This document shows, piece after piece, positions 1-64,000 of a stretch of 64,000 nt of DNA. A program made the translations under genes and the position numbers. Position 1 is the first letter of the stretch; each line of letters opens with the position of its first letter. Source of the stretch: Chloroflexota bacterium (GTDB taxonomy: Bacteria; Chloroflexota; Anaerolineae; Anaerolineales; UBA11579); NCBI GenBank assembly GCA_013112575.1, contig JABFGG010000014.1, forward strand, positions 48,081 through 112,080, written 5' to 3'. Under the pieces are notes generated by a model. It was not told the origin of the DNA and did not search any database. It saw only the letters and a program-made list of their open reading frames with translations.

Positions 1-2
1 TC

Positions 3-509
3 TTTATAACTAGCGCTTGTGGTGCTGGTGAAATGACTTCCCCAACCATCGAGAGCACTGAAACGGCCGCGCCAACCATCCAGAGTACGGAGGTTGAGGT
101 CGAGCCCCCTCTTGAGCTGCAGAGGGAAGAACCCCAACTCGGTGTGGGGCAAAACCCGCTGGTAGGAAGCTGGTACGAAGTTGCCCAGATCTCCTGCCAG
201 ACGACATCAGAACGCCGTGTGCCTAGCCCTATCGAGGAGCTGATTTTTTTCGAGGACAATCGCATCAATGTCACCTGGTTCCCATTTGAAGTATATATTG
301 ACTATGTAGGCACTTATGCCGTCGGTGAGGGCGGCACCCTCGAGATCTTCGCCGAAGAATTGAATTATCTACCTTCAGAACTGGACACCGTGGGCACTTA
401 TGAGATCGATGAAAATGGCCGTTTACTCTTGAAGGATATGTGGTTGGGCGTCCCCCCACTAGATGCTGTTCATCCGGTCAACTGCGGACACATCTTTGAG
501 AAGCGCTAA
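3..509 (+). CDS. Lipoprotein, 5' end outside the window
   Basis: The reading frame is open from the first bases of the window. It runs FITSACGAGEM before the Met the ORF track used, so the true start lies upstream. The residues TSAC followed by Gly look like the end of a lipoprotein signal peptide, although the -3 position is Thr rather than the usual Leu. The mature part has a short acidic, Thr/Glu-rich linker and then about 110 residues containing NPLVGSWYEVAQ, which resembles the first strand of a lipocalin-like beta barrel. That resemblance is weak. I do not recognise the family. It is probably anchored on the outer face of the cytoplasmic membrane. Confidence 0.7.
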   Translation, partial: FITSACGAGEMTSPTIESTETAAPTIQSTEVEVEPPLELQREEPQLGVGQNPLVGSWYEVAQISCQTTSERRVPSPIEELIFFEDNRINVTWFPFEVYIDYVGTYAVGEGGTLEIFAEELNYLPSELDTVGTYEIDENGRLLLKDMWLGVPPLDAVHPVNCGHIFEKR

Positions 510-968
510 CTAGAGAAATACACACACTACATGCACGCGGTCAATCTCAATCAGCACCTGCCCTCCTGCCTGCTCTTTGATCGCCACCCACATCCAAGTG
601 GCAAAATCCATAAAAGGCAAATTGGTCACAGAAGATTGCCTGCCACTGGCGCGTCCATCCCCCACTCCCGTAGTCCAGCCGTCCTCCTGAAACCACTCCG
701 CTACCTGGCGCGGCCTGTCGCCTGTACTGAAGACCACTTGAAAGGAAACCCGCACACAGGGTGGCAAGGGTTTGCTTGGGGCTGTAATGATGAAAGGGAA
801 GGTGTCCCGGGAAATGGAGAAGTCCTCTACCCGCTCAAAGTCGGCGTTGGGGTAAATGGAGAAGGGGTTGTTGGAATAGAAGAAAAGGGCACAGGCGAGA
901 ACTGCGGAGATGATAATACCGCTCCCGCCAACAAGTAGGATCCGGTGACGGGAGAAGAGTGTTTGCAT
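510..968 (-). CDS. Small membrane-anchored protein, paralogue of the next gene
   Basis: The ORF track starts at a TTG that overlaps the neighbouring gene. The ATG at codon 10 (MQTLFSRHRILLV) removes the overlap and gives about 152 residues. One N-terminal hydrophobic segment (roughly residues 10-32) is followed by an extracytoplasmic domain. That domain shares with the 974-1405 product a YPNA segment after the membrane helix, a V(A/I)EW....GW segment in the middle, and a Cys-Val/Phe-Phe ending. The two are probably tandem duplicates. No known domain is recognised. It is the last gene of a minus-strand unit that begins with the oxidoreductase at 3562. Confidence 0.6.
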   Translation of the reverse strand: MQTLFSRHRILLVGGSGIIISAVLACALFFYSNNPFSIYPNADFERVEDFSISRDTFPFIITAPSKPLPPCVRVSFQVVFSTGDRPRQVAEWFQEDGWTTGVGDGRASGRQSSVTNLPFMDFATWMWVAIKEQAGGQVLIEIDRVHVVCVFL

Positions 969-973
969 CAAAT

Positions 974-1405
974 TCACACGGGTGGAAAAAAGCAAACAGA
1001 AATATTGGTTCTGGCAGTAATTATCGTAGATTCGGTTGACGCAACACTGACATATTGCCCAGTAGAACCGTATACTTTGATGATCGAATTATCAAGATAG
1101 CGATATTCCCGAAAAATATATCTGAACCCAGCAATTATCTCGATCGGATATTCAATCCAACCATTACTAAGGTTCCATTCAATTACCTCCTCTGTAGAAG
1201 AATAAGATTCAAATGCTACGTGATTGGAATATCTAAAGCAATCTTTACGATTCTCGTCAGGGCGAACTTGAATAATTGGACGGTCAACAAACTTTGCATT
1301 GGGATAAGGAAACACAAAGAACAGATAAGAATGCAAAGCTAATGCAATCCCACACATAAGTGTCCCCAAAAGAATTATTGTGAATGCACACTTGCTACCC
1401 CTCAT
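974..1405 (-). CDS. Small membrane-anchored protein, paralogue of its neighbour
   Basis: The product has 143 residues with one N-terminal membrane segment (about 8-31) and a short soluble domain. It shares the FPYPNA, EVIEW..SNGW and C-terminal SVCFF features with the 510-968 product, in the same order, so the pair looks like an old duplication. The ATG directly abuts the stop of the upstream oxidoreductase gene (TAG then ATG), which implies co-transcription and translational coupling. Base composition is more AT-rich than the flanking oxidoreductase. Function unknown; an extracytoplasmic role is inferred only from the anchor. Confidence 0.6.
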   Translation of the reverse strand: MRGSKCAFTIILLGTLMCGIALALHSYLFFVFPYPNAKFVDRPIIQVRPDENRKDCFRYSNHVAFESYSSTEEVIEWNLSNGWIEYPIEIIAGFRYIFREYRYLDNSIIKVYGSTGQYVSVASTESTIITARTNISVCFFPPV

Positions 1406-3562
1406 CTAGTGAATGGGAACCTTTTCCCCCACCCGCAAAGCCTCCATCGCCGCAAAAGTAGCACGCGTTACACCCAACAAATCTTCATAAGCAATGGGTG
1501 GCGCCCCGCCCTCCGCGATGGCTTTGGCAAAAGCCTGCCACTCGGCGCGATGGCCTTTGTCCTGACGCAGGCGGCTTTGCTGCTTTCTGCTACGGCCGTT
1601 GCGGGTCGTCTCCAAGGCACGGAAATCATCCAATAAAGCTACACGCCCGCCTGCAAAGACCTCCACTCGTTCTTTTGCCACGGATTTGTCGCCATTCGCC
1701 AGATAACTCAGCGTACCCACCGAGCCGTCGGGGAACTCAAAGGTCAGCACCACATTATCCTGGCGGTAGCGGCCGCCATCAGATAGGGCCGTGGCGCTCA
1801 CAGATACAGGCGGCGCACCTGCCAGGTAGGTCAAGAAATCCACAAAATGGCAACCCTCACCGATGATGCGGCCCCCTCCCTGCTGTGGGTCATGCAGCCA
1901 ATGGTCAAGGGGTAAATAACCGGCATTGACGCGATAGTGCATGGCTAAAGGTTCTTTGGTCTGCGACAGGAACGCCTTTAACTTGATGGCTAATGGTGCA
2001 AAACGGCGGTTGAAGCCCACCATCAGCAATGGCGCGTCAGGCTTGTCCAGTTCAGCTTTGATCTCAGCCAGTTCATCTTCATTTAGCGCCAGCGGTTTTT
2101 CACAAAAGACGTTTTTGCCAGCCTGTAGAGCCTCTATGACCTGCTCGGCATGCAAGTTGTGGCGCGTCAGCACCGCGATTGTGTTGACCATTTCATCCGC
2201 AATGATCCCTTGCGCGTCGCTGGCCGCGTAAGTAAAGCCGTGTTTTTTGGCCGCATGCTGGGCGCTCAAGCCTGAAGCTGAAGCGATGCCCACCAATTCC
2301 ACACCTTTGACGCCCTTGAGCGCGGGCAGCAAAACCGCCTGGGCGAAATTGCCTGCCCCCAATACACCCAGCCACACATTCCCAGTACCTTTTCGTTTTT
2401 CGCTTTCCGTTTTTATCACACGCGCCGGACTTGTTTCACTTGCTTCCGGATACGTCAGCACCACGCCCAGGAAAGCCTCGCTGTTCTGTTTACCCGTTAT
2501 CAATTCATAAGCCTGAGGCGCATCTTCTATAGGAAAGCGATGGCTGATAAGGGGGGAAACATCCAGGTTCCCAGTCCCCAATAACTCCACGAAAGACTCG
2601 AGGTTGCGGCCTTCCGTCCAACGTACGTAGCCGATAGGGTAATCCCGGCCACTCTCTTCATATTCCGTGTCATAACGCCCCGGGCCGTAGGACCGCGAGA
2701 CCAGGAAGGTCAGTTCTTTCTCAAAATAACCGCGGCGCGGCAACTCCAGGCCCACTGCACCCACGGCCACAACTCGCGCCCGGTCACGCGCAAGGCTGGC
2801 GGCCAGTTCCACCGGGTCATTCGAGCTGGTATCAGCGCAGATCAACACCACGTCACAGCCCTGCCCCCCACTGAAAGTCTGGGCAGCTTCTTCGGCACCT
2901 TCTCGCAACACAGCCTCTGCACCCATTTGCTGCGCCAATTGCACGCGCTGGGGGTCGAGGTCCACGCCAAACACCTGGCAGCCCGCTGCTTTGGCGATAC
3001 CCACGGCCAACAAGCCCAGCAGACCCAGGCCGATCACGGCCACGCGTTCACCCAACTGCGGCTCGGCCAACCGGAATCCATGCAGAGAGATCGAGCCCAG
3101 GGTAGCAAAAGCACCCTGCTCAAAATCCACGTTGTCGGGCAGGGGAGCCAGCAGGTTCTTGGGCACAACGGCATACTCAGCGTGTACGGCATAATTGCCA
3201 CCGGCACAGGCCACGCGCTGCCCCACCTGAAAAGATACCATCTCTGCGCCCAATTCCACGATTGTTCCCGCGGAGGAGTAGCCTAAAGGCATAGGTTGGT
3301 CGAGGCGATTGAAGGCCGCTTCAACAGTGGTCAAGATACCTTCACGGCGGGCCTTATCCAGCACCTGGCGCACCAGGTCTGGGCGCGAGCGCGCTTTGCC
3401 CACGAGCGACTTTTCGGCGAACTCGACCACCATGCGCTCCGTGCCTGCCGAGACCAGCGAGGCTCCGGTGTGCACCAGGGCCATGCCCGGGCCGGGTTTA
3501 GGCACAGGCACTTCCACAACTTCAGTTTTGCCATCACGCAGATTCTGCAATACTTGCTTCAT
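1406..3562 (-). CDS. Two-domain oxidoreductase (MDR dehydrogenase + Gfo/Idh/MocA)
   Basis: Residues 1 to about 350 form a medium-chain dehydrogenase/reductase domain with the NAD(P)-binding signature VAVIGLGLLGLLAVGIAKAAG. Residues from about 395 onward form a Gfo/Idh/MocA oxidoreductase with a second Rossmann fold (LGVLGAGNFAQAVLLPAL) and the family motif EKPLALNEDEL. The usual zinc-binding GHE motif of alcohol dehydrogenases reads GYSSAG, and no structural-zinc Cys cluster is visible, so the first domain is probably not a classical zinc enzyme. Fusions of this type are usually encoded with surface-polysaccharide genes and are thought to act on nucleotide sugars or glycosides; that role is inferred here. 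Length is normal for the fusion family (about 710-720 residues). Confidence 0.9.
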   Translation of the reverse strand: MKQVLQNLRDGKTEVVEVPVPKPGPGMALVHTGASLVSAGTERMVVEFAEKSLVGKARSRPDLVRQVLDKARREGILTTVEAAFNRLDQPMPLGYSSAGTIVELGAEMVSFQVGQRVACAGGNYAVHAEYAVVPKNLLAPLPDNVDFEQGAFATLGSISLHGFRLAEPQLGERVAVIGLGLLGLLAVGIAKAAGCQVFGVDLDPQRVQLAQQMGAEAVLREGAEEAAQTFSGGQGCDVVLICADTSSNDPVELAASLARDRARVVAVGAVGLELPRRGYFEKELTFLVSRSYGPGRYDTEYEESGRDYPIGYVRWTEGRNLESFVELLGTGNLDVSPLISHRFPIEDAPQAYELITGKQNSEAFLGVVLTYPEASETSPARVIKTESEKRKGTGNVWLGVLGAGNFAQAVLLPALKGVKGVELVGIASASGLSAQHAAKKHGFTYAASDAQGIIADEMVNTIAVLTRHNLHAEQVIEALQAGKNVFCEKPLALNEDELAEIKAELDKPDAPLLMVGFNRRFAPLAIKLKAFLSQTKEPLAMHYRVNAGYLPLDHWLHDPQQGGGRIIGEGCHFVDFLTYLAGAPPVSVSATALSDGGRYRQDNVVLTFEFPDGSVGTLSYLANGDKSVAKERVEVFAGGRVALLDDFRALETTRNGRSRKQQSRLRQDKGHRAEWQAFAKAIAEGGAPPIAYEDLLGVTRATFAAMEALRVGEKVPIH

Positions 3563-3589
3563 AGTGGGCGGGATTCTACCGCAAACTGC

Positions 3590-3595
3590 TATAAT
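3590..3595 (+). promoter_or_regulatory. Possible -10 box upstream of the aminopeptidase gene
   Basis: TATAAT is a perfect -10 hexamer in the gap between the divergent genes at 3562 and 3714. No convincing -35 hexamer lies 16-18 bases upstream. If used, the transcript would have a leader of about 110 bases that includes the hairpin at 3636-3674. Confidence 0.35.
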
Positions 3596-3635
3596 GCCCT
3601 TCGGTACATTTCTAAATCACAAATAGCCCCAAGGG

Positions 3636-3674
3636 ACGAATGCCGCAAATCAAATATCGATTTGTAGCATTCGT
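3636..3674. repeat. Imperfect inverted repeat in the aminopeptidase leader
   Basis: The arms acgaatgc and gcattcgt pair perfectly, followed inward by a 2-base internal bulge and a second pairing of caaatc with gatttg, with a 7-base loop. The stem lies 40 bases upstream of the chosen start codon. It could be a dispersed palindrome or an mRNA leader structure. There is no T-run, so it is not an intrinsic terminator. Confidence 0.5.
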
Positions 3675-3713
3675 TCTTTCGCGCCATTGGTGATTCATTT
3701 CAAGGAGATCACC

Positions 3714-4817
3714 TTGTCCGACCCCCGTGTCCACAAATTTGCCCAGGTTCTGGTAGACCACTCAGCCCGTATTGTGCCGGGTGACCGTGTATATATCGAA
3801 GCCACCACCGAAGCCCTACCCCTGGTAGAAGCCCTCTACGAAACCATCCTGCAACGCGGAGGCCATCCTTACCCTCACCTACGTTTGCCCGAACAGGATG
3901 AGCTTTTCTTTAAATATGCCAATGACGACCAGTTGAAGCACAAACCCATCTTCCGCAGCCTGGCCTATGACGAATTCGAGTCACGTATTCGCATTCACTC
4001 ATTGGCCAACACCAACGCGCTCAACAACGTCGATGCCAACAAACAGTCCACCTGGGATGCGACCGAAGCTCACATCCTGGAAACACAGATGCGCCGCGGG
4101 GCAGCCAAGGAATTCAAATGGGTCACCACCCTCTACCCCACGCGTGCTTATGCCCAACTGGCCAATATGGGCCTCAAGGAATATGAAGATTTCGTGTTCC
4201 AGGCTGCCCATGCTCACGAAGAAGATCCCATTGCTTACTGGACCAAAGTTAAAGCAGAGCAGCAAAAGATCGTTGACTACATGGTGGGGCATGACAAAGT
4301 GGAGTTGCGCGGCCCCAACGTAGACCTGAGCCTGTCCATCAAAGGCCGCACTTTCGAAAATGCTTATGGCGAACACAATATGCCCGATGGTGAGATCTAT
4401 ACCGGTCCGGTGGAAGATTCACTGAATGGATGGGTGCGCTACACTTATCCGTCTATCAGTGGCGGGCGCGTGGTAGAAGACATCGAGTTGAAATTCGAAG
4501 AGGGCCGCGTGGTCGAAGCCAGTGCCTCCAAGAACGAAGATTATCTGATGAAGCAATTGGACATCGATGAAGGGGCGCGTTACGTGGGCGAATTTGCTAT
4601 CGGCACCAACTTTGAGGTGCAGCAATTCACCGGCAACATCCTTTTCGATGAGAAGATCGGCGGCTCTTTCCACATGGCCCTCGGGGCCGGCTACCCCGAA
4701 ACCGGCAGCAAGAACAAAAGCGTCATCCATTGGGACATGATCTGCGATATGCGTGAAGATGCCGAGATCGTGGTCGACGGCGAAGTTGTGTATAAGGATG
4801 GGGCCTTCACGATTTAG
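3714..4817 (+). CDS. M29-family aminopeptidase
   Basis: The product belongs to the thermophilic metallo-aminopeptidase family M29 (AmpS / aminopeptidase II type), cytosolic enzymes that remove N-terminal residues using two divalent metals. Typical features are the N-terminal VLVDHSARIVPGDRVYIEA region, the central EHNMPDGEIYTGPVEDS segment, and the C-terminal GGSFHMALGAGYPETG and HWDMICD segments that carry metal ligands. The ORF track starts at a TTG at 3687, but AAGGAG lies six bases before a TTG at 3714. That start gives SDPRVHKFAQ, as in family members, and 367 residues, slightly shorter than the roughly 400 usual. A bidirectional terminator follows. Confidence 0.9.
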   Translation: MSDPRVHKFAQVLVDHSARIVPGDRVYIEATTEALPLVEALYETILQRGGHPYPHLRLPEQDELFFKYANDDQLKHKPIFRSLAYDEFESRIRIHSLANTNALNNVDANKQSTWDATEAHILETQMRRGAAKEFKWVTTLYPTRAYAQLANMGLKEYEDFVFQAAHAHEEDPIAYWTKVKAEQQKIVDYMVGHDKVELRGPNVDLSLSIKGRTFENAYGEHNMPDGEIYTGPVEDSLNGWVRYTYPSISGGRVVEDIELKFEEGRVVEASASKNEDYLMKQLDIDEGARYVGEFAIGTNFEVQQFTGNILFDEKIGGSFHMALGAGYPETGSKNKSVIHWDMICDMREDAEIVVDGEVVYKDGAFTI

Positions 4818-4834
4818 GAAGTTGTTCTATAGTT

Positions 4835-4864
4835 AAAAAAGACGGCCAAATGGCCGTCTTTTTG
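4835..4864. terminator. Bidirectional intrinsic terminator
   Basis: GACGGCC and GGCCGTC form a 7-bp GC-rich stem around a 4-base loop. An A-tract lies on the left and a T-tract on the right, so both strands end in U-runs. It separates the convergent aminopeptidase and DUF2179 genes. Confidence 0.9.
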
Positions 4865-4883
4865 TTTGTTAGTTGTTAGGAAG

Positions 4884-5408
4884 TTAGCGCCAGAAACCAC
4901 GCCGCACTGGGCGCATATCTTCTGCTGTTACCATGGCCTCTTCGTCGATCTCTTGCACGATCTTCATGACCTTCTTGATCTGCTTGCGCCGCACGCTGGC
5001 GTTTAACAAGGACACCGCCCCATCACGACCTTGTGCAGGGATCTCGGTAACCGCGTAACCTTCTTCACGCAAATGCTCCACGAGTGCCTTGCCGCGCCGC
5101 GGGCTGATGATGCGCATGTTGATGTGTCCAATGGCTAAGCGTTCTTCGATCCACATACCCACCACGTTCCCCGTGGCGTAGCCGCCTGCATAAGCCATCA
5201 GGTTAAGGATATTGGTCAGGTCCTGCACGACTGCCGTAAGTACGTAAATAAAGACCAGAGTTTGCAAAAAACCCAGGAACCAGGTGATGACCTTACGATT
5301 GCGGATGACCATGTTGACACGTACGGTATCCAAGGCCATATTGGCCACACGCAGGCCAAAGATCAGCCCGGCAGATAACCAGGCATCAGGGGATAAAAAG
5401 ATTTCCAT
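4884..5408 (-). CDS. UPF0316 membrane protein (DUF5698 + DUF2179)
   Basis: The first 90 residues hold about three hydrophobic helices (WLSAGLIFGLRVANMALDTV, then TWFLGFLQTLVFIYVLTAVV) and match the DUF5698 part of UPF0316 proteins. The C-terminal 80 residues form a soluble DUF2179 domain (HINMRIISPRRGKALVEHL), a ligand-binding-like fold also found in YitT-type proteins. Biochemical function is unknown. The gene starts two bases after the phosphorylase stop, so the two are probably co-transcribed, but the context does not explain the role. Confidence 0.85.
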   Translation of the reverse strand: MEIFLSPDAWLSAGLIFGLRVANMALDTVRVNMVIRNRKVITWFLGFLQTLVFIYVLTAVVQDLTNILNLMAYAGGYATGNVVGMWIEERLAIGHINMRIISPRRGKALVEHLREEGYAVTEIPAQGRDGAVSLLNASVRRKQIKKVMKIVQEIDEEAMVTAEDMRPVRRGFWR

Positions 5409-5410
5409 GT

Positions 5411-7585
5411 TTATTCGGTTGCTGCTTCCAGCTCACCCTTGCCCTCAATCACGGGCACGTACAGTTCTTCGGTATATTCCTTGATCATGCGCGTCATGCT
5501 GAAACGCGGCGCCAGCGTACGGATGCACTCTTTCATTTTGGCGATCCATTCGCGGGGGATGTTATCCCCGCTGCGCCCTTCATAGTAGAGGGGGATGATC
5601 TCATTTTCCAGGATGTCGTAGAGGCTGTTGGCGTCGGCCTGATCCTGCACGTTGGGGTCGTTATGCTCTTCATCTTCACCAATAGCCCAGCCGTTGTTGC
5701 CGTTATAGCCTTCGCGCCACCAACCATCCAAGATTGAGAAATTGAGCACACCGTTGAGGGCCGCTTTTTCACCGGAGGTCCCGGAGGCTTCGTTGGGCTT
5801 TCGTGGCGTATTCAACCACACGTCCACACCCTGCGTTAGATAACGCCCAAGGTTCATATCGTAGTCTTCAAGGAAGACCAGCCGCCCACCATTCTCCGCA
5901 GCTTTTACCTTGCGATAGACTTCCTGAATGAGTTGTTTACCCGGCTCGTCTGCCGGATGGGCCTTGCCTGCAAACACGATCTGTACCGGACGGTTAGGTT
6001 CATTTAATATTTTGAGCAGGCGGTCCAGGTCACTCAAGACCAGCCCAGCGCGTTTATAAGTCGCAAAACGGCGCGCAAAACCGATCGTTAATGTGTAAGG
6101 GTCAAGCAGAGTGCCCGCGGCCACCACCTGCACCGGATGCACACCATCGTCCGTCCATTGCTGGCGAGCACGGTCACGCATATAGAAAGTCAGTTTGCGT
6201 TTAAGGTGCTCGTGTACCGACCACAGCTTTTCGTCAGGGATTTCGTCAACCTTTTCCCACACAGCCGGGTCGTCGACATGTTTCCACCAACCTTCACCAA
6301 AATATTCATCATAGAGGTGGCGATAGCGGCGTGCCAGCCAGGTTCCGGTGTGCACGCCATTGGTGATATGCGTGATGGGTACTTCGTCGAGTTTGCGCTC
6401 CGGCCACAGGAAATGCCACATCTCGCGGGCGACACGCCCGTGCAATTCGGAGACACCGTTGCGTTGTTCGGCCATACGCAGGGCCAGCACCGACAGACTG
6501 AAGGTCTCACCCCAATCCTGTTCGCGGCGGGCCAGGTCCATGAAACCTTCACGGTCCAGGCTGAGTTGCGGCCACAGGTTGGAAAAATATTTATCCATCA
6601 GCCAGGTGGGGAATTCTTCATTACCTGCTGGCACGGGTGTGTGTGTAGTGAACACATTGCTAGACTTGATCTGCTCAACAGCCTCATCAAATGCCATGCC
6701 CTCGCTCACTAGTTCGCGCGCTCGCTCCAGAGCCATAAATGCCGAGTGGCCTTCATTCATGTGCCACACGCTAGGATCATAGCCCAACAGACGCAAAGCC
6801 CGCACGCCACCCACGCCCAGGATCAACTCCTGTGAGATACGCAAGTCGAGGTCGCTGCTGTACAACCGGGCCGTCAGTTTTCTATCCGTATCAGAATTGC
6901 CTTCAACGTCACTGTCCAGCAAATACAAGGGCACACGCCCTACACGGATTTCCCACAGGCGCGCCAACACTGTGCGCCCTGGCAGTTCTACCGAGATCGT
7001 CAGCGGTTTGTCTTCATCATCCAGCAAGGGCATCACTGGCAGGTCTTCAAACTTGAGATGCACTTCATGCGATTCCTGCCAGCCATCCTCGGTAATGTGC
7101 TGCGAGAAATAGCCTTCTGTGTACAGGAAACCTATCCCCACGAATGGCAAGCCCAGGTCGCTGGCCTCTTTTACATGGTCGCCTGACAACACGCCCAAGC
7201 CACCAGAGTAGATCGGCAAGGTTTCGTGCAAGCCAAACTCAGTGGAGAAATAGGCGATGTTCTTCTCAGTCAAATTCGGGTATGTGTCCTTAAACCAGGT
7301 ATCCTGTGCTGCCATATATTCATCAAAATCCGCCATCAGCTTTTTATAGAAATCCAGCATGTAGCGGTCCTGGCTGGCGCGGTTCAGGTCAGCACGCCCC
7401 ACACTGCGCAAGAACTGTACGGGGTTGTGATAGGTCTCTTCCCATAAGTGCCCGTTGATCATCCGGAAGTAAGATTGGGCATCTTTCTCCCAGGTCCACC
7501 ACAGGTTATAAGCCAGTTCCCCCAAACGTTCGATTGGTTTGGGCAATTCAAAGTTATTGGGCATGACACCCCGAAAAACGTTCAT
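5411..7585 (-). CDS. glgP: Alpha-glucan (glycogen/maltodextrin) phosphorylase
   Basis: The enzyme releases glucose-1-phosphate from alpha-1,4-glucans (family GT35, the shorter type that carries an N-terminal DUF3417 region). Residues 1-100 match DUF3417 (ERLGELAYNLWWTWEKDAQ). The middle carries YFSTEFGLHETLPIYSGGLG and WHMNEGHSAF, and the C-terminal PLP-binding segment reads EASGTSGEKAALNG, whose Lys would hold pyridoxal phosphate. At 724 residues it is shorter than the animal/E. coli type (about 800). A second ATG lies seven codons downstream after GGGGTGTC, so the start is not certain. It implies glycogen or maltodextrin turnover. Confidence 0.92.
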   Translation of the reverse strand: MNVFRGVMPNNFELPKPIERLGELAYNLWWTWEKDAQSYFRMINGHLWEETYHNPVQFLRSVGRADLNRASQDRYMLDFYKKLMADFDEYMAAQDTWFKDTYPNLTEKNIAYFSTEFGLHETLPIYSGGLGVLSGDHVKEASDLGLPFVGIGFLYTEGYFSQHITEDGWQESHEVHLKFEDLPVMPLLDDEDKPLTISVELPGRTVLARLWEIRVGRVPLYLLDSDVEGNSDTDRKLTARLYSSDLDLRISQELILGVGGVRALRLLGYDPSVWHMNEGHSAFMALERARELVSEGMAFDEAVEQIKSSNVFTTHTPVPAGNEEFPTWLMDKYFSNLWPQLSLDREGFMDLARREQDWGETFSLSVLALRMAEQRNGVSELHGRVAREMWHFLWPERKLDEVPITHITNGVHTGTWLARRYRHLYDEYFGEGWWKHVDDPAVWEKVDEIPDEKLWSVHEHLKRKLTFYMRDRARQQWTDDGVHPVQVVAAGTLLDPYTLTIGFARRFATYKRAGLVLSDLDRLLKILNEPNRPVQIVFAGKAHPADEPGKQLIQEVYRKVKAAENGGRLVFLEDYDMNLGRYLTQGVDVWLNTPRKPNEASGTSGEKAALNGVLNFSILDGWWREGYNGNNGWAIGEDEEHNDPNVQDQADANSLYDILENEIIPLYYEGRSGDNIPREWIAKMKECIRTLAPRFSMTRMIKEYTEELYVPVIEGKGELEAATE

Positions 7586-7751
7586 CTAAGTATGAACCTC
7601 ATTACATTACATTTTAAGAAGTAATTTGCACAGAAGCGGAATCTTACCATGCGCCCGTACCTGCAATGCAAAGCCTTTATTAAAATTTTCAGCTAATGGA
7701 TTTGTAAACTGGAGTATTCCAACACAAAAAGGCATTGTAGAACAAGGGTGT

Positions 7752-7757
7752 TATAAT
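7752..7757 (+). promoter_or_regulatory. Probable -10 box for dnaG
   Basis: A perfect TATAAT lies about 37 bases upstream of the dnaG ATG, in the 209-bp divergent gap with glgP. No good -35 hexamer is found at standard spacing. The start point would give a short leader of about 30 bases. Confidence 0.45.
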
Positions 7758-7794
7758 CGTCTGGTCAAGTCATAATTCTGTATTTCCCGAAAAC

Positions 7795-9726
7795 ATGAAA
7801 GCGACTGAAGAGATCAAAGCCCGTTTGGACATCGTAGAGCTAGTCTCTGACGCTGTCCAACTGCGCAAGTCCGGTAAGAATTACACCGGCTTTTGTCCCT
7901 TCCACCAGAACACGCGCACCCCCTCTTTTGTGGTCTGGCCGGAGACAGGCACATGGCGCTGCTTCGGGCAGTGCAATGAGGGCGGCGATATCTTCAAGTA
8001 CGTCATGAAAAAGGAAGGGTGGGATTTCCCCGAAACCCTACGTCACCTGGCCGACCGTGCCGGAGTGGAACTGCGCAAACCCACGCCCCAAGAAGAAGCC
8101 CAGCAAGAAGAACACGAACGCCTGCGCAGGTTATTGGACGACGCTGTCGTTTTTTACCGCCAGCAGTTAAGTTCTGAACAAGGCCAATACGCCCATAATT
8201 ACCTGAAAGAACGCGGCCTCAGTGAGGCTACCCTGGCAATCTTCGACCTTGGATACGCCCCGGATAGTTGGGATGCGGGCATGAATTATTTCCTTGAAAA
8301 AGGTTACTCCGTGGAGGAGATGCTCGAAGCAGGCATGATCATCGAGAACGATAAGGGCCGTCGATACGACCGCTTCCGCCACCGTGTCATGTTCCCCATC
8401 CGCGACGAACGTGGTCGCATGACCGGCTTCGGGGCCCGCGCCCTCAAAGCCGACGAACCCGCCAAATATCTCAACTCCCCACAAACACCCCTATTCGATA
8501 AGAGCAGTGTGCTCTACGGCCTGAACTTGGCGCGCAAAGAGATTCGCGCTAAAGATGAAGTTGTCATTGTCGAAGGTTACATGGATGTTATCGGCCTGCA
8601 CCAGGCCGATTTCCGCAACGTTGTCGCCCAGATGGGCACCGCCCTGACCGAGCCGCAACTGCGCAAGCTCAAGCGCCTCACCCGCCGCATGGTGCTGGCC
8701 CTGGACTCCGACGCGGCCGGTATGAATGCCACCCTGCGCGGCCTGCAGGTAGCCCGTGAAACCCTCGACCGCGAAAGCGAAATGCGTTATGACCCGCGTG
8801 GCCTATTGCGCAACGAAGCCCGTCTCAAGGCCGACATCCGCGTGACCAGCCTCCCGGAAGGCACCGACCCAGACGAGATAGTCAAGGACAGCCCGGAAGC
8901 CTGGGCCGAGATCGTGGCTGCCTCCAAACCAGTCGTCGTGCATGTCATGGAAACCCTGGCGGAAGGCCGCGACCTGGAAGACCCCAAGGTCAAAACGGAG
9001 ATCGCTGAACAGGTGCTGCCCCTCATCAGCGACCTACCTAATCCTATCGAGCGCGACACTTTTATCCAACAACTGGCGCGTTTGCTCAAGCTCGATGAAC
9101 GCACCCTGATCGCTTCCCGCCCACGCCCGTCTCGCAGGGGCCAGCAAAGAAAGCGTCGTTATTCAACCCCACCACCACCTGAGCCGCAGGAGATTCCCCA
9201 GCAGGTAGAGAGTAAGGTTAAAAGCAGCACACACATCCTGGAAGAACACTGCCTTGGCATCGTCATGCGTCACCCTGAACTGCTTTACCGTGTGGACCGC
9301 ATCTTGCAGGAAGCAGGCTTAGAGCGGCTCTCCTCACGTGATTTCCAGCACACTGACCACCAGGAGATGTTCCGTGTGGCGCTGGAAGCCATCGACCAGG
9401 ATTACCTGGAGCCGCTCAATTTCGCTCTCGAAAATCTACCCCTCCCATTAGGCGAAACCGTCGACGAGATATTAGTGCAAACCGAAGAACTGGACCCCAA
9501 TGAGGAACGTGTGCTGGAAGACCTCTTACGCACCATCCTGCATATGCGCAAAACCAGTCTGCGTCAGAACAATGACCAATTACGGTTCTTGCAGGCAGAG
9601 GCCCAGGAAGGCGGCGACTTGAAAGCCAGCCAATACCAGCAAACCATGGTCAGCAACATCAATACGCTGCAACAGTTGGACCGCGCCATGGGTAAATTTA
9701 CCGAACGCAGCGCCATCTCTGGATAG
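7795..9726 (+). CDS. dnaG: DNA primase
   Basis: This is the bacterial replicative primase, which makes RNA primers for lagging-strand synthesis. The N-terminal CHC2 zinc finger is complete (CPFHQN, then RCFGQC). The catalytic core and Toprim domain follow, with [15 protein letters not shown] supplying the Glu and [12 protein letters not shown] the DxD-type acidic residues. The C-terminal about 190 residues after a basic, Pro-rich linker ([18 protein letters not shown]) are the likely helicase-binding domain. At 643 residues the length is normal. No Shine-Dalgarno sequence is obvious. It lies eight bases ahead of rpoD, the dnaG-rpoD arrangement known from many bacterial macromolecular-synthesis operons. 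Confidence 0.97.
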
Positions 9727-9734
9727 AGTGCCTT

Positions 9735-11261
<1,527 letters not shown>

Positions 11262-11299
11262 AGCAGTCAATCAGTAATTGGTGTACAGGAATCAGGAGA

Positions 11300-11323
11300 G
11301 GCGCACAGCAGTGCGCCTTTTTT
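11300..11323 (+). terminator. rpoD intrinsic terminator
   Basis: GGCGCAC and GTGCGCC form a 7-bp stem around AGCA, followed by TTTTTT. It lies about 40 bases after the rpoD stop and closes the dnaG-rpoD unit. Confidence 0.9.
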
Positions 11324-11340
11324 ATTCTCAACAAGGTGTA

Positions 11341-11361
11341 GGGGCGACCGGCTGGTCGCCC
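11341..11361. repeat. REP-like GC-rich palindrome
   Basis: GGGCGACC and GGTCGCCC form a perfect 8-bp stem around GGCT, preceded by GTAGG. The same GTAGGGGCGAC start recurs at 13663 with a different inner sequence, so this is probably one copy of a dispersed palindromic family. It sits at the convergent end of the sugar-dehydrogenase-like gene. Confidence 0.55.
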
Positions 11362-13160
11362 TATCGGTTTCGAAACCGCCTCGCCACCCAATAAAGCACA
11401 ATCCCCACCACGCCTCCCGCCCCAAATGCAATCAAGATATGCCGGTAACGCAGTTCAGGGATTATCTCCAAAACAAGGTTCTGCATACGCTCGCGAAAAC
11501 TGACAGGCACGGCTTCTTCACCTTGTGGGCCAGCTTCTTCTATTTCCTCAGTCTGCTCCTGTTCCACCGCTTGTGGCTCACCAATCAGGAAATCCGTCAG
11601 GAGTTCCACTTCACCCAACGACAACTCAGGGTTGGGCATGGCTGCGTTGAGGTTGTCAAACTTGGGCTCCAACAAGTGATAGATCATCCAGGCCCGCAAC
11701 TGCTCGTAGCCCTGCAACTCGCGAATCTCCTGTCGCTCGCCCGCGTACAGGTTATACGGCTCGCTATCGAGGGCATCCACATCATCCAGCGATTGCAAGT
11801 AAGTCTCCGAGGCCAGTCGCTCCTGGATGCGCGGCACCAGATCAGCCTGGTCGAGGCTGGGGCCAACCGTCCCACCCTGCTCGTTATATAGGTGGCAAGC
11901 CAAACAACCAGAATCGCGCATCAATATCTCGGGGTTGTCTTGCGTGCCCACAAAATAAGGGTGTTGGTTCTCCGGCTCGTAACGAATGACGTACACGGCG
12001 GCGCTGCCATGTCCGTTGGGCAGCAAGGGCGAGAAATACAGGCCATCTGGCCCGAACGCCAGTCCCACCACGATGCCGGAATAATCATTGATCGACTCCC
12101 CACGATAACGAAGGAACACCTCTGGCAGGTTGTCAAAACCGGCGGTTCCCAGGCTCCCAAAACGATAAATGCCCGCCCAGCCCGACAGCGCCAGATAGAA
12201 TTGCTCTTCATTGCTTTCGGGGAATATGCCCGGCGCGCCGATGTAATCCAGTTGGGCCGGACCCACTGCCGGAGCAAACACATAATCGGCACCTGCCCCG
12301 ATGCTCAAGTCGCTGCCATTCCACAGATAGTCAACGCCCCCCTCGATCTCCACAAAGCGATCAATGCCCTCGCCATTGTCTGCAGCGAACAAACGGCCAT
12401 TTATGCCCTTAAGCCCAAAGGGGTTGCGCACCCCGTATGCATACACGTAATCGGCGGGCTTGTCCTTGTCATCTTCAAGGTAAAAGGGGTTCTCTGGGTG
12501 AGCCTCGCCGTCCAGTGTGAAGCGCAGGATCTTGCCGAGCGGGTTCTCAATGTCGCGGCTGTTGCGCCAGTCCAGCCCATCGCCCACGCTCACGTACAGG
12601 GCATCATCCACTACCTGACAGGGCCCGATCTGGTGGCTGGGGCCTGTGGGGAACTCAGCCAGGAATTCAGCCATCACCAGACTGGCTTTTGCTTCCCGCG
12701 CGAACTGCGGCGAACCGGTCTCAAAACGAGCGATGCTGTTGCGCAGCAAACCATCTTCCGCCCGGTAAGTGTAGGTCACGAAGACATAGCCCTGTTCAGG
12801 TGCCAGACACAGGCCTGTCAGGCCATACTCGTCAGACACTGACTCAAAGGAAGCGTGCTCTTCGCCCAACGCAAAGAAATCCGTAGCGAAGACGTGCACG
12901 CTGCGGTCATTGGTTACTGCCTTGACCACCCCGTCCAGCTCATTGACGAAATACAGCACGTCATCAGGCGCATCGCCCGGCTCCGGCACAAAGGCAATCG
13001 CGCTGGGAAAGGCGTAGCCCTCCGTGTCGATGCTTATAGAGAAACCTTCTTCCACCGCCCAATCACTGATCCAGCCCTCGCTCTCCTGGGCTTGAGCGTT
13101 AGGGGCAAGAACAAAGCCCATTGCCAGGAGCAAAAGGCCGATAAATAACCAAAACCGCAT
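11361..13160 (-). CDS. Exported sugar-dehydrogenase-like propeller fused to cytochrome c
   Basis: The first about 400 residues after the signal peptide resemble the PQQ-dependent glucose/sorbosone dehydrogenase beta-propeller (ALYVSVGDGLDWRNS, YAYGVRNPFGLKG). A class I cytochrome c-like segment follows with the heme-binding motif CLACH (GCLACHLYNEQGGTVGPSL). The C-terminus holds one membrane helix (ILIAFGAGGVVGIVLYWVA) ending in RRFRNR. The ATG at 13160 starts a clean signal peptide (MRFWLFIGLLLLAMGFVLAP, then NAQAQ), so the ORF-track start 30 codons upstream is unlikely. It probably oxidises a sugar or alcohol outside the membrane and passes electrons to its own heme. Substrate and cofactor are not shown. 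Confidence 0.85.
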   Translation of the reverse strand: MRFWLFIGLLLLAMGFVLAPNAQAQESEGWISDWAVEEGFSISIDTEGYAFPSAIAFVPEPGDAPDDVLYFVNELDGVVKAVTNDRSVHVFATDFFALGEEHASFESVSDEYGLTGLCLAPEQGYVFVTYTYRAEDGLLRNSIARFETGSPQFAREAKASLVMAEFLAEFPTGPSHQIGPCQVVDDALYVSVGDGLDWRNSRDIENPLGKILRFTLDGEAHPENPFYLEDDKDKPADYVYAYGVRNPFGLKGINGRLFAADNGEGIDRFVEIEGGVDYLWNGSDLSIGAGADYVFAPAVGPAQLDYIGAPGIFPESNEEQFYLALSGWAGIYRFGSLGTAGFDNLPEVFLRYRGESINDYSGIVVGLAFGPDGLYFSPLLPNGHGSAAVYVIRYEPENQHPYFVGTQDNPEILMRDSGCLACHLYNEQGGTVGPSLDQADLVPRIQERLASETYLQSLDDVDALDSEPYNLYAGERQEIRELQGYEQLRAWMIYHLLEPKFDNLNAAMPNPELSLGEVELLTDFLIGEPQAVEQEQTEEIEEAGPQGEEAVPVSFRERMQNLVLEIIPELRYRHILIAFGAGGVVGIVLYWVARRFRNR

Positions 13161-13284
13161 GTCGCTTCGCTCTAAATAAGTTCGCATAACCCTGCGATTA
13201 TAACGCTGGGAGGATATGAGGCAAATGCAAACGTAAATTCTCCTTTCCACACTATAATTACGCTAGGTAAACGAGGAGGATATT

Positions 13285-13647
13285 ATGCGAGACTATGAAA
13301 TCGAACTGGAGATATTCGAGGGCAACGGCGGCCAAGCGCGTTCCGATGGAACGCGCCCAGACTTCGCCAAAGAGGGCATTTGCGCCTGGATGTACAAGAG
13401 CTATCAGGTAGGGGACAAATTCCGCTATCCAGAAGACCTGGGAGAAATGTGCCCCTGGCTAGTGGATAGTTTAACCGGCGTGATCCACGCCCTTGAACAT
13501 GGTGGCACCTTACCCTGGAAATACCAGGGCACTCCCTATGAGAAAGTCATTGACCCGGATGGACTAACGACTGAATTCGTACGTTGTCTTGACCCCACTG
13601 AATCCGGAATTGTTATCAAGGTTACAAGAACTGCCTTACCAGAATGA
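13285..13647 (+). CDS. TIGR04076 family protein
   Basis: The product has 120 residues with the family pattern: a basic/acidic start, then YQVGDKFRYPEDLGEMCPWLVDSL, with a conserved Cys-Pro-Trp and a GGTLPW turn near the middle. Members of TIGR04076 are small soluble proteins of unknown function in anaerobes and environmental bacteria. The start is secure because GAGGAGG lies five bases before the ATG, and a TATAAT at about 13253 could be its -10 box. The gene stands alone between two minus-strand units and is followed by a double palindrome. Confidence 0.75.
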   Translation: MRDYEIELEIFEGNGGQARSDGTRPDFAKEGICAWMYKSYQVGDKFRYPEDLGEMCPWLVDSLTGVIHALEHGGTLPWKYQGTPYEKVIDPDGLTTEFVRCLDPTESGIVIKVTRTALPE

Positions 13648-13666
13648 TTTTCTTATTCCGGAGTAG

Positions 13667-13710
13667 GGGCGACGCGTGCGTCGCCCAGGGCAAATGCCGC
13701 GCATTTGCCC
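13667..13710. repeat. Double REP-like palindrome
   Basis: Two perfect hairpins stand side by side. GGGCGACGC/GCGTCGCCC has a 2-base loop, and GGGCAAATGC/GCATTTGCCC has a 3-base loop. The first shares its outer GTAGGGGCGAC with the palindrome at 11341. They lie between the convergent TIGR04076 gene and recN. Neither has a T-run, so they are more like dispersed palindromic repeats than standard terminators. Confidence 0.6.
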
Positions 13711-13731
13711 GCCCTCTATCTTTACTTCCTA

Positions 13732-15456
13732 CTAGGCTGTAGCCTTACCCACCGACTGCAGGATCTCATTGGCCGATTGCAGCGTGCCCTCGCTGACCTC
13801 ACCCAACATCTGGGCCAGTTCCATCAGGCGCTGTTCGCCTTCCATGTTGAGCACTTGCGTGGTCGTGCGGCCCTTCTCCACCAACTTGTCCACCTTGTAG
13901 TGCTGCTCGCCAAAGCCGGCCAATTGCGGCAAATGCGTGATGCACAAGACCTGATGGTTGCGCGCCAGGTTCCACAGCTTTTGCCCCACGATGGCTCCCA
14001 CGCGCCCGCCAATGCCCTGGTCGATCTCATCGAAGATCAGGGTCGGCGTATGATCAGCTGAGGCTAACACATTCTTGAGGGCCAGCATCAAGCGCGCCGT
14101 TTCACCACCAGAGGCCACCTTGACCAGCGGCTTGAGGCCCTCGCCCGGGTTGGGTGCCACCATGAACTCCACCGTTTCAAAACCAGTGGCATCAAAAGCC
14201 ACCGGCTCATCCTCGCCAATATCCAGTCCTTTGGGGGCTGCTTTGGTCTGGAAATCGACACCAAACTGCGCTTCGGACATACGCAACTCATCCAGCTCCA
14301 GTTCAATGGACTGGCTCATTTGCTCGGCCGCGGCATGCCGTTTGGCCGACAGCACCTTGGCCTTCTCGGCCACCAGCTTGAGCAGCTTGCCCTCGCTGGC
14401 TTGCAACTCGGCCATGCGCTCTTCGGCATGCGTGATGGCATCCAGGTCTTTCTGGGCCTGTTCGCCAAAAGCGATGATTTCGGGGATGCTATCGCCATAC
14501 TTACGCTTGAGCTGGCTGATCAGGTTGAGGCGCTCTTCCACCTCTTCCAGGCGCGCCGGGTTGAACTCAATGGCATCCAGGTAATTGCGTAACTCCAGTG
14601 CCAGGTCGGACACGTTGGCAAACACTTCCTGGGCGCGCTGGCTCAACTCGGCCTGAGACTCATCCAGCTTGGACAGATCCTCAAGCGCTTCAACCACCAC
14701 CCCCATGCGGTCTGTGGCCGCGGGGGCATCCATGTCATTTTCATCAATGGCTGCCAGTGCTTCATTCGCATGGTTCGCCAGGCTTTCGGCATTAGCCAGG
14801 CGGCTGCGCTCTTCTTTTAGTTCATCTTCTTCGTTGGGTTCCAATGCCGCTGTGTTGATCTCTTCGACCTGGAAGCTGAGCAGTTCCTGGCGGCGTTCGG
14901 CATCGGCTTCGGCTTTGCGCAGGTCATTCAGCTCTTTGCGCAGACCCTGCAATTCTTTATAGCTTTTCCGGTAGTCGTCCTGTTCTTTTTCGACTTCGGC
15001 AAAGCGATCCAGCAGGCCCAGGTGACTTTCCACCCGTAAAAGCGAGAGGTGTTCGGACTGGCCGTGCAGGTCGATGAGCAGTTCGCCCAATTCCTTCAGC
15101 AAGGCCAGGTTGACCATACGGCCGTTGACGCGCGCCACGTTGCGCCCCTGGCGTCTGAACTCACGTGCCAGTGTAACGTAATCCTTATCATCCAAGAGTT
15201 CTTCTCGTTCCAGGATGGCATGCACCGGCTCGCGCACTTCATCTTCAATGCGGAAACTGCCTTCAACGCTGGAGAATTCCACCCCGGAGCGGATCACGGT
15301 CGTATCAGCGCGCACGCCTAACAGCGTCTCCACCGCATCGATGATGATGGACTTACCTGCCCCTGTTTCACCGGTAAAGATCACCAGGCCATCATCGAAA
15401 CGCAATTGCAGCTCGTCGATGATGGCAAAGTTCTGGATGCGCAGTTCGGTCAACAT
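13732..15456 (-). CDS. recN: DNA repair protein RecN
   Basis: This SMC-like ATPase acts in double-strand-break repair. The N-terminus carries the Walker A motif (VIFTGETGAGKSIIIDAVETLLG). Long coiled-coil segments rich in Glu/Leu/Lys fill residues about 150-360. The C-terminal half carries the ABC signature KVASGGETARLMLALK and Walker B (TLIFDEIDQGIGG), with the Q- and H-containing CITHLPQLAGFG. The length of 574 is normal. It is the last gene of a minus-strand operon that starts with ssb, three bases after the zinc-ribbon membrane protein. RecN is SOS-induced in other bacteria; no LexA box lies directly upstream here. Confidence 0.96.
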   Translation of the reverse strand: MLTELRIQNFAIIDELQLRFDDGLVIFTGETGAGKSIIIDAVETLLGVRADTTVIRSGVEFSSVEGSFRIEDEVREPVHAILEREELLDDKDYVTLAREFRRQGRNVARVNGRMVNLALLKELGELLIDLHGQSEHLSLLRVESHLGLLDRFAEVEKEQDDYRKSYKELQGLRKELNDLRKAEADAERRQELLSFQVEEINTAALEPNEEDELKEERSRLANAESLANHANEALAAIDENDMDAPAATDRMGVVVEALEDLSKLDESQAELSQRAQEVFANVSDLALELRNYLDAIEFNPARLEEVEERLNLISQLKRKYGDSIPEIIAFGEQAQKDLDAITHAEERMAELQASEGKLLKLVAEKAKVLSAKRHAAAEQMSQSIELELDELRMSEAQFGVDFQTKAAPKGLDIGEDEPVAFDATGFETVEFMVAPNPGEGLKPLVKVASGGETARLMLALKNVLASADHTPTLIFDEIDQGIGGRVGAIVGQKLWNLARNHQVLCITHLPQLAGFGEQHYKVDKLVEKGRTTTQVLNMEGEQRLMELAQMLGEVSEGTLQSANEILQSVGKATA

Positions 15457-15459
15457 GAT

Positions 15460-15999
15460 TTACAGCCTCAACCGGATCCCGGCCAGACGATAGTAAACGG
15501 TGGAAGTGGCGATGGCCGCGTACAGTAAGGGCCACAATAAGCCGATTAAGGCCTGGAAGCCGCCACCCAGGAAGAAGATCAAAATCAAACCAGTGTGTGG
15601 GATAAAAGCCCCAACCAGCACGGCCAGGGTTATCAACCGGAACAGTAATTTAGAACGTCTACGACCTATCACCCGCCGCACCACTTCGGCGATAATGCCA
15701 CCAACAATGGGGGCCAGTATGAAGATGAACAAGAAAAAGAAACCCAGAAGGTCGACGAACACGCCACCGATAGCCGAAAGGATCAGGGCTGTGCCGATAC
15801 CCAGCGGGTAGTCGTACCATTCGGCCGTATCGAATTTCTTCTGCTGGCCGCGTACGCAGTCCTCGCAGCGGTAACCGGTAGGTGTCTTGATGGCACAGCT
15901 CGAACAGATCAGTTTGCCGCAGCGATTGCAGCGCAAACCGGTTTCTCGGTCGGGATGTTTTTCGCAATAAGTGATTTCGATATTGTCAGCAGTTGTCAT
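15460..15999 (-). CDS. B-box-type zinc-binding membrane protein
   Basis: The first about 45 residues carry paired Cys/His ligands (CEKHPDRETGLRCNRCGKLIC, then SSC and CEDC), a B-box-like zinc-binding module seen at the N-terminus of many bacterial membrane proteins. Three or four hydrophobic helices follow (about residues 65-170), with the basic loop GRRRSK between them. The gene overlaps the NAD kinase stop by four bases (ATGA), so it is translationally coupled. The zinc module probably faces the cytoplasm. Its role in this repair-like operon is unknown. Confidence 0.8.
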   Translation of the reverse strand: MTTADNIEITYCEKHPDRETGLRCNRCGKLICSSCAIKTPTGYRCEDCVRGQQKKFDTAEWYDYPLGIGTALILSAIGGVFVDLLGFFFLFIFILAPIVGGIIAEVVRRVIGRRRSKLLFRLITLAVLVGAFIPHTGLILIFFLGGGFQALIGLLWPLLYAAIATSTVYYRLAGIRLRL

Positions 16000-16865
16000 T
16001 GAGCAATTCCTGCAGAGGGGTTCTGGTCCATAAAACGGAATAGTTGTCGGTAAAAGTAAGCCGGGTCCTGGAAACGTAAGAGGCGCACGTTGTAGTCGCT
16101 GGCGCGTACCGTCACGCTGTCGCCATCTTCCAAGATCACGGAGGGGCGACCATCCACGTTGAGCACGGCATCGTGCCCGGTGCGCACCACGATGTTGATC
16201 GTAGCACCCTCGGCCACCACAATGGCCCGGTCTATCGATAAATGCGGCGCAACCGCGATCAGCAGCAGGTTACGCAGTTCGGGCGGCAGAATGGGACCAC
16301 CCGCCGCTAAAGCATAAGCCGTGGAGCCTGTCGCGCTGGACACGATCAAGCCGTCGGCCACGTAAGTCGTCAGGTAATCACCGTCCAGGCTGGTCACCAG
16401 ATGCACCGGACGTACCAGTTCGCCGCGCCCTACAAAAACTTCGTTGAGCACGTCCCACTCACCCAGCTTGCTATCTCTGCGCCATTGTTCAGTGCGCAGC
16501 ATCATGCGCTGTTCGTACCAAAAATTCCCGTTGAACAGCTTGGGCAGTGTCTCCGGCCACTGGTCGCGCCCCACTTCGATCAGGAAACCAAAACGACCGT
16601 AGTTGATCGCCAGGATGGGCACGTCATAGGGGGCACATAAATGACCGGCGCGCAGCACAGTACCATCACCACCCAGCGTGATTGCCAGGTCGATGCTCCC
16701 GGATTTGATCTGTTCGCGCAATTCCTCATCGTGCAGAAAAGCATGCACAGCTTCAACACCATGCTCTTCCAGGAAAGCACACACTTTTTTGGCTTCTTCC
16801 GAAGCTTGGGCTACGTCGGGATGGGCGATCACGGCCACCCGCTTAAAAGTGTTCTCAACGCTCAT
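15996..16865 (-). CDS. nadK: NAD kinase
   Basis: It phosphorylates NAD to NADP. The product shows the catalytic GGDGT (ITLGGDGTVLRAG), the INYGRFGFLIEVG segment, the NAD-site motif SATGSTAYALAAGGPI, and the C-terminal NVDGR. The track starts at 16907, where ATG overlaps the upstream stop as TAATG. The ATG at 16865 (MSVENTFKRVAVIAHPDV) gives the usual distance to the first beta strand and lies nine bases after a TATAAT, so both starts are possible. Length is about 289 residues. The gene lies inside a repair-like operon, as NAD kinase commonly sits next to recN in bacteria. Confidence 0.95.
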   Translation of the reverse strand: MSVENTFKRVAVIAHPDVAQASEEAKKVCAFLEEHGVEAVHAFLHDEELREQIKSGSIDLAITLGGDGTVLRAGHLCAPYDVPILAINYGRFGFLIEVGRDQWPETLPKLFNGNFWYEQRMMLRTEQWRRDSKLGEWDVLNEVFVGRGELVRPVHLVTSLDGDYLTTYVADGLIVSSATGSTAYALAAGGPILPPELRNLLLIAVAPHLSIDRAIVVAEGATINIVVRTGHDAVLNVDGRPSVILEDGDSVTVRASDYNVRLLRFQDPAYFYRQLFRFMDQNPSAGIAQ

Positions 16866-16874
16866 AGCGATTTC

Positions 16875-16880
16875 ATTATA
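16875..16880 (-). promoter_or_regulatory. Possible internal, near-leaderless promoter for nadK
   Basis: Read on the minus strand, TATAAT lies nine bases upstream of the nadK ATG at 16865, and TTCCGC lies 17 bases further upstream as a partial -35. No Shine-Dalgarno sequence precedes the ATG. It fits the near-leaderless pattern seen at several other starts in this window. Confidence 0.35.
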
Positions 16881-16906
16881 GCGGCCTACTGCGGTTTGCG
16901 GAAGCA

Positions 16907-17419
16907 TTACAAAGCCTGCTCACAATCATAAGCATAGCCACAGCCATTGCAACGCGCCGCCTGTTCGTGGGAACGGTCAACCTTGCGTTTCTTTTCCATG
17001 CTGCGTATCTCAGCCAGCAGGTCCAGCAGGGCTTCTTCCAGGGCTTCGGTGAAATCTACGGCAAAGGTGCGCTTGGGATAATGCACGATGCCATAGGGAG
17101 GACGCACACCATATTGCTTTTCGGTCAACACACAATAGGCTGCCAACTGGTAGATATGTGACTCATAGGGCGCTTCGGGGGTCCTACCACTTTTGACTTC
17201 CACAGGGATGACCGTCTTACCCTTGGAGACCAAATAATCGGGCCGCCCCACCAGTTGCAACACCGGGTCGAAAAGTGGCGTTTCCAGCAGTCCCCAATCG
17301 CGCGTATCCGAATAGATCACGCGTCCCACAGGTAACCCATTGGCCTGCTGTCGTCGCGAGGCATTCCATAATAAAAGCATGGCAGCCACGAAGGCTACAA
17401 GTGCAAGCGCCAAAAACAT
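16907..17419 (-). CDS. Cas4/Dna2-like nuclease, C-terminal half, membrane-anchored
   Basis: The product begins with a membrane helix (MFLALALVAFVAAMLLLW) followed by Arg-Arg. It then has a PD-(D/E)XK nuclease core with GRPDYLV, VIPVEVKSG and QLAAYC as the Asp, Glu-x-Lys and Gln motifs, and ends with three Cys in C-x2-C-x5-C (CNGCGYAYDC). Cas4-family nucleases bind a 4Fe-4S cluster with one N-terminal and three C-terminal Cys. The N-terminal Cys and the RAWWYQ region are missing here and are encoded by the gene just upstream. The start follows that gene's stop by eight bases in another frame. This is either a natural two-subunit nuclease or a frameshifted single gene. Confidence 0.75.
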   Translation of the reverse strand: MFLALALVAFVAAMLLLWNASRRQQANGLPVGRVIYSDTRDWGLLETPLFDPVLQLVGRPDYLVSKGKTVIPVEVKSGRTPEAPYESHIYQLAAYCVLTEKQYGVRPPYGIVHYPKRTFAVDFTEALEEALLDLLAEIRSMEKKRKVDRSHEQAARCNGCGYAYDCEQAL

Positions 17420-17427
17420 GGTCTTCT

Positions 17428-17664
17428 CTAAACTATTAACGCCGTAAAATGCACGACCAGCGCCACAAGAGCGACCAGCAATAATCCATAAGCCACGTAA
17501 CGCAGGCAGCCTGAGGTCATCACCTGGCGGCTGTGCGCCGCATGGACCTGTGAACCAGCCGCCATCTGAGCTACATTATCGGACTCGACGCCCTGGCGCT
17601 GGTACCACCAGGCTCGCTGGCAAAACAGGTACGTACCAATCTCCGAAGCGCGGATGGTGCGCAT
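17428..17664 (-). CDS. Cas4/Dna2-like nuclease, N-terminal half, membrane-anchored
   Basis: The 78-residue product starts with ASEIGTYLFCQRAWWYQRQG, which matches the N-terminal segment of Cas4/Dna2-type nucleases, where the Cys is the first Fe-S ligand. GSQVHAAHS follows and supplies the motif I His. The C-terminal third is a membrane helix (LRYVAYGLLLVALVALVVHF), and the gene stops right after it. The rest of the nuclease is in the next gene, which itself begins with a membrane helix. Together the two would form one nuclease interrupted by a transmembrane hairpin. The ATG abuts the translin-like stop (TAAATG). Confidence 0.7.
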   Translation of the reverse strand: MRTIRASEIGTYLFCQRAWWYQRQGVESDNVAQMAAGSQVHAAHSRQVMTSGCLRYVAYGLLLVALVALVVHFTALIV

Positions 17665-18336
17665 TTAGCTGGCTGGCTCCTCGTCATTTTTTAACTCGTC
17701 AGAGAACTTCTCCAGCCGCGTTTCCAATTTGCGGAAGCCGTCTTCCAGGCGTTCTTCGCGCAGACTCAGGGTCATATCGCCGCGCGTGCGTTCCACGATG
17801 CCGCGCGAGATGTCCGTAATACGCCGCAGGCCGTAAGTCACCGCATCGGGATAGTCCATCGTCACCAGCATGCCGTAGATGTCATCCATGTGGCCCAACA
17901 ACCGTTCGGCCTCTTCGGAGTAGCCGTGGCGCAAAATGTCCAGGCAGCGACGGCGCATCTCACCGATAGTCTCGGCCAGCCCCTTGAGGTAAGTGGCGTT
18001 CTCTAATTGCAAGTCCTGCGGCGAGGGTAGCTTCTCATTGTTGATCAGCGCGTAGACGATGTTGGCCTCGGCATATTCTTTGAGGGCATCCTGTGTGTAT
18101 CCGGCAAAGTACAGGTTGGGATAATCGGCCAAACCTCCACGCAGTGCATCAGCCAGCTTATGTGCTTCAGCTAGATTCTCCTGAGCCAGGTCTTCTTCAT
18201 CACGGTGGATAGCCCGGATAGCGTGGGCACAATGGCGTGTAAGGGTGCGCGCCTGTGAAAGTGCTTCATCACGCGCTGCCGTTAGGGCGTCAAAATCTGC
18301 GCGAATATGCTCGGCGATGTTATCGAGGTTGTTCAC
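17665..18336 (-). CDS. Translin-family nucleic-acid-binding protein
   Basis: The 223-residue, mostly helical product matches the prokaryotic translin family (COG2178), related to the eukaryotic RNA/DNA-binding translin/TRAX. Telltale segments are NLYFAGYTQDALKEYAEANI, the middle LENATYLKGLAETIGEMRRR, and the C-terminal DYPDAVTYGLRRITDISRGI followed by VERTRGDMTLS. In databases such proteins are often mislabelled haloacid dehalogenase. It uses a GTG start that overlaps the DUF3467 stop by four bases (GTGA). Its place with ssb, a split nuclease and recN suggests work on nucleic acids; the substrate is unknown. Confidence 0.85.
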   Translation of the reverse strand: MNNLDNIAEHIRADFDALTAARDEALSQARTLTRHCAHAIRAIHRDEEDLAQENLAEAHKLADALRGGLADYPNLYFAGYTQDALKEYAEANIVYALINNEKLPSPQDLQLENATYLKGLAETIGEMRRRCLDILRHGYSEEAERLLGHMDDIYGMLVTMDYPDAVTYGLRRITDISRGIVERTRGDMTLSLREERLEDGFRKLETRLEKFSDELKNDEEPAS

Positions 18337-18782
18337 GATGCATCTTCCTCAGGCGATTCTTCGCCAGTGTCTTCAACGGTCTTGTCTTCAGCTTCGTCAT
18401 CATTGCCCTTGTCTTCGCTGGCTTCATCCTCTTTTTTCCCCTCATCCGCTTTGGCTCCCGGATTCTGGGCCTGCTGGAAGAGGTAATCGGCCAGGGAGGC
18501 CTGCTTCTTAGGGATGTTGATTGGCCCAAAGGTAGCCTCGTATTTGGCAATGTTTTCCGCCAGTGCCCGCTGTAGCAGTTTGGCACTGAGGGGAGACATA
18601 AGCACCCGCGCTTGCACGGGTGCTTTCATGTTTCCGGGTAACAACTGCGCGAAATCAAAGACCAACTCAGAAGGGGAATGGGCAATGCGCACCAGGTTGG
18701 CGTACACCGAACTAAGGTCGCCCGGCATTTCCAGCCTGGGTTGCACAGGCATTTTGGCTTTAGGTTTTGGTTTCTCAGCCAC
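18333..18782 (-). CDS. DUF3467 domain protein
   Basis: The first about 105 residues match DUF3467: YANLVRIAHSPSELVFDFAQ, MSPLSAKLLQRALAENIAKYEATFG and IPKK in that order. The last about 45 residues are a very acidic, low-complexity tail (DEAEDKTVEDTGEESPEED), presumably disordered. The start is GTG with AGGAGA five bases before it. DUF3467 proteins are small and uncharacterised. Here it is the second gene of the ssb-recN operon and overlaps the translin-like start. The acidic tail resembles the SSB tail only in charge. Confidence 0.85.
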   Translation of the reverse strand: MAEKPKPKAKMPVQPRLEMPGDLSSVYANLVRIAHSPSELVFDFAQLLPGNMKAPVQARVLMSPLSAKLLQRALAENIAKYEATFGPINIPKKQASLADYLFQQAQNPGAKADEGKKEDEASEDKGNDDEAEDKTVEDTGEESPEEDAS

Positions 18783-18808
18783 GATGGTCTCCTATGAGTT
18801 CCCTATGC

Positions 18809-19240
18809 TTAGAAGGGGATCTCATCTTCTTCCATTGGCTCTTGCATACCACCGCCTCCACCCCCACCACCTTCATACTGGTCTTCTTCACCACGCGTGG
18901 AGAGGAACACCACCCGGTCAGCTGTGACTTCGTAGGAAGCAGCCGGGGTGCCATCCTGGCGGGTCCACACACGCGGGCCGCCGGACTCTTTATCGGGGGT
19001 CATACGGCCCTCGACCAGCACGCGGCTGCCAGTTTTGAGGTACTGGTTGCAGGTTTCGGCCTGACGGCCCCATGCAGAAATGCGGAACCATACGGTTTCC
19101 TTGACCTTTTCGCCATTGGAATTGGTGTACTGGCGGTTGGTGGCCACCGAAAAATTGGTGACGGCCTGGCCGCCGGGGGTGTAACGCATCTCAGGGTCAC
19201 GCCCCAAATTGCCAACTACGACTAACTTTTGGTAAGACAT
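18809..19240 (-). CDS. ssb: Single-stranded DNA-binding protein
   Basis: This is the OB-fold protein that coats single-stranded DNA in replication and repair. The N-terminal 110 residues are the OB fold (MSYQKLVVVGNLGRDPEMRYTP, then TNFSVATNRQY and WFRISAWGRQAE). A Gly-rich linker (eight Gly in a row) and the acidic tip EEDEIPF follow, which in other bacteria recruits partner enzymes. The ORF track begins 43 codons upstream, but AAAGGAG seven bases before the ATG at 19240 and the conserved N-terminus fix the start. It is probably the first gene of the unit running to recN. Confidence 0.95.
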   Translation of the reverse strand: MSYQKLVVVGNLGRDPEMRYTPGGQAVTNFSVATNRQYTNSNGEKVKETVWFRISAWGRQAETCNQYLKTGSRVLVEGRMTPDKESGGPRVWTRQDGTPAASYEVTADRVVFLSTRGEEDQYEGGGGGGGGMQEPMEEDEIPF

Positions 19241-19536
19241 GCCATTCTCCTTTTGCTGTACAGCGTTTAAATGTGAAACGTCGCCCTCAAACGGCTCGTC
19301 AGCCGCCTGGGACGCGGGTAGCTGCCACGGTAGATGGGCAACGACCTCTGAAACTAGGTTTTTGAACATGGGGGGTCCTTTCCGATGAGTGGGTGTTGGG
19401 GTTTCTCAGACGAATGCCGCCTGAGGCAAGGTTGGGTTCACTCACCAAGCTATTATGGAACAATTGTACACTAAATTGGTGCGAATTGGAAGGGTGGCAA
19501 ACTCGACTATAAGAGATGATTAAGGTAGATGTTTGC

Positions 19537-19547
19537 GGGGGGGGGGG
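19537..19547. repeat. Homopolymer run of 11 G
   Basis: Eleven consecutive G bases lie in non-coding sequence and run directly into the palindrome GTACTAGTAC. Runs of this length mutate easily and are also prone to sequencing or assembly error. Confidence 0.85.
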
Positions 19548-19554
19548 TACTAGT

Positions 19555-19569
19555 ACTTGTCTGACAAGT
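19555..19569. promoter_or_regulatory. GntR/FadR-type operator-like palindrome, copy 1
   Basis: ACTTGTC-T-GACAAGT is a perfect 7-bp inverted repeat. Its core CTTGTCTGACAAG is identical to the site at 46212 upstream of fhs. The pattern TnGTnnnACnA is typical of operators of the FadR subfamily of GntR regulators. No such regulator is encoded in the window. Confidence 0.5.
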
Positions 19570-19588
19570 GTGATTAGCTTGATTTGTA

Positions 19589-20488
19589 TTATGGAAACCA
19601 CAGGTCGTTAGGCGTTTGGATGCAATAGCCTTCATCCTGTTGTGTTTCACCATAAAATGCTTCTGCATCTATTGAGGTGACCTCATCAAGTGGTCTGTAT
19701 CTAAATCCGCCAGACTGCCAATAAAATTCCCTAACAATATCTTCAAATGTGAATTGCAATTCTGGATTCCATATCGCCAAAAACATATAAGATACTTCAT
19801 CCAAGCAACCTGTAGCCATTTCCCCCTCAAGACTAGTTCCATAGTTATGTTGTGTTGCAATCCCTCTTTCCAAATAGACATTGGCGATATCAATATTTGT
19901 CACTGTTCTAGGTGGGCCTTCAGCGTAAATTGTTAGCCACACTTCTTCCGGCATTCCTAAGAAATTGTGAACTTGTGGGATCTCGGCATACAGGGAATCT
20001 CTTAGATCACTTACTGAAATCATTTCCACAATGCCGTTTTCAACAAAAAATCTGTGATTAGGGTACTGTCCCAACTCTTTCAATGACAGGAAAAAGACGT
20101 ATTTATTAAATAATAAAAGCTCCTCGCCCCTAAAATCCGTTACAAGACCTATGGGACCTAATATTTGCAAGGCTTCCTCCCAGGTGGTCTCCCCTGCCGT
20201 TATCCCCCAGAAACAAGGCAGCTCACAGCCCCCATTGGTTTTCATCAATTCCTGCACATAATCTATAGAATCATTTATAGCCAATGTCGGTATAGCCGTC
20301 GGTGTTTTTGAGGGCTGCAAAGTTGGGGCAGGAGTGACAGTTAACGACTGGGTGGCTTTGGATGGAATAGTAGTTGAGGCGCTAGTGGGGGTGGTTCGCG
20401 GTATCGAAGAACAAGCAACCAGCAAAAACAGAACACAAAAACCTATTGATTTTTGAAATTTGCTAATGGCGTCTATTTGTACTTTCAA
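19589..20488 (-). CDS. Lipoprotein of unrecognised family
   Basis: The N-terminus is a lipoprotein signal peptide (GFCVLFLLVAC-SS) followed by a Thr/Pro/Ser linker of about 40 residues. The mature domain begins with GGCELPCFWGITAGETTWEEAL, a Cys-x3-Cys segment with Gly-Ile-Thr-Pro/Ala-Gly-Glu-Thr; from memory similar segments occur in many Chloroflexota lipoproteins of unknown function. The ORF-track start (TTG at 20500) was moved to the TTG at 20488, which has GGGAG five bases upstream and overlaps the previous stop as TTGA. It is coupled to the WD40-like lipoprotein upstream. Function unknown. Confidence 0.65.
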   Translation of the reverse strand: MKVQIDAISKFQKSIGFCVLFLLVACSSIPRTTPTSASTTIPSKATQSLTVTPAPTLQPSKTPTAIPTLAINDSIDYVQELMKTNGGCELPCFWGITAGETTWEEALQILGPIGLVTDFRGEELLLFNKYVFFLSLKELGQYPNHRFFVENGIVEMISVSDLRDSLYAEIPQVHNFLGMPEEVWLTIYAEGPPRTVTNIDIANVYLERGIATQHNYGTSLEGEMATGCLDEVSYMFLAIWNPELQFTFEDIVREFYWQSGGFRYRPLDEVTSIDAEAFYGETQQDEGYCIQTPNDLWFP

Positions 20489-21675
20489 GGCAGCTCCCAA
20501 ATCCTGAGCGGTTGGGTAAAACTTTGTACGCGATGTTTGATGATGGTTGCCAACTCTGTACCATCCGGAGAGAACTCTATGTCATAGGAAATATCATCAT
20601 TTATGTAGAAATCCATTTTTGCAAGCAACTCCCCTGATTCCAATGCAAATAAATACAGGAACCCATTGAAGCCATCTACTGCAGCGATGGTGTCCAACAA
20701 AGACACCTCTACATCGATAAACAGGATATCCTGATAGGCAGCCGTCCAATCAAGCTCAACAGCATTTAGAACATCCCATACATGTAAATCGTTGCCCACA
20801 ACAGATACCAAATACCTATCATCCTCTGAAATATCTACACTTCTCGCACCATATTCTGATTCACCATACAAGTATTGAGTCTGTTGACAATTCGGTGAGT
20901 CAACGCTTGGTAAACTCAGAAACAAAATTGCACCATCATTATCCTGAACAATCGAGAAAGAAGTTACCAGAATTGGCTCGGTTTCCAGAAAAACATAATC
21001 ACTAATCGTTCCACCAAGAAGGCTCAAACTACAGCCTTCGTTTTCAAACATATGGGAGAGGCTAGCATTACTTGCTTCACCTACAGTTGACCAGGCAAAC
21101 CAATGGTCATTGGGAGAGAATTCCAAGGCCGTAATTACCTCACCCAGTTCACTATCCCTTATCAGTGTTTGTTGCTTAAGGTCCCAAACATAAATGGTCT
21201 CCCAGTAGCCCCCACCTGCCAGATAGCGATTATCGTGTGAGAAAGTTAGTTCCGTAAATAAAGGAATAGGTCCGCGGAACTGATCTGGTTCCGGGATAGC
21301 TAAAGTGAACAACTCCGTACCGTCGTTTGGATCAATTATGCGGACATCATTCGATTCGTAATTGGACACTGCGATCATTTGTCCATCAGGAGAGTAAGCG
21401 ATACTGTCGCCAAAGATGGGCAACTCACGCGCCAAGTTTAAGGGATTAGACTGTGAAACTACAGTTGCCGTCGGCAAAACAGGGGACACTTGACTCTCTG
21501 TGGGGGTAGGTTGATTCTCAAGATCAGGCAGCGAGGAACTTATCGGTGATGAAGTTGATTGACCCATTTCTGCTCGAACATTTGTAGGGGTGGCTTCCTG
21601 CGATGAAGAACAAGCAACCATCAATAACAGAACCGAAAATCCAATTACACGTTGAACAACCTTCTTGTGCATCAT
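20485..21675 (-). CDS. WD40-like beta-propeller lipoprotein
   Basis: A lipobox (LLLMVAC-SSS) and a Thr/Ser/Pro linker (about residues 25-75) precede a beta-propeller with degenerate WD40 repeats. Examples are IAYSPDGQMIAVSNYESNDV, LTFSHDNRYLAGGGYWETIYVWDL, LEFSPNDHWFAWS and IEFSPDGTELATI. About six or seven blades are visible. The propeller probably faces the outside of the cell and mediates protein contacts. It shares its transcript with the coupled lipoprotein downstream. A similar, longer propeller lipoprotein lies at 41151-43118. Confidence 0.8.
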   Translation of the reverse strand: MMHKKVVQRVIGFSVLLLMVACSSSQEATPTNVRAEMGQSTSSPISSSLPDLENQPTPTESQVSPVLPTATVVSQSNPLNLARELPIFGDSIAYSPDGQMIAVSNYESNDVRIIDPNDGTELFTLAIPEPDQFRGPIPLFTELTFSHDNRYLAGGGYWETIYVWDLKQQTLIRDSELGEVITALEFSPNDHWFAWSTVGEASNASLSHMFENEGCSLSLLGGTISDYVFLETEPILVTSFSIVQDNDGAILFLSLPSVDSPNCQQTQYLYGESEYGARSVDISEDDRYLVSVVGNDLHVWDVLNAVELDWTAAYQDILFIDVEVSLLDTIAAVDGFNGFLYLFALESGELLAKMDFYINDDISYDIEFSPDGTELATIIKHRVQSFTQPLRIWELP

Positions 21676-21729
21676 ATGGCCACCTCAATAAAATAATTCT
21701 AACCCGAAATTGCACTTAGATATGTGCCC

Positions 21730-21757
21730 TTGACAAATCGAGGACTATCTATATAAT
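21730..21757 (+). promoter_or_regulatory. Promoter of the ArsR-family regulator gene
   Basis: TTGACA and TATAAT match the housekeeping consensus exactly, with a 16-base spacer. The last base of the -10 is also the first base of an 18-bp palindrome, so a bound repressor would cover the transcription start. Confidence 0.85.
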
Positions 21758-21774
21758 ATCGTAAAATTACGATA
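21757..21774. promoter_or_regulatory. ArsR-type operator 1
   Basis: TATCGTAA-AA-TTACGATA is a perfect 8-bp inverted repeat lying right after the -10 box and ten bases before the regulator's ATG. A closely related palindrome lies ahead of the next gene at 22155, so both are probably bound by the protein encoded between them. Confidence 0.8.
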
Positions 21775-21784
21775 AAGGTATTCA

Positions 21785-22129
21785 ATGGCAATCGCCACAA
21801 AAGAACATAAACCAAAATTCATCACCCCTGAACCCTGCTGCAATCTGGAGATTGATGGTCTGGAGCAGGAACGGCTGGTAACGATGTTCAAGGCCCTTGG
21901 CAACCCCACCCGCTTTGAGATCATGAAGTACCTGGTCACCCACCCTGGCTGTATCACTGGCGACATCGTGGAATACCTGCCGATCGCACAGGCTACTGTA
22001 TCCCAGCATTTAAAAGTCTTGCGCGACGCCGGACTGATCGAAGGCATCATCGATGGCCCCGCCACCAACTATTGCCTGCATAATGAAAATATCACCTGGT
22101 TCCGCAAAAAGGTCGGCCATATTTTCTGA
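21785..22129 (+). CDS. ArsR/SmtB-family transcriptional regulator
   Basis: The 114-residue product is a winged-helix dimeric repressor of the ArsR family. The DNA-binding part reads ALGNPTRFEIMKYLVTHPGC, then ATVSQHLKVLRDAGLIEG with the recognition helix. An N-terminal Cys pair (EPCCNLE) and a Cys in the HPGC turn could sense a metal, arsenite or a reactive sulfur species, but the ligand cannot be read from the sequence. Its promoter carries a palindrome over the start point, and a second copy precedes the next gene, so autoregulation plus control of that gene is likely. Confidence 0.9.
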   Translation: MAIATKEHKPKFITPEPCCNLEIDGLEQERLVTMFKALGNPTRFEIMKYLVTHPGCITGDIVEYLPIAQATVSQHLKVLRDAGLIEGIIDGPATNYCLHNENITWFRKKVGHIF

Positions 22130-22154
22130 TCAGCAAGTTTTTTTAATCTAATCT

Positions 22155-22170
22155 ATCGTAATAATACGAT
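22155..22170. promoter_or_regulatory. ArsR-type operator 2
   Basis: ATCGTA-ATAA-TACGAT is a 6-bp inverted repeat sharing the TATCGTA half-site with the operator at 21757. It lies 17 bases before the start of the frameshifted gene at 22188, which marks that gene as the regulator's target. Confidence 0.75.
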
Positions 22171-22187
22171 TTAGAAGGAGCACTATA

Positions 22188-22384
22188 ATGAACAATTACT
22201 ACACCCTCCATGAATTGGCCCGAATAAATGTAGCGTCCCTCCAAAAAGAAGGCCAGGCCGCACAACTTTTTAACCGCGCCAGGGGCAGGAGGCACTCTAC
22301 CCCTGGTCTGTCGAGGCTTCGAATCAGTGGTTTGCTTATATCAATGGAAAATGCGTTAAAAACGCGTCCTGCAGCACAAAGTAA
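22188..22384 (+). pseudogene. Small ArsR-controlled gene with a one-base frameshift
   Basis: AAGGAG and an ATG start MNNYYTLHELARINVASLQ, which reads like a real N-terminus. After AQLFNRARG the annotated frame turns into Ser/Arg-rich sequence with no protein character. A neighbouring frame continues with QEALYPWSVEASNQWFAYIN and ends at a TAA at 22382 after two Cys (VKNASCSTK). Adding one G to the run AGGGGC joins both parts into a tidy protein of about 66 residues. The gene is therefore either a young pseudogene or carries a homopolymer sequencing error. I do not recognise the family. The upstream operator suggests a role in the response sensed by the ArsR protein. Confidence 0.6.
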
Positions 22385-22477
22385 TTCAGTTCGAATATCT
22401 AGTTCCCAATCCCCTGAATGTTGCTAATCTGATTGCCCCCCTTTTCGATCCATCCACTTGATTGGGTGTGAAACGAA

Positions 22478-23188
22478 TCAGAATAGAAGCCGAATACCAG
22501 ATATGACCAACATCAGAAGAACTAGCTGCTTAAACCTTTGTTTGTTGATCCATCTTTCAAGGAACAGCCCGGAAGCTATTGCCAGCAACATGCCGCCAAT
22601 AGCCCAGGGAACGGCACGCCAAAAGTCACCTCTCAAATTCCCCTGGCCGGCATGAAAGACCAAAATTGCGCTATTAGTGACCAGAAAAAAGCCTTGCAGA
22701 TTACTGCGAAACTCCTCCGGCGTCCAGTGACGAAAGCCACCATAGATCGCAACAATGGGGCCGCTGGAATTGAACGCGCCGCCCAGAATCCCCGCAAAAA
22801 AACCAAAGCCGTATCCCCAGAAACGATGCATTAGCTCAGGCAATTTGGGAGCAAAAAACGCATACGCCGCATAGCCCAGGACCAAGATGCTCAAGATCGT
22901 CCTAATGATGCGCTCGTCCACCACTTCGAGTAAATAGACTCCCAGGGGGACGCCAAGAACCGCCGGGACCAAAAGTGTGAGTATGGCACGTAAATTAAAA
23001 TGCTGGCGATAGTAATAGAGAACGAAGATCGAGGTGAGCAGGCCGACCAGGGTTGAAAGCGGTGTCGCCGTCTTTGCCCCCAACCACAAAACCATAAAAG
23101 GCATCGAGATCAGTGGCGCCCCGAACCCTGCCAGCGTTTGGGCCAGCGTTGCGAAAAAATTGACCACAGCCAAACCAGGGCCGGGCAT
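22478..23188 (-). CDS. TauE/SafE-family (TSUP) membrane permease
   Basis: The product has 236 residues and about seven or eight hydrophobic helices. It shows the family pattern of two related halves, each with a Gly-rich first helix (TLAQTLAGFGAPLISMP and FFAGILGGAFNSSGPIVAIY). TSUP proteins export or import small anions such as sulfite, sulfoacetate or organic acids; the substrate here is unknown. AAGGA lies six bases before the ATG. It follows the BMP-type ABC transporter genes on the same strand at 31 bases, so it may belong to their transcript. It converges on the ArsR unit rather than being part of it. Confidence 0.85.
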   Translation of the reverse strand: MPGPGLAVVNFFATLAQTLAGFGAPLISMPFMVLWLGAKTATPLSTLVGLLTSIFVLYYYRQHFNLRAILTLLVPAVLGVPLGVYLLEVVDERIIRTILSILVLGYAAYAFFAPKLPELMHRFWGYGFGFFAGILGGAFNSSGPIVAIYGGFRHWTPEEFRSNLQGFFLVTNSAILVFHAGQGNLRGDFWRAVPWAIGGMLLAIASGLFLERWINKQRFKQLVLLMLVISGIRLLF

Positions 23189-23219
23189 ATGCTTCCTTTT
23201 GTCCGGAGGGGTGTTCTAG

Positions 23220-24155
23220 CTAGACCGAACGTTTTTCGCGGTCATAGTTCTGCCCCAGGAAAGTGGGCACGCGCACCCAGCGGGAGCCAAAGACCATGAT
23301 CAACAAGGTAGCGATGTAAGGCATGGTTAGGAGGAACTGGTGGGGGATGCCACCCCCAAAGACCTGGGCGCGCAGAGCGAATACATCAACGGCTGCAAAG
23401 AATAAGGCCCCAATGAAGATAGTGTGCGGTCGCCAGCCACCAAAGAAGGTCAGGGCGATGGCAAGCCAGCCACGTCCCTGGGTAATACCTTCCGTGAAAG
23501 TGCCTGTATAAACCAGGGGCAGAAATACTCCGGCCATGCTGATGAGCATGGCTCCGCCAATGGCTGCAAAGTAGCGACCACGTTTCACATTGATGCCCAG
23601 ACTGTCGGCTGCCTTGGGGTTTTCGCCAATGGAGCGCAATTCCAGGCCGTAGCTGGTGCGATACAAGAAATAATACAGCGCCCCTGAAAGCAACAGGGAG
23701 AGATAAACAAAGATATTCTGGTTAAAGAGGATATCTCCGACAACAGGTATCTGGCTCAAGAGGGGAATGGGCAACTTATCCAGGGTGGGGACAAGCGGCG
23801 GAGTCAGTGTCACCCCAATGGCGAGCTTAAAGATAAGCGTTGACAGTGCCAATCCCACAAAGAAGAGGGCCAAACCAGTAACGAACTGGTTCATGTTTAA
23901 CGTGGTGGTAAAAAAGGCGAAAGCCAATCCGAACAGGCCGCCCGCCACAATTGCCGTGAGCACACCAACAAAAAGGTTATCTGTCCAGTACGCGCCTAGA
24001 AAGCCAATGGAAGCGCCTGTGAGCATGATGCCTTCCTGGGCCACGATAAACAACCCCGTCTGCCCGGCCAGCATGGTGCCCAGCCCCGCAAAGATATAGG
24101 GCACCATGGCGAGGAAGACCAGTCCGGCAAAGCCAATAATCAGTTCAAAGTCCAC
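23220..24155 (-). CDS. ABC transporter permease, BMP/nucleoside type (subunit 2)
   Basis: The 311-residue inner-membrane protein has eight to ten hydrophobic helices of the branched-chain-permease superfamily. Its closest pattern is the YufQ/NupQ type (GEVSIGENPKAADSLGINVKR-like segment: RSIGENPKAADSLGI, then GAMLISMAGVFLPLVYTGTF). It pairs with the 347-residue permease encoded immediately upstream (no gap between stop and start). With the double ATPase and the BMP lipoprotein it forms an uptake system, by analogy for nucleosides or similar compounds. Confidence 0.9.
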   Translation of the reverse strand: MDFELIIGFAGLVFLAMVPYIFAGLGTMLAGQTGLFIVAQEGIMLTGASIGFLGAYWTDNLFVGVLTAIVAGGLFGLAFAFFTTTLNMNQFVTGLALFFVGLALSTLIFKLAIGVTLTPPLVPTLDKLPIPLLSQIPVVGDILFNQNIFVYLSLLLSGALYYFLYRTSYGLELRSIGENPKAADSLGINVKRGRYFAAIGGAMLISMAGVFLPLVYTGTFTEGITQGRGWLAIALTFFGGWRPHTIFIGALFFAAVDVFALRAQVFGGGIPHQFLLTMPYIATLLIMVFGSRWVRVPTFLGQNYDREKRSV

Positions 24156-25199
24156 TTACTTCCTCCTGACAAAGTCAGACAGCAATACGAAGATGAGGAT
24201 GAGAGCCTCAACGATGAATACCAATTCCACAGGGATGAACATGGTACGCTGGAGAGCACTGGCTCCCACTTCCAGCACGGCAATAAAGAAGGCTACAAAA
24301 GGTATGGCAGCATGATTGCCCCTGGAGAGTAATCCAATGATGATGCCCAGCGGCAGAAAGTTGGATTGCATGCCTTCAATCAGGCGGTGATGGTTGCCTG
24401 TTACTTCAATAGCTCCAGCCAGCCCGCCCATAGCGCCCCCCAACACCAATGCCAACACGAATAACACGCGGGTATTTATGCCATATACCTTGGCTGCCTT
24501 TGCATTGGACCCAGTGGCTACCAACTCGTAGCCCGCTGAAGTGTAGTCCGTATAAAAATAGACCAGCGCAGCAACAATGAGGACAATGATGATGCCGCTG
24601 TGCAAGGGAGGGCTGGAAACCAGCAGCGGCAGCTCAGCGTTTTCTCCAATCGCAATGGTGGTAGGGTGTCCGGCCAGGGGGTCCCGCCATATCTCTGTGG
24701 CAACGTAGTCGATGACCTGGAAGGAAATGAAATTCATCAGTACGGTGGAGAGGATCTCATTAATTCCAAAACGGTAGAGTAACCAGGCCGGTACCAAGGC
24801 CCAAAAGCCACCGCAGATAATGCCCGCAAGTAAGCATAAAGGAATCAGGATGATGGAAGGCAGATCAGCAAACAGGATACCCACTGCGACCGCGCCCGTA
24901 GCGCCTAGCAGCAACTGGCCTTCACTGCCGATATTAAATTTGTTCGCCTTGCTGGGAATGGTGAAGGCTAGAGCTGTGAGAACCAATGGAACGAACTTCA
25001 GCAGGGTTTGAATAAAGCCGTTCCTGGAACTCAGCGAAGTGAACAAGATGGTCTGATAAGCCCGGAGCACATCAAATCCGGCGAGCCACAGAAATATGCC
25101 GGTGGCTAGAAAGGCTGCCAGGACAGCCAGGATGTAAGGGAGAGCCTGGCTAAGCAGGGAGTTTTTTGGTTTGGAAGATGTCAAGGCTGTTTCACTCAC
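24156..25199 (-). CDS. ABC transporter permease, BMP/nucleoside type (subunit 1)
   Basis: The 347-residue permease resembles the YufP/NupP type, with a cytoplasmic N-terminus, about eight to ten hydrophobic helices and the coupling-type segment TGSNAKAAKVYGINTRVLF. KFNIGSEGQLLLGATGAVAV is a typical family segment. The ATG overlaps the end of the ATPase gene by eight bases, and its stop abuts the second permease, so the three are tightly coupled. Together the two permeases form the membrane channel of the importer. Confidence 0.9.
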   Translation of the reverse strand: MSETALTSSKPKNSLLSQALPYILAVLAAFLATGIFLWLAGFDVLRAYQTILFTSLSSRNGFIQTLLKFVPLVLTALAFTIPSKANKFNIGSEGQLLLGATGAVAVGILFADLPSIILIPLCLLAGIICGGFWALVPAWLLYRFGINEILSTVLMNFISFQVIDYVATEIWRDPLAGHPTTIAIGENAELPLLVSSPPLHSGIIIVLIVAALVYFYTDYTSAGYELVATGSNAKAAKVYGINTRVLFVLALVLGGAMGGLAGAIEVTGNHHRLIEGMQSNFLPLGIIIGLLSRGNHAAIPFVAFFIAVLEVGASALQRTMFIPVELVFIVEALILIFVLLSDFVRRK

Positions 25200-26736
25200 T
25201 CTGTCTCACTCCACTCATCATTCTGCCAACGGCATACTTGTCGTAGCTGCCGCGCTGCAACTCACCCATCTGTTCTCCATTGCACAGCACCATGATGCGA
25301 TTACTGAGCAGGAAAAGTTCATCAAGATTCTCGGAGATCAACAAGGTTGCCATGCCCTCTTGTTTGCGTTCGAGAATCTTCTTGTACACAAATTCCATCG
25401 AGGGAATATCCAGCCCGCGGGTGGGATTGTGAATCAGCAGCAAGTCAACCGGCAAGGAAAAGGCTCGGGCCAGCATGACTCGCTGGATATTCCCGCCGGA
25501 AAGATTGCCTGCGGTATCCTGAGCACCGGGGGTTTTTATGTTGAACTCTTCGATAAGCTGATTGGAACGGTCAAGGATGGTGTGCCTTTGTAGCAAACGC
25601 CCGTCGCTGTAGGGGGCCTGACGATGCAAACCGAGGATCAGGTTCTGGGCAACGTTGGCCGTAGGCAAGAAGCCATCCTGCCAGCGATCCTCTGGGACGT
25701 AGGCAACGCTGTTTTTCAGAATTTCATGAGTTTCAAGCGTGGAAACATCAGTGCCCTGCATAAGCACGCTGCCATGCACCGGTCGGAGGCCCAAGATGCC
25801 TTCGATCAATTCCAATTGCCCATTGCCAGATACGCCAGCGACCCCCAGAATCTCTCCTGCGTGGAGCGTGAGGGAACAGGACTTGACCCCAACCAATTCC
25901 CCTTCACCTACCGTCAGGTCAGCGACTTCCAAAATCGTGTCCTGACCGACATCGCCAATCGTTTTTTCTAACTGTTCACTGGAAAAAATGATGCTGGACT
26001 CAACGTCCAGGTCGGAACCGACCATGGCGGTGACAAACGCCTCTTCGGAAGCGTCCTCGCGCTCCATGGTCAACACGTTCTTGCCATGGCGTAAGACGGT
26101 AATGCGATCACACACTTCCAATACTTCACGGAGTTTGTGCGTGATGAAAATGACGCTCAGACCATCATCAACCATCACCCGCAGTGATTCGAACAGGGCA
26201 TCCACTTCCTGGGGAGTAAGGTTCGTTGTGGGTTCGTCCAGGACAAGCACTTGTACGCCACGGTAAAGCGCCTTTAGTATCTCTACTCGTTGGCGAACAC
26301 CCATAGGTAGATCACTGAGGATGGCATCAGGGTCTACAGGCAGGCCAAAACGTTCACCTAGTTCGTTGATCTTCTCTTTCGCAGTATCGAGATTTAGTCT
26401 GGGCCAGTTTTGCAGGTCTGTGCCCAGCACGATATTCTCGGTGACCGTAAAGCGGTTGATCTGCAAAAAGCGCTGGTGCACCATACCAATTCCACTGTTG
26501 ATGGCATCCTTTGGCGAGTGCACGGAGATTGGTTCTCCTCCAAGCCTGACCTGCCCGGCATCACTTTGATACAGACCATAGAGAACATTCATTAGTGTTG
26601 TTTTGCCAGCGCCATTGCCACCCAGCAAGCCATGAACTTCGCCTTTTTGAATGCTCAGGTTGACGTCATCCAGCGCGATGACCGACCCAAAACGCTTGCT
26701 GACATTCTGCATTTCCAGAACAATATCTTTTGGCAT
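25192..26736 (-). CDS. ABC transporter ATPase with two nucleotide-binding domains
   Basis: Two ABC domains lie in one chain. The first has Walker A GLLGGNGAGKTTLMN and Walker B VLVDEP-type (QVLVLDEPTTNLTPQEVDAL). The second lacks a canonical Walker A (GVAGVSGNGQLELIEG) but keeps the signature NLSGGNIQRVMLARAF. This degenerate second domain is normal for sugar and nucleoside importers of the RbsA/YufO type. The start was moved to the ATG at 26736 (MPKDIVLEMQNVSKRFG), which has AGGGA five bases upstream and fits the family. It powers the two permeases encoded downstream. Confidence 0.9.
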   Translation of the reverse strand: MPKDIVLEMQNVSKRFGSVIALDDVNLSIQKGEVHGLLGGNGAGKTTLMNVLYGLYQSDAGQVRLGGEPISVHSPKDAINSGIGMVHQRFLQINRFTVTENIVLGTDLQNWPRLNLDTAKEKINELGERFGLPVDPDAILSDLPMGVRQRVEILKALYRGVQVLVLDEPTTNLTPQEVDALFESLRVMVDDGLSVIFITHKLREVLEVCDRITVLRHGKNVLTMEREDASEEAFVTAMVGSDLDVESSIIFSSEQLEKTIGDVGQDTILEVADLTVGEGELVGVKSCSLTLHAGEILGVAGVSGNGQLELIEGILGLRPVHGSVLMQGTDVSTLETHEILKNSVAYVPEDRWQDGFLPTANVAQNLILGLHRQAPYSDGRLLQRHTILDRSNQLIEEFNIKTPGAQDTAGNLSGGNIQRVMLARAFSLPVDLLLIHNPTRGLDIPSMEFVYKKILERKQEGMATLLISENLDELFLLSNRIMVLCNGEQMGELQRGSYDKYAVGRMMSGVRQSE

Positions 26737-26803
26737 GTGCTTCCCTATTGAACCAGGCAGCCAGCTCTTCTTAATGGCTGCCTGGTTCAAATTGGTTTAA
26801 GTT

Positions 26804-27817
26804 TTACTCGATCGGTTCAGAATTCTTTTCGACTTCGATGTCGCCTGCAGCCAGTTGCGCCATGACATCTTCTGCGAAACTGTTGACTTCATCGCTGGCA
26901 TTTGCCAGAGGGAGTTGAAGGGTGATGCCTGTGTCAAAGCCCAAATGATAGTTGCCCGATGTTTCGCCACTCTCGATGCTGCTGACCATATCGGTCAGCG
27001 GACCCGCAAAATCGTACAGCATGGAAGTGACGTATTGATCCTCCCCTGCTTCAGATTTATCGGTGTATTTAGCGATCACCAGGACCTCTGAAGAAGCGTT
27101 CTTTGCCGCCTCAAAAACCCCGAGCGTGCCCAGGTTGAGCGAAGACACGATGACATCTGCGCCTTCGGAAATCAGGGTATCGGTGAGCTCACGGGCTTTA
27201 GCCGGATCATTGAAGTCGCCGGCCCAAACGGGGACGACCGTAACGTCCATGCCATTGTCCGCCAGGGCCTGTTCCATGGCATGTACTTCCGCATAGGAAA
27301 ATGGCAAGGTCAAGCCGCCAATGTAGCCAATCGTGCCTGTTTCTGTCAGCATGCCTGCAACGACACCTGCGCCGTAAGCACCTCTTTCCATATTACGTAC
27401 CATCACCCACACATTGGGTGGCAGGTCCTCTGCGGCAGCATCGGCTTCAGCAATGAAGTTCACTTCAGGGAATTCTGCAGCGAGTTCCAGTGTCTGCGTG
27501 AAGAATTGCCCGCCATGCGTGAAGATGATATTGTAGTTATCGTCTATGTATTCACGCATTACGCGATCAACGTCGGGCACGGCCACTGTCTCTGAGTAGG
27601 CGATCTCTACACCCAGGTCACTTTCAACGGTGGTTATTCCAAGGTAACCGAGTGAATTGTAATCCGCGTCGGTGATCGTCCCTGGGAAAATCGCGGCAAG
27701 GCGCAAGCCTGCTTCCCCGTTCCCGGTCTCTTCTGCTGGAGCGCTGGCTCCTCCACAAGCGGAGAGTGCGAAAATCAATACCACACTCAAAAGAATCAGA
27801 AATATATTTTTACGCAT
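26804..27817 (-). CDS. BMP-family substrate-binding lipoprotein
   Basis: A signal peptide ends in the lipobox LIFALSAC-GG. The mature domain matches the BMP/PnrA family (Med-like periplasmic-binding fold), which binds nucleosides in characterised members. Conserved parts include IFPGTITDADYNSLGYLG, IIFTHGGQF, NVWVMVRNMERGAYGAGVVAG and VIVSSLNLGTLGVFEAAK. The ATG at 27817 has GAGGAGGT just upstream; the longer ORF-track start is excluded. It is the first gene of the transporter unit. The ligand is not certain, because the family also includes members for other small molecules. Confidence 0.88.
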   Translation of the reverse strand: MRKNIFLILLSVVLIFALSACGGASAPAEETGNGEAGLRLAAIFPGTITDADYNSLGYLGITTVESDLGVEIAYSETVAVPDVDRVMREYIDDNYNIIFTHGGQFFTQTLELAAEFPEVNFIAEADAAAEDLPPNVWVMVRNMERGAYGAGVVAGMLTETGTIGYIGGLTLPFSYAEVHAMEQALADNGMDVTVVPVWAGDFNDPAKARELTDTLISEGADVIVSSLNLGTLGVFEAAKNASSEVLVIAKYTDKSEAGEDQYVTSMLYDFAGPLTDMVSSIESGETSGNYHLGFDTGITLQLPLANASDEVNSFAEDVMAQLAAGDIEVEKNSEPIE

Positions 27818-27941
27818 TACTACCTCCTCGGAGAATACTATATAGGTTTGTAGTTCAGGATCTTGGGTTAAATAAAATCCATCCAGCCTCCTTTCAATGC
27901 TACCCCTGGAAAACTTAACTAAATTCAGAAAAACGTTTGCT

Positions 27942-27947
27942 CGCCGA
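27942..27947 (-). promoter_or_regulatory. Possible -10 box for the BMP transporter unit
   Basis: On the minus strand TATAAT lies about 125 bases upstream of the BMP lipoprotein start. A -35 is not clear at standard spacing (GTATTG at 17 bases). The leader contains a TCCAG/CTGGA inverted repeat. No purine-riboswitch core could be matched to this leader. The rest of the gap up to 28114 holds no supported gene. Confidence 0.35.
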
Positions 27948-28114
27948 ATCAATTATAAAGCATGCTTTTCAAAACAATACATTTGTCTATACAAACCAAG
28001 AAAAAGTACAGGCACAAGGCCCTAAATTAGGCCAACGTTCCAGAGCTACTTCGCTCTCAAGCGGTTTTTATGACAAGGTAGCAACTTGGGCTAAAACACT
28101 AACCACCTGGGTAA

Positions 28115-28591
28115 CTATTGCCCCTCTCCACCAATCCAACCCCGCACAGCATCTAAGCCCAGTTTGGAGATCGCGCCCAGTAATGCAAAGTCCATGAGGA
28201 GTGCGGGAATGGCGAAGAACGCCCGCCCAATGAGTTCATTGCCGCGCTCGAAAAAGGCAGACACAAAAGGGATCGAGATACTAATACTAAATTGGCGCTC
28301 CCCTGGTCCAAAAGCCACCCAATTGAAGAGCAACAGCAGGATTAGAGGAATAGAGAGCAAAGCTAGCCCTTGAATATATCCAAACCACCACCTGCCCCTG
28401 AAAGTATTCAGGTTGCCATCCATCATATACATCAGCAGGCCAGCATTAAAAAACATCAAACCGGCCACCAAGCCCACCCAGCGCGGCGCATCCCCAACTT
28501 TTGAAGAGGACAGCATCAACATGGCCCCGCTCAATAAAAGAACCAGGCCCAGCAAGAAGACACCTTTGGGGAATTCGTTTCGTCCTGCCAT
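28115..28591 (-). CDS. Four-helix membrane protein in a TetR-controlled unit
   Basis: The 158-residue product has four hydrophobic helices (about 10-28, 38-55, 70-92 and 125-145) and no recognised domain. The loop between helices 3 and 4 (GPGERQFSISISIPFVSAFFE) is probably extracytoplasmic. It starts four bases after the preceding membrane-protein stop. It shares the TetR promoter at 29668-29696 by position. A small-molecule response or membrane-stress role is possible but not shown. Confidence 0.6.
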   Translation of the reverse strand: MAGRNEFPKGVFLLGLVLLLSGAMLMLSSSKVGDAPRWVGLVAGLMFFNAGLLMYMMDGNLNTFRGRWWFGYIQGLALLSIPLILLLLFNWVAFGPGERQFSISISIPFVSAFFERGNELIGRAFFAIPALLMDFALLGAISKLGLDAVRGWIGGEGQ

Positions 28592-28594
28592 TTT

Positions 28595-28990
28595 TTAAAT
28601 AAGTCTCTGTATGCCTACCCGATTCAATACAAGGTACAGCGTCAGGGCCGTGGCAAGCACCGTTAGGTATGGGGCGATGTGATGCACTACCGTTAGAGCT
28701 GCAGGCATGGGGGTATCCAGGTTCAGCAAACCGCCAGTGACCATGGTTCCCAGGAAGACCGCACCGGTAAGCACCGCCAGAGCGACAGTGGCAGTTCCAA
28801 GAGGCGTGGCCAAGTTGATGCGATAGACACTTATGCCTAGAAAGATAAGTGTTGCCAGGGCGATCAGCTTATGGAAGTTGAACAAGATAGCATTGTAGGG
28901 TTTGCCTGACCTGCTTAGCCAGAAGCCGAAGAAGAAAATTACGAGGAATGCGATCGAAATTCCAGCGAGTTTTATTGGAGTTATGTTCAT
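28595..28990 (-). CDS. Four-helix membrane protein in a TetR-controlled unit
   Basis: The 131-residue product is almost all hydrophobic, with four helices and one conserved-looking His in helix 4 (TVVHHIAPYLTVL) and another in NFHKLIAL. It resembles small cytochrome-b561-like or DUF-type membrane proteins only in layout. The ORF-track start at 29041 overlaps the TetR stop as ATGA, but the ATG at 28990 has AGAAGGT seven bases upstream and begins right before helix 1. Both starts remain possible. It lies between the TetR gene and a second membrane-protein gene. Confidence 0.6.
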   Translation of the reverse strand: MNITPIKLAGISIAFLVIFFFGFWLSRSGKPYNAILFNFHKLIALATLIFLGISVYRINLATPLGTATVALAVLTGAVFLGTMVTGGLLNLDTPMPAALTVVHHIAPYLTVLATALTLYLVLNRVGIQRLI

Positions 28991-29037
28991 TAGAATACCT
29001 TCTGTAAATACTTTTTCCTTGTCATTCCATTGGGAGG

Positions 29038-29625
29038 TCATTCATCCGCGGTTTTGATGCCATCCCAAAATATATCGAAACCGATTTGAATATATTCTTT
29101 TTGTTTGGCAGAATCGGGTTGCTCACTGATGATGTTCATGACTGCCACGATGTCCTGGTACAAGATCTCACCGATCACTTCATGGGGATAGGATTTGATG
29201 GCCCCTTCCTCAAGGCCTTTTTGGATGGCCTCAAAGTAATAGCCGAGGTGTCTAGCGGTCTCTTGCACGACAGATTCCTCAATCATCCTACTGCCTCGAA
29301 CCTGCTGCTGGTAATGATAGGCTTCCATGTTCTCCAAAAACCAGCCAATGATGCCGTTCCAGATGGTTAAAAAAGTATCGCGAGCAGATAGAGAAGGTTC
29401 CAGCAGTGTTTTTATATGATTGGAACTCTCCTCCGTGACCTGCAGGATCAAGGCATGGATCAGGTCCTGTTTGGTGGGGAAATACAGGAAGAGTGTGCCA
29501 GCAGCTGTGCCAGCTTCTTTAGCGATGGCCGCTGTGGAGGTGTGTTGCACACCGTTAGCCACGAACAGCTTCAAAGCTGCTTTCAGAAACTTTGCTCGTT
29601 TTTCAGGGTCAAGTTTGCGTACCAT
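29038..29625 (-). CDS. TetR/AcrR-family transcriptional regulator
   Basis: The N-terminal 60 residues form the TetR helix-turn-helix (KFLKAALKLFVANGVQHTST, then AIAKEAGTAAGTLFLYFPTKQDL). The helical C-terminal domain binds an unknown ligand and dimerises. The promoter just upstream carries a quasi-palindrome over the start region, so autorepression is likely. The downstream genes encode two small membrane proteins, which are probably its targets. Length of 195 residues is normal. Confidence 0.92.
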   Translation of the reverse strand: MVRKLDPEKRAKFLKAALKLFVANGVQHTSTAAIAKEAGTAAGTLFLYFPTKQDLIHALILQVTEESSNHIKTLLEPSLSARDTFLTIWNGIIGWFLENMEAYHYQQQVRGSRMIEESVVQETARHLGYYFEAIQKGLEEGAIKSYPHEVIGEILYQDIVAVMNIISEQPDSAKQKEYIQIGFDIFWDGIKTADE

Positions 29626-29650
29626 ATAGTTTATTCGTGCACCTTTATAA

Positions 29651-29668
29651 TGACTGACTACTCACTCA
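29651..29668. promoter_or_regulatory. TetR-type operator
   Basis: TGACTGACTACTCACTCA is an 18-bp quasi-palindrome (half-site TGAnTGA) lying immediately downstream of the -10 box of the tetR promoter. Binding there would block transcription. TGAnTGA half-sites are common among TetR-family operators. Confidence 0.7.
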
Positions 29669-29696
29669 TTTTATCGTGTGCACTTTTATTTGTCAA
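29668..29696 (-). promoter_or_regulatory. Promoter of the tetR unit
   Basis: On the minus strand TTGACA, a 17-base spacer and TAAAAT form a strong housekeeping promoter about 45 bases upstream of the tetR ATG. Confidence 0.85.
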
Positions 29697-29748
29697 TACT
29701 AATTCCCCTCTTTTTTCGCCCAAATTACCTCACTGGCAGTTTTGCAAG

Positions 29749-30747
29749 CTACTCCCCTCTTTTACGCTGGCTTTCCCAGTTTTTGGCGCGCACAAACAGG
29801 TCGTCCATAGGTCGCAGTTCGTTCAGAGGCATGGCAAAAGCATCGTGAGGAATACGTTCAGCCAGCACCAGGCTTTCGGCGGCCAAATGTTCGGCGTGCT
29901 GCCGGAACTCGGCCACGGGGAAATAAGCCCCCAAAACGATGCGCATGCCATAGACCCACAAATTGACCCACTGGTAAGGCTCGACCACGTAGGTGTCTGC
30001 CAGCACCGGGCTATGGATACCCACTGGCCCTGAAGGCAATTGCTGGGGATGTAAATGCGTGAGCGCGAAAAAAGCTGTCTCCACTTCCAGGCGGGTTTGG
30101 GGCGGCAGCGCTACAGTGTGACAATGATAAGCACGCTCTTCATCCTGACCGCTCAATTCCAGATCGAGGGTTTCTGTATGGTCTGCCTTGACCACCAAGG
30201 GCCCCAGATCGCGCCACTGGCCGGGGTGGCTCCAGGCTTTGGGCATGGCCGCCATAAAATGCACTGGCTGATCAGCATCTAAGGCATCTTTGATATCTTG
30301 CTGGCTGCGTGTCACGAGGGCATGCAAATAAGCGAAGACGAGAATATCTTCCCCGGAAATGCGTTCAGCTTGCAAGAAATCTTTGGGCACATAAGCGGCA
30401 GCATCCAGATGCAAACCGGTGTTACGCTGCAAGCCTTTAATCTCGTCGCGGCGCGAAATCCCGTGCACCTGGAGGTGACAACGTCGTCCTCCCAGGGTCA
30501 GGGTCGCTGTTTGATGTTCGTTGAGCGTATTGGGTTCAAGAAGGGCATAGGGCACCTCAGCTTCATCCAGATGGCGGCGAAAAGCCAGTTCCACTGCCTT
30601 TTCAGCCACCACCTGCCACATGCGTTTGACATGCAGGTTCTCACCCAACACGCCCACATGCTGCAAATTATGGCGCAGGTAAGCAATCCCAGCAGGGGTT
30701 AGATCATCGGTATAAGCAAGATTTTTGAGAGATTCGGGCTGGAGCAT
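29749..30747 (-). CDS. Conserved-looking protein of unknown function
   Basis: The 332-residue soluble product has no signal peptide or membrane helix and is not a family I recognise. The first about 80 residues include CHLQVHGISRRDEIKGLQ and DILVFAYLHALVTRSQQDI, which could fit a restriction-endonuclease-like beta/alpha core, but no PD-(D/E)xK triad is clear. The second half is rich in His, Glu and Trp. The start is good (GGGGA six bases before ATG), and nine bases separate it from the dehalogenase-like gene upstream, so the two are probably co-expressed. Confidence 0.6.
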   Translation of the reverse strand: MLQPESLKNLAYTDDLTPAGIAYLRHNLQHVGVLGENLHVKRMWQVVAEKAVELAFRRHLDEAEVPYALLEPNTLNEHQTATLTLGGRRCHLQVHGISRRDEIKGLQRNTGLHLDAAAYVPKDFLQAERISGEDILVFAYLHALVTRSQQDIKDALDADQPVHFMAAMPKAWSHPGQWRDLGPLVVKADHTETLDLELSGQDEERAYHCHTVALPPQTRLEVETAFFALTHLHPQQLPSGPVGIHSPVLADTYVVEPYQWVNLWVYGMRIVLGAYFPVAEFRQHAEHLAAESLVLAERIPHDAFAMPLNELRPMDDLFVRAKNWESQRKRGE

Positions 30748-30756
30748 GGAAATCCC

Positions 30757-31650
30757 CTATTTCAAAGGTGTGCGTTCGAGAAACTCGATGATGTGTGAAG
30801 CAATCTCTTCCCCCTGGTCTTCCTGCAAAAAATGTCCAGCCTTGCGAATTGTGATCTTCGGTTGCTCGGCAGTAGTGGGAATCAAACGACGGAAGAATTT
30901 ATGTGCTCCTCCCAATATGGGGTCACTATCTGAAAACATCACGATGGCGGGCTTATCCCATTTGCGCAGCACGCTACGGGCGTTCTTCATGATGTCAACA
31001 CCAGGAGCATCTGGGAAAACGGGCACAAGCTCGGGGAAGATCTTGGCACCCGCCAGATATTTACGACTGGGATACGGGGCCTTATAAGCACGTAACACAC
31101 TCATGGATAGTTTTCTAACGGTACCCAACTGCATAATGAGCGGGACAGGCAAGGTGGGTACCAAACGGGCAAAAGTCTTCCAGGAACGGAAAGCAAGACC
31201 GGGAGCGCCATCACCCGCGGGCAGGAAGGTGTTCATGATAACCAGGCGGGCAAAACGCTCCGGCATTTGGGCGGCCAGCGGCAAACCAAGCAAACCGCCC
31301 CAGTCCTGCACCACGATTGTGATATCACGCAGGTCAAGGTGCTCCACAAAGTTGATAAGCGAATCGAGGTGCATTTGCAGGCTGTAATCACTGGTTTGTG
31401 CATACTTATCGGACTTGCCAAAGCCGATGAGGTCAGGGGCCAGCACGCGCCCGACGGCAGATAAGGGCGGGATCATCTTGCGATACAGATACGACCAATC
31501 AGGTTCACCATGCAAACAAAGGATGGGGTCTCCCGCGCCTTCATCTACGTAGTGCATGCGCGCCCCATTAAAATCCAGATAATGCGGGGAAAAATCGTAG
31601 CCTTGTAAGTTCTCGAAGCGTTCTTCAGGGGTACGTAGGATCTCGGGCAT
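30757..31650 (-). CDS. Alpha/beta hydrolase, haloalkane-dehalogenase-like
   Basis: The sequence follows the haloalkane dehalogenase subfamily I pattern. The oxyanion motif is HGEPDWSYLYRK, the nucleophile elbow is VVQDWGGLLG with Asp as nucleophile and the next Trp as a halide-binding residue, the acid is in MFSDSDPILGG, and the catalytic His is in KAGHFLQED. Members cleave carbon-halogen bonds by water; activity cannot be proved from sequence, and related epoxide hydrolases share much of the pattern. No signal peptide. The length of 297 is normal. It precedes the unknown 332-residue gene by nine bases. Confidence 0.82.
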   Translation of the reverse strand: MPEILRTPEERFENLQGYDFSPHYLDFNGARMHYVDEGAGDPILCLHGEPDWSYLYRKMIPPLSAVGRVLAPDLIGFGKSDKYAQTSDYSLQMHLDSLINFVEHLDLRDITIVVQDWGGLLGLPLAAQMPERFARLVIMNTFLPAGDGAPGLAFRSWKTFARLVPTLPVPLIMQLGTVRKLSMSVLRAYKAPYPSRKYLAGAKIFPELVPVFPDAPGVDIMKNARSVLRKWDKPAIVMFSDSDPILGGAHKFFRRLIPTTAEQPKITIRKAGHFLQEDQGEEIASHIIEFLERTPLK

Positions 31651-31694
31651 GTTTCAATTGTAAGGGATTAACAGTTCATTTGGATATTAAATGA

Positions 31695-31726
31695 AACCAC
31701 AGATGAATACAGATAAACACAGATAG
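31695..31726. repeat. Intergenic repeat with 10-bp period, copy 1
   Basis: AACCACAGATGAATACAGATAAACACAGATAG is built of ten-base units related to ACAGATRAAY. A second copy lies at 38424. It lies between the divergent dehalogenase-like and SGNH-hydrolase genes. Confidence 0.75.
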
Positions 31727-31735
31727 TTTAATGCT

Positions 31736-31765
31736 TTGGCTTCTTGTTTTGCCCAATGCTACAAT
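31736..31765 (+). promoter_or_regulatory. Possible leaderless promoter of the SGNH hydrolase gene
   Basis: TTGGCT and TACAAT are separated by 18 bases. The TACAAT ends six bases before the ATG at 31772, so transcription would start at or next to the start codon. No Shine-Dalgarno sequence is present. Confidence 0.5.
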
Positions 31766-31771
31766 CACGAG

Positions 31772-33019
31772 ATGCCTGTCGGATTCAGAAACAAAAAGCA
31801 TTCCTCGTTACTGGTTGCTGTTTTACTATTGTCCTGCAATCTATCTGCCGAACTAGCTAACCAGCCACAAACTATTTCTACAAGCCCACCCCTTATAGCT
31901 CCACTTACAGACACACCCTCATCAACAGCAACAAGCACCCCAACAGCGACAGCCACACCAACTCCCAGCCTTCCAGCTGAGCCTCAGGGGAATAATTCGT
32001 CGATGATCCTATACACATTGCCGGATGCTGGGTCAGATGTCGTTGCCAGTATTCCCTCGACCAGCCCAGTAAGCATCATCGCACGTAGTCAGGATTTCAC
32101 CTGGCTGCAAGCCCGCACGGAAGAGGGTGCAACGGGTTGGGTGCCTGCCAGCCAGGTGAGCACAAATAGCTGCCTTGACGCTTTACCGGCCCTGCATGCT
32201 CAAGAGGACTACCGACCCCAAAGGCCGATTTCCCTTGAGCTTCAAGGCTATCCTTATCTGAAAGGCTTGTGCGCGCGCAGCCGTGAGATATTCCTACACG
32301 GACTGGAATTAGGCAACCGCTCCGAGGTCTTTTCCAAGATCGGGGATAGCATAACCATCTCGTCCCATTTCCTGGCTCCCATTGGATATGGAGAATACTG
32401 GCTCGACCAGTATACCCACCTTCAAGAGGTCATTGACTTTTATTCAACTACCAATGCGCGCCTGGGTAATTCCTTCGTCAACCCTTCCTTGAGCGCCTTT
32501 GGGGGCTGGTCTTCATGGACAGTGGTGAACTTCCACGCCGCCGACCCAGGTCAATGTCTACCAGGCGAAGTACCTTTGGAATGTGAATTGCGGCTGGTAA
32601 AACCGGCGGTAGCTTTGATCATGTTGGGCACCAATGATGTTGTCGACCCGGACCTGATCACACCCAAATTCTACGAAGAGAACATACGCAAGGTCATCGA
32701 GACCTGTATCCAGAATGGTGTCATCCCCGTTTTGAGCACGATACCGGCCATGTTTCTGCCAGAATTCACGGAGCGGGAGCCTGTTTTTAACGCCATAATC
32801 ATACGGCTGGCCGATGAATACGACATACCCTTATGGGATTATCATGCTGCATTGGATGGGCTGCCCAATTCCGGCCTTATATTTGACGGTGTGCATCCCT
32901 CTGTTGCGCCGGGTGGGGCCGGCGACTTTTCCCCAGCGGGTTTGCAATACGGCATGAACGTGCGCAACCTGACCGCCCTACAAGTCCTGGATGCTATCTG
33001 GCGAGGGGTTATCCGCTAA
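31772..33019 (+). CDS. Lipoprotein with SH3-like and SGNH-hydrolase domains
   Basis: A lipobox (LLVAVLLLSC-NLS) and a Thr/Pro/Ser linker lead into an SH3b-like domain (about residues 75-130: VASIPSTSPVSIIARSQDFTWLQ, then GATGWVPASQV). After a 35-residue spacer a GDSL/SGNH esterase domain follows, with GDS in KIGDSITISSHF, the Asn block GTND (IMLGTNDVVDP), and Asp-x2-His in FDGVHPS. The catalytic Ser, Asp and His are therefore all present. It probably de-acylates a surface glycan or lipid outside the membrane. The start at the internal ATG (31772) was chosen for the signal peptide and the promoter spacing. Confidence 0.82.
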   Translation: MPVGFRNKKHSSLLVAVLLLSCNLSAELANQPQTISTSPPLIAPLTDTPSSTATSTPTATATPTPSLPAEPQGNNSSMILYTLPDAGSDVVASIPSTSPVSIIARSQDFTWLQARTEEGATGWVPASQVSTNSCLDALPALHAQEDYRPQRPISLELQGYPYLKGLCARSREIFLHGLELGNRSEVFSKIGDSITISSHFLAPIGYGEYWLDQYTHLQEVIDFYSTTNARLGNSFVNPSLSAFGGWSSWTVVNFHAADPGQCLPGEVPLECELRLVKPAVALIMLGTNDVVDPDLITPKFYEENIRKVIETCIQNGVIPVLSTIPAMFLPEFTEREPVFNAIIIRLADEYDIPLWDYHAALDGLPNSGLIFDGVHPSVAPGGAGDFSPAGLQYGMNVRNLTALQVLDAIWRGVIR

Positions 33020-33468
33020 GCAGTCTTACGCTGGTAGTGGATCTGCCAGACGTTCTCCCAGACTTCGGTTTCCTTATTAAAACGTTGCCAGTCCCAATCA
33101 AGGCTGTCAGCGGCGATGTTGTGGAAGACCATGCGTAACTGGACAGGCTGGCCGTCACGAATATTCTCACACTCCAAAACGAACTGCTCTCCCTGCATAC
33201 CACCGGTAAGCGCAAAGTAACTCCCCTGGTCGTCCACCCAGGTCTGCTGCCAAGCATCGATGTTGGGGTTATAGGTTGACACACTCATGCCGCGGAAGTC
33301 CATGCCTGGCTGACCATCAAAATTCTCCATGATGACACAACTGCCAAACTCTTTGGTGATGGTGTTCGTGCCCTGTCCACCTTCCCAGGTAAGGTCCCAT
33401 TCCCCTAACCAGAAATCCATTTGACCAGCCTGTTCCGAAGTACAGGGCTTTTGTGGCGATTCGCTCAT
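33016..33468 (-). CDS. DUF1579-like small protein
   Basis: The 150-residue soluble protein has the pattern of DUF1579/lipocalin-like proteins: MDFWLGEWDLTWEGGQGTNTI near the start, a central FDGQPGMDFRGMSVSTYNP, and a C-terminal SLDWDWQRFNKETEVWENVW. The fold is probably a beta barrel that binds a small lipid or ligand, which is inferred. GAGGAG precedes the ATG at eight bases. The stop overlaps the convergent SGNH-hydrolase stop by four bases. Confidence 0.75.
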   Translation of the reverse strand: MSESPQKPCTSEQAGQMDFWLGEWDLTWEGGQGTNTITKEFGSCVIMENFDGQPGMDFRGMSVSTYNPNIDAWQQTWVDDQGSYFALTGGMQGEQFVLECENIRDGQPVQLRMVFHNIAADSLDWDWQRFNKETEVWENVWQIHYQRKTA

Positions 33469-33561
33469 AGCACACTCCTCTTTATTTCATTACGCTTAAA
33501 AAGTGGATAAGTTCAAATTCGCACACTATGTTAGTATTCAGCGAGTTTTAGAGGTAAGCAA

Positions 33562-34875
33562 TTGAGCGAGAAACAATCCCCCCCAACACAAGCAAAAACC
33601 GGTACAAGCGGCTACCTGGAGTTGCTGCGCAATAACCTTAATTTCCGTTATCTGTGGTTCGGTGAAGTAGTTAGCTTATTAGGCGACTGGTTCAACCTGA
33701 TCGCCTCGGCGGCCTTGATTGCCAGATTGACAGGGTCGGGGCTGGCCGTGGGGGGGCTGTTCGTGGTGCGCATGCTGGCGATCTTCCTGATCAGCCCGAT
33801 CGCGGGGGTGTGGGCAGACCGGTACAACCGCCGCACATTGATAATTATTACGGACATCACACGCGCCATCACGGTGATGGGCTTCTTGCTGGTACGCGAC
33901 CCGAACGACGTGTGGCTGTTATACACTCTTAATTTTATTCAATTGGCGATCAGTGGCGTGTTCTTCCCAGCCAAGGGCGCTATTCTTCCAGACTTGGTTT
34001 CGGAGAAGGAACTGGGACCGGCTAACGCTCTCAGTTCGGCGACCTGGTCGGTGATGCTGGCCTTAGGGGCTGCGCTGGGAGGGCTGGTAGCAGGCACATG
34101 GGGCATCTACCCAGCCTTCATGATGGATGCGCTAACCTTTATCCTCTCTGCTTTCCTGGTAGCTCGCGTGCAATACACGCCCCCACAAGATCAAGAAAAT
34201 ACGGGAAGCATTGCGGATGCTATGCGCGAGTACATGAAAGGGCTGGATTATCTCAGGAAGCACAAAGACATCCTATTCATCGTCCTGTTAAAAGCTGCCA
34301 TGGGCATCACCTCGGCAGGGCCTTTTGAAGTCATGCAGGTGAGCATTTCGCAGAATATCTTCGTGATCGGAGAAGGTGGCGGGATTGGCCTGGGCATTAT
34401 CTATACCGCGGTAGGCATTGGCAGCGGGCTGGGGCCCATCCTGGCACGACGTTTTACAGGGGATGACGAAAACAAGCTGCGTCGAGCAATCGTCTGGGGC
34501 TATTTGATCACCACTGTAGGTTTGGGGGTTGCGGCCACTCTGCAGAGTTTTGGCCTCGTGCTGGTAGGGGCTGTATTGCGGTCGTTCGGTTCAGGTATCA
34601 ATTGGGTTTTCTCTACCCAGTTATTGTTGATGCTGCTGCCCGAAAGAGTGCGCGGGCGGGTATTGTCAACAGAATTCGCCATCTTGACCCTGCTGACCGC
34701 CTTTGGTTATGCCGGAGCAGGCGTCTTACTGGATAGGACGGGGCTGGGCATCGGCGGGGTACTCTGGGTGGCCAGCGCATTGGTGCTTATTCCCGGTACT
34801 TTATGGGCTTTATGGGTCGGTTTCAGGAAGACCAATCCTCCTGAAACGGCAGTCGCTGTCGAGAGTCAGGTTTAG
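33562..34875 (+). CDS. MFS transporter, macrolide-efflux-like
   Basis: The 437-residue protein has twelve predicted membrane helices and the cytoplasmic loop motif after helix 2 (GVWADRYNRRTLIIITDITRA) typical of the drug-exporting MFS branch that includes MefA and EntS. It starts at TTG with GAGGT seven bases upstream. Likely exports a small molecule, but the substrate cannot be read. It stands alone and converges on the AlkD-like gene. Confidence 0.85.
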   Translation: MSEKQSPPTQAKTGTSGYLELLRNNLNFRYLWFGEVVSLLGDWFNLIASAALIARLTGSGLAVGGLFVVRMLAIFLISPIAGVWADRYNRRTLIIITDITRAITVMGFLLVRDPNDVWLLYTLNFIQLAISGVFFPAKGAILPDLVSEKELGPANALSSATWSVMLALGAALGGLVAGTWGIYPAFMMDALTFILSAFLVARVQYTPPQDQENTGSIADAMREYMKGLDYLRKHKDILFIVLLKAAMGITSAGPFEVMQVSISQNIFVIGEGGGIGLGIIYTAVGIGSGLGPILARRFTGDDENKLRRAIVWGYLITTVGLGVAATLQSFGLVLVGAVLRSFGSGINWVFSTQLLLMLLPERVRGRVLSTEFAILTLLTAFGYAGAGVLLDRTGLGIGGVLWVASALVLIPGTLWALWVGFRKTNPPETAVAVESQV

Positions 34876-34904
34876 TCAGCGACGCTGTTTAGGATGGGCT
34901 ACCA

Positions 34905-35636
34905 TTACCCGACGTTCTTCATCTCCATATAGTGCTGCTTCAGGGATTTATCAAAATGTTCAATCGCAAAACGTAAAGTAACGCGCGGCATCTTGGCAGC
35001 GTGCTCGTCCAGGAAGGCCACCAATCTTTGGCGGTCTTTTTTACCGGCTTCACGCAACCAGCTACCCACCGGTTTATGGATTAGGTCTTCATCGTCATAT
35101 AGCAAAAGCTCGGCGATTTTGAAAGTGTCTTCCAAATCATTCTGGCGAAGGAAATAGGCGGTGCTGACAATGGCCGTGCGGCGTTCCCATATATTTTTTG
35201 AACGGGCGAGTTTATACAGGATATCTCGGGGTTTATCAAACAAATATGCACCCACCACAAAAATTGCGCTGCGGTCCACCAAATCCCAATTATTGATGCG
35301 GTCGTGACGCCTGATATAGAGATCAAAAAGGTTCTTTTTATCTTCATCCGATGTACTTTTGCGGCGAGCCTGCCAATCCATAATACTGACTGCTCCAACC
35401 CGAACCTCATGGATAGGACTTTCGAGCAACTTCTCTATTTCGTCCAAAGGCATCTCAATGAATTCTTTGGCTAGTGAAAAGACCTGCCCCATAGGCACAC
35501 CGATGAACTCGTCACCATGCCGTTTATCTACTGGAAAAGCACGCTCATATTTCTTGAGCTGCTCTGCCGATTGGTAATCCTGAATTCTCTCGATGAATTG
35601 ATTTGCGTTAAACACAGCCGCCAAATAACCCTCCAT
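34905..35636 (-). CDS. AlkD-like DNA alkylation repair protein
   Basis: The 244-residue, all-helical protein matches the AlkD DNA glycosylase family made of HEAT-like repeats. The signature reads VRVGAVSIMDWQARRK, then INNWDLVDRSAIFVVG with Trp and Asp in the positions used for catalysis in B. cereus AlkD, followed by WERRTAIVSTAYFLR and HKPVGSWLREAGKKD. It would remove alkylated purines. The ORF-track start is too early: the ATG at 35636 overlaps the cupin stop as TAATG with AAGGG just before it. Confidence 0.88.
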   Translation of the reverse strand: MEGYLAAVFNANQFIERIQDYQSAEQLKKYERAFPVDKRHGDEFIGVPMGQVFSLAKEFIEMPLDEIEKLLESPIHEVRVGAVSIMDWQARRKSTSDEDKKNLFDLYIRRHDRINNWDLVDRSAIFVVGAYLFDKPRDILYKLARSKNIWERRTAIVSTAYFLRQNDLEDTFKIAELLLYDDEDLIHKPVGSWLREAGKKDRQRLVAFLDEHAAKMPRVTLRFAIEHFDKSLKQHYMEMKNVG

Positions 35637-35959
35637 TAGCCCTTCAATAAGTACAACAACATCACCAATGGAGTCTTGGCCATTACCGAGTGAGGTAAAT
35701 TGGCGGGCATGTGTACCCATGTGCCAGCCTGAGCAGCTTTGCTATCCTCACCCAGGGTCAAATCTGCATCACCCTTCACAATGTGCAAGATAGCGGGCAT
35801 GGAAGCGGTATGCTCCGATAACTCCTGATCCGTGTCAAAGGCGAAGAGAATGACCTTGGTCTGGTCATCATTGTGCAGGCTGCGTGTGAGAATACCTTCC
35901 TTGGGGATGTCGGCTTCAGCAACTAAATCTAGTATATGTAGATAGTTTTCGTTTGTCAT
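35636..35959 (-). CDS. Cupin-domain protein
   Basis: The 107-residue protein is a single cupin barrel. The first motif lies around TDQELSEHTASMPAILHIVKGDADLTLG and the second around GTWVHMPANLPHSVMA, with His ligands for a metal. Small cupins of this type often bind metal in sensing or enzyme roles; the function is unknown. The start at 35959 has GAGGAGA six bases upstream. It overlaps the AlkD-like start by one base, so the two are coupled. Confidence 0.85.
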   Translation of the reverse strand: MTNENYLHILDLVAEADIPKEGILTRSLHNDDQTKVILFAFDTDQELSEHTASMPAILHIVKGDADLTLGEDSKAAQAGTWVHMPANLPHSVMAKTPLVMLLYLLKG

Positions 35960-35972
35960 TGTGTTCTCCTCA

Positions 35973-36692
35973 TCACATAGGCTTACGCGCCACAAAAACG
36001 TGGCGATCAAATTTATCGATCACGTACTCGGACTGAAAGCCAACCTCTTCCAACAGGTCCAGCCACTCTTCAAGAGCAAATAAGCCGAATTCGTGCTGGT
36101 CATGTTCCACTTTCACGATCTGGTCGCCGTCTCGAACGATCACCACATAATCCGTGATGACCAGGTCCTCATTATCCTCTGGGAAATAGGTCCATTCCAA
36201 ATAACGCACGGCCTGCCCATTCCCATCTTCCCCGCCGTGCTCCGTCGATGGTTTGAAAGTTTCACGGACATTATCGGGGACCACTAAGGCCATTCCACCG
36301 GGTTTGCAATGCACAAAAGCTGTTTCCAACGCCTGCCGCAATTCATCGATTGTTTTCATGTATCCAATAGCGTCATGAATGAAGACCACGTCAAAGGTCT
36401 GATTCAATCGAACCGTGCGCATGTCACCTTGCAGGTGTTCACAATCAGGGTTGAGCTGGCGGCTGACTTCAAGCATCTTTGGAGACAGGTCAACCAACGT
36501 GACCTCATTGAACTTCTTTTTCATGAACAGGGCGTTATTACCCCCGCCGCTGCCGAGTTCGAGCAAGCTGACCGGTGGATTAGAAGTAAGCTCCGCTAAC
36601 AATGGTAGGAAAAAATCGACTTCTTCCTCATAATCCGCGGGAGCTGAAACCAACGGCCACCATTCTCCCAATTCGTCATAGAGTTTTGTCAT
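35973..36692 (-). CDS. Class I SAM-dependent methyltransferase
   Basis: The Rossmann-type core begins with SLLELGSGGGNNALFMKKK (motif I), VTLVDLSPKMLEVSRQ with the acidic residue that binds ribose, and FDVVFIHDAIGYM (motif IV region). The C-terminal third has no family-specific signature, so the acceptor is unknown. Length of 239 is normal. It lies 13 bases upstream of the cupin gene on the same strand and 21 bases downstream of a membrane-protein gene, so it may share a transcript with both. Confidence 0.85.
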   Translation of the reverse strand: MTKLYDELGEWWPLVSAPADYEEEVDFFLPLLAELTSNPPVSLLELGSGGGNNALFMKKKFNEVTLVDLSPKMLEVSRQLNPDCEHLQGDMRTVRLNQTFDVVFIHDAIGYMKTIDELRQALETAFVHCKPGGMALVVPDNVRETFKPSTEHGGEDGNGQAVRYLEWTYFPEDNEDLVITDYVVIVRDGDQIVKVEHDQHEFGLFALEEWLDLLEEVGFQSEYVIDKFDRHVFVARKPM

Positions 36693-36713
36693 AAACAGCC
36701 TGCTTCTTTAAGT

Positions 36714-37562
36714 TTAGTCTTTGCGGAACACCATCAAGATACGATAAAGGGGTTCTCCCACAAGAGCAGCCGATAAAGGGGCCAGGGCAACCACGCCACT
36801 GTCACCATACCATAGCACAGCGACTACAGCAAAAATGGCGAGGAAGATACCCGCGCGTATGCGTGTGAGGTTCATGGCTTGTTTGCTGAAATCGGTCAGC
36901 ACATTGATCTGGCGGATCATGATGATGAGCAGCAATCCAGAAATACCAGCTACGATAACTACGATGAGATAGGGTACGGAAGGAGCCACCAGCGGAGCAA
37001 AGCCGCTGATCATGATTGCGATGAATGCCACGAACAAGCTGAGCGTAACAAAAAGAGCGTGACGGCGATTGGACTCACTAAGCATAACATCCAGTTGGAA
37101 AGCAAACGCAGCGATCACGCCATAAACCCAGCCGCCTGCAAGAAAAGCCGCTAACAAAACAGTTACAAAAATTGTCAGCGAATCTCCAAGCACAAGCGGC
37201 GGGCCAACGGTACGATTGACCATTCGCAAACAAAAAATCATTAAGGCCAAAGGGATGATGGCCGGATTACCCAGGAAGGCCCAGGCAAAAAAAGCTAACA
37301 CAGCACCGACAAAGGCAGAGGCTTCGTAATCTGGGTCAAGTTCGCGAGCCAGGACCCAGGCGATGAACACCGCGGCACCGGCATAAAAACCCCCAATGGC
37401 TGCGGTAAAAAGATCGGACCCAGTAAACAAACGAAGCGCCCCACCGATCACTCCAGCGATCACGGATAATATCAAAATGGCGCGGTGGTAAGGATACGCT
37501 ACGGGATCCATGGAACGGCCCAGATAAGAGCGCTGATACATTTTAGCCATACGTTCTTCCAT
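36714..37562 (-). CDS. Hypothetical polytopic membrane protein
   Basis: The 282-residue protein has seven or eight hydrophobic helices and a short basic N-terminus. The helices are rich in Ala, Val, Ile and Phe, and no transporter motif is recognisable. A second ATG at 37550 is preceded by GGAAGA and could be the true start. It lies between a lipoprotein gene (upstream, same strand) and the methyltransferase gene. Confidence 0.6.
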   Translation of the reverse strand: MEERMAKMYQRSYLGRSMDPVAYPYHRAILILSVIAGVIGGALRLFTGSDLFTAAIGGFYAGAAVFIAWVLARELDPDYEASAFVGAVLAFFAWAFLGNPAIIPLALMIFCLRMVNRTVGPPLVLGDSLTIFVTVLLAAFLAGGWVYGVIAAFAFQLDVMLSESNRRHALFVTLSLFVAFIAIMISGFAPLVAPSVPYLIVVIVAGISGLLLIIMIRQINVLTDFSKQAMNLTRIRAGIFLAIFAVVAVLWYGDSGVVALAPLSAALVGEPLYRILMVFRKD

Positions 37563-37591
37563 AAATTAACTCATTCCCTGAATAAAAATTC

Positions 37592-38362
37592 TCATTGGTT
37601 AGACGCAGCGCGGTCAATTTCGCGCACAAGCAGGTCAGAAAATGTAACAGTAATGGCCTCGGACTCAGCAGTACGCACGAACAAGCCCAGCCCGCCCTGA
37701 AAGAAAACCGTGTCCTGCACGGTGAACAGGAAATGCTCACCAACGAAAAAACGTAGCTCCTGCCCAGAAGCCCACACTCCCAGGCGCACCGAACTGGGTG
37801 CCGTTTGGGGGATGATACCGTGAAAGGTCCAGGGAGCCATTGAAGATGCCACCCCATTCACCAGACGCTCGACCTTGGCGCGGCCATCGCAAGACAAGGA
37901 AAAACGATAATAGCTATTGGCAGCCATGACGCGCACCAACATTCCATATTCATCCGCTCCCCGGCACAATTGCGGGCTGGCCGTGACCTCGGTGTAGAAA
38001 TTGCCGAGGAACGGGGTACTGCGGTTGGTGAGCAAGTAAGATTTGTCCTGGCGCAAGGTCAGCGTAAGGTGGTTATTGGTAATGGCCGATGTGGCCGACT
38101 CGCTCTCGACCAGTGACCACTGTCCACCATCTTCAAAATCTTCTTCCAGAATGGTATCGCCCAGGTTAGGACGCAGATCAGGTGTGGGGGTGAGTTCCAA
38201 TGTGGGGAAAGGCGTGGATGTATGCGTAGGCGGGAACCACACGATGGTGGGTGTGAGTGTCGCCGTGCCGGTGGGTGTAGTCGTGTCAGGAGCCTCAATG
38301 TTCTGGGCAGGCGCGCAGGCCGCCAGGAGCAAGACAACGCTGATGAAGAGCCATGTACGCAT
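37592..38362 (-). CDS. Lipoprotein with a concanavalin-like domain
   Basis: A lipobox (VVLLLAAC-AP) and a Thr/Pro-rich linker (about residues 20-65) precede a domain of about 180 residues. It contains LEEDFEDGGQWSLVESESATS, YGMLVRVMAANSYYRFSLSCDG and QELRFFVGEHFLFTVQDTVF, the usual layout of a laminin-G/concanavalin A-like lectin domain found in many secreted bacterial proteins. It probably binds a glycan outside the membrane; the ligand is unknown. It is followed at 30 bases by the membrane-protein gene. Confidence 0.72.
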   Translation of the reverse strand: MRTWLFISVVLLLAACAPAQNIEAPDTTTPTGTATLTPTIVWFPPTHTSTPFPTLELTPTPDLRPNLGDTILEEDFEDGGQWSLVESESATSAITNNHLTLTLRQDKSYLLTNRSTPFLGNFYTEVTASPQLCRGADEYGMLVRVMAANSYYRFSLSCDGRAKVERLVNGVASSMAPWTFHGIIPQTAPSSVRLGVWASGQELRFFVGEHFLFTVQDTVFFQGGLGLFVRTAESEAITVTFSDLLVREIDRAASNQ

Positions 38363-38423
38363 ATGGGTAGACTATCATAAATCGCGTAAGCAGGGATAAG
38401 AAGGGAATAAGGATGTGAAATAC

Positions 38424-38505
38424 AACCACAGATAAACGCGGATGAACACAGATGGATGGGTATTTATTAGTTTTTCTTTGCGTCCTTCACGCTCTTTGCG
38501 TGAGG
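38424..38505. repeat. Composite intergenic repeat, copy 2
   Basis: AACCACAGATAAACGCGGATGAACACAGATGG repeats the ten-base-period element seen at 31695. Twenty bases further on, CTTTGCGTCCTTCACGCTCTTTGCGTGAGG is a second low-complexity element of two related TTTGCGT units. From memory, both elements occur together in intergenic regions of many unrelated environmental genomes. No gene lies in 38363-38596. Confidence 0.65.
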
Positions 38506-38596
38506 CTAATCACACCAAGTTCATTCCCATTATGTGTTTGTATTCCTCTTATAGTATGGGATTACAATTATTGACAACACTAGCTCAGGAAGTTTT

Positions 38597-38938
38597 ATGC
38601 GTTCAGTTATACGTTCCAAGATACACAACGCCACGGTTACGGATGCCAACCTGGCCTATATCGGTAGCATCACCATCGACCCGGATTTGATCGACAAGGC
38701 CAAATTGTGGGTGGGCGAAAAAGTGATGGTGGTTAGCAATACTTCGGGGGCCCGCCTGGAAACCTACGTGATCGAAGGCGAACGCGGCTCTGGCGAGATC
38801 TGCATGAACGGGGCTGCCGCGCACTTAATCGACTCAGGGGAAGAGATCATCATCATGGGTTTTGAGATCACCGACGAACCTGTAGAGCCAACCTTTATAC
38901 TAGTAGACGAAAACAACAAATTCGTGAAGAACCTGTAA
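38597..38938 (+). CDS. panD: Aspartate 1-decarboxylase
   Basis: This pyruvoyl enzyme converts L-aspartate to beta-alanine for pantothenate and CoA synthesis. The 113-residue precursor carries the self-cleavage site Gly-Ser in [15 protein letters not shown], a conserved Tyr before it, and the C-terminal [20 protein letters not shown] that builds the active site. AGGAAG lies seven bases upstream of the ATG. Its neighbours (a glycoside hydrolase) do not belong to the pantothenate pathway, so only panD of that pathway is in the window. Confidence 0.95.
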
Positions 38939-38943
38939 TCTTT

Positions 38944-40692
38944 ATGGCCAAAAACAAGACAGGCAAAATATTCCTGGCTACATCGGTAAGTTTAATGGGG
39001 ATTTTTGCCTGCCTGTCATCCGGCACCATCGAAAGCACCACTCTACCCGAACCCTCTCCCATTACTGAAGCTACAAATACATCAACCCCTATCGAAGAAC
39101 CGACAACGGTTGCCTGGGAGCAATCGGAGCACCGCATTGGAATACGCGTGGTTGATGGCGCGGGCGAGTTCTACGATACACAAAGCGACGACACTTTCGT
39201 GGTGCGCGGGGTCAATTATGCCTTTGTGCCGACAACACCGGGCAGATACACGAACTTAGTCTTAAAGGTCGGCACCTATGATGGGGAACTGACGCGATCC
39301 GATTTCCGACATCTGGCCGATAACGGCTACAACACCGTGCGCGTATTCCTGGACCAATGCAACGTGGGGCCAAACTGTATCGGCGATGCGGACAATGAGG
39401 GCCTGAATCCCGCATACCTGGCGAATATCGCCGATATGATGGGGGCGGCCAAGGAAGCCGGCATCTACATCCTGTTCACTTCCAACGACCTGCCCGACCA
39501 GGGCGGCTACGCTGAAGAAGCCAACGCTGCTTCCGGGCCTTTCTTTGCCGGCTACCGCAATTCTTATTACCTGACACCAAATGCGGTGAACGCCACCAAA
39601 CGTTACTGGAATGATCTGCTTAGCGGGCTGGTAGAGCAGCAGGCAGACTTTGATGTGGTGCTCGGCTGGCAATTGCTGAATGAGCAATGGATGTTCATTG
39701 ACCAGCCACCGCTATCGTTGACAAGTGGTGAGGTGACCACCACCACCGGCAGCTATGACATGAGCGACCCGGATCAAAAGGAGCAAATGGTCGTAGATGG
39801 TTTGCGGCATTACATAGCTGAGGTCAAAGCCGAGATATTGACAATAGACCCCACTGGGCTGGTGACGATGGGCTTCTTTGTGCCAGAGCTGGTCGCCCCA
39901 GACTGGTATGTGGATACAGCCCCGCTGGTACAGGACTCCGAACTGGATTTCTTCGACTTCCACGGCTATCCGGGGGACGTCCCCCTAAGCGAACAGGCCG
40001 AATACTTTGGCATGTTGGGCTTTAACGAAAAACCGATCGTGATGGGGGAATACGGCGCTTTTCGCCACGTCTATAGCGACATCAATGCTGCGGCGCGGGG
40101 CGTGGCGGGCTGGACGGCGGAGTCTTGCGATTATGGTTTTGACGGCTGGCTGTATTGGGCCTACCATCCCACCAACCCTGAAGTCGGTGACCGCACCTGG
40201 GGGCTGGTGGATGAAGATGAGTATCTCTTAGATCTATTCGCACCGAACAACCATCCTGACCCCTGCGCCGAGATCGCGATCGAAACCGGCAACCTGGCCT
40301 ATGAAAAGCCGGTGCGCGTATCGCGGGCCCTGCCAGGTGAACAGGGCGCATCAGCCGTGGATGAGGTTGAGACCACCCAGTGGGGGGCAGGGGCTGGGCC
40401 AACACAATGGATCGAGGTTGACCTGCAGGGCAGTTATCAGGTTACGGAGATACGTTTACTGGTGGCACAATTCCCTGCTGGCAATACTATGCATCGTATC
40501 CTGGTAAAGGGCAGCAGTGGGGATTACACCACGGTGCATGAGTTTTCGCAGAACACAGAAGAGGGTGACTGGCTGGTGTTCACGCCGGACGGGCCAATAG
40601 ACGACGTGCAGTTCGTGCAGATCGTGACTACAGTAAGCCCATCCTGGGTGGCGTGGAAAGAGATACAGGTGTTTGGGGAGCCTAGCCAATGA
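38944..40692 (+). CDS. Secreted glycoside hydrolase (GH5-like) lipoprotein with F5/8C domain
   Basis: A lipobox (SLMGIFAC-LS) and short linker lead into a TIM-barrel glycoside hydrolase of the GH-A type (about residues 55-430). The proton donor is in VLGWQLLNEQWM (Asn-Glu), and the nucleophile is in KPIVMGEYGAFR. HGYPGDVP and GWLYWAYHPT are other active-site-like segments. The C-terminal about 140 residues form a discoidin/F5/8 type C carbohydrate-binding domain (TQWIEVDLQGSYQVTEIRLL). It probably cleaves a beta-glycan at the cell surface. It is coupled (ATGA) to a TY-Chap-like gene downstream. Confidence 0.82.
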   Translation: MAKNKTGKIFLATSVSLMGIFACLSSGTIESTTLPEPSPITEATNTSTPIEEPTTVAWEQSEHRIGIRVVDGAGEFYDTQSDDTFVVRGVNYAFVPTTPGRYTNLVLKVGTYDGELTRSDFRHLADNGYNTVRVFLDQCNVGPNCIGDADNEGLNPAYLANIADMMGAAKEAGIYILFTSNDLPDQGGYAEEANAASGPFFAGYRNSYYLTPNAVNATKRYWNDLLSGLVEQQADFDVVLGWQLLNEQWMFIDQPPLSLTSGEVTTTTGSYDMSDPDQKEQMVVDGLRHYIAEVKAEILTIDPTGLVTMGFFVPELVAPDWYVDTAPLVQDSELDFFDFHGYPGDVPLSEQAEYFGMLGFNEKPIVMGEYGAFRHVYSDINAAARGVAGWTAESCDYGFDGWLYWAYHPTNPEVGDRTWGLVDEDEYLLDLFAPNNHPDPCAEIAIETGNLAYEKPVRVSRALPGEQGASAVDEVETTQWGAGAGPTQWIEVDLQGSYQVTEIRLLVAQFPAGNTMHRILVKGSSGDYTTVHEFSQNTEEGDWLVFTPDGPIDDVQFVQIVTTVSPSWVAWKEIQVFGEPSQ

Positions 40693-41054
40693 GCCAGGAT
40701 AACATCGCCAATGCTATCCGCGAGATTGAGACGAGCGGGGGTTTTGCCATCTTCCTTGCGGATGAAGGCAAGAATTATTATATGCAGGTCAGCATACAGG
40801 CGAACCAGAGCCAGGTATATGGTGAAGCAGTCGGCAATGGTTTTCTAGCCGATGATACACAGCTTTCATCAGAAGCTTTGAGCAGGCTCGAAGAATTGGG
40901 TTGGAGCCTATCCGGCAGTGCGCAAAGCAACTATTCGCAGATTTGGGAAGGTGTAAGCGCAAATGTGGTTGCTAAGGCGTTGGCAATAACGTTACAAGAA
41001 GTATATGGCTGGAATGGCAGTAGCGAATTGGGGATTACGGTGGAGAGGGATTAG
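40689..41054 (+). CDS. YbjN/TY-Chap-like small protein
   Basis: The 121-residue soluble protein has the pattern of the peptide-binding chaperone-like family related to YbjN and CesT: NYYMQVSIQANQSQVYGEAV, then LSSEALSRLEELGWSLSG. The fold is probably the alpha/beta type of type III secretion chaperones. No secretion system is seen. It overlaps the glycoside-hydrolase stop by four bases (ATGA), so it is translated with it. Confidence 0.65.
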   Translation: MSQDNIANAIREIETSGGFAIFLADEGKNYYMQVSIQANQSQVYGEAVGNGFLADDTQLSSEALSRLEELGWSLSGSAQSNYSQIWEGVSANVVAKALAITLQEVYGWNGSSELGITVERD

Positions 41055-41150
41055 GGAGCCCAGGTCCAAAATCCTCAATCGGAACGAATTTCCAAGACCG
41101 CTTCCCTATTGATCCTGCTCTCTTTCATAACGATAAGTGCCTTGTGGGCA

Positions 41151-43118
41151 TCAGGGGGCGATCTGAAAGACCTTTATAATGCCATTCCAGGTGTGAACTA
41201 CCAGTTGATCCCCTTGCGGAGACATATAAAGCCAGCCAATACCAGCAGACTCTAGTGCCTTTTCGGGAACGACGTCAAGGGTGCGGATGAGTTGTAAACT
41301 ATTCGCATCTAAAACACAAACCTGCCCAACGTGCGCTTCAAAACCTTTGGTGAAGAGCAACTCTCCGCCAGCCGAGGTTGGACCAAAAGGCGCACAACCT
41401 TCTTCCAATTCAGTGGGAGGTTCATAGGCACCCAGGTTCTCACCCGTTTCGATGTTATAGGCCACGTTGTCAACGAAGAACTGCTGACTGGCAAGATCAA
41501 CACCAAAGAATTCGGGGAAATGCGGATTGAGGGTGATCATGCCCTGATAGTATTCAAGCGGGTCGGGTTCGATAAGATATTGCGTAGCGCCGGAATTGAC
41601 GTTCCAACTGGCGACACGTGCCCAACTACCGTAACCGATCAATTGATTATTCTCTGGAATGAAGTTCAGGCTCTTAATGTAAATGCGCGAAGCTGTCGAA
41701 TATTCCCCATACGCATCGGTGGTGTTCTGCTCAAAGTAGTGTAAGAACTCGCCTGTATCCACATCCCAACTGCTCACGTGGCAGTCTCTCCCTGATGAGA
41801 CCAACATCTGGCCATCAGGTGAAAATTCCAGGGCAAAGATCTTGTCATCGTGTGCCTCAACCGTGCGGATGTATTGCTGGCTGGATAAGTCCAGCAACTT
41901 GAGCGAGCCATCCTCAAAACCCAACGCCAGCAGGTTTTCCGTGGGGGAAAGCGCGAAAGCATGGGCATAGAGACGACTGAGCAAAGCACCATTTTTAGCA
42001 AGTCGGACTTCTACGATGCCGTAACGATGGGCAATAAGATATTTGCCATCGTATGAATATTCGAGATTGTAAAGTGGGGCAGCAAAGTGCCAGGCAGAGA
42101 AGGTGTTCTCGCCGCTATTTAAATCCCATAGCTGGATGCCGCCATCAGCATAGCCAACCAGAAGCAGATTGCCGCTTGAGGCATAAGCAAAAGTCTGAAC
42201 AGACTTATCAAAACTGCCGACCATATTGAGCAGTCCCCCATCCTCTGCGCTGTATACGCGCAGGGTGCTGAAGCGGTTGGTGTTATATAAATTGGGCGGG
42301 CGGTAGAGGATCGCCAGAGTGCTGCTATCGCCCGAAAATCCGGCGCGATAGGGGTGTGAGGCTGAAGGGGAATAGACATTGCCGCACATGCTGAATGAAA
42401 CCAGATCACAACCTTCGCGTTCGTGGCGGTCACTGTAAGTCACCTGGATGGTCTCATCCGGCAATTCAAACAACTCCTGCTGGGTGCTGGGATCATAAAT
42501 TTTCCTGATCGAGGATTCCAGGTCCCAGAAATCCTCGTCGTGGGTGGTAAAGCTTTCCAAGCGTTTGGAACCATCGGGAGAGGTGACGGTTAATTGCCCC
42601 CAACTTTGTGACAACTCATTGGTTTTGTTCCAACGAATGTCCCTCAGATCAACGGCGAATTGGCCATCGCTGAAATTGCGCGCCTGCTGCTTGCCAGTGC
42701 GATCCTGCAGCAATATGTAATTGCCATCGACACTAAAATACAAACTCTCGTAATAGAACGGGGTTTCAAATTGAACCCACTGAGGTTCCTTTTCGAGGTC
42801 ACGCAGGTCATAGACGGCATAACCCCAGGAACTGCCCACGACGAAAACGCTATTGTCCGGGGCGATAGCCAGCCCTAATATGTTGCCTTTGCCCCATTGG
42901 GCAACCTGCGCCAACTGATCGACATTATCTCTGTCGATAGGGGCGCCTGCTTGCAAAGGGGGCACCCAGTGAGAGGCGAAGGTCTGCCCATTTTGCGACA
43001 GCGACAGCAAATGAAATTGTTTTGGGTTGGGGCTTGTACCACCCGAGAAGCTACCACAGGCAAACAGAATACAAGCCAGCAGGATGACAAAAATTTGAAT
43101 GAACAATTTTCTTGTCAT
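41151..43118 (-). CDS. WD40-repeat beta-propeller lipoprotein
   Basis: The start at ATG 43118 has GGAGGG eight bases upstream; the GTG used by the ORF track lies inside that sequence. A lipobox (LLACILFAC-GS) is followed by about 620 residues of beta-propeller repeats. Clear blades include FAYASSGNLLLVGYADGGIQLWDL, LALGFEDGSLKLLDLSSQ and ALEFSPDGQMLVSSGRDCHVSSWDV, enough for two propellers. It is larger than the related lipoprotein at 20485 and also faces the outside of the membrane. Ligand or partner unknown. Confidence 0.82.
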   Translation of the reverse strand: MTRKLFIQIFVILLACILFACGSFSGGTSPNPKQFHLLSLSQNGQTFASHWVPPLQAGAPIDRDNVDQLAQVAQWGKGNILGLAIAPDNSVFVVGSSWGYAVYDLRDLEKEPQWVQFETPFYYESLYFSVDGNYILLQDRTGKQQARNFSDGQFAVDLRDIRWNKTNELSQSWGQLTVTSPDGSKRLESFTTHDEDFWDLESSIRKIYDPSTQQELFELPDETIQVTYSDRHEREGCDLVSFSMCGNVYSPSASHPYRAGFSGDSSTLAILYRPPNLYNTNRFSTLRVYSAEDGGLLNMVGSFDKSVQTFAYASSGNLLLVGYADGGIQLWDLNSGENTFSAWHFAAPLYNLEYSYDGKYLIAHRYGIVEVRLAKNGALLSRLYAHAFALSPTENLLALGFEDGSLKLLDLSSQQYIRTVEAHDDKIFALEFSPDGQMLVSSGRDCHVSSWDVDTGEFLHYFEQNTTDAYGEYSTASRIYIKSLNFIPENNQLIGYGSWARVASWNVNSGATQYLIEPDPLEYYQGMITLNPHFPEFFGVDLASQQFFVDNVAYNIETGENLGAYEPPTELEEGCAPFGPTSAGGELLFTKGFEAHVGQVCVLDANSLQLIRTLDVVPEKALESAGIGWLYMSPQGDQLVVHTWNGIIKVFQIAP

Positions 43119-43150
43119 GAGGATTCCCTCCACGATAAATTAGCAAACGG

Positions 43151-44164
43151 TCAATCGGTGTAGCGATTCTTTATATTCGGCACCAGGTATTCCACAAAGC
43201 AGCGTTCGAGGGAGTACTTGGGTTCCCAGCTCCAATCTTTGCGGGCCAGGCTGTCATCCGTATCCATGGGCCAGCTATCCACAATGCCCTGACGTTTCAC
43301 GTCCGGCTTAAAAGTGATTTCTGCCTCCGGGAAAGCCTTGAGGACCTGATCACGGAATTCGGCTGCAGAAATGGCAAAACATGTGACGTTGTAGACTACA
43401 CGGCTCAAATTCTCGCGCGGGGCAGCAGCCATATCGAGGAGAGCATCAACCGCATCCGGCATAGCCATAAAGGGGATGGTGGTATCTTCACGAACAAAGG
43501 CAGCGTAAGGCACACCCTGAGCGGCAGCATGCAACATCTCCGGTCCATAATCGCTGGTGCCCCCGCTGGGGACCGTGAAAGCGCTGATGAGGCCGGGGAA
43601 ACGCACAGCGCGGAAATCGACCATGATCGGGTCTTCTGCCGATAGCTGTTTGTAGTTCTTACTGTAGTAACCGCCGAGCAACTCGCAATACAACTTATTG
43701 CAGCCATACATGGTGGTTGGGTCATTCCACTCCCATTCACGTACCTGGGGATGGGCATGTTTGGTATCAAGGTCGGGCAAGCCGTAGGCCGCGATCGAAC
43801 TGGGGAAGATGAACTTGACCGGCTCCCCGCGCCATTGGGATTGTTGGGCAGCCAGTTCTAGTAGCTGCATGGTGCCACCCACATTGACCTGGTGGGCGGC
43901 ATCTGGGGTGAACTCGGCGCGTGTCGAAAGCAAGGCCGCCAGATGGTAGATAGCGTCGAATTCATATTCGCTCACCAGACGGTCAACCAGTGACTTGTCG
44001 AGGATGCTGCCCTGCATGTGGGTAACCTTGCGGGACACTTCGGCATTCATAGGCTGCAAGTCCAGGGTCAATATCTCATCTGAGTAACTATCCGCTAGTC
44101 GATGAATGAGGGCGTCGCCAATTTCCCCGGCTGCTCCGGTGATCAAAATCGCTTTCTTGCGCAT
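43151..44164 (-). CDS. NAD-dependent SDR, L-threonine-3-dehydrogenase-like epimerase family
   Basis: This extended short-chain dehydrogenase starts with KKAILITGAAGEIGDALIH and has the catalytic Ser in IFPSSIAAYG and the Tyr-x3-Lys in MYGCNKLYCELL. RFPGLISAFTVPSGGTSDYG matches the segment that distinguishes SDR-type L-threonine dehydrogenases, which oxidise threonine to 2-amino-3-ketobutyrate, a source of glycine. A role in sugar epimerisation remains possible. The ATG at 44164 (GGAGA six bases upstream) is preferred over the track start. It lies downstream of the formate-tetrahydrofolate ligase, separated by a hairpin. Confidence 0.82.
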   Translation of the reverse strand: MRKKAILITGAAGEIGDALIHRLADSYSDEILTLDLQPMNAEVSRKVTHMQGSILDKSLVDRLVSEYEFDAIYHLAALLSTRAEFTPDAAHQVNVGGTMQLLELAAQQSQWRGEPVKFIFPSSIAAYGLPDLDTKHAHPQVREWEWNDPTTMYGCNKLYCELLGGYYSKNYKQLSAEDPIMVDFRAVRFPGLISAFTVPSGGTSDYGPEMLHAAAQGVPYAAFVREDTTIPFMAMPDAVDALLDMAAAPRENLSRVVYNVTCFAISAAEFRDQVLKAFPEAEITFKPDVKRQGIVDSWPMDTDDSLARKDWSWEPKYSLERCFVEYLVPNIKNRYTD

Positions 44165-44183
44165 GCTTTCTCCAAATAGATAA

Positions 44184-44209
44184 GGGCGGCGCAAGCGCCG
44201 CCCTTTTTT
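44184..44209 (-). terminator. GC-rich hairpin between fhs and the SDR gene
   Basis: GGGCGGCGC and GCGCCGCCC form a 9-bp stem with a 2-base loop. The run of six T follows it on the plus strand, while on the minus strand, where both genes lie, only TTATCTATTT follows. It may partly terminate or stabilise the fhs transcript; on the plus strand it has no gene to serve. Confidence 0.6.
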
Positions 44210-44217
44210 CGGATTTG

Positions 44218-46128
44218 TTAGAAAAGACCTATGACCTGTCCGGTTTCGAGGTCAAGATCCACGTCGTAGTATGCCGGGCGAGTGGGCAAGCCGGGCATAG
44301 TACTCATCTCGCCAAGCAGCGGATACAGGAAGCCCGCACCAACCGAAGCGCGGATCTCACGGATGGGCACAGTGAAGCCAGTTGGACGGCCTTTTAGCAA
44401 GGGATCATGGCTAAGGCTGAGGTGCGTCTTGGCCATACACATGGGCAGATTATCAAAGCCCAGGCGAGTGTAATCTGCAATTTGCTCTTCAGCTGTTTCA
44501 GAGTATTCCACACCATCTGCGCCATAGATCTGCTTGCAGATGATCTCGATCTTTTCTTTGATACTCAGATCAAGGTCGTATAAGAATTTGAAGTCACTGG
44601 GTTTTTCGCAAGCTTCGATCACGGCTTCGGCTAACAACTTGGCACCTTCACCGGCGCTCATCCAGTGGCGGGAGACGGCGGCATCAGAAGCACCAGCTTC
44701 GATGGAAGCCTTGCGAACCAACTCAACTTCGGCTTCGGTGTCATCTTTGAAGCTGTTTACAGCTACGACGACGGGGATACCGAAGCGCTTGGCATTTTCG
44801 ATATGGGCGATCAGGTTCCCGAGACCGGCTTCGAGTAACTCCAGGTTCTCGTCAATATATGCCGAGTCAAGCGGCGCACCGGCGGTCACTTTGGGACCAC
44901 CACCATGCATCTTGAGGGCGCGAATAGTAGCCACCAAGACCACACAATCGGGGATCAGGTCAGAGTAGCGGCACTTGATGTTAAAGAACTTCTCCATGCC
45001 AATGTCCGCGCCAAAGCCGGATTCAGTGACAACGTAATCGGCCAGCTTGAGGGCAATCTTGTCGGCGATGATGGAACTGTTGCCATGGGCGATGTTGGCG
45101 AAGGGACCAGCGTGCACGAAAACGGGGGTGCCTTCGAGGGTCTGCATCAGAGTGGGTTTGATGGCATCTTTCATCAAGACGGTCATAGCACCCGCTACAC
45201 CAATGTCTTCACAGGTAACGGCGTCACCGGCTTTGCTTTGGGCCACAACAACTTTGCCAAAGCGTTCGCGCATGTCGGCCAGATCGGTGGTCAGGGCCAG
45301 GATAGCCATGATCTCGCTGGCTACGGTGATGTCATAACCCGTTTCGCGAGTGAAGCCTTTTTCTTTGGGGCCCTGGCCGATGGTGATGCCACGCAGCATA
45401 CGGTCATTGACATCGACAACACGTCGCCAGGTAAGGGTTTCAGGATCAATGTCCAGGCGTACGAAGCGGGAAATCTCTTCTTCTGTCAGGTCATCGGGGT
45501 TAGTCTTATCGATGCCCAATTTCTTGAGGCGCTTAAGCATGGCAGGAGCAAATTCGCGCTTGCCGTCTCTAGGCGTTGGGCATAAGCGGCGGAACAAAGC
45601 TTCGTCACTCTGGCGGGACTCGTGGAACATACGCGTATCAATGGCTGCGGCAACCAGGTTGTTGGCAGCGGTGATGGCGTGGATATCGCCCGTGAGGTGC
45701 AAGTTGAAGTCTTCCATGGGGATGACCTGGCTGTAACCACCGCCCGCGGCGCCGCCCTTGATGCCAAAGGTGGGGCCTTGGCTGGGCTGGCGGATGCAGG
45801 CCACTGTGCGCTTCATGAGATGTGCGCCGAGGGCCTGAGCCAGGCCGACGGTTGTGGTGGTTTTGCCCTCACCCAGAGGGGTAGGGGTGATGGCGGTGAC
45901 ATCAATGTACTTGCCCTGGGGCTCGTCCTTGAGTCTTTTAAGCACTTCGAGCTTAACCTTCGCTTTGTAATCGCCGTGAAGTTCAAGCTCGTCTCGTAAA
46001 ACACCTAATTCTTCGGATACCTGGCTGATCGGTTTAAGCGTAGCGGCCTGAGCGATCTCGATATCGGAAGGAACGGGGTCCAGGAGTTTGATGGGGGTGG
46101 GTTTGAATTGCCGGTCTGAAGCTGGCAT
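44218..46128 (-). CDS. fhs: Formate-tetrahydrofolate ligase, long eukaryote-like form
   Basis: The enzyme joins formate to tetrahydrofolate using ATP and supplies one-carbon units. Residues 1-636 carry the ATP site [21 protein letters not shown], then [43 protein letters not shown], and the C-terminal [21 protein letters not shown]. Most bacterial enzymes have about 555 residues. The extra length, the [17 protein letters not shown] and [22 protein letters not shown] insert and the ending [15 protein letters not shown] recall the synthetase domain of eukaryotic C1-THF synthase. GAGGAG lies just upstream of the ATG. It is divergent from lexA. Confidence 0.95.
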
Positions 46129-46169
46129 GATGTTCTCCTCAAAAGAAATAATTCGGATGTGTATGGCAT

Positions 46170-46198
46170 ATTATCTCGCCAGATGTATAAGAATGCAA
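46170..46198 (-). promoter_or_regulatory. Promoter of fhs
   Basis: On the minus strand TTGCAT, 17 bases and GATAAT form a plausible housekeeping promoter about 40 bases upstream of the fhs ATG. The GntR-like palindrome at 46212 lies 13 bases further upstream, in a position usual for an activator. Confidence 0.6.
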
Positions 46199-46211
46199 GG
46201 GAAGCCTGTCC

Positions 46212-46224
46212 CTTGTCTGACAAG
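46212..46224. promoter_or_regulatory. GntR/FadR-type operator-like palindrome, copy 2
   Basis: CTTGTCTGACAAG is a perfect 6-bp inverted repeat around one base, identical to the core at 19556. It lies just upstream of the fhs -35 box and about 60 bases upstream of the lexA -35 box. Confidence 0.55.
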
Positions 46225-46279
46225 ACAAATGCCCTTCAATTTCATTAATGTTCTGTTAATCTTACGTTCTACGATTTGC

Positions 46280-46308
46280 TTGACACCGAACGCATGTTCG
46301 TGTATATT
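46280..46308 (+). promoter_or_regulatory. Promoter of lexA
   Basis: TTGACA, a 17-base spacer and TATATT form a strong promoter. The LexA box at 46287 fills the spacer, so LexA would block its own transcription. Confidence 0.85.
46287..46300. promoter_or_regulatory. LexA box (SOS operator)
   Basis: CGAAC-GCAT-GTTCG is a perfect match to the Gram-positive-type LexA operator CGAAC-N4-GTTCG, lying between the -35 and -10 boxes of lexA. It shows that the SOS system here is autoregulated. Confidence 0.92.
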
Positions 46309-46404
46309 CATAGCACAAATGTACAATTATTCAATCTACTAGAGATAGGTTGAATTTAAGAGTTTGCCTCACAAACTCAGCCCTGCTCCAAAGGAGTGTA
46401 GATT

Positions 46405-47124
46405 ATGATGATGGCGAAACGACGCAAAGGTCTCAGTGACCGTCATAAAAAAATACTGGAAGTGCTGGAAGATTACCAAGACAATGTAGGTTACCCGCCT
46501 TCCATCCGGGAGATTGGGAAAGCAGCCAACATTTCTTCCACTTCCGTGGTGAACTATTACCTCAACCAACTTGAGGAAGACGGCTACATCGAGCGTGACC
46601 GCAAGATCTCACGTGGTGTGCGCCTGGTCAAGACGGTGGCTGGTGAACTAAAAGAAACAGCAGGATCGGTGGCTAGCGCTATCGATGAAATGTTCCGCAT
46701 TCCAGTTGTTGGTCGTATCGTGGCCAGTGCTCCTGCGCCTGTGCCGGCCAGTGATTTCGATTATTACGATGCAGAAACTGGTGTGGATGTGGCTCGCAGC
46801 CTGTTGCCCTCCAAAGAGAAATCGGAAGAGTTGTACGCCCTTGAAGTAGACGGCGACTCGATGATCGATGCCATGGTCAATGACGGCGACATCGTCATCA
46901 TGAAAAAGGCCAGCAATGCCACTAATGGTGAAATGGTCTCTGTATGGTTGACCGATAAAGACGAGACCACGCTAAAGTATTTCTACAAAGAAAACGGGCG
47001 TGTGCGTCTGCAACCCGCCAACCCCACGATGGACCCGATCATGATCGATGATCCCAGCACGCTGGAAATCCAGGGTAAGGTTGTAATGGTCATTCGGCAG
47101 GTAGAAGGCGCCAAAGCCGTATAA
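46405..47124 (+). CDS. lexA: SOS repressor LexA
   Basis: LexA represses DNA-damage genes and cleaves itself when RecA is activated. The N-terminal winged helix is present (YPPSIREIGKAANISSTSVV, then NQLEEDGYIERDRKISRGVRL). The C-terminal peptidase has the catalytic Ser in ALEVDGDSMIDAMVNDGD and Lys in TTLKYFYKENG. The cleavage region reads VVGRIVASAPAPVP, so the scissile pair is Ala-Ser instead of the usual Ala-Gly. AAGGAG lies eight bases upstream of the first of three consecutive ATG codons. A LexA box lies in the promoter. The length of 239 is slightly above the usual 200-230. Confidence 0.95.
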   Translation: MMMAKRRKGLSDRHKKILEVLEDYQDNVGYPPSIREIGKAANISSTSVVNYYLNQLEEDGYIERDRKISRGVRLVKTVAGELKETAGSVASAIDEMFRIPVVGRIVASAPAPVPASDFDYYDAETGVDVARSLLPSKEKSEELYALEVDGDSMIDAMVNDGDIVIMKKASNATNGEMVSVWLTDKDETTLKYFYKENGRVRLQPANPTMDPIMIDDPSTLEIQGKVVMVIRQVEGAKAV

Positions 47125-47156
47125 CAAACAAAGATAGTTGTACAAAACGCAAAAGA

Positions 47157-47184
47157 CAGCGTCCAGAAATGGGCGTTGTTTTTT
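47157..47184 (+). terminator. lexA intrinsic terminator
   Basis: CAGCGTCC and GGGCGTTG form an 8-bp stem (two G-T pairs) around AGAAAT, followed by TTTTTT. It lies 33 bases after the lexA stop. Confidence 0.8.
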
Positions 47185-47354
47185 AATTACTCGCGAATCA
47201 CAAACAAGATAAGGACTACACTCTTCTTTCCAAGAATTATTGATACAATCAAGTAGACCCGTTTTGTAAAGTTTACCTTTCAACCGCCGTCATCTCCCTA
47301 GGCATCCCCAAATATCGCCGCACCAACCGGGAGTGTCTACAACTTTTTTGGGTA

Positions 47355-48497
47355 ATGCTAATGTCCACTTTCCATAGATATATTTGTGTTATCGGCATAG
47401 CTTTATTTTCCAGTATCGCTTGCAGTGCACCCTCGACTGCGGAGATACCAACGAACACATCACCCCCTGTGCAAGCCAGCGATACTCCCCTGCCTGCTGC
47501 CACCAATACCCCGGAACCAACGCCAACCCATACAAGCATTCCCACCATTACAAACACACCAGAGCTTACGGCAACATTCGACCCGGAAAATCCCTGGTCC
47601 GAATTGACCCCGCTAGTCGAGGCGCGTTCCGAGATGCCAGTGGCAGTTTTGGACGGCCGCCTCTATATCTCCGGTGGACTGGCCGACCGGAGCATTTCGG
47701 GAGTAACGAGCGGCTATGAAACACTCGATTCATTCGAAGTTTATGATCCAGCTACGAATACCTGGCGAACGCTCCCCCAACTCCCTGAACCACGCCACCA
47801 TCATATGTCCGTTGGTTATGATGGCCTGATCTACGTGTTCGGCGGCCTCACTGCCGAAATATGGACACCGTCTGATAATGTGTGGACCTTCAACCCGACC
47901 ACAGACACCTGGGCAGAAAAAGAACCCATGTTGCAAGCATCCGGCGCGGGGGCCGCGGTTGTGCTGGATGAATACATTTATATAGTAGGTGGCGAACCTG
48001 ATGGACAGGCTTTACTCCGTTATCACCCAGCCAGCGACTCATGGACTGAACTCAGCAAGATGTCCGAACGACGCGAACATACCGCAGCGGTGGCCCTTAA
48101 CGGCATGATCTATGTAATTGGCGGACGTTGGCAAGTCTCTGGGGGCCTATCTGGCTTCATTGACCACATCAGCGTTGAAGTTTACGACCCGGAAACAGAT
48201 ACCTGGACTTCAGCAGCTTCCACCAACCGCCCACATACGGGCCATGCAGCAGTTGTCCTCGATGAGAGGATCTACGTTTTTGGCGGAGAGGTTCTAACCC
48301 TGTTCAGCACGTCAAATGTTGTCGAGTACTATGATCCTGGCACAGACATCTGGACACTTAGCCCTCCAATGCCAGAACGTTTGCATGGCATCAGTGCTGG
48401 AGTGATCGGTGACATCATCTATATTCCCGGGGGCTCTACCAAAGTTGGGGATGCTATCAACAGTAATGCGTTGTGGATGTATCAACCAAATAACTAA
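47355..48497 (+). CDS. Kelch-repeat lipoprotein
   Basis: The lipobox (GIALFSSIAC-SAP) is followed by a Thr/Pro-rich linker and then about 310 residues of Kelch repeats. These show the DGRLYISGGL / DGLIYVFGGLT / DEYIYIVGGEP / NGMIYVIGGRW / DERIYVFGGEV / GDIIYIPGGST blades with YDPATNTWR-type ends. Six blades make a complete six-bladed propeller. It is exported and anchored outside the membrane. The binding partner is unknown. It may start at the second ATG (47361). It precedes the polysaccharide-type genes on the same strand. Confidence 0.85.
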   Translation: MLMSTFHRYICVIGIALFSSIACSAPSTAEIPTNTSPPVQASDTPLPAATNTPEPTPTHTSIPTITNTPELTATFDPENPWSELTPLVEARSEMPVAVLDGRLYISGGLADRSISGVTSGYETLDSFEVYDPATNTWRTLPQLPEPRHHHMSVGYDGLIYVFGGLTAEIWTPSDNVWTFNPTTDTWAEKEPMLQASGAGAAVVLDEYIYIVGGEPDGQALLRYHPASDSWTELSKMSERREHTAAVALNGMIYVIGGRWQVSGGLSGFIDHISVEVYDPETDTWTSAASTNRPHTGHAAVVLDERIYVFGGEVLTLFSTSNVVEYYDPGTDIWTLSPPMPERLHGISAGVIGDIIYIPGGSTKVGDAINSNALWMYQPNN

Positions 48498-48535
48498 TAA
48501 AAGCCGCCCCCTTTAGCTCGGAGCATAAGCCTGCC

Positions 48536-48563
48536 TTGCTTCCGACATACCTGATAGTACAAT
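48536..48563 (+). promoter_or_regulatory. Possible leaderless promoter of the sugar transferase gene
   Basis: TTGCTT, 16 bases and TACAAT form a promoter-like pair. The TACAAT ends six bases before the GTG start at 48570, and no Shine-Dalgarno sequence is present, so the transcript would start at the initiation codon. Confidence 0.5.
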
Positions 48564-48569
48564 TCCTGT

Positions 48570-49199
48570 GTGTCCCAACGTTCTGGAACCCCCTTTAGCA
48601 AACGATTATTCGATCTCACGCTGACGATCATTGGCGGAGCAGTCATTTCGCCGTTCATACTGCTCCTCGCGTTGCTGGTGCGCATCTACCACGGCGCACC
48701 GGTACTGTTCAGGCACACGCGTCCCGGATACAAAGGCAGACCCTTCACGCTCTACAAGTTCCGCACGATGAGCAATGCTAAAGATGAAAGCGGACAGCCC
48801 TTGCCAGATGCAGAACGCCTGACCAAATTCGGCAAATTCCTGCGCTCGACGAGCCTGGATGAGTTACCCGAGCTTTACAACGTGTTGCGCGGGGAGATGA
48901 GCCTGGTGGGGCCAAGGCCACTGTTGATGCAATACCTGGAACGCTACTCGCCAGAGCAAGCCCGCCGCCACGACGTGCTGCCGGGCATTACGGGATGGGC
49001 GCAGGTCAACGGGCGGAATAATGTTTCCTGGGAGGACAAGTTTGCATTGGACGTGTGGTACGTGGACAACTGGTCCTTGTGGCTGGATATCAAGACCCTG
49101 GCTAAAACGCTTTTGAAAGTGGTGGTGCGTGAAGGCATCAACGAACCGGGCAACGCCACGGCGCGGGAGTTCATGGGGACGCAGGGGGAATCTTCCTAA
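48570..49199 (+). CDS. Undecaprenyl-phosphate sugar phosphotransferase
   Basis: The enzyme transfers a sugar-1-phosphate from a nucleotide sugar to a lipid carrier, the first step of surface polysaccharide or glycan synthesis. The 209-residue protein has an N-terminal membrane helix (LFDLTLTIIGGAVISPFILLLALLV), then the family block FTLYKFRTMSNAKDESG, LRSTSLDELPELYNVLRGEMSLVGPRP and LPGITGWAQVNGRNN. It starts at GTG; no Shine-Dalgarno sequence is visible. The short form lacks the extra N-terminal helices of WbaP. It heads a plus-strand run with a transporter and the E1/PglD genes. Confidence 0.92.
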   Translation: MSQRSGTPFSKRLFDLTLTIIGGAVISPFILLLALLVRIYHGAPVLFRHTRPGYKGRPFTLYKFRTMSNAKDESGQPLPDAERLTKFGKFLRSTSLDELPELYNVLRGEMSLVGPRPLLMQYLERYSPEQARRHDVLPGITGWAQVNGRNNVSWEDKFALDVWYVDNWSLWLDIKTLAKTLLKVVVREGINEPGNATAREFMGTQGESS

Positions 49200-49203
49200 A
49201 ACT

Positions 49204-50151
49204 ATGTCGCAAGCCTATTTGCTGGCATCAATCGCAATCGCGCTGTGGAGCACCAGCGCGTATTTGAGCCGCCTGATCGCCATAGAATCCCAATTTGTGC
49301 TGGTCAATCTGATCTTCCTGTTCGCAGCCATTACACTGGGCGTTTACGTATGGATACTGCGAAACAGAAGGAAACTGGAAGTAAAAGCGAACTTCCACAA
49401 GCAGTATCTCTTTTGGGGTGTGTTCGGCTATTTCCTGTATTCATTGCCACTAATCCAAAGTTTGCGAGCCTTTGACAGTGCTTCTGAAGCCACCATCCTT
49501 AACTACACCTGGCCGGTATTTACCGTGCTGTTTTCCAGTGTGCTGTTCCGCAAAATATCCTCCCATAGATCACAAGCCACGAAATGGCTGGAAACGCTGG
49601 CGATTGGACTGGGCTTCCTGGCGGTGGTATTGGTGGCAACTGAGGGTCAATTAGGCAAAGTCGAAATAGCCAACCCGGCGGGCGTATTGTGGGGATTGCT
49701 AAGTGGGCTATCCTACGGCATCTTTTCGGCTTACAGCGCGCGGCTCTCCGAGAACGAACAACCTGTGTTCCTGCTCACCGCCATCCTTATCAGTCTTATT
49801 CTGACAACGCCTATGGGGCTATGGGAATACCAGCAGTTGGGTGGTCTGAGCCGCGGAGGAGTGTTGATCGCCTTTATCCTGGGTGTGTTCATGAGCGGCT
49901 TTGCCTACATCGCCTGGACGGGTGCCCTGCGGCTGGCAAAAGCCCAAAACAAAATCCCCCAGATCGCGGCTCTCATTTTTATGCTACCCCCACTATCGTT
50001 AAGCATTGTTGCCATCTTCTTGAAAGAGAGCAATCTGACCAGGCCATACTTTGCATTATCTGTCGTGCTGGTGATCTTGAGTTCGGTGTTGGCTCAGCGC
50101 GCAGAGGGGATTAGCAAGAGGGTTCAAAAAGCCTTCCCCAGGCAAGTATAA
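49204..50151 (+). CDS. EamA-family (DMT) transporter
   Basis: The 316-residue protein has ten hydrophobic helices in two EamA repeats; typical segments are SIAIALWSTSAYLSRL, FDSASEATILNYTWPVFTVLF, and VLWGLLSGLSYGIFSAYSARL. These carriers export amino acids, nucleotide sugars or metabolites; the substrate is unknown. The ORF track begins upstream inside the sugar transferase gene, but the ATG at 49204 begins at the first helix. It starts five bases after the sugar transferase stop, so the two are co-transcribed. Confidence 0.88.
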   Translation: MSQAYLLASIAIALWSTSAYLSRLIAIESQFVLVNLIFLFAAITLGVYVWILRNRRKLEVKANFHKQYLFWGVFGYFLYSLPLIQSLRAFDSASEATILNYTWPVFTVLFSSVLFRKISSHRSQATKWLETLAIGLGFLAVVLVATEGQLGKVEIANPAGVLWGLLSGLSYGIFSAYSARLSENEQPVFLLTAILISLILTTPMGLWEYQQLGGLSRGGVLIAFILGVFMSGFAYIAWTGALRLAKAQNKIPQIAALIFMLPPLSLSIVAIFLKESNLTRPYFALSVVLVILSSVLAQRAEGISKRVQKAFPRQV

Positions 50152-50152
50152 T
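50147..50152 (+). promoter_or_regulatory. Possible near-leaderless promoter of the E1 alpha gene
   Basis: TATAAT overlaps the end of the EamA gene and lies nine bases before the E1 alpha ATG. TTCAAA lies 18 bases further upstream as a weak -35. No Shine-Dalgarno sequence is present. Confidence 0.45.
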
Positions 50153-50161
50153 TCCCCCGCT

Positions 50162-51058
50162 ATGCCCGACAACCAAGCTCTCTACGAAGAACTCTACCGC
50201 ATCCGACGTTTTGAAGAAACTGTGCTGGAACGCTTCAGCAGTGGAGTGTTCTACGGCACGACGCATACCTATATAGGCCAGGAGGCCAACGCTGTGGGAG
50301 TGCTGGCCCACCTGAATGAAGACGACATCGTCTTCAGCAACCATCGCTGCCACGGGCACTTCCTGGCCTACGGCGGCGATATGCGTGGCCTGTTCGCTGA
50401 ACTGATGGGCAAGCCAACTGGCATTGTGGGCGGGCGCGGCGGCTCGCAGCACATCCACTGGAAGGATTTTTACTCCAACGGCATTCTGGGCAGCACGGTG
50501 CCAGCGGCGACGGGTATGGCCCTTGGAGAGAAACTCAAAGGGACTGACGCCATCGCCATCGTATTCATGAGCGATGGCACTTTGGGTGAAGGGGTGGTTT
50601 ACGAGAGCCTCAACATGGCCTCGCTGTGGAATGCCCCCATCCTCTACGTGGTGGAAAACAACGAGATCGCCCAAACTACACCCATCGAGCTTGGGGTGGC
50701 GGGCAGCATTGCCGGGCGCTTTGAGGCTTTTGACATCCCTAGTAAGGAACTGGATACCAGCGATGTAGTAGAGATCCTGCCGGTAGCCGGGGGCCTTATC
50801 GAGGAGATGCGACAACAAAGTCAGCCGCGCGCCTTGATACTGGATACCTGTCGCTTCGGCCCCCACTCGAAAGGGGATGATACACGCGATGAAGCGCTGG
50901 TGGCCCAAATGCGCGCCGAGCGTGACCCGCTCAACATCCATGCCCCCCGTCTGAGTGCGGAAGAGCGCCAAAGTGTTGAAAGTGAAATAGATAGCGCGGT
51001 TGACCGTGCCTTTGAAACTGCGCTGGCTGATCCAGAGGCGGAAGCGACTCTCCCATGA
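50162..51058 (+). CDS. 2-oxoacid dehydrogenase E1 component, alpha subunit
   Basis: This is the thiamine-diphosphate enzyme subunit that decarboxylates a 2-oxo acid. The cofactor motif reads FMSDGTLGEGVVYESLNMAS with the closing ENN, and the active-site His block is VFSNHRCHGHFLAYGGDM. GGRGGSQHIH and GILGSTVPAATGMALGEKL are other family segments. At 298 residues it is shorter than typical PdhA (about 330-370). It is followed by the beta subunit with a four-base overlap and by a lipoyl/acyltransferase fusion. The substrate (pyruvate, branched 2-oxo acid or other) cannot be deduced. Confidence 0.92.
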   Translation: MPDNQALYEELYRIRRFEETVLERFSSGVFYGTTHTYIGQEANAVGVLAHLNEDDIVFSNHRCHGHFLAYGGDMRGLFAELMGKPTGIVGGRGGSQHIHWKDFYSNGILGSTVPAATGMALGEKLKGTDAIAIVFMSDGTLGEGVVYESLNMASLWNAPILYVVENNEIAQTTPIELGVAGSIAGRFEAFDIPSKELDTSDVVEILPVAGGLIEEMRQQSQPRALILDTCRFGPHSKGDDTRDEALVAQMRAERDPLNIHAPRLSAEERQSVESEIDSAVDRAFETALADPEAEATLP

Positions 51059-52071
51059 CCACCGTTCTAGAATCCCTAAACCAGGCCCTGCATGGAGCCA
51101 TGGGTGCCGATGAAAGCGTTTACTTGCTGGGCGAAGATATGCTGGACCCTTATGGCGGGGCCTTTAAGGTCAGCAAAGGTCTATCAACTGCATATCCGGA
51201 GCGTGTGCTAACTACGCCGGTTTCGGAGGCGGGCATGGTGGGCATTGCCGGGGGTATGGCGCTACGCGGCCTGCGGCCCGTGGTGGAGATCATGTTCGGG
51301 GATTTCACTACCCTGATCGCTGACCAGTTGATCAACAGCATCAGTAAGTTCCGCTGGATGTACAACGACCAGGTGACCGTGCCGCTGGTGGTGCGCACTC
51401 CCATGGGCGGGCGGCGCGGTTACGGGCCGACCCACAGCCAGACCATGGAAAAATATTTCCTGGGTGCGCCCGGCTTGAAGGTGGTAGCGCCGTGTGCATT
51501 GGGGAACCCCGGAGAGCTGCTAAAGCAGGTCATCCTGGAAGAAAACGACCCTGTGCTTTTCGTTGAGAATAAATTGCTTTACCTGCAAAAGGTGATGGAT
51601 GAGGCAGCCCTGGCCGAATTCGAAAGCACTGAATATCTGGTCCCTGGCGAATATCCTTCCTACGAACTGACAGTACGCGGGGCACCACCTCCAGTTATCA
51701 CTATCGCAGCTTACGGTTACATGGCCGAGCTGGCCCGCGAGGCTGCCCAACAACTGGCATTTGAACACGAGATCTTTGTGCAGATTTTGATTCCCACCCA
51801 ATTGTCATTCGAGGACAACCTCTTCATCGAGGAAATCCTGCTGCCCAATCTGGAGCGAAGCCAACGCTTATTGACAGTAGAAGAGGGCACGCTGAGCATG
51901 GGCTGGGGAGCGGAAGTAATAACGCGAGCGAGCCATGCACTGGGACCTAAACTGCAAAAAGTGGGGCGTGTGGCAGCAGCAGAGATTCCTATCCCTGCTT
52001 CCGTACCGATGGAAAGAGCCATGCTGCCGCAGGTTGAAGATATTGTGGCAGCAGCGCGTTCAATGGTATAA
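51055..52071 (+). CDS. 2-oxoacid dehydrogenase E1 component, beta subunit
   Basis: The 338-residue beta subunit pairs with E1 alpha to form the alpha2-beta2 decarboxylase. Conserved blocks are VYLLGEDMLDPYGGAFKVSKGL, TPVSEAGMVGIAGGMALRGLRPVVEIMFGDF with the Glu that activates the thiamine ring, TPMGGRRGYGPTHSQTMEK with the active-site His, and LLTVEEGTLSMGWGAEV in the C-terminal domain. It overlaps the alpha gene as ATGA and lies eight bases before the fusion gene, so all three are one transcript. Confidence 0.93.
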   Translation: MTTVLESLNQALHGAMGADESVYLLGEDMLDPYGGAFKVSKGLSTAYPERVLTTPVSEAGMVGIAGGMALRGLRPVVEIMFGDFTTLIADQLINSISKFRWMYNDQVTVPLVVRTPMGGRRGYGPTHSQTMEKYFLGAPGLKVVAPCALGNPGELLKQVILEENDPVLFVENKLLYLQKVMDEAALAEFESTEYLVPGEYPSYELTVRGAPPPVITIAAYGYMAELAREAAQQLAFEHEIFVQILIPTQLSFEDNLFIEEILLPNLERSQRLLTVEEGTLSMGWGAEVITRASHALGPKLQKVGRVAAAEIPIPASVPMERAMLPQVEDIVAAARSMV

Positions 52072-52079
52072 CACCCGCC

Positions 52080-53174
52080 ATGCCTGATGCCAAAGCTGTT
52101 CTAATCCCACTGATCAACCCCAACGAAGCCGAAGCCCTGCTGGCCGGTCTACACGTGCAAGAAGGCGACGAAGTAAAACAAGGCGACCTCCTTTGCACAC
52201 TGGAAACCACCAAGTCAGCTTCCGAGTTGGAAGCTGAGCAGTCCGGTTTTGTGGTGGGACTGGCCCATGCCGAGGGCGAAACGGTCACGGCCGGCGACCT
52301 GTTCTGCTACCTGGCGGATTCGGCGGATTGGGTAGCTCCCGAACCAAAAGAGGTCAAAACCACAAAAAGCAATGATGGCATCCCTGAAGGACTGCGCATC
52401 AGCCAACCGGCGCTCAAGCTGGCGCAAGCGCAAGAAGTGGACCTAAGCAAGCTGCCTACCGGCCCCATGGTAACAGAGGGTATGGTGCGTGGTTTTATGG
52501 CGAACACAGACATCAGCCTGAGAGCAATAACGGAGGGGGATGCCAAACAGGTAATTGTGTATGGGGGCGGGGGGCACGGCAAAGCTTGCATTGAGCTGTT
52601 ACAGGCAGTTGGCAAATATGAGATCGCAGGGGTGGTGGATGATGGCATGTCGAACAAGGATAAAATTTGGGCTTACCCTATACTGGGTGGCGGCGAAGAT
52701 CTGCAAAAACTATATGAGGATGGCACGCATCTGGCGGTCAACGCCGTGGGTGGTATTGGCGACATTAGCAGCCGCATGCAGGTATTCCAAAAGTTAGCCG
52801 AGGCCGGGTTTGCCTTCCCCACGGTGGCCCATCCCAGCGCGGTGGTTGAGGGCAGCGCCGAAATTGAGGCAGGCGTGCAGGTTTTCCCATTGGCTTACAT
52901 AGGCTCGGATGCTGTCATCTGGCAGGGCAGCATCATCAACACCGGCGCGATCATTTCGCATGATTGCAAGATCAGAGATTTCTCGAACATATCCCCAGGG
53001 GCTATTTTGGCCGGGGGCGTGGAAATTGGAGAGCGCAGCCTGATTGGCATGGGAGCAACCATTAACCTGAATGTCAAGGTGGGTACAAAAGCACGCATCG
53101 GCAATGGGGCCACGGTCAAGGCAGATGTGCCCGATGGGGGCATCGTACCAGCCGGGGCTGTGTGGCCTAAATAG
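52080..53174 (+). CDS. Lipoyl + subunit-binding domains fused to a PglD/NeuD-type acyltransferase
   Basis: Residues 5-80 are a lipoyl domain (VQEGDEVKQGDLLCTLETTK, modifiable Lys45, then EAEQSGFV and EGETVTAGDLF). Residues about 105-140 resemble the peripheral subunit-binding domain of E2 (RISQPALKLAQAQEVDLSKL, then TGPMVTEGMV). From about 155 on it is a PglD/NeuD-type sugar O/N-acyltransferase. Its Rossmann part is KQVIVYGGGGHGKACIELL, and a left-handed beta helix follows with the catalytic-type His in AIISHDCKIRDFSNISPGA. The E2 catalytic domain with HxxxDG is absent. It follows the E1 genes directly, which suggests that the lipoyl arm delivers an acyl group to the sugar transferase domain. 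Confidence 0.85.
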   Translation: MPDAKAVLIPLINPNEAEALLAGLHVQEGDEVKQGDLLCTLETTKSASELEAEQSGFVVGLAHAEGETVTAGDLFCYLADSADWVAPEPKEVKTTKSNDGIPEGLRISQPALKLAQAQEVDLSKLPTGPMVTEGMVRGFMANTDISLRAITEGDAKQVIVYGGGGHGKACIELLQAVGKYEIAGVVDDGMSNKDKIWAYPILGGGEDLQKLYEDGTHLAVNAVGGIGDISSRMQVFQKLAEAGFAFPTVAHPSAVVEGSAEIEAGVQVFPLAYIGSDAVIWQGSIINTGAIISHDCKIRDFSNISPGAILAGGVEIGERSLIGMGATINLNVKVGTKARIGNGATVKADVPDGGIVPAGAVWPK

Positions 53175-53264
53175 ATTTTTGAAGAACTGGGGATGTATAC
53201 ACCCTTAGCAAAATCCGTTAAACTTAGTACGTTTTAAAATCAGTTGAACAAGAGAGAATAATAC

Positions 53265-53465
53265 ATGAATCTACATCCACTTTTCGAAGCCCCTCTTTAC
53301 CTGGACCCAGGGTCTGGCAGCTTCATTTTGCAGTTGATCATTGCCGGTGGTCTGGGGGCCCTGTTCATGCTGCGCAGTTACATTACCCGCTTCTTCTCGA
53401 TTTTCAGCCGCAACAAGACGGAAGAAGCCGAAACTGAAGAACTTGAACACTCCGAAAACAGCTAA
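53265..53465 (+). CDS. Small membrane protein with LDPGSGS motif
   Basis: The 66-residue protein has the motif YLDPGSGSFILQLIIAGGLG at the start of a single membrane helix, followed by a basic stretch and an acidic tail (EEAETEELEHSENS). From memory, proteins with LDPG(S/T)GS occur next to methyltransferase and phosphatase-like genes in polysaccharide clusters of environmental bacteria; I know of no function. The stop overlaps the next gene by 23 bases if that gene starts at the TTG at 53443. Confidence 0.65.
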   Translation: MNLHPLFEAPLYLDPGSGSFILQLIIAGGLGALFMLRSYITRFFSIFSRNKTEEAETEELEHSENS

Positions 53466-54834
53466 ACAGCATCCGGCTTCCTTCCGCGACCCCAGCGGTT
53501 TTCTTTTCACCCAGGATGGGGATTTTTACCGCCAGGTAAACCAGAGCTACGCTGCAGATTACGATAGCCTGATGGGGTCTGGCTTATACAATAAGCTGGT
53601 CAAGCAGGGCCGTTTGCTGCCCCACGAAGAAAGCGATGTAGCCGCGGTTAACCCGGAGACTGCTTATAAAGTCATTCACCCGGAACAGTTGGGCTTCATT
53701 GCCTATCCCTATGAGTGGTCTTTCAGCCAATTAAAAGACGCGGCCTTGTGTACCCTGGCCATCCAAAAAGAAGCACTGGCCGTTGGCATGACGCTCAAGG
53801 ATGCCAGCGCCTACAACATTCAGTTTAAGCATACTCAGCCACTATTGCTGGATACACTCTCCTTTGAAGCCTACGAAGAAGGCAAACCTTGGGACGCTTA
53901 CCGCCAGTTCTGCCAGCACTTCCTGGCTCCGCTGGCTTTAATGGCCCACACAGACGTGCGCTTGAGCCAGTTATTGCGCGTCTACATTGACGGTGTTCCG
54001 CTGGACCTCGCCAGCCAACTGCTGCCCTGGCGCACGCGGCTCAATTTTGGCTTGCTTACCCACATCCACCTGCACGCTCGCACCCAAAAAAGTTATGCAG
54101 ATAAAGCTGTTGAGCAAGATACCGGCAGGCAGATGAGCAAAACTGGTTTGTTGGGTCTCATCGACAACCTGGAACGTACCACGCGCACTCTGGAATGGAA
54201 ACCACAGGGTACAGAATGGGGTGATTATTACGACGCCACCAACTACAGCGATACGGCCAGCGAACATAAAGCCGTACTGGTCGGTGAGTATTTGCAGGAT
54301 CTAGAAACGAAAAGTGTATGGGACCTGGGGGCCAATACAGGCCGTTTCAGTCGCATCGCCAGCGAGATAGGGGTTGCCACTCTTGCCTTTGATATCGACC
54401 CGGCAGCAGTAGAACAAAACTACAGGCAGGCCCGCAAGAAGAAAGAAAAGAACTTGCTGCCCTTAGTATTGGACCTGACCAACCCCAGCCCTGCCTTAGG
54501 CTGGCAGCATGAAGAACGGCAGTCCCTGTTAGAACGCGGCCCGGCAGACGCTGTATTAGCCCTGGCTCTCATCCACCATCTGGCAATTTCCAACAATGTG
54601 CCGCTGCAACATTTGGCGCGTTTCTTTGCAGAAGCCGGGGAATGGCTCATCATTGAATTCGTACCCAAGAGCGACTCACAGGTCAAGCGCTTGCTGCAAA
54701 CCCGCAAAGACATCTTCCCTGATTACAATCTGGACCGCTTCCAGGAAATCTTCGCCGAGCACTTCACGATCCACCGTAAGGAAGCTATCCAGGACTCTGA
54801 GCGCCATTTGTTCCTGATGCAACGCAAGGATTAA
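53443..54834 (+). CDS. Class I SAM-dependent methyltransferase, NoeA-like
   Basis: The C-terminal half has the SAM-binding core (SVWDLGANTGRFSRIASEIG, then TLAFDIDPAAVEQNY and ADAVLALALIHHLAIS). The N-terminal about 230 residues form a separate domain with RDPSGFLFTQDGDFYRQVN, then GFIAYPYEWSFSQLKDAALC, as in proteins related to NoeA of rhizobia. The ORF track starts far upstream in an unlikely reading; the TTG at 53443 is the last good start before the conserved FRDPSGFL. The stop overlaps the next ATG by one base (TAATG). It probably methylates a surface glycan or its lipid-linked precursor. Confidence 0.8.
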   Translation: MNTPKTAKQHPASFRDPSGFLFTQDGDFYRQVNQSYAADYDSLMGSGLYNKLVKQGRLLPHEESDVAAVNPETAYKVIHPEQLGFIAYPYEWSFSQLKDAALCTLAIQKEALAVGMTLKDASAYNIQFKHTQPLLLDTLSFEAYEEGKPWDAYRQFCQHFLAPLALMAHTDVRLSQLLRVYIDGVPLDLASQLLPWRTRLNFGLLTHIHLHARTQKSYADKAVEQDTGRQMSKTGLLGLIDNLERTTRTLEWKPQGTEWGDYYDATNYSDTASEHKAVLVGEYLQDLETKSVWDLGANTGRFSRIASEIGVATLAFDIDPAAVEQNYRQARKKKEKNLLPLVLDLTNPSPALGWQHEERQSLLERGPADAVLALALIHHLAISNNVPLQHLARFFAEAGEWLIIEFVPKSDSQVKRLLQTRKDIFPDYNLDRFQEIFAEHFTIHRKEAIQDSERHLFLMQRKD

Positions 54835-56369
54835 TGGCCTGGCTCAAACGCGCCCCCCTGCACCCATTCTTATTGGGTAGTTATTCATTATTAAGTTTGC
54901 TAGCATTTAACGTGGCCGAAGCGCGTTTTTCAGATGGCTGGCGCTCGCTGGCGTTGACCCTCTTTATCTGTGCCGCCCTTTTGCTGCTGGCACAACTGTT
55001 TACAAGGAACTGGCAACGTTCTGCTTTAGCTGCCAGCTTTGTCCTGATCCTGTTCTTCTCCTACGGGCATATCTACAATTTCCTTAAGCAAATTGAGTTG
55101 TTCGGAACAGTAATAGGACGCCACCGCTGGATGCTGCCGGCGTGGGGAGTCTTGCTGGTGGTGGGATTGTGGTGGCTCCTGGGGCGAGTCAAGCAGCCTG
55201 AGCGCAGCACCTACACCCTCAATGTTATCGGTGTAATCGCAGTGGCCCTGCCCATCATCCAGCTAATCACTGCCCAATTCAACCAGGCCGCAAATCCCGT
55301 CAACACACAGACGAATGGCAACCTGATGGAAAGCCAGCAGGTGCAGCGTGACGTGTACTACATCATCATGGATGCCTATTCGCGGGATGACACTTTGCTG
55401 GATTTCTTTGGTTACGACAATAGTTCATTTCTCAACAGCCTGGATGAGATGGGATTTTATGTAGCACAATGCAGCCGCAGCAACTATCCAAAAACGCGCT
55501 TATCCCTCACTTCTTCACTGAATATGGATTACCTGCCCGAATTGGGCATTACAGAAAATGACAAGACGGAGTTGGCCGGACGACTGATCCGTCTGAGCAA
55601 GGTGCGTCGCTTATTGGAAGAGGCAGGCTACAGCACTTACGCCTTCGAAACCACTTTCTTTTGGACAGAGTGGGAAGATGTGGACGTGTATCTCTCCCGA
55701 AATTCAGGGCAGTTCGGTACTTTCTCGGCTTTGCAAACCTTCGGGCAGTTGACCGAGTTCGAGGCCACCTACCTGCGCACGACCACAGTGTTGGCGATGA
55801 TCGACCTGGAGCCTTTGCTGGCGCAAAATGTGGTCTCCTTTATTAGCGAATCCCCGCGCCAGCAGCATTACGACCTGGTAAGCTACACACTGGATACCCT
55901 GCCGACCCTGGCAGAGCTACCCGGCCCCAAGTTCGTCTTTGCACACGTGATTGCCCCACATCCGCCTTACGTGTTTGATGAAACAGGCACATTCGTACCC
56001 AACGTGGAAGATGGCAGCTACAACGCTGAACTTGAGTACTTGAACATGCGCCTTGAGGATATTCTGCAAGAGATCATCAGTACCTCGGAAGTTGAACCGA
56101 TCATCATCCTGCAAGGGGACCATGCCGGGCCCCGGACACAGGAACTGCCCGAACGACTCAATATCCTCAACGCCTACTACTTCCCCGATGGCGGGGATGC
56201 GCAACTGTACCCCTCTATATCCCCGGTCAACAGTTTTCGGTTAGTGTTCGATACTTATTTTGATAGTGACTTCGGATTAATCGAGGATATCAACTACCAT
56301 TCCATTTCCGAGGATTTCTTCGACTTCACAATCTACCCAGAAACGCGCTCAGGCTGCGAAAGCCAATAA
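54834..56369 (+). CDS. Membrane-anchored sulfatase/alkaline-phosphatase-like protein
   Basis: The first about 150 residues form four or five hydrophobic helices. The rest is an extracytoplasmic domain of the alkaline phosphatase superfamily. Metal-binding motifs are RDVYYIIMDAYSRDDTLLDF, VFAHVIAPHPPYVFDETG and IIILQGDHAGPRTQELPE. The nucleophile region is around NYPKTRLSLTSSLNMDY, with Thr or Ser as candidates. Proteins with this layout often transfer phospho-groups to lipids or glycans at the surface. It overlaps the methyltransferase by one base, which points to a joint role. Confidence 0.82.
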   Translation: MAWLKRAPLHPFLLGSYSLLSLLAFNVAEARFSDGWRSLALTLFICAALLLLAQLFTRNWQRSALAASFVLILFFSYGHIYNFLKQIELFGTVIGRHRWMLPAWGVLLVVGLWWLLGRVKQPERSTYTLNVIGVIAVALPIIQLITAQFNQAANPVNTQTNGNLMESQQVQRDVYYIIMDAYSRDDTLLDFFGYDNSSFLNSLDEMGFYVAQCSRSNYPKTRLSLTSSLNMDYLPELGITENDKTELAGRLIRLSKVRRLLEEAGYSTYAFETTFFWTEWEDVDVYLSRNSGQFGTFSALQTFGQLTEFEATYLRTTTVLAMIDLEPLLAQNVVSFISESPRQQHYDLVSYTLDTLPTLAELPGPKFVFAHVIAPHPPYVFDETGTFVPNVEDGSYNAELEYLNMRLEDILQEIISTSEVEPIIILQGDHAGPRTQELPERLNILNAYYFPDGGDAQLYPSISPVNSFRLVFDTYFDSDFGLIEDINYHSISEDFFDFTIYPETRSGCESQ

Positions 56370-56441
56370 CCCCCACATCCCCTTAATCTGACGCGCGCTT
56401 CCGCTTGCGCCTCGCGCGCTGTTCCTATATGGTTGTCGATT

Positions 56442-57341
56442 ATGGCAACTCGCAAAAAGAGCCGTACACGCACCAGCACCAGTGCCTTTGGTACTTCCGG
56501 GCGCATCAACCATGATGCCAGCAGCTTTTACAACGGGGCTATGTACATTGGCGCACCGGCTGAAAAAGACGTGGAGTACGTCGAAACAGGCCTGCCGGCC
56601 AGCCTGCGCAATCGCATCTTCTCCCATTCCAGCGAGGATATGCATCAGCTACCGGATCACAGCGTGCACTTGATGGTGACCTCACCACCCTACAACGTGG
56701 GCAAAGAATACGACCAGAACCTGACCCTGAAAGACTATCGCGAATTCTTATACAACGTGTGGGACGAAGTGCGCCGTGTGCTGGTTCCCGGTGGGCGCGC
56801 CTGCATCAATATTGCCAACCTGGGGCGCAAACCTTACATCCCCTTGCATGCCTATATCATCGAAGATATGTTGTCGTTGGGATTCCTGATGCGCGGCGAG
56901 ATCATCTGGAATAAAGCTGCCAGCGCCAGCTCTTCCACAGCCTGGGGCAGTTGGCTTTCTGCCAGCAACCCCACCCTCCGCGACGTGCACGAATATATCC
57001 TAGTGTTCTCCAAGGACAGCTTCCGGCGCAAACCACCCGAAAAGCGCGTCAACACGATTGAAAAAGAAGACTTCCTGGATGGCACCAAAAGTGTGTGGAA
57101 CATCCCTGCCGCTTCAGCCAAAAAGATCGGCCACCCTGCACCCTTCCCAGAGGAACTCCCCGCGCGCCTGATCGAGTTGTATACATTTGAGGGAGAAATA
57201 GTGCTGGACCCCTTCATGGGCAGTGGCCAGACAGCTTTAGCGGCAGTCAATAATGGGCGCGATTACCTGGGCTACGAGATCGATGCAGACTACATCAAGC
57301 TGGCTCAAGAAAGAATCGCAGAGGCAGAAAACAACTCTTGA
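56442..57341 (+). CDS. Orphan DNA methyltransferase (SPPY type)
   Basis: The ORF-track start is a TTG; the ATG at 56442 gives MATRKKSRTRTSTSAFG. The catalytic motif IV is TSPPYNVGKEYDQN, the SPPY form usual for N4-cytosine (and some N6-adenine) enzymes. The SAM-binding motif I follows later (VLDPFMGSGQTALAAVNNG), giving the beta-class order IV then I. Between them lies a target-recognition-like region (about residues 140-225). No restriction endonuclease or specificity subunit is next to it, so it appears to be a solitary methyltransferase. The target sequence is unknown. Confidence 0.9.
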   Translation: MATRKKSRTRTSTSAFGTSGRINHDASSFYNGAMYIGAPAEKDVEYVETGLPASLRNRIFSHSSEDMHQLPDHSVHLMVTSPPYNVGKEYDQNLTLKDYREFLYNVWDEVRRVLVPGGRACINIANLGRKPYIPLHAYIIEDMLSLGFLMRGEIIWNKAASASSSTAWGSWLSASNPTLRDVHEYILVFSKDSFRRKPPEKRVNTIEKEDFLDGTKSVWNIPAASAKKIGHPAPFPEELPARLIELYTFEGEIVLDPFMGSGQTALAAVNNGRDYLGYEIDADYIKLAQERIAEAENNS

Positions 57342-57358
57342 TGTAATTCTATTGGGGG

Positions 57359-58093
57359 ATGGCACATATTTTTATGGCCGACACAAATATTTATTCCACC
57401 AGCAATGTAAAGGCCCTCTTTGACGAGATGGCCGAAACCTATGGTTTTGTCAACCTGGTGTCATCCTTTGGCTTTGCCGAGCGTTGGCGGAGGCAATGTG
57501 TGCAGCAAATCGAGATCATAGAAGACGCCCAAGTCTGTGACCTGATGTCGGGTATGGGTGAGACCTGGCCCACCATCTTTGAATCCCTTGGCTCTCAAGG
57601 CAAGATCACTGCAGTAGATCTTTCATCAGTGATGTGTACCAAAGCAAAGGCAAGCCCAGCTTACAGGCAGAATGACAATGTGGAAGTGCTGGAAGAAAAT
57701 GTGCTGGAGAATTCGCTGCCTGATGAATCCTTCGATTATGTGATCTCTTCCTTTGGCTTGAAGACCTTTTCAACTGAACAGCTTGGGTTGTTATCAAAAG
57801 AGATCAATCGCATCTTGAAACCCGGCGGGCAATTCTCACTGGTAGAGATCTCAGTGCCCTCAAATCCCATCTTGCAATGGTTCTATCGTTTTTATCTGAA
57901 CTTCTGTATCCCGATTATCGGTAAGCTGTTCCTGGGGAACCCGGATAACTACCGCATGCTGTGGAGATATACGGAGGCTTTTGGTGACTGCCGCAAGACG
58001 GCCAGCATCCTCCAAACCGCCGGACTGCAAGTACAATATCTTGAGTTCTTCTTCGGCTGTGCCAGTGGGCTCTATGGATATAAAAGGCAGTAA
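57359..58093 (+). CDS. Class I SAM-dependent methyltransferase, UbiE-like
   Basis: The core reads CDLMSGMGETWPTIFESLGS (motif I, with Ser-Gly-Met-Gly), then ITAVDLSSVMCTKAKAS, SFDYVISSFGLKTFS and ILKPGGQFSLVEIS. The layout matches the UbiE/COQ5 family and related small-molecule methyltransferases, but no quinone-specific motif is seen. The ATG at 57359 follows GGGGG directly; a second ATG (57374) is also possible. The end overlaps the next lipoprotein start by 20 bases. Substrate unknown. Confidence 0.82.
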   Translation: MAHIFMADTNIYSTSNVKALFDEMAETYGFVNLVSSFGFAERWRRQCVQQIEIIEDAQVCDLMSGMGETWPTIFESLGSQGKITAVDLSSVMCTKAKASPAYRQNDNVEVLEENVLENSLPDESFDYVISSFGLKTFSTEQLGLLSKEINRILKPGGQFSLVEISVPSNPILQWFYRFYLNFCIPIIGKLFLGNPDNYRMLWRYTEAFGDCRKTASILQTAGLQVQYLEFFFGCASGLYGYKRQ

Positions 58094-58604
58094 TTCTTTC
58101 AAACTCAAGTTTTTAATTGTGGGGATAAGTCTATCTCTATTCATTTTCTCCGCTTGCCGCCCCAGCCCAACTGCGGCACTCCTGCCAACCAGCCAGGCAA
58201 TTCCCACGAGTGATCTCTCCAACCTTATAGACATTGATCAGAAGGTGTTGGTACTGGCCAGTGATATCCTCGAGCAGCACCCAAGCGTTGAAGATGTGCA
58301 ATATGCCGAATGGGATGAGGGCAAACTCGACATCGAGATTCTCGTTGCTACCAACAATCAGGATGAACAATTTGAAGCTGCATATAACCTGGCACTTGAA
58401 CTCGCCAGGGTACTAGAAGAGCAATTGGGCATCAATACCATATCGGCCGAATCCCCTGAATTCAATATGGGTATGACCACCATCTCACAGGATGGACTGG
58501 AAGTGCTGGTTACAGAGCATTCTGCCGAACTCCTCAGCCAGATGGCTACCCAAAACGTGACGCTGGATGAGTGGGGTCTGGCGGCCAACGCCCGCTTCCC
58601 CTAA
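58074..58604 (+). CDS. Small lipoprotein of unknown function
   Basis: The start at ATG 58074 gives MDIKGSNSFKLKFLIVGISL and the lipobox SLFIFSAC-RPS. The ORF-track start 31 codons upstream has no signal peptide. The mature protein of about 145 residues has a short linker, then a domain with DVQYAEWDEGKLDIEILVAT and FEAAYNLALELARVLEEQLG, perhaps an alpha/beta fold. No family is recognised. It overlaps the methyltransferase gene by 20 bases. Confidence 0.65.
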   Translation: MDIKGSNSFKLKFLIVGISLSLFIFSACRPSPTAALLPTSQAIPTSDLSNLIDIDQKVLVLASDILEQHPSVEDVQYAEWDEGKLDIEILVATNNQDEQFEAAYNLALELARVLEEQLGINTISAESPEFNMGMTTISQDGLEVLVTEHSAELLSQMATQNVTLDEWGLAANARFP

Positions 58605-58615
58605 AACTTCTAACG

Positions 58616-58621
58616 TATAAT
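58616..58621 (+). promoter_or_regulatory. Possible leaderless promoter of the MazG-like gene
   Basis: TATAAT ends seven bases before the ATG at 58629, so transcription would start on the start codon. No Shine-Dalgarno sequence and no clear -35 are seen. Confidence 0.45.
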
Positions 58622-58628
58622 CCCCCTC

Positions 58629-58931
58629 ATGGATATTGCCGAACTTACCGAGGCCATGCACGCATTGGTCCAGGCCAAAGGCTGGTATGCCGCAGATAGC
58701 CTCAAAAAACAGACACCAAAAAACCTGGCTCTATCACTCTCCATCGAAGCTGCTGAAGTTCTGGAGCACCTCCAATGGAGTGAAGAGATTAATGACAAGG
58801 ATGAGTTTGCAGGTGAACTAGCTGACGTAGCCCTTTATCTTCTACAGCTCGCCAGCATCAGCGGAATCGACCTCGAGGCAGCCATAGTAAAAAAGCTGGA
58901 AGTCAATTACGGCCGGGAGTGGGACAGCTAA
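58629..58931 (+). CDS. MazG-like nucleotide pyrophosphohydrolase
   Basis: The 100-residue protein is a small all-helical MazG-type NTP pyrophosphatase. The first helix carries the EAAEVLEHLQW acidic pair, and the second carries ELADVALYLLQLA with Glu-x3-Asp for magnesium. The family hydrolyses non-canonical NTPs such as dCTP or damaged nucleotides. It ends directly before the LOG gene (TAA then ATG), so the two are probably co-translated. It may protect the nucleotide pool. Confidence 0.88.
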   Translation: MDIAELTEAMHALVQAKGWYAADSLKKQTPKNLALSLSIEAAEVLEHLQWSEEINDKDEFAGELADVALYLLQLASISGIDLEAAIVKKLEVNYGREWDS

Positions 58932-59498
58932 ATGACAGCCAAAAGGATCACAGTTTTTGGTGGCTCGGCACCCAAAGCTGGTGAAAAAGCCTATAAAGAT
59001 GCTTTACTGCTGGGTAAGTTGCTGGGCGAGGCAAATCATGCCGTGTTGACCGGGGGCTACATGGGCACCATGGAAGCTGTTTCGCGAGGAGCCAATGAGG
59101 CTGGCGGTCACGTTATCGGGATCACCTGTGAAGAGATCGAAGCCTGGCGGGATTCTAAAGCTAACCCCTGGGTGATTGAAGAGATCAAGCACAACACCCT
59201 CAAAGAAAGACTATACGCATTGATTGAAGGCTGTGATGGGGCTCTGGCACTGCCTGGCGGGGTTGGCACGCTAGCCGAGATCACCACCATGTGGAACCAG
59301 ATGCAGACAGCTGCGCTATCCAAACGCCCGTTAGTATTGATCGGTGCGGGCTGGCAAGCCGTTTTTGAGCAGATGTTTACTCACCTTGAGAGCTACGTGC
59401 CAGCGGCCCACCGCGAACTTTTGGTGTTTGCCCCTGATGTTGTTGAAGCCACCAAAGACTTGAAAAGGCTCCTCGAACAGCAACTCCCTAATTCCTAA
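58932..59498 (+). CDS. LOG-family phosphoribohydrolase
   Basis: The 188-residue protein matches the LOG/YgdH-type family (nucleoside 5'-monophosphate phosphoribohydrolase), once mislabelled lysine decarboxylase. The signature PGGVGTLAEITTMWNQMQ follows the Rossmann-type start ITVFGGSAPKAGEKAY and GGYMGTMEAVSRGANEAGG. In plants the family releases cytokinin bases; bacterial members probably act on AMP or related nucleotides. It abuts the MazG-like gene and shares the nucleotide theme. Confidence 0.9.
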   Translation: MTAKRITVFGGSAPKAGEKAYKDALLLGKLLGEANHAVLTGGYMGTMEAVSRGANEAGGHVIGITCEEIEAWRDSKANPWVIEEIKHNTLKERLYALIEGCDGALALPGGVGTLAEITTMWNQMQTAALSKRPLVLIGAGWQAVFEQMFTHLESYVPAAHRELLVFAPDVVEATKDLKRLLEQQLPNS

Positions 59499-59523
59499 TC
59501 TCTAATTCCTTATTACTCCCCCC

Positions 59524-60330
59524 ATGCCCGCCATCCAACTCGAACGTCTCAAGAGCGAAGCATCCAAATTGGCCGAACGATTTCACCAACCTGAAGCATT
59601 CATAAAACAGGCCAAAGACATCTTCGAATTTTATGCCGACCGTACCCACCGCAATACAGAAAGCGGTGCGCCCCCTCCTTTGTTACCCACTTATCGTCTT
59701 CCAGATCAGATCCTGCGGCACATCCTCACCGCTCTGCGTCAGCACATTGAGACGGAGCCAGAAACTACGCTCGCTTTGGTTGAAGAGCTGTGGAAGATAG
59801 AAGGACTAGAGTTTCGTCTGTTAGCCACACGGCTGTTAGGAAGAGTGACACCCGAACTGTTTGAAGAGATCAGCCAGCGTCTTAGCAGTTGGGCAGCTAA
59901 GAATGAAGAAGACCTCCTATTGGAAAGTATGGCAACAGACGGCCTGGAGCGCATACGCACAGAGCAATCGGATAATTATTACGGCTTATTGGAAAACTGG
60001 TTGGCAGGAGAGGAAGTGCGACTCAAAAAGCTGGCTCTGCGCGCCTTACTCAACCTGGTCAGCGACGATTCTTTTGAGAACTTGCCAGTGGCCTACCGGT
60101 TGCTGGAACCCACTCTGGCCAATGCCTCCTCCCAGTTGCGACCCTACGTGCTGGCTGTCTTGGAGCCATTGGCACAACGCTCTCCACCCGAAACGGCCTA
60201 CATCCTGCGCCAAAGTTTGGAAGAAAACCAAACAGCATCCAACCGCTGGCTTACGCGCCACGCCCTGGTTTATTTCCCTCAAGAAACCCAGCAACGTCTC
60301 AGACAGGTGCTCAAAGACACCAAAGCTTAG
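59524..60330 (+). CDS. HEAT-repeat-like helical protein
   Basis: The 268-residue protein is almost all helical. Repeating segments such as EFRLLATRLLGRVTPELFEE, LKKLALRALLNLVSDDSFEN and LRPYVLAVLEPLAQRSPPET look like HEAT repeats, as in the AlkD superfamily. No catalytic residues of AlkD are clear. It might be a scaffold or a DNA-binding protein. A TATTAC seven bases before the ATG could be another leaderless -10. It converges on the aminoglycoside-transferase-like gene. Confidence 0.68.
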   Translation: MPAIQLERLKSEASKLAERFHQPEAFIKQAKDIFEFYADRTHRNTESGAPPPLLPTYRLPDQILRHILTALRQHIETEPETTLALVEELWKIEGLEFRLLATRLLGRVTPELFEEISQRLSSWAAKNEEDLLLESMATDGLERIRTEQSDNYYGLLENWLAGEEVRLKKLALRALLNLVSDDSFENLPVAYRLLEPTLANASSQLRPYVLAVLEPLAQRSPPETAYILRQSLEENQTASNRWLTRHALVYFPQETQQRLRQVLKDTKA

Positions 60331-60342
60331 TACTATTCAGGA

Positions 60343-61206
60343 TCAATACATCCTTTCCGCATCTCTGGGGAGTGAATGCACGTGTTTCAGATGAGCAATG
60401 ACTTTTTCGTCATCCTCAAGTGGATACACATGGCCAAAATGCTCCGCTACTGTATTCGCAACCCTGCGGAAAAGATCACATATGGTAAACAAGGCTGCCC
60501 AGGTATTCTCGTAGCCAGCGGTGGCATAGGTGAGCAACAACATTTCCCATAGCTCTGAGTCTAGATACTGCTCGTAGTATTTTCCGTAAGCACCCAGGTT
60601 CTTTGAAAAATGGGTCTTGACACCCATATACCAGGTCAACATTTGCATTAGGTGTTTACGCATAACTTGATCTTGCATGTGCCTGGCATACAGAATTTGT
60701 TCACGCCACAAGCCCTTTGCCACGTACGTAGATACCCACCAGAACTCATTGCAACAATCAGCGTACTGCTTCTCAGTTGGGGGTTTCGGCAGATAATCAC
60801 TATCATTAGCCGGTTCCAAAGTCTTGAAGATGTCATCTTTGTCGAGCAAGATCACGGTCAGGCTGTCTTTTTCCATCTTATTGAGCTTCGACATGGGAAA
60901 CAGGGTCAGGTCTATACGATTGCCGTCTGCAAACTGCATTAAATAGTGGAAGCCCTCCGTTTCCGAGGGAAGGCCCATCTCATCAGGTAGTTGCAAGATC
61001 ATCAATTCCCCAAATAGATGGATCCAATCATGGTCATGGGTAAAAGAAGCGACATCTGTCACAACATATACGATGTCATAATCCTGAAAAATATCGTAGG
61101 GAGCATTGGGATTTGCTCGCGAACCGTTCAAGATCACAGCGCGAATACGCTCATCGTTGAGTGCTGTATTGGTGATGAGGTCAAACATGTCTTGTTCTGA
61201 GCGCAT
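60343..61206 (-). CDS. Aminoglycoside 6-adenylyltransferase-like protein
   Basis: The product matches the ANT(6)/AadK family, which adenylates streptomycin. The nucleotidyltransferase motif reads AVILNGSRANPNAPYDIFQDYDI with the Gly-Ser and the Asp pair, and FADGNRIDLTLFPMSK supplies the third Asp. The C-terminal helical part (GLWREQILYARHM and MLTWYMGVKTHFSKNLGAYG) also fits. The start at 61206 has GAGGAG five bases upstream. Chromosomal homologues are widespread, so true resistance is not shown. No mobile element surrounds it. Confidence 0.88.
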   Translation of the reverse strand: MRSEQDMFDLITNTALNDERIRAVILNGSRANPNAPYDIFQDYDIVYVVTDVASFTHDHDWIHLFGELMILQLPDEMGLPSETEGFHYLMQFADGNRIDLTLFPMSKLNKMEKDSLTVILLDKDDIFKTLEPANDSDYLPKPPTEKQYADCCNEFWWVSTYVAKGLWREQILYARHMQDQVMRKHLMQMLTWYMGVKTHFSKNLGAYGKYYEQYLDSELWEMLLLTYATAGYENTWAALFTICDLFRRVANTVAEHFGHVYPLEDDEKVIAHLKHVHSLPRDAERMY

Positions 61207-61278
61207 AATTCTCCTCAATTGCTCAAAAATCACGGATTATTTGGATTATATGTGCATTTTGACTTGTCTGAGCCACGC

Positions 61279-61307
61279 TTGCTGCTGAAACCTCACTCTG
61301 TTATAAT
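61279..61307 (+). promoter_or_regulatory. Promoter of rpsO
   Basis: TTGCTG, 17 bases and TATAAT form a good housekeeping promoter about 85 bases upstream of the rpsO ATG. The leader contains CCGGT...ACCGG, a possible stem for S15 autoregulation, which is speculative. Confidence 0.75.
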
Positions 61308-61393
61308 GCCCTGCTGACTCGACCGGTTGGTGGCTGAACACATTTGCTACCGGCTTGGAGACCTGCAAACAATAAAAGGAGCAAGCAGACGTC

Positions 61394-61666
61394 ATGAGCT
61401 TTACAAAAGAAGAAAAGACCAAGGTGATCACCGATAATCACCTCCACGAAAAAGATACAGGTTCGCCGGAAGTGCAGTTGGCCATTATGACCAGCCGTAT
61501 TAACCAGCTCACTGAGCATTTGCGCATGCATAAGCATGATGAATCTTCCCGCCGCGGCCTGCTCAAGATCGTGGGCCGTCGCCGTCGCATACTGACCTAT
61601 TTACGTAACAAGGACTACAAACGTTACGTAGCGATCACCGATAAACTCGGTTTGCGCCGCAAATAA
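61394..61666 (+). CDS. rpsO: Ribosomal protein S15
   Basis: The small-subunit protein binds 16S rRNA early in assembly. The 90-residue product has the whole family pattern: [22 protein letters not shown], then [20 protein letters not shown] and [27 protein letters not shown] lies 12 bases upstream of the ATG. The gene stands before pnp with a terminator-like hairpin between them, the rpsO-pnp order seen in many bacteria. Confidence 0.97.
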
Positions 61667-61678
61667 TTTGCTAGAGAC

Positions 61679-61711
61679 GAGTAGATGGCAAACAACGTCA
61701 TCTACTCTTTT
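61679..61711 (+). terminator. Hairpin between rpsO and pnp
   Basis: GAGTAGATG and CATCTACTC form a 9-bp stem with an 11-base loop, followed by TTTTCTTAT. It may terminate part of the rpsO transcripts or serve as a processing site. Confidence 0.75.
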
Positions 61712-61790
61712 CTTATATACAACTATAGTTTCATTACCCGTCGGTTGGGGCATTGGATGTTGCTGATAACTCGGAAAGCAATTGTCAGCG

Positions 61791-61828
61791 ACCTCCAGTT
61801 CCTGAACCGGGGGTAAACCATAGGAGGT
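61791..61828 (+). promoter_or_regulatory. Possible SD-sequestering stem in the pnp leader
   Basis: ACCTCC at 61791 pairs with GGAGGT at 61823, which contains the pnp Shine-Dalgarno sequence. A smaller GTTC/GAAC stem lies in the loop. Such a structure could control pnp translation, as autoregulation of pnp occurs in E. coli by another mechanism. Confidence 0.45.
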
Positions 61829-61834
61829 TTACAA

Positions 61835-64000
61835 ATGAAACCAGAAGCTAAACAATATTCCGCTATGGTCGGCGGTAAGCCCCTGACCATGGAAACCGGT
61901 AAACTGGCCGGCCAGGCTGGCGGAGCCGTCACCGTTCAATACGGTGAAACCATGCTATTTGCCGTGGTGACCATGAACCACGATCCGCGCCCCGGCATTG
62001 ACTTCTTACCGCTCAGCGTGGATTACGAAGAACGCATGTATGCCGGCGGGCAAATCCCCGGCGGTTTCTTCCGTCGTGAAGGCCGCCCAGGCGAGGCCGC
62101 TATTCTCACCAACCGCCTCACAGACCGCCCCCTGCGCCCGCTGTTCCCCAAAGGCATGCGCAACGACGTGCAGGTGATCCTATACGCCCTCTCCCATGAC
62201 GGCGAAAACCCCATGGACATCCTGGCGATCAACGGCGCTTCGGCTGCCCTCACGATCTCTGATGTCCCCTGGGACGGCCCTGTAGGCGCTGTACGGGTGG
62301 GGCGCATCGACGGCAAACTGGTCGCCAACCCCACCTTCGCGGACCAGGAGATTTCTGACCTGGACTTGCGCGTGGCCGCTACTCGCGAAGCTATCTTGAT
62401 GGTGGAATGTGGCGCTGAAGAAGTCTCCGAAGAAACTATCGTAGAGGCTTTGCAATTCGCTCACGACTCCATTCAGCCGATCGTCGACATGCAGGAACAA
62501 ATGCAAAAAGAGATCGGTAAAGAGAAACGCGAACCGGTCATTGCAGAAGTTAATGAAGAACTCAAAGCAAAGGTCGTTGACCATGTCTCTGCTGACATTG
62601 CTAATGTGTATGAACAGGGCCTGGATAAAGCCGGCCAACGCGACGCCCTCAAAGTGATCCGTGAAAGTGCCATCGAGGAATTCACCTCCGAAGATGAAGA
62701 CCTGAAGTCACAGATCTATGATGCTTTTGATGCTGCTCAGAAATCCATCGTGCGCAATCGCATCCTTGAAGAGAGTAAACGCCCTGATGGGCGTGGCGCC
62801 ACCGACATCCGCGACATCTGGGTTGAGGTAGACCTCAGCCCACGCGCGCATGGCTCTGGCGTGTTCACACGTGGCGAAACCCAGGTAATGACCATGGCCA
62901 CATTGGGCACTCCCCGTGACGCCCAGGCCATCGACAACCTCACGCCGACCGATAAAAAGCGTTACATGCACCACTACAACTTCCCGCCCTTCTCGGTTGG
63001 CGAAACGCGCTTCCTGCGAGGCACATCCCGTCGCGAGATTGGTCACGGTGCCCTGGCAGAACGTGCCCTGGAGCCCGTGATCCCGGATGAAAAAGAATTC
63101 CCTTACACCATCCGTCTTGTGTCTGAGTGCCTTTCCTCTAACGGTTCTACTTCGATGGGTTCCGTATGTGGCTCCACCCTGGCCCTGATGGACACGGGCG
63201 TGCCTATCAAGGCCCCGGTTTCCGGTATCGCCATGGGTCTGGTCAAAGAAGGCGACAAATACGCCATTCTCAGCGACATCCAGGGTCTCGAAGATCACCT
63301 CGGTGACATGGACTTCAAAGTGGCGGGTACCGACAAAGGTATCACGGCCCTGCAGATGGATATCAAGATCAAAGGGCTGACGGCGGAATTGATGTCTGAG
63401 GCGCTGGAACAGGCCAAAGCCGGTCGCTCCCACATCCTTAATAAAATGCTCGAAGTTATCCCGGTACCCAATCCTGAATTGAAACAGCACACACCGCGTA
63501 TCAGCACTGTTTCTATCAACCCCTCTAAGATCGGGGCGGTGATCGGCCCAGGCGGCAAGACCATCCGCGGTATTCAGGAAGAAACCGGCGCACAGATCGA
63601 CATTGAAGAAGATGGCACGATCTTCATTGCCACAGCCGATGGCGATAGCGAAGCACGCGCTCGCGATATGGTCATGGCCCTCACAGAAGAGGCCGAGGTC
63701 GGTCGCATTTATACCGGCAAGGTCGTACGCACCACAGACTTTGGCGCTTTTGTAGAGATCCTACCGGGCAATGACGGCCTCGTACACATCTCCCAACTGG
63801 ACAGCGAACGCGTGGAAAGCGTGGAAGATGTAGCCAAGGTTGGCGATGAGATTACCGTGATGGTGACCAACATCGACCCCGCCGGCAAGATTCGCCTCTC
63901 CCGCCAGGCTGTGTTGGAAGGCTGGACGGCTGAAGAAGCCCGCGAGAAAGACAGCGGCGGGCGTAAAGGCGGCGGCAATCGTGGAGGCAACCGCGGCGGT
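61835..64000 (+). CDS. pnp: Polyribonucleotide nucleotidyltransferase (PNPase), 3' end outside
   Basis: This is the 3'-5' exoribonuclease and RNA-tailing enzyme. The ORF track misses it because no stop occurs before the window ends. AGGAGG precedes the ATG. The first RNase PH domain has TNRLTDRPLRPLFPKGMRND, the second has ETRFLRGTSRREIGHGALAE and the catalytic Asp pair in GLEDHLGDMDFKVAGT. KH follows (IGAVIGPGGKTIRGIQEETG), then S1 (TGKVVRTTDFGAFVEILPGN and GLVHISQL). About 722 codons are visible, ending in a Gly/Arg-rich tail (RKGGGNRGGNRGG). Confidence 0.97.
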   Translation, partial: MKPEAKQYSAMVGGKPLTMETGKLAGQAGGAVTVQYGETMLFAVVTMNHDPRPGIDFLPLSVDYEERMYAGGQIPGGFFRREGRPGEAAILTNRLTDRPLRPLFPKGMRNDVQVILYALSHDGENPMDILAINGASAALTISDVPWDGPVGAVRVGRIDGKLVANPTFADQEISDLDLRVAATREAILMVECGAEEVSEETIVEALQFAHDSIQPIVDMQEQMQKEIGKEKREPVIAEVNEELKAKVVDHVSADIANVYEQGLDKAGQRDALKVIRESAIEEFTSEDEDLKSQIYDAFDAAQKSIVRNRILEESKRPDGRGATDIRDIWVEVDLSPRAHGSGVFTRGETQVMTMATLGTPRDAQAIDNLTPTDKKRYMHHYNFPPFSVGETRFLRGTSRREIGHGALAERALEPVIPDEKEFPYTIRLVSECLSSNGSTSMGSVCGSTLALMDTGVPIKAPVSGIAMGLVKEGDKYAILSDIQGLEDHLGDMDFKVAGTDKGITALQMDIKIKGLTAELMSEALEQAKAGRSHILNKMLEVIPVPNPELKQHTPRISTVSINPSKIGAVIGPGGKTIRGIQEETGAQIDIEEDGTIFIATADGDSEARARDMVMALTEEAEVGRIYTGKVVRTTDFGAFVEILPGNDGLVHISQLDSERVESVEDVAKVGDEITVMVTNIDPAGKIRLSRQAVLEGWTAEEAREKDSGGRKGGGNRGGNRGG

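Follow-up and report, generated by a model that had tools for sequence, protein, structure and literature searches.

A three-gene operon (positions 50162-53174, forward strand) was identified in the window, a 64,000-nucleotide stretch of a contig assigned to a Chloroflexota bacterium. The genes encode an E1 alpha subunit (50162..51058; 298 aa), an E1 beta subunit (51055..52071; 338 aa) and a fusion of lipoyl, peripheral-subunit-binding-like (PSBD-like) and NeuD/PglD domains (52080..53174; 364 aa; Pfam and TIGR03570), respectively, the last of which is proposed to be an acyl-lipoyl-dependent sugar N-acyltransferase. The reading frames of E1 alpha and E1 beta overlap by 4 bp, and a gap of 8 bp separates E1 beta from the fusion; the positions of all three frames given in an earlier sequence-only reading were reproduced exactly. 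E1 alpha is a ThDP-dependent 2-oxo acid dehydrogenase subunit of the PDH type (Pfam E1_dh, 1.1e-52) with human PDH E1 alpha as its nearest solved structure (E = 1.8e-38). E1 beta contains the domains Transket_pyr (1.8e-29) and Transketolase_C (1.1e-9) and is closest, among solved structures, to a PDH-type E1 beta (E = 2e-41). The ThDP/Mg residues D138 and N167 of E1 alpha, together with H61, R62 and H64, are at least 97% conserved among 53 sequences, as are E58 and H127 of E1 beta among 61 sequences. These Pfam and PDB matches, with D138/N167 and E58/H127 intact, bear out the earlier claim that the first two genes encode a complete ThDP-dependent E1.

The lipoyl domain occupies residues 4-79 of the fusion (52089..52316, +; Pfam Biotin_lipoyl 3.9e-13 at residues 15-77). 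It is predicted, with a pLDDT of 84-97 across blocks of ten, to form a beta barrel that resembles the human PDH L2 lipoyl domain 3crk_C in a Foldseek comparison (TMt 0.81, rmsd 1.5). Lys45 (52212..52214, +), which had been noted in the motif LETTKSA, is present in the window protein, lies in ETTK(S/A) and is Lys in 99/99 fusions; it is the expected lipoylation site. Biotin domains carry the motif (A/V)MKM, and a biotin domain was judged less likely because the motif here is ETTK(S/A). The PSBD-like domain (residues 104-144; 52389..52511, +), modelled as two helices, matches the PSBDs of the E2 proteins of the same genome in a profile-profile alignment (hhalign), with a probability of 89% and an E-value of 2.2e-6. 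With Pfam PF02817 the window protein falls below detection and one of 26 members matches (E = 0.0029); R106 and T132 of this domain are kept in 99/99 fusions.

The remainder of the fusion consists of a PglD N-terminal nucleotide-sugar-binding domain (residues 157-239; 52548..52796, +; Pfam PglD_N 2.8e-14) and a left-handed beta-helix catalytic domain (residues 250-362; 52827..53165, +; TIGR03570, Pfam Hexapep 3e-12). The fusion scores 188.9 bits against NCBIfam NeuD TIGR03570, above the curated cut-off of 160.8, and contains the catalytic His294 of the motif SHDCK (52959-52961, +; 98/99 fusions), in agreement with the PglD/NeuD-type catalytic domain proposed before. The oxyanion Gly312 (53013-53015, +) is found in 99/99 fusions. 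The best solved relative is PerB (E = 1.5e-29). The sugar-binding residues D187, D188 and H166 of PglD_N are retained; D187 and D188, mapped to the uridine-contact positions of Pcryo_0637 (PMC8040287), are both present in 99/99 fusions.

A PglC-like phosphoglycosyl transferase is encoded upstream of the triplet (48570..49199, +) and matches 8e37, an N,N'-diacetylbacillosaminyl-1-phosphate transferase, over its full length (E = 6.5e-59). In 35 of the 81 loci examined, a member of its family lies close to the triplet and in the same orientation, at a median of 2 kb upstream of the fusion. The gene that follows the PglC-like one and precedes E1 alpha encodes an EamA-family transporter (49129..50151, +; EamA 3.7e-15), and a similar membrane protein of about 300 aa (cluster c55) is encoded between a sugar transferase and E1 at three other loci (L065, L067 and L095). 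In many loci the fusion adjoins a DegT-type aminotransferase that is closest to perosamine synthase; the ortholog in this genome (68-70%) is unlinked to the window triplet. A PglF/CapD-type dehydratase domain is also encoded in this genome, in an open frame of 688 aa. The PglC-like transferase and the perosamine-synthase-like aminotransferase as partners point to a 4-amino sugar as the acceptor, and the amino-sugar acceptor proposed earlier thus gains support from both the PglC- and the DegT-type families. A Pfam scan of the fusion and of neighbouring genes in the window detected no phosphopantetheine carrier (ACP/T) domain; for the relatives, representatives of the recurrent neighbours were inspected by eye.

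The sequence-only reading had reported no E2 HxxxDG domain and no E3 gene. This holds for the locus, where Pfam finds no E2 catalytic domain (PF00198) in the fusion and no E3 is encoded, but not for the genome. Canonical E1/E2 operons and three full-length E2 proteins are found outside the locus, the PF00198 matches being confined to contigs C4, C6, C8 and C13, and a strong E3 is encoded at G000:C4:271166 (TIGR01350, 569.8 bits, above the curated cut-off). Most relatives, too, encode an E3 that passes this cut-off. Acyl-dihydrolipoyl chemistry needs re-oxidation for turnover. Of the two options raised earlier, an E3 encoded elsewhere agrees with these matches, whereas the non-redox variant was the weak part of the proposal; strictly E3-free chemistry is ruled out by the E3 of this genome and of most relatives.

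The complete fusion was found in 75 of the 261 near-complete genomes (at least 90% complete) of the order. The triplet recurs across many genera, which rules out chance juxtaposition or an assembly artefact. E1 beta lies upstream of the fusion in all 73 loci with enough upstream DNA and E1 alpha in 62 of 64 such loci. A further 33 genomes contain the same NeuD gene without the lipoyl and binding domains (arm-less). An E1 of this class is present in 74/75 fusion genomes (G028 has the fusion and no such E1) and in 0/33 arm-less genomes (Fisher 5.5e-27, uncorrected for relatedness). The arm and E1 were lost together at two conserved gene orders, SDR-MPG-[E1a-E1b-lipoyl]NeuD-bactofilin-CPBP-DegT and SugTr-[..]NeuD-DegT. 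The tree needs at least three arm gains or losses, and in none of the bootstrap trees did one change suffice; in the AU test, the result against one of the arm-less clades was borderline (p = 0.065). Arm loss occurred two or three times at the least. Lipoate synthase (LipA) was detected in 72/75 fusion genomes, the remaining three being 91-94% complete, versus 19/33 arm-less genomes (absent in 14/33). A non-lipoylated remnant was rejected on the strength of LipA in the fusion genomes and the invariant Lys45; by sequence, neither such a remnant nor a variable Lys45, two of the findings that the sequence-only reading had named as counting against it, was observed. The fusion was not found in 111 sampled genomes from the rest of the phylum, and a plasmid collection gave plain NeuD matches only, with no full-length fusion.

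At the level of sequence there is strong support for a functional coupling of the sugar acyltransferase to its lipoyl arm and to E1, because Lys45 is invariant, the triplet is conserved, and E1 and the arm are lost together at conserved gene order; the link between the three drawn earlier is upheld on the same grounds. Position 321 of the fusion (53040..53042, +) discriminates the two forms: it is Leu in 99/99 fusions and Gln (31) or Arg (1) in 32/32 arm-less proteins, among them the separately placed forms L158, L164 and L165. Residue 321 is argued, from repeat geometry only, to sit in the donor groove. In CoA-using NeuD members the C-terminal turn carries GxPA(R/K), the Pro of which turns cis when CoA binds. 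The fusion and the arm-less form both have AGxxWP instead and lack GxPA(R/K), whereas the other NeuDs examined have GxPA. Since the motif is missing from fused and arm-less forms alike, its absence is uninformative on the donor, and it was dropped as proof of CoA independence.

The triplet is likely to be a 2-oxo-acid-driven amino-sugar N-acyltransferase complex with direct lipoyl-to-amine transfer and a shared E3. Because the acyltransferase carries its own lipoyl arm and has a partner dehydrogenase, the acyl group is probably drawn directly from pyruvate or another 2-oxo acid, and not from coenzyme A. With somewhat less confidence, the triplet is regarded as a new kind of 2-oxo acid dehydrogenase-like complex: a trimeric left-handed beta-helix acyltransferase would stand in for the E2 core, and acyl-dihydrolipoyl-lysine would itself donate the acyl group to the amine of a nucleotide-linked amino sugar. 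The sequences show the domain make-up, the intact catalytic residues, their conservation, the gene order and the joint loss; we infer the lipoylation, the direct transfer without CoA, the acyl group, the exact sugar and the recruitment of E3 in the following route. E1 alpha/beta would decarboxylate a 2-oxo acid on ThDP, with pyruvate as the default guess, and reductively acylate the lipoyl group on Lys45. The swinging arm would then deliver the acyl thioester to the active site between subunits of the beta-helix trimer. There an NDP-4-amino-6-deoxysugar bound by PglD_N would attack it through its amine with no CoA step, His294 acting as the base and the Gly312 amide as the oxyanion hole. The dihydrolipoyl arm would be re-oxidised by the shared E3, recruited via the PSBD-like domain, and the PglC-like enzyme would load the N-acyl sugar-1-phosphate onto a lipid carrier.

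Three alternatives were considered. An acyl group on the arm could pass to CoA via a canonical E2 elsewhere, after which NeuD would use the acyl-CoA in a PglD-like manner. Three full-length E2 proteins are available for such a relay, the solved members of the NeuD family use acetyl-CoA and the arm-less relatives are presumably CoA-dependent. The lipoyl domain of one trimer would nevertheless have to be served by a foreign E2 core, and neither an arm fixed to the acyltransferase and lost in exact step with E1 nor the switch from Leu321 to Gln/Arg is expected if free acyl-CoA is the donor; the relay is considered unlikely. The lipoyl domain could instead serve in docking or regulation, or as an acyl sink, with NeuD using acetyl-CoA and the operon reporting 2-oxo acid supply to the synthesis of surface sugars. 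The arm-less orthologs at the same locus and the match of the NeuD catalytic residues to those of CoA-using enzymes fit this idea, but the E1 catalytic residues and the lipoyl Lys, needless for a sensor, are retained and LipA is kept alongside the fusion; this idea is considered quite improbable. That the NeuD-like trimer is an acyl-lipoyl:CoA transferase in the role of E2, making acyl-CoA for metabolism with an accidental sugar link, is very improbable: the place that the gene takes within the operon and the CoA binding by beta-helix enzymes of the NeuD family (PMC8040287) agree with it, but the retained D187/D188/H166, the PglC-like and DegT neighbours and the lack of an E2 HxxxDG domain in the fusion do not.

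The fusion was compared with the closest known systems. With C. jejuni PglD, Caulobacter PerB and Psychrobacter Pcryo_0637 it shares PglD_N, the left-handed beta-helix, the catalytic His, the oxyanion Gly, the uridine-contact Asp pair and the PglC-like and DegT neighbours. Unlike these enzymes, it has N-terminal lipoyl and PSBD-like domains, a dedicated E1 alpha/beta and AGxxWP in place of GxPA(R/K), and its donor would be acyl-lipoyl and not acetyl-CoA. PDH, BCKDH and acetoin DH likewise have E1 alpha/beta, the invariant lipoyl Lys and a genome-encoded E3, as well as a subunit-binding domain to which the PSBD-like domain may correspond, whereas the fusion contains a beta-helix sugar acyltransferase instead of the CAT-fold E2 domain and its product would be an N-acyl sugar and not acyl-CoA. 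To our knowledge, the acyl group of a lipoyl arm goes to CoA or, in rare cases, to a carrier protein via an E2-type transferase.

The pepteridine cluster (plu2792-2799), which encodes an E1-like protein and an E2-like-T-C fusion, also combines E1 with a lipoyl-type protein, converts a 2-oxo acid to the amide of a free amine and contains no E3 (PMC5384830). Its E2-like domain is kept and the proposed acyl path leads through a phosphopantetheine carrier and a C domain to a pterin, whereas the fusion lacks both and a sugar is indicated instead. The quinocarcin (QncN/QncL/QncM) and scleric acid (SclQ1-4) systems share a ThDP pair, a lipoyl protein and non-CoA delivery, but the acceptor is an acyl carrier protein, reached through a lipoyl protein that contains an acyltransferase domain, and the substrate is a ketose phosphate (PMC6335953). 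The earlier statement that CoA receives the acyl group in known complexes was too strict, since priming of carrier proteins has been proposed for the pepteridine and quinocarcin-type clusters.

If correct, the proposed transfer would be a CoA-free and carrier-protein-free path from a 2-oxo acid to an amide and a new use of lipoic acid, tying central carbon metabolism directly to surface-glycan acylation; delivery of glycolyl, formyl and branched acyls that are scarce as CoA thioesters would be possible. We know of no biochemistry for the lipoyl-NeuD fusion family, and no description of such a protein was found in the full text of openly licensed PMC papers. The three-gene system is widespread and clonable and occurs in a group of uncultured Chloroflexota. 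With matched fused and arm-less orthologs and one switching position, what sets the donor of a hexapeptide acyltransferase becomes testable.

The arm-less relatives retain the acyltransferase, so the NeuD domain can evidently use a different donor, and acyl-CoA might still be accepted by the fused form as well. A divergent fusion in one genome (G120) has Arg at position 321. Because its lipoyl part (40%) and its NeuD part (26%) are both divergent, it may simply be a deep branch rather than a second independent fusion.

Three genes on the forward strand of the window (50162-53174) encode an alpha/beta-type E1 and a fusion protein, here termed the triplet. The E1 alpha gene (50162-51058; Pfam E1_dh) overlaps the E1 beta gene (51055-52071; Transket_pyr and Transketolase_C) by 4 bp, and after an 8-bp gap the third gene (52080-53174) encodes a 364-aa protein with Biotin_lipoyl, PglD_N and Hexapep domains that scores above the NCBIfam cut-off for NeuD (TIGR03570). 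The nearest solved relative of both E1 subunits is PDH E1, and those of the fusion are perosamine N-acetyltransferase PerB and the PglB/PglD enzymes. The lipoyl-PglD fusion behind a complete E1 pair that had been proposed in the sequence-only reading is thus borne out by domains and gene order. The window E1 alpha carries SDG at residues 137-139 (50570-50578), a part of the ThDP motif that reads GDG in at least 97% of its relatives.

The fusion was modelled as a monomer with AlphaFold2 from 26 sequences. Confidence is high for the lipoyl barrel, for a pair of PSBD-like helices and for the PglD_N domain. It is lower in the beta-helix (pLDDT about 50-80), which is unsurprising when a single chain of an obligate trimer is modelled. 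Foldseek matched the N-terminal part to the human PDH L2 lipoyl domain and the C-terminal half to PerB/PglB/PglD. The PSBD-like stretch, which is below Pfam detection in most fusion members, matches the E2 PSBDs of the window genome in a profile comparison (89%, E 2.2e-6). The lipoyl and PSBD-like domains are together called the arm.

The triplet is no isolated oddity but a conserved system. When an alignment of 12 fusions was searched against 84,980 species genomes, 152 relatives were obtained, the best 80 of which are all Chloroflexota records, nearly all named Anaerolineae or below. A full-length fusion is present in 75 of 261 genomes of the order Anaerolineales (at least 90% complete), and none was found outside the order in a sample of 111 genomes of the phylum. 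Where a scan locus has at least 1.3 kb of DNA upstream of the fusion, E1 beta is always present in it (73/73); where it has at least 2.5 kb, E1 alpha is present in 62/64. These tallies include genes that the ORF picker overlooked and tblastn recovered. Lys45, whose conservation mattered to the earlier proposal, is invariant across 99 fusions, as are Glu42, Thr44, Arg106 and Thr132.

In 33 genomes the homologue has no arm and begins with the NeuD domain (about 45-55% identity), which provides a natural control. Triplet-class E1 alpha (at least 50% identical; canonical E1 alpha is clearly apart at about 40% or less) was detected in 74/75 fusion genomes versus 0/33 arm-less genomes (Fisher 5.5e-27, a descriptive figure and not a probability, as genomes are not independent). 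The arm-less gene keeps the gene order of armed loci minus E1 alpha and beta: SDR-MPG-NeuD (L150, L165), SDR-MPG-NeuD-bactofilin-CPBP-DegT (L153), SugTr-NeuD-DegT (L158) and SugTr-NeuD (L164), compared with SDR-MPG-E1a-E1b-fusion-bactofilin-CPBP-ProS-DegT and SugTr-E1a-E1b-fusion-DegT. Lipoate synthase (LipA) is encoded in 72/75 fusion genomes versus 19/33 arm-less genomes, and completeness is no more than about 92-94% in the three fusion genomes lacking a match. Arm and E1 pair are therefore gained and lost together as a unit, and hardly any genome retains the arm unless it can make lipoate. A lipoylated arm that E1 loads and that serves as acyl donor for the acyltransferase would give this pattern. 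Lipoate synthesis seems to have been lost several times in the order; in genera g38, g49 and g52 (family f13) most or all sampled near-complete genomes show only radical-SAM background and no true LipA match.

A maximum-likelihood tree of NeuD domains requires at least three armed/arm-less changes, and a single change was found in 0/200 bootstrap trees; the AU test against one single arm-less clade is borderline (p 0.065). Arm-less L158 and L165 nest among armed forms, and in genus g63, to which the L165 genome belongs, the seven other members sampled all carry the fusion. Residue 321 is Leu in 99/99 armed forms. All 32 arm-less forms, among them the separately placed L158, L164 and L165, have Gln (31) or Arg (1) instead. 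By hexapeptide register, we infer that it faces outward, half a coil from Gly312. In a trimer that holds the acyl donor between its subunits (PMC8040287), residue 321 of an adjacent subunit could form part of the wall of the donor groove.

E1, arm and acyltransferase are very probably coupled functionally, and the triplet probably works like a 2-oxo acid dehydrogenase complex up to the acyl-lipoyl step. Direct passage of the acyl group from dihydrolipoyl to the sugar amine, with no CoA step, is the favoured route, and acetyl from pyruvate has about an even chance of being the usual acyl group. One chief rival is that an E2 protein of the genome relays the acyl group by way of CoA; the other holds that the lipoyl domain is regulatory or serves in docking. 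Conserved residues include catalytic His294, oxyanion Gly312 (Gly160 of the Psychrobacter relative Pcryo_0637) and the pair of Asp residues that contact uridine. The C-terminus reads AGxxWP in place of the CoA-associated GxPA(R/K) of classical NeuD enzymes; since this motif is common to armed and arm-less forms, it does not decide the donor and was ruled out as an indicator. The earlier statement that no E3 gene is present holds for the locus only; outside it, the genome (569.8 bits) and most of 60 relatives encode an E3, beside canonical E1/E2 operons.

PDH-like enzymes are known to be diverted to carrier proteins in the pepteridine (PMC5384830), quinocarcin and scleric acid (PMC6335953) clusters, and the acyl group of pepteridine finally forms an amide (PMC5384830). 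Those clusters combine a phosphopantetheine carrier with a domain of E2-like or acyltransferase type; none concerns a sugar. An E2 catalytic domain is a defining feature of 2-oxo acid dehydrogenase complexes, so the triplet, which is without one, is not classed among them. No description of a lipoyl-NeuD protein was found in the openly licensed papers searched; direct transfer, if shown, may amount to more than a variant of the known diversion.

A gene upstream of the triplet in the window encodes a small phosphoglycosyl transferase; among solved structures its best match is PglC (E 6.5e-59), the N,N'-diacetylbacillosaminyl-1-phosphate transferase. In 35/81 loci a member of this family is near the triplet, with a median distance of 2 kb on the upstream side of the fusion. 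A DegT aminotransferase, most similar to perosamine synthase, is found in 37/81 loci, directly downstream of the fusion in 17; in the window genome it is unlinked, with a 68-70% ortholog present (L143, G000:C4:131480). That genome also has an open frame of 688 aa with a dehydratase domain of PglF/CapD type. These three gene types make an NDP-4-amino-6-deoxysugar destined for a lipid-linked surface glycan the likely acceptor. The products of two genes downstream of the fusion could modify or transfer the glycan. One (53341-54834) is a 497-aa protein with a C-terminal methyltransferase domain, and genes related to it also follow the fusion in L049 and L057; the other (54834-56369) is a membrane protein with a domain of sulfatase/phosphatase type.

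In a second lineage (L073, L080, L085, L097, L102 and others), the triplet lies inside a stable housekeeping-like block of SDR, methylpurine-DNA glycosylase, triplet, bactofilin, CPBP protease, ProS and DegT. Among near-complete genomes, a single one (L149, G028:C343) combines an intact full-length fusion with no detected triplet-class E1; it has either an orphan gene or an assembly gap (820 contigs). A divergent triplet (L148, G120:C11:530000-546000; E1 alpha 50%, E1 beta 46% and lipoyl-NeuD about 26-31% identical) retains ETTKSTF yet carries Arg at position 321, and is either a deep branch or an independent fusion. Several loci (L032 at 7163-9265, L071, L074, L095, L096, L113, L118, L119 and L121) have E1 alpha and beta as one fused ORF of ~650-700 aa upstream of the lipoyl-NeuD gene, an arrangement uncommon for alpha/beta-type E1.
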